DNA of 5,334 nt from Dehalococcoidales bacterium (lineage in GTDB: Bacteria > Chloroflexota > Dehalococcoidia > Dehalococcoidales > UBA2162). The stretch spans positions 1,002,882 to 1,008,215 of the forward strand of contig CP070800.1 in the NCBI GenBank assembly GCA_020343555.1. Reading direction: 5' to 3'. Of this stretch, positions 1 to 5,334 are shown piece by piece; position 1 is the stretch's first letter, and each line of letters starts with the position of its first letter. Below the pieces are notes generated by a model. It was not told where the DNA came from. It saw only the letters and a program-made list of their open reading frames with translations, and searched no databases. The position numbers were made by a program, and so were the translations under genes.

Positions 1-217
1 GCTTTCTTGACTCGACATCGTTGCGATTTGTGCCGTAGTTGCCGATGAGAGGATAGGTCATTGTAACGATCTGGCCTTTGTACGAGGGGTCGGTGAGGAT
101 TTCCTGGTAGCCGGCCATGCTCGTGTTGAATACTACTTCGCCAGACCGTTCTCCGGTTGCGCCAAAGGAAGTGCCTTTGAAGATAGTGCCGTCTTGCAGT
201 GCTAATCTTGCTTCCAT
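1..217 (-). CDS. carA: Carbamoyl-phosphate synthase small (glutaminase) subunit, N-terminal part, cut by window edge
   Basis: The first 72 residues are visible, starting at ATG 217-215 (minus) and running off the left edge. CarA binds CarB and hydrolyses glutamine to supply ammonia for carbamoyl phosphate, used for pyrimidines and arginine in the cytoplasm. The visible part is the small-subunit N-terminal domain. It begins [13 protein letters not shown] and carries the family hallmarks [19 protein letters not shown] (residues 27-45) and the following [18 protein letters not shown]. The class I glutaminase domain with its catalytic Cys-His-Glu lies outside the window. No clear Shine-Dalgarno site or promoter precedes the ATG. 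Instead the sequence directly upstream codes for an MmgE/PrpD protein on the other strand, so the native carA leader appears to be missing. The family call is near certain; whether the locus is functional is not. Confidence 0.93.
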
Positions 218-637
218 GTTCCAGTTCCAATCGGCGACGCCCAGTTCAGCGTACCTTACTGTGTAGCCGTTGCCCTTGTCAGGGGTAAAATTACTCTTGA
301 AGATTTTACCGATGAGACGATTAAAAGAGAAAATATCCTTGAAGTCGCCCGTAAGGTGACCGGTGAACTTGAAGACTCCTGGACCAAGCACGGCGTATCA
401 CCGGGCAAGCTGGTAATCACGATGAACGACGGCACAGGGTGCTCCGAATACGTTGAAGACTTCCTCGGCAGCGTGGGAAACCCGATGTCCTACGATGACT
501 GCGCCAGGAAATTCCGCGAATGCTCGCCCTTCGCCATCAGCCCTCTTGCTTCAGAAAAGGTCGAGGATATAATCGACCTTATTCGTAACCTTGAAAAGCA
601 GGAAGACGGCACACTACCGATCAAACTAACTGGATAA
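218..637 (+). pseudogene. MmgE/PrpD family protein, C-terminal fragment lacking its 5' two-thirds
   Basis: The plus frame is open from just after a stop at 203-205 to TAA 635-637. From about 218 it reads as an MmgE/PrpD C-terminal part: [20 protein letters not shown], then a DFTDETI segment, a V-x-I-T-M-N-D-G-T strand, GNPMSYDDCARKFREC, and a final helix EKVEDIIDLIRNLE. About 140 of the usual roughly 450 residues remain. The family includes 2-methylcitrate dehydratase (PrpD) and related dehydratases, but the substrate cannot be told from this piece. No start codon with a ribosome binding site precedes the conserved block. A GTG at 356 would only give a 93-residue stub starting mid-domain. The missing front is replaced by the 5' end of carA in opposite orientation, so this is either a genomic rearrangement remnant or an assembly chimera. 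The two lengths of coding sequence otherwise look undamaged. Confidence 0.85.
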
Positions 638-646
638 GAATCATCT

Positions 647-667
647 TCTCCCTTTTATAAAGGGAGA
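647..667. repeat. Perfect 9-bp hairpin after the MmgE/PrpD fragment
   Basis: TCTCCCTTT at 647-655 pairs with AAAGGGAGA at 659-667 across a TAT loop. It begins 9 nt after the MmgE/PrpD stop codon. The following bases are not a T-run, so termination is possible but not clear. The look resembles dispersed palindromes built around CCCTTT/AAAGGG that occur between genes in many anaerobe genomes (recollection of style, not a database match). Confidence 0.6.
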
Positions 668-684
668 TTGAGACGGGTTTGCAA

Positions 685-712
685 TAATCCTCACTTCGTG
701 AAGTGAGGATTA
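685..712. terminator. Long palindromic hairpin, probable bidirectional Rho-independent terminator
   Basis: TAATCCTCACTTC at 685-697 is the reverse complement of GAAGTGAGGATTA at 700-712, giving up to 13 bp of near-perfect palindrome with a minimal loop around 697-700. It is followed by TT-rich sequence on the plus strand. It lies between the MmgE/PrpD fragment and the promoter of the next gene, where a terminator is expected. It could alternatively be a mobile palindromic repeat. Confidence 0.6.
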
Positions 713-770
713 ATTTATTCAAACTGATATAACGAAAAAAACCAATAATCAAATAAGCTGAAAAGCTTTC

Positions 771-800
771 TTGTCATTCCTTCCATACATTAAATATAAT
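771..800 (+). promoter_or_regulatory. Sigma-70-type promoter for the URO-D / selenoprotein unit
   Basis: TTGTCA at 771-776 (5 of 6 to the -35 consensus) and a perfect TATAAT at 795-800 are separated by 18 bp. Transcription would start near 807, giving a leader of about 34 nt before ATG 841. A small AAGCT/AGCTT hairpin with a GAAA loop (755-768) sits just upstream of the -35 and might be an operator, though this is weak. Confidence 0.7.
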
Positions 801-840
801 GATTCTAATTTGACCGACTATCTTAAGGAGATTGATAAGA

Positions 841-2157
841 ATGACCCAAAATATCGATGAGACACAGAAACTGGTAGATGAAATTGAAAAAAGACATGGC
901 AAAACCATTGAAGAAATTGTATCGGAAAGAGAAAAAAGGGTTAGAGACGCCCTGGAACTGAAAGTACCTGACCGGGTACCGGTAACGGTGGGGACTGGGG
1001 CTTTCGCAGCGAAATATGCCGGACTGAAAGCTTCCGCCGAATACTACGACCAGGCAGGATACCGGGAAGCCTGCAAAAAAATGCTGCTGGACTTCGAACC
1101 GGACAACAGCATGTTTTTTGGAGGTGTGTCGGGCACCTTCCTTGAATTGATCGATGAAAAGCAGTACAAGTGGCCCGGTGGCACTCTCCCTGATGATATA
1201 TCCATGCAGTTCGCTGAAGCCGAATACATGAAAGCGGATGAATATGATATCTTTCTTGACGATCCTTCCGATTTCGTTCTTCGGTATTATCTTCCCCGGA
1301 TCTACGGTCTTCTCGCTCCTCTGCCCAAGATCGATCCGTTGAGGAACATGATCTTCGGCAACCTCGGCCTACTCCAGGGACTCGCCGGTACGCTGGTATC
1401 GCCGGAATTCAAGTATATCGGTCAGAAACTCGAAAAGGCGATGAAGGAACAGGAACGGGTGAGAGCGGAATATGCGGACTTTGCCGCCGAGATGGCGAAA
1501 ATCGGTTACCCAGCGCCGGGATTCGGTGGTCGTTCGATCATGTTCACTCCCTTCGATACCATCTCTGACAAGCTGAGAGGTATGAGGGGAATTTTTCTGG
1601 ATATGTACCGGCAGCCGGACAAGCTCCTCGAAGCCTGTGAGAGGGTCAAGCAGTGGTGGAAAGACCAGTGCACGCCAGCCATCCCTGATCCCAGGGGCAA
1701 TCCCAGGCGGGCTGGCATGCCTTTGCACCGGGGTTCGGATGGATTCATGTCCAAAGAACAGTTTGAGAAATTCTACTGGCCTGAATTGAAAGAATGCATT
1801 GAGTTTAATATTTCAATGGGCTATCTGGCAGCTCCTTTCTGGGAAGGCATCTGGGACGAACGGCTTGAATACCTGCTCGATCTACCGAAAGGCAAGGTTG
1901 TCTTCCATTGCGAAAAGACGGATGTCTTCAAGGCGAAGGAAATAATCGGCGACCACATGTGTATCCAGGGTGGCGTACCTCCGACGATTCTCCAGACAGG
2001 TTCGACCCAGGATGTCGAGGAATACTGCAAGAAGCTCATAAAAGAGGTCGGGAAAAACGGCGGTTACATCATGGGTGCCGGCAGTTCAATCGACTACGCC
2101 AAACCGGAAAATATTAAGGCGATGATCGATACCTGCAAAAAGTACGGATGGTATTAG
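841..2157 (+). CDS. URO-D / MtaA-like family protein, probable corrinoid-dependent methyltransferase relative
   Basis: This 438-residue protein has the N-terminal R-V-x-x-A-L-x-x-K-x-PDRVPV signature (residues 33-48) of the uroporphyrinogen decarboxylase superfamily. It is not HemE, because the Arg-rich HemE active-site motif near the N-terminus is absent. It resembles the cobalamin:coenzyme M methyltransferase branch (MtaA, MtbA, CmuA), whose members move methyl groups between a corrinoid protein and a thiol using a zinc site. A candidate metal site is His356-Cys357 (in VVFHCEK). Cys374 lies 17 residues on. The usual third Cys of an apGCGi-type motif appears as Ser415 (GAGSSID). The length exceeds MtaA (about 340) and matches the longer unassigned anaerobic URO-D paralogues. 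I chose ATG 841 because AAGGAG at 825-830 lies 10 nt upstream; the TTG at 832 is only 1 nt from it. It is the first gene of a two-gene unit with its own promoter. The substrate is unknown. Confidence 0.9.
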   Translation: MTQNIDETQKLVDEIEKRHGKTIEEIVSEREKRVRDALELKVPDRVPVTVGTGAFAAKYAGLKASAEYYDQAGYREACKKMLLDFEPDNSMFFGGVSGTFLELIDEKQYKWPGGTLPDDISMQFAEAEYMKADEYDIFLDDPSDFVLRYYLPRIYGLLAPLPKIDPLRNMIFGNLGLLQGLAGTLVSPEFKYIGQKLEKAMKEQERVRAEYADFAAEMAKIGYPAPGFGGRSIMFTPFDTISDKLRGMRGIFLDMYRQPDKLLEACERVKQWWKDQCTPAIPDPRGNPRRAGMPLHRGSDGFMSKEQFEKFYWPELKECIEFNISMGYLAAPFWEGIWDERLEYLLDLPKGKVVFHCEKTDVFKAKEIIGDHMCIQGGVPPTILQTGSTQDVEEYCKKLIKEVGKNGGYIMGAGSSIDYAKPENIKAMIDTCKKYGWY

Positions 2158-2168
2158 AGGAAAGCGAC

Positions 2169-2783
2169 GTGTCGAATCCCAATGAAATCGAGCTGCCGGA
2201 ATTCGATGTCTTTTTCGACTATCTCTGACCGTTCGTCTATAACGCGGCGGTCTGGCTGCAGAATGTAGAAAGGGAGACAGGTGAAGAGCTTCCGGTAAGG
2301 TGGCGGTACTTCTCCCTCGAACAGAATAATCATTCTCCTGATCCGGAAAAGAAGGTCTGGGAAAATAACTCTGCTAGGACAAGAGGGATCGATGCCTTTC
2401 GTGCTGCCGAAGCAGTCAGGAGGCAGGACGTAGACCTGTTCAAGGTATTCCACAAACTGCTGCTGAATGCCGTTCACAAGGAACGCCGTGACATGACAAA
2501 TACTGAAGTCCTGAAAGATATCGCTGAAAAAGCCGGAGCGGATATGAACCGGTTCCTGAATGATTTCAATGACCGTACGATTCTCAACAGGCTAGCCGAA
2601 GACCACTTTTACGCCGTGAACGAACTGAAGGTATTCGGCACACCAACATTCGTGTTCAACGGTAATAATCCCGTTTTCCTGAAGGTTAACCTTTCCGATG
2701 ATGAAAACAGCTATGATCTTTTTAAGGAGTTTCTTCAAATCGCCGAGAACAGGAAGAACGTGCTTGAGATAAAGCGACCGTAA
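2169..2783 (+). CDS. DsbA/FrnE-like thioredoxin-fold selenoprotein (TGA 2226-2228 read as selenocysteine)
   Basis: Read through the single in-frame TGA, this frame encodes 204 residues. Strand FDVFFDYL (12-19) leads to Sec20-Pro-Phe-Val-Tyr, the place of the catalytic Cys-Pro-x-x in DsbA/FrnE-type oxidoreductases. A helix follows, then WRYFSLEQN (45-53), typical of the FrnE-like group. Next come a helical insertion (about 70-150) and the cis-proline loop FGTPTFVF (156-163, Pro159). There is no signal peptide, so it is probably cytoplasmic. No other stop interrupts the frame and the protein contains no cysteine. GTG 2169 is preferred because GAGG at 2157-2160 lies 8 nt upstream; ATG 2148, overlapping the URO-D gene, would add 7 residues but has no clear ribosome binding site. 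ATG 2493, with AAGGAA at 2478-2483, gives only a 96-residue stub without the active site. It is coupled to the URO-D gene by an 11-nt gap. Likely a selenol-dependent redox or transferase enzyme; the partner is unknown. The alternative is a point-mutated pseudogene. Confidence 0.85.
2237..2268 (+). promoter_or_regulatory. Candidate bacterial SECIS element directing selenocysteine insertion
   Basis: Lower stem: C2237-A2241 pairs with T2264-G2268 (5 bp, one wobble). An internal loop follows (2 nt and 4 nt). The upper stem GCGGC 2244-2248 pairs with GCTGC 2255-2259 (one G-U). The apical loop is GGTCTG, 2249-2254. The loop begins 20 nt after the UGA at 2226-2228. In E. coli fdhF the SelB-bound loop contains the same GGUCU, 18 nt after its UGA. 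The hairpin is inside the coding frame, as bacterial SECIS elements are. Its role would be to recruit SelB with selenocysteyl-tRNA. A competing 5-bp stem (GACCG 2227-2231 with CGGTC 2248-2252) overlaps the UGA. No folding energy was calculated. Confidence 0.75.
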
Positions 2784-2816
2784 CACTCTATCAACCGAAT
2801 AAATAATAATTGTTAT

Positions 2817-2845
2817 AGCCCCTGCTTCTGCAGGGGTTTGGCTTT
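2817..2845 (+). terminator. Rho-independent terminator of the URO-D / selenoprotein unit
   Basis: CCCCTGC (2819-2825) pairs with GCAGGGG (2830-2836) around a TTCT loop, with AG/TT flanks that can add pairs and a T-rich tail (TTTGGCTTT). It starts about 35 nt after the TAA at 2781-2783. Its strength and position make it the likely end of the two-gene transcript. Confidence 0.8.
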
Positions 2846-2862
2846 AGTTCTGCGTCAATCTA

Positions 2863-2889
2863 CCATTCCGTACTTGATACGGAATCCAG
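2863..2889. repeat. Palindromic intergenic repeat (ATTCCGTA...TACGGAAT)
   Basis: ATTCCGTA 2865-2872 and TACGGAAT 2878-2885 form a perfect 8-bp stem around CTTGA, followed by CCAG. The pattern of a CATTCC-start and GGAATCCAG-end matches a style of dispersed short palindrome found between genes in many bacteria. Only one copy is in the window, so the repeat status is from recollection of that style. Confidence 0.55.
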
Positions 2890-2938
2890 AAGAATCATCT
2901 ACAGCAACGTTCTTCATATTTAAAGAATTACTATCGAT

Positions 2939-2986
2939 TGTCATTACGAGGAGCGACAACTTTGTTGGGGTGACGTAGAAATCTCT
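2939..2986. repeat. Degenerate intergenic repeat remnant (TGTCATTACGAGGAGCGAC ... GAAATCTC)
   Basis: The segment begins TGTCATTACGAGGAGCGAC and ends GTGACGTAGAAATCTCT. It resembles the widespread intergenic repeat that starts GTCATTGCGAGGAGC and ends near GCAATCTC. The middle has diverged. It carries no reading frame. It is one of several repeat-like blocks in the 2846-3165 gap between convergent genes. Confidence 0.5.
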
Positions 2987-3032
2987 ACAAATCGAAAAAC
3001 TGCCATCCTGAGTTCCGATGTAATCGATTAGC

Positions 3033-3119
3033 TGTCATCCTGAGGACGACGTAGGAGGACGAAGGATCTCCTCTCTTAATCGAATGAGATTCTTCGGTCG
3101 CAAGCTCCCTCAGAATGAC
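3033..3119. repeat. Imperfect inverted repeat, MITE/REP-like element between convergent genes
   Basis: The left arm starts TGTCATCCTGAGGA and ends GACGAAGGATCTCCTC; the right arm starts GAGATTCTTCGGTCG and ends CCTCAGAATGAC at 3119. Each arm is an imperfect reverse complement of the other: TCATCCTGAGG against CCTCAGAATGA, and CGAAGGATCTC against GAGATTCTTCG, with a short AT-rich centre near 3077-3085. A further partial arm, TGCCATCCTGAG, lies at 3001-3012. No transposase is present, so any movement would need one elsewhere. It could also end transcription of the dehydrogenase gene on the minus strand. The rest of 2846-3165 holds no gene that I can see. Confidence 0.7.
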
Positions 3120-3165
3120 CCAGCACTCGATTTTCTAACGAATAACATAACCTTGTTCTTTAAAC

Positions 3166-4197
3166 TTATGGTTTCAAAAGTACCTTCATTCCCCTCCCAG
3201 CAAGAAGGTCATGGTACGCCTTGTTGACTTCCTCGAGAGGTCTGATCGAGATCAGTGGTTCCAGATCGAGTTCGGACAGGAGGTTGACTGACCTCGGAAA
3301 ACAGTATGGTGAGATGAGGGTGCCTTTCACGGTCAGTTCTTTCCCACCCGGATATGAAGAAGGAAAGCTGATGTCCGTACCGGGTGGATAGACCGCCACC
3401 AGGACAACGATCCCACCTCTGCCTGCCAGGTCGCAAGACTGCCTGGCAACGGCAGGTTTCCCACTGGCATCGAAAACCCGGTCGAATCCCCTGCCTTCTC
3501 CGAGGATCACCGCCGCTTTTAGCAGGTCTTCATTCAAAGGATCGATCACGACGGTTGCGCCAAGTTGTCTTGCCAGTTCTCTCCTTGCTTCTACCGGCTC
3601 GGAGACCAGCACTTTAGTCGCTCCGGCTCTCCGGGCAACCTCCAGTATCAGGATCCCTATCGGCCCGGCGCCCAGGATAGCTACCGTATGTCCCGGTTTG
3701 ATCTCAGCCTGGTCGACCGCATGAACGGCCACTGTCAGCGGCTCAAGCACAGCTCCTACTTCCAGGCTTACATTATCAGGGAGTTTATATACTGCATTGG
3801 CGTGGTACAGCGCGTATTCGGCATAAGATCCGGTAGCGGGAATAGGTCTTTCACAGAAGTGCTCCATCATGTTCCGGCAGTAATAGCAGGTGCCGCAGGG
3901 AGTCCGGAAATTCATCGCCACTCTCTGTCCAATCTCGATGTCCTTCACGTTGCTGCCAACGGCAACAACAGTTCCCGACGCCTCGTGTCCGCCGATAAGA
4001 CGGCTGATATCTACGCCTTCGGGAACCTTTCCCCAGAACGATGAACCCGATGTATAGGCAGGATCGATGCTGTGAAGTTCGCTGCCGCATATCCCGCAAT
4101 AAGCTATTTTTACCTTCACCTGATTGGGTGCCGGTTCCGGCGGTTCGGGGATATCCTGCACATTGAATCCACCTTCTGTTCTGACAGCCGCTTTCAT
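3166..4197 (-). CDS. Zinc-dependent medium-chain alcohol/polyol dehydrogenase (sorbitol/threonine dehydrogenase-like)
   Basis: This complete 343-residue cytoplasmic oxidoreductase should interconvert an alcohol or polyol and its carbonyl with NAD. Catalytic zinc ligands are Cys37 (GICGSELH), His71-Glu72 (GGHEASG) and Glu152 (LEPLTVAVHA). The structural zinc lobe has all four cysteines: 101, 104, 107 and 115. The Rossmann nucleotide site is GAGPIG (176-181), and Glu200 at the end of the second strand suggests NAD rather than NADP. Length and motifs match the sorbitol, threonine and butanediol dehydrogenase group. Substrate cannot be told. The start ATG 4197-4195 is firm: a perfect AGGAGGTGA (4213-4205) lies 7 nt upstream. 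It converges with the selenoprotein unit and has a same-strand gene 95 nt upstream, so it may or may not share its transcript. Between them, AACTTATC/GATAGTT (4236-4253) forms a weak bulged palindrome that might be an operator. Confidence 0.95.
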   Translation of the reverse strand: MKAAVRTEGGFNVQDIPEPPEPAPNQVKVKIAYCGICGSELHSIDPAYTSGSSFWGKVPEGVDISRLIGGHEASGTVVAVGSNVKDIEIGQRVAMNFRTPCGTCYYCRNMMEHFCERPIPATGSYAEYALYHANAVYKLPDNVSLEVGAVLEPLTVAVHAVDQAEIKPGHTVAILGAGPIGILILEVARRAGATKVLVSEPVEARRELARQLGATVVIDPLNEDLLKAAVILGEGRGFDRVFDASGKPAVARQSCDLAGRGGIVVLVAVYPPGTDISFPSSYPGGKELTVKGTLISPYCFPRSVNLLSELDLEPLISIRPLEEVNKAYHDLLAGRGMKVLLKP

Positions 4198-4204
4198 TAT
4201 CCGG

Positions 4205-4213
4205 TCACCTCCT
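4205..4213 (-). promoter_or_regulatory. Consensus Shine-Dalgarno site of the zinc dehydrogenase
   Basis: On the minus strand AGGAGGTGA lies 7 nt before ATG 4197, an almost perfect match to the 16S rRNA tail. It is the strongest ribosome binding site in the window, suggesting efficient translation, and it fixes the start. Confidence 0.85.
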
Positions 4214-4292
4214 GAAAACTATGTCTAGTTCCCCTAACTTATCACAGATAGTTAAATAAGTGCTAATAGACGATTTACCAGCATCCATACTT

Positions 4293-4697
4293 TCATTTGC
4301 ACTCTTTTAACAATCTTATTTCATCTTCGGACAAAATATCATCAGGCATACCCTCATATTCATAAAGGAATTCAAGTCTGAAATCTTTTCTTGTGATCCA
4401 CTCCCACCCTTCATCCATCGTGGTTGCCGGGTGTTTATAGATATCATCTGGGGTAACCGTATCGATAATTTTATAAACTCGTCCTTTTGCTTTACCGTTG
4501 TGCCTGATATTCCCGTCATCGGATACCGATGCGATAGTGGGTTTGGTTGAAAAAGCCCGGGCAAGTTTCTCAATCTGTGTAATAGAGCTTCCTTTACTCA
4601 GCTTTTCTAAATTCAAAGGAGATCCATGAAACCAGGTCGACTGATTATTTAATGACATTGCAGATATAATTTTAGTTCTTGAATGATAGTATTTCAA
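4293..4697 (-). CDS. Small protein of uncertain function with ADP-ribosyltransferase-like motifs
   Basis: A protein of 134 residues from TTG 4697, or 121 from ATG 4658, ending in TGA at 4295-4293. I do not recognise the family firmly. What can be seen: WFHGSP (22-27), GSSIT (36-40), an AFSTKP turn (48-53), IRHNGKAKGRVYKI (64-77), HPATTM (89-94) and EWIT (99-102). A near-N-terminal HGS/HGT, a GRVY strand and a late Glu recall Arr- or KptA-type folds that use NAD, but the match is from motif order only. There is no signal peptide or membrane segment. The start is uncertain: neither TTG 4697 nor ATG 4658 has its own Shine-Dalgarno, although a 7-codon leader overlaps the TTG. The region is AT-richer than its neighbours, suggesting transfer. 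It precedes the dehydrogenase on the same strand. No antitoxin-like partner is adjacent. Confidence 0.65.
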   Translation of the reverse strand: MKYYHSRTKIISAMSLNNQSTWFHGSPLNLEKLSKGSSITQIEKLARAFSTKPTIASVSDDGNIRHNGKAKGRVYKIIDTVTPDDIYKHPATTMDEGWEWITRKDFRLEFLYEYEGMPDDILSEDEIRLLKECK

Positions 4698-4717
4698 TAT
4701 GTGAGAAAATAAACCAT
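4694..4717 (-). CDS. Possible 7-codon leader peptide overlapping the start of the small gene
   Basis: On the minus strand ATG 4717-4715 follows GAGG (4730-4727) by 9 nt and reads MVYFLTY before TGA 4696-4694. That stop overlaps the TTG start of the next frame (4697-4695) as TTGA, a geometry typical of translational coupling. It may instead be the remains of the true start of that gene after a small frameshift. The leader lies inside an imperfect inverted repeat (GTGAGAAAA 4701-4709 with TTTTCCTCAC 4723-4732) that could fold over its ribosome binding site. Confidence 0.3.
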   Translation of the reverse strand: MVYFLTY

Positions 4718-4745
4718 TTGTTTTTTCCTCACACTATTAAGTCTA

Positions 4746-4774
4746 TTGACTCCAACCTATTTTTCCATTAGCAT
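4746..4774 (+). promoter_or_regulatory. Possible promoter for the metallo-beta-lactamase-fold gene
   Basis: TTGACT (4746-4751, 5 of 6) and TAGCAT (4769-4774, 4 of 6) are 17 bp apart in the divergent gap before ATG 4811. The -10 is weak, so this is a candidate only. Confidence 0.4.
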
Positions 4775-4810
4775 ACGTATCATCTTAACTTTCCGCAGAG
4801 GGTAGAAAGC

Positions 4811-5334
4811 ATGTCTCTGAAATTCAGAGTTTTTCTTCACAGTTACCTGGGTTTTAACAGCAACTCCACGCTGATATACGGAGAGAGAGATGCCATTCTT
4901 GTCGATGCATCCCAACTTCTCAGCGATACCCACCGAATGGTCGCCGATATAATCCCGATTCGCAAGAACCTGACCCACATTTACGTATCGCATTTTCATC
5001 CCGACCACCATTTCGGCTTGCAGGTTCTGAAAAATGCGTTTCCGAAGGCTGAGATTGTTGCTCTGCCGAGTGTTGTACAGGATATCATTGCCACTTCTAC
5101 TGACAAGGTTGAATTGTGGGCGATAGACCGTTTCGGTCCTGATGATATCCCCCGCAGGACGACCATCCCTGTACCGATGGATGAGTCGCGACTGATCCTC
5201 GAGGGTGAAGAGATCCTGGTCTCCGACAACTGGGAGGGCGACAGCGTCAACAACTCCGTGGTATGGATACCGTCGATCCGAGTAGCCTGTGCTACCGATG
5301 TCGCTTTCCATGACTGCCATTTATGGCCTATCGA
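4811..5334 (+). CDS. Metallo-beta-lactamase-fold hydrolase, N-terminal part, cut by window edge
   Basis: The first 174 residues are visible and the frame runs off the right edge. The core is the MBL-fold metal motif HFHPDH (His61, His63, Asp65, His66), preceded by the usual strands LIYGERDAILVD and THIYVS. A bridging Asp is probably Asp163 in ATDVAFHD. The third histidine, expected in a GH-x-x motif before the VVWIPS strand, is not present: the region reads SDNWEGDSVNNS (138-149), with Glu142 or Asp144 near that place. The family covers many cytoplasmic hydrolases and the substrate is unknown. ATG 4811 is chosen because GAGG (4798-4801) lies 9 nt upstream and the frame closes at TAG 4769-4771. 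There is no signal peptide. It is transcribed away from the small minus-strand gene. Confidence 0.9.
   Translation, partial: MSLKFRVFLHSYLGFNSNSTLIYGERDAILVDASQLLSDTHRMVADIIPIRKNLTHIYVSHFHPDHHFGLQVLKNAFPKAEIVALPSVVQDIIATSTDKVELWAIDRFGPDDIPRRTTIPVPMDESRLILEGEEILVSDNWEGDSVNNSVVWIPSIRVACATDVAFHDCHLWPI

Follow-up and report, generated by a model that had tools for sequence, protein, structure and literature searches.

A DsbA-like reading frame that spans a single TGA codon

The window analysed here is a stretch of 5,334 nucleotides from a Dehalococcoidales bacterium, and its features are collected in Table 1. The gene under study lies on the plus strand in one frame from GTG 2169-2171 to TAA 2781-2783, within which TGA occurs only once, at 2226-2228. 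Residues of the PF01323 family flank this codon, with FFDYL-U-PFVYNAAVWL spanning it and WRYFSLEQN and FGTPTFVF further to the 3' side. For domain searches, a Cys letter was put in the Sec place of the read-through protein, which matched PF01323 (DSBA) over residues 13-170 with an E value of 3.3e-18 and 66.6 bits (cut-off 25.6), so that the match spans the TGA. An earlier note, made from the DNA letters, had claimed one frame from GTG 2169 to TAA 2783 with a single TGA and one family on both sides, and the PF01323 match across the TGA bears this out. The same note expected the annotated stub to begin at ATG 2493, which proved incorrect: the recorded stub (P0002) begins at residue 30, that is, at CTG 2256.

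Table 1. Features of the gene and its surroundings in the window
Positions	Strand	Feature	Basis
832..2157	+	Upstream neighbour, 11 nt away, URO-D/MtaA-like protein; 92.5% identical to the neighbour at locus L001	Domain search, locus comparison
2156..2161	+	Shine-Dalgarno-like AGAGGA, 7 nt 5' of GTG 2169, overlapping the stop codon of the upstream gene (2155-2157)	Sequence
2169..2783	+	Read-through CDS, single-Sec DsbA-like (PF01323) protein, 204 residues, Sec20	Frame, domain match, codon column
2226..2228	+	In-frame TGA read as Sec (residue 20)	Column TGA 44/80, Cys 36/80 homologous loci
2244..2259	+	Candidate bacterial SECIS upper hairpin, GCGGC-GGUCUG-GCUGC; apical loop 2249-2254	Folding, bSECIS limits
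2256..2783	+	C-terminal stub as in database record P0002, 175 aa, first codon CTG, without the active site	Database match
2634..2657	+	FGTPTFVF, residues 156-163, thioredoxin-fold loop	Alignment
3166..4197	-	Downstream neighbour, zinc-dependent medium-chain dehydrogenase; 91.5% identical to the neighbour at locus L001	Domain search, locus comparison

Within the FGTPTFVF loop, F156, G157, P159, T160 and F163 are invariant in an alignment of 83 rows, and we take Pro159, by family analogy, to be the cis-Pro. The protein has no Cys residue, which leaves Sec20 as its lone redox residue, and in the structure model Sec20 sits just before helix 1. Elsewhere in the window, a plus-strand frame of 93 residues (356-637) gave a sub-threshold match to the C terminus of MmgE/PrpD (26.9 against 32.1 bits) and overlaps the 5' part of the carA frame (2-391, minus strand); it is perhaps a gene remnant. 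The gap 3' of the gene holds two 23-nt direct repeats that are 83% alike (2990-3044), perhaps dispersed intergenic repeats.

The TGA column holds either TGA or a Cys codon

The earlier note had proposed aligning homologues at the TGA column, and we ran this check on genomic loci. A profile of close relatives was scanned over a genome collection in which each species is represented once, yielding 119 loci, of which the best 80 (L001-L080) were kept and aligned to the window protein. The column codon was TGA at 44 of these 80 loci, TGC at 27 and TGT at 9, with neither another stop codon nor a Trp codon among them, a pattern that the proposal had counted as support for Sec. We hereafter compare 45 TGA forms (the window and the 44 loci) with 36 Cys forms. 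By record names, the family is spread over Chloroflexota and Thermomicrobiota, and two of the TGA forms belong to named strains, Candidatus Lucifugimonas marina JH1073 (L080) and Thermalbibacter longus CFH 74404 (L053). Locus L001, from an independent assembly and with 77% amino-acid identity, carries TGA at the same position. Because L001 shares the codon and the column reads TGA at 44 of 80 loci and TGC or TGT at the remaining 36, the TGA is not a chance occurrence. Over the 15 codons 5' of the TGA, the window and L001 have nine identical codons, four synonymous ones and two amino-acid changes. All 45 TGA forms have a frame otherwise open to the normal end, with 184-200 residues 3' of the TGA.

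Of 156 genomes in the nearest relative's order, 13 matched at E 1e-20, 12 of them with exactly one TGA and one with none. At the DNA level the 12 TGA codons share a single column; the exception, L105, has TGC. Three of the 12 genomes are those of L001-L003 and were already counted above. In L105, a Cys form on the reverse strand, the codons that follow TGC have departed from the stem sequence seen in its relatives, and set beside the 12 TGA-form genomes of the same order it offers a natural matched comparison of Sec and Cys. A quick tree, in which long branches were joined, gave five changes between the Sec and Cys forms without direction, two of them forced by starred branches. The final stop codon is TGA in 5 of the 45 TGA forms versus 19 of the 36 Cys forms, a contrast that may reflect genome composition only.

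Selenocysteine machinery in the relatives

Matches to tRNA-Sec over the Rfam cut-off were found in 42 of the 44 TGA-form genomes (the misses being G035 and G038) against 3 of 14 controls, and selB exceeded its cut-off in 39 of the 44 against 2 of 14. Searches for selA and selD covered six of the 44 and found both genes in all six (controls 1/14 and 2/14, respectively), each selD having its own in-frame TGA. In the nearest relative (G001, protein 77% identical), selA, selB, tRNA-Sec (selC) and selD were all found. However, selB was also over the cut-off in 28 of the 36 Cys-form genomes; therefore, the machinery alone does not predict whether a genome has the Sec or the Cys form, and many Cys-form lineages seem to have retained Sec for proteins other than this one. 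Seven genomes (G004, G009, G018, G021, G025, G027 and G033) gave two tRNA-Sec matches each at E 1e-9, the second at 52-62 bits, and this weaker match may be another long tRNA. Genome G005 had two selB matches over the cut-off.

A SECIS-like hairpin behind the TGA

The hairpin at 2244-2259 has 5 bp, a GGUCUG loop and 20 nt between the TGA and the loop. Its fold energy is -8.8 kcal/mol for the upper hairpin with short flanks and -14.5 kcal/mol with the lower stem. The loop resembles that of E. coli fdhF. Published limits for bSECIS elements are a loop of 3-9 nt, a stem of 4-16 bp, a spacing of 16-37 nt, an MFE of at most -7.5 and a G within the first two loop positions (PMC13188914). The window hairpin falls within these general limits, but they are lax: all 45 TGA forms pass, as do 29 of the 36 Cys forms and a mean of 40.5 of 45 after recoding. 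The strict form of the hairpin discriminates better, being present in 37 of the 45 TGA forms and one of the 36 Cys forms, and synonymously recoded TGA forms retain it in 12.8 of 45 on average (20 rounds, with codon usage pooled from the same stretches of both forms together). Eight TGA forms, L001 among them, lack the strict form. Codon choice at the stem positions differs likewise, GCA occurring in 29/45 TGA forms versus 1/36 Cys forms and CTG in 38/45 versus 5/36, and the mean fold-energy z is -1.14 for the TGA forms versus 0.15 for the Cys forms, where both the codon and the energy contrasts count related sequences as independent. For the window alone, the synonymous-recoding z of -0.73 is weak.

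RNAalifold on all 45 TGA-form sequences returned no consensus hairpin. The stem register shifts between clades, and the loop position was accordingly measured for each sequence. A stem in fixed columns was 86.7% paired (shuffles 85.6) and still 71.7% paired with the partner slid by -3; since it is little better than the slid version, we did not rely on covariation.

Database records are often C-terminal stubs

The window protein had 479 matches in the protein databases, and among the 120 listed, 79 span the column and 41 begin after it. The 79 listed column-spanning proteins have Cys in 76 cases and Trp in three metagenome proteins (P0003, P0041 and P0062), which are known from protein records alone and in which the Trp is probably a TGA translated with code 4. 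When a SAR202 member (P0122) was the query, seven of the 120 matches listed out of 429 span the column, each carrying Cys, and the remaining 113 miss it; we infer that these 113, known from protein records alone and classed as non-spanning, like all such matches, by a regular expression, are TGA forms. The start places of the stubs vary between homologues, and both strand 1 and the catalytic residue are missing from them. Two stubs could be set beside their DNA: P0002, which is the window's own, and P0014, which we take to come from L001. The family thus looks common and often mis-recorded as stubs without an active site. If the 113 are TGA forms, the database entries for much of the Chloroflexota from the sea and from sediments show an inactive 'DsbA family protein', and curating a family model would correct the stub records.

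Thiol biosynthesis genes and gene neighbours

None of the 44 TGA-form genomes had a match to bshC, and none had mshC over the cut-off of 485 bits, a point of difference from Rv2466c, which Pfam names as mycothiol-dependent. Sub-threshold mshC matches occurred in 42 of the 44, with the best match at 294-345 bits in 34 genomes and at 193 bits in one, which we have taken to be cysteinyl-tRNA synthetase, and at 392-410 bits in seven, which may be mshC-like. Five of these seven genomes carry Thermomicrobiales, Thermomicrobiaceae or Thermalbibacter titles.

At the 45 TGA-form loci, an RNase III-like gene is next downstream in 22, an FtsY-like gene lies further on in 14, and a CCA-enzyme-like gene is next upstream on the other strand in 13, these three names coming from reading the sequences rather than from searches against families. 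Of 106 loci, only L001 and L094, its duplicate, had the URO-D neighbour at E 1e-15. As no common pathway emerged from the loci, we dropped the neighbours as functional evidence.

Selenocysteine reading and alternative explanations

The Cys/TGA column, the Sec machinery of the relatives and the SECIS-like hairpin strongly support, from sequence comparison, that the TGA encodes Sec at the nucleophile position, as the earlier note had claimed. We estimate a probability of about 93% that the gene is a Chloroflexota selenoprotein in which SelB and the hairpin direct Sec insertion at UGA 2226-2228 of a 204-residue DR2335-type thioredoxin-fold protein; the computed basis is the read-through family, the Sec/Cys column, the machinery of the relatives, the hairpin and the place of residue 20 in the model. 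SelB with Sec-tRNA would bind the hairpin at 2244-2259 and insert Sec at the UGA, and the product would belong with the single-Cys DsbA-like (DR2335-type) proteins of the thioredoxin fold. Sec20 would then serve as a nucleophilic selenolate towards a disulfide, peroxide or electrophile. With no other Cys in the protein, the resulting selenenyl-sulfide would have to be resolved by an outside thiol, either a small thiol or another protein, possibly as in monothiol redoxins or kappa-class GSTs.

A pseudogene, in which the TGA is a true stop created by nonsense mutation and the remainder is decaying, would agree with the database record for the window DNA, which is the C-terminal stub only. We consider it extremely improbable, because 44 of 80 loci have this TGA with no other stop codon in the column, the residues 5' of it are conserved, and in each of the 45 TGA forms the frame beyond it stays open for 184-200 residues to the normal end. 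For the family, a single-genome mutation is largely refuted by the occurrence of the TGA in several clades. That the UGA is decoded as another residue, either Trp as in code 4 or Cys, would find some encouragement in the Trp of the three listed metagenome proteins and in the Cys homologues, the latter suiting a UGA-to-Cys assignment. We give this very little credence: five of the 45 TGA-form genes end in TGA, so UGA is still a stop there; tRNA-Sec is present in 42 of 44 genomes; the strict hairpin accompanies 37 of 45 TGA forms against 1 of 36 Cys forms; and the column is free of Trp codons at all 80 loci.

The frequency with which gene callers start after the column (41 of 120 listed matches for the window protein, 113 of 120 listed for P0122) might also point to two products, with a stub from CTG 2256 or ATG 2493 that works by itself and a minor read-through protein. 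This is about as improbable as decoding by another residue, since a stub would be without strand 1 and the catalytic residue, its start place differs between homologues, and in the window its first codon is CTG. The stubs look like gene-caller choices.

Returning to the selenocysteine reading, a wider proposal is that Chloroflexota and Thermomicrobiota possess a large family of lone-Sec enzymes without a resolving Cys, whose partner, a small thiol or a protein thiol, is neither bacillithiol nor, mostly, mycothiol, for which NCBIfam lacks a model, whose database entries are often stubs, and in which the SECIS element shapes part of helix 1. We put forward this combination tentatively, at somewhat less than even odds. 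If true, it would be a new biochemical class, a monoselenol redoxin or transferase, even with a motif catalogued in 2008. For monoselenol catalysis, a thioredoxin fold that carries a lone Sec without a second Cys also makes a good test case.

Comparison with known families

No NCBIfam model reached its cut-off for the window protein. The DsbG-like/Rcas_1661 model (NF041057) scored 20.7 against a cut-off of 190 bits, and TsoY (NF047643), which has a UxxV motif, gave no match at E 0.001 for P0001 or at E 0.01 for four relatives.

The earlier note raised the UPFV form as possibly undescribed among selenoprotein families, and this novelty is not clearly sustained, as the motif fits two published entries. 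The GOS 'DsbA 3' entry (pfam01323, UxxV) comprises five selenoproteins in three marine samples and 72 Cys homologues (PMC2398784, Table 2); PF01323 and UxxV are common to it and the window protein, which has U-P-F-V, a likeness of domain and motif. SAR202-titled relatives have U-P-W-V or U-P-F-V in this region. Table 1 of a 2026 review (PMC13188914) lists 'DsbA-like protein form 2' (PF01323, DxxUP; representative MDP6049977.1), which by its description shares PF01323 and DxxUP with the D-Y-L-U-P of the window protein; the bracketed name of that entry is 'crotonase/enoyl-CoA hydratase family protein', and the window protein has no crotonase domain. In the literature searched, UxxV with a selenoprotein appeared only in PMC2398784 and PMC13188914, and DxxUP only in PMC13188914; a word search of the main texts of both found neither 'Chloroflexi' nor 'Chloroflexota'. 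Older DsbA-like selenoproteins are given as UxxC (PMC1088965, PMC9312934), Peng 2016 (PMC5029168) counts, in its accessible part, 41 organisms with 'DsbA-like' selenoproteins without splitting the forms, and the section consulted of PMC1794560 reports three unnamed selenoproteins in Chloroflexi. As UxxV and DxxUP both fit D-Y-L-U-P-F-V, the family is, judging by motif, probably already counted in published catalogues and probably not a new kind. What is added here is its Chloroflexota/Thermomicrobiota spread, the constraint from the hairpin, the single Sec residue and the finding that database entries are often truncated.

The description of the protein as 'DsbA/FrnE-like' holds for the DsbA part through PF01323, whereas the FrnE part is loose, the protein having U-P-F-V, no CxxC and no other Cys. 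FrnE (DR_0659), as described in PMC8945050, is a predicted cytoplasmic protein that has a DsbA-like thioredoxin domain in common with the window protein but uses a CxxC active site. Rv2466c (PF22234, named mycothiol-dependent nitroreductase in Pfam) is also distinct, its model giving the window protein 20.9 bits against a cut-off of 27. The nearest solved structure is that of DR2335 (7dk9, 7dka), a single-Cys DsbA-like protein from Deinococcus radiodurans, a member of Deinococcota, which has Cys where the window protein has Sec.
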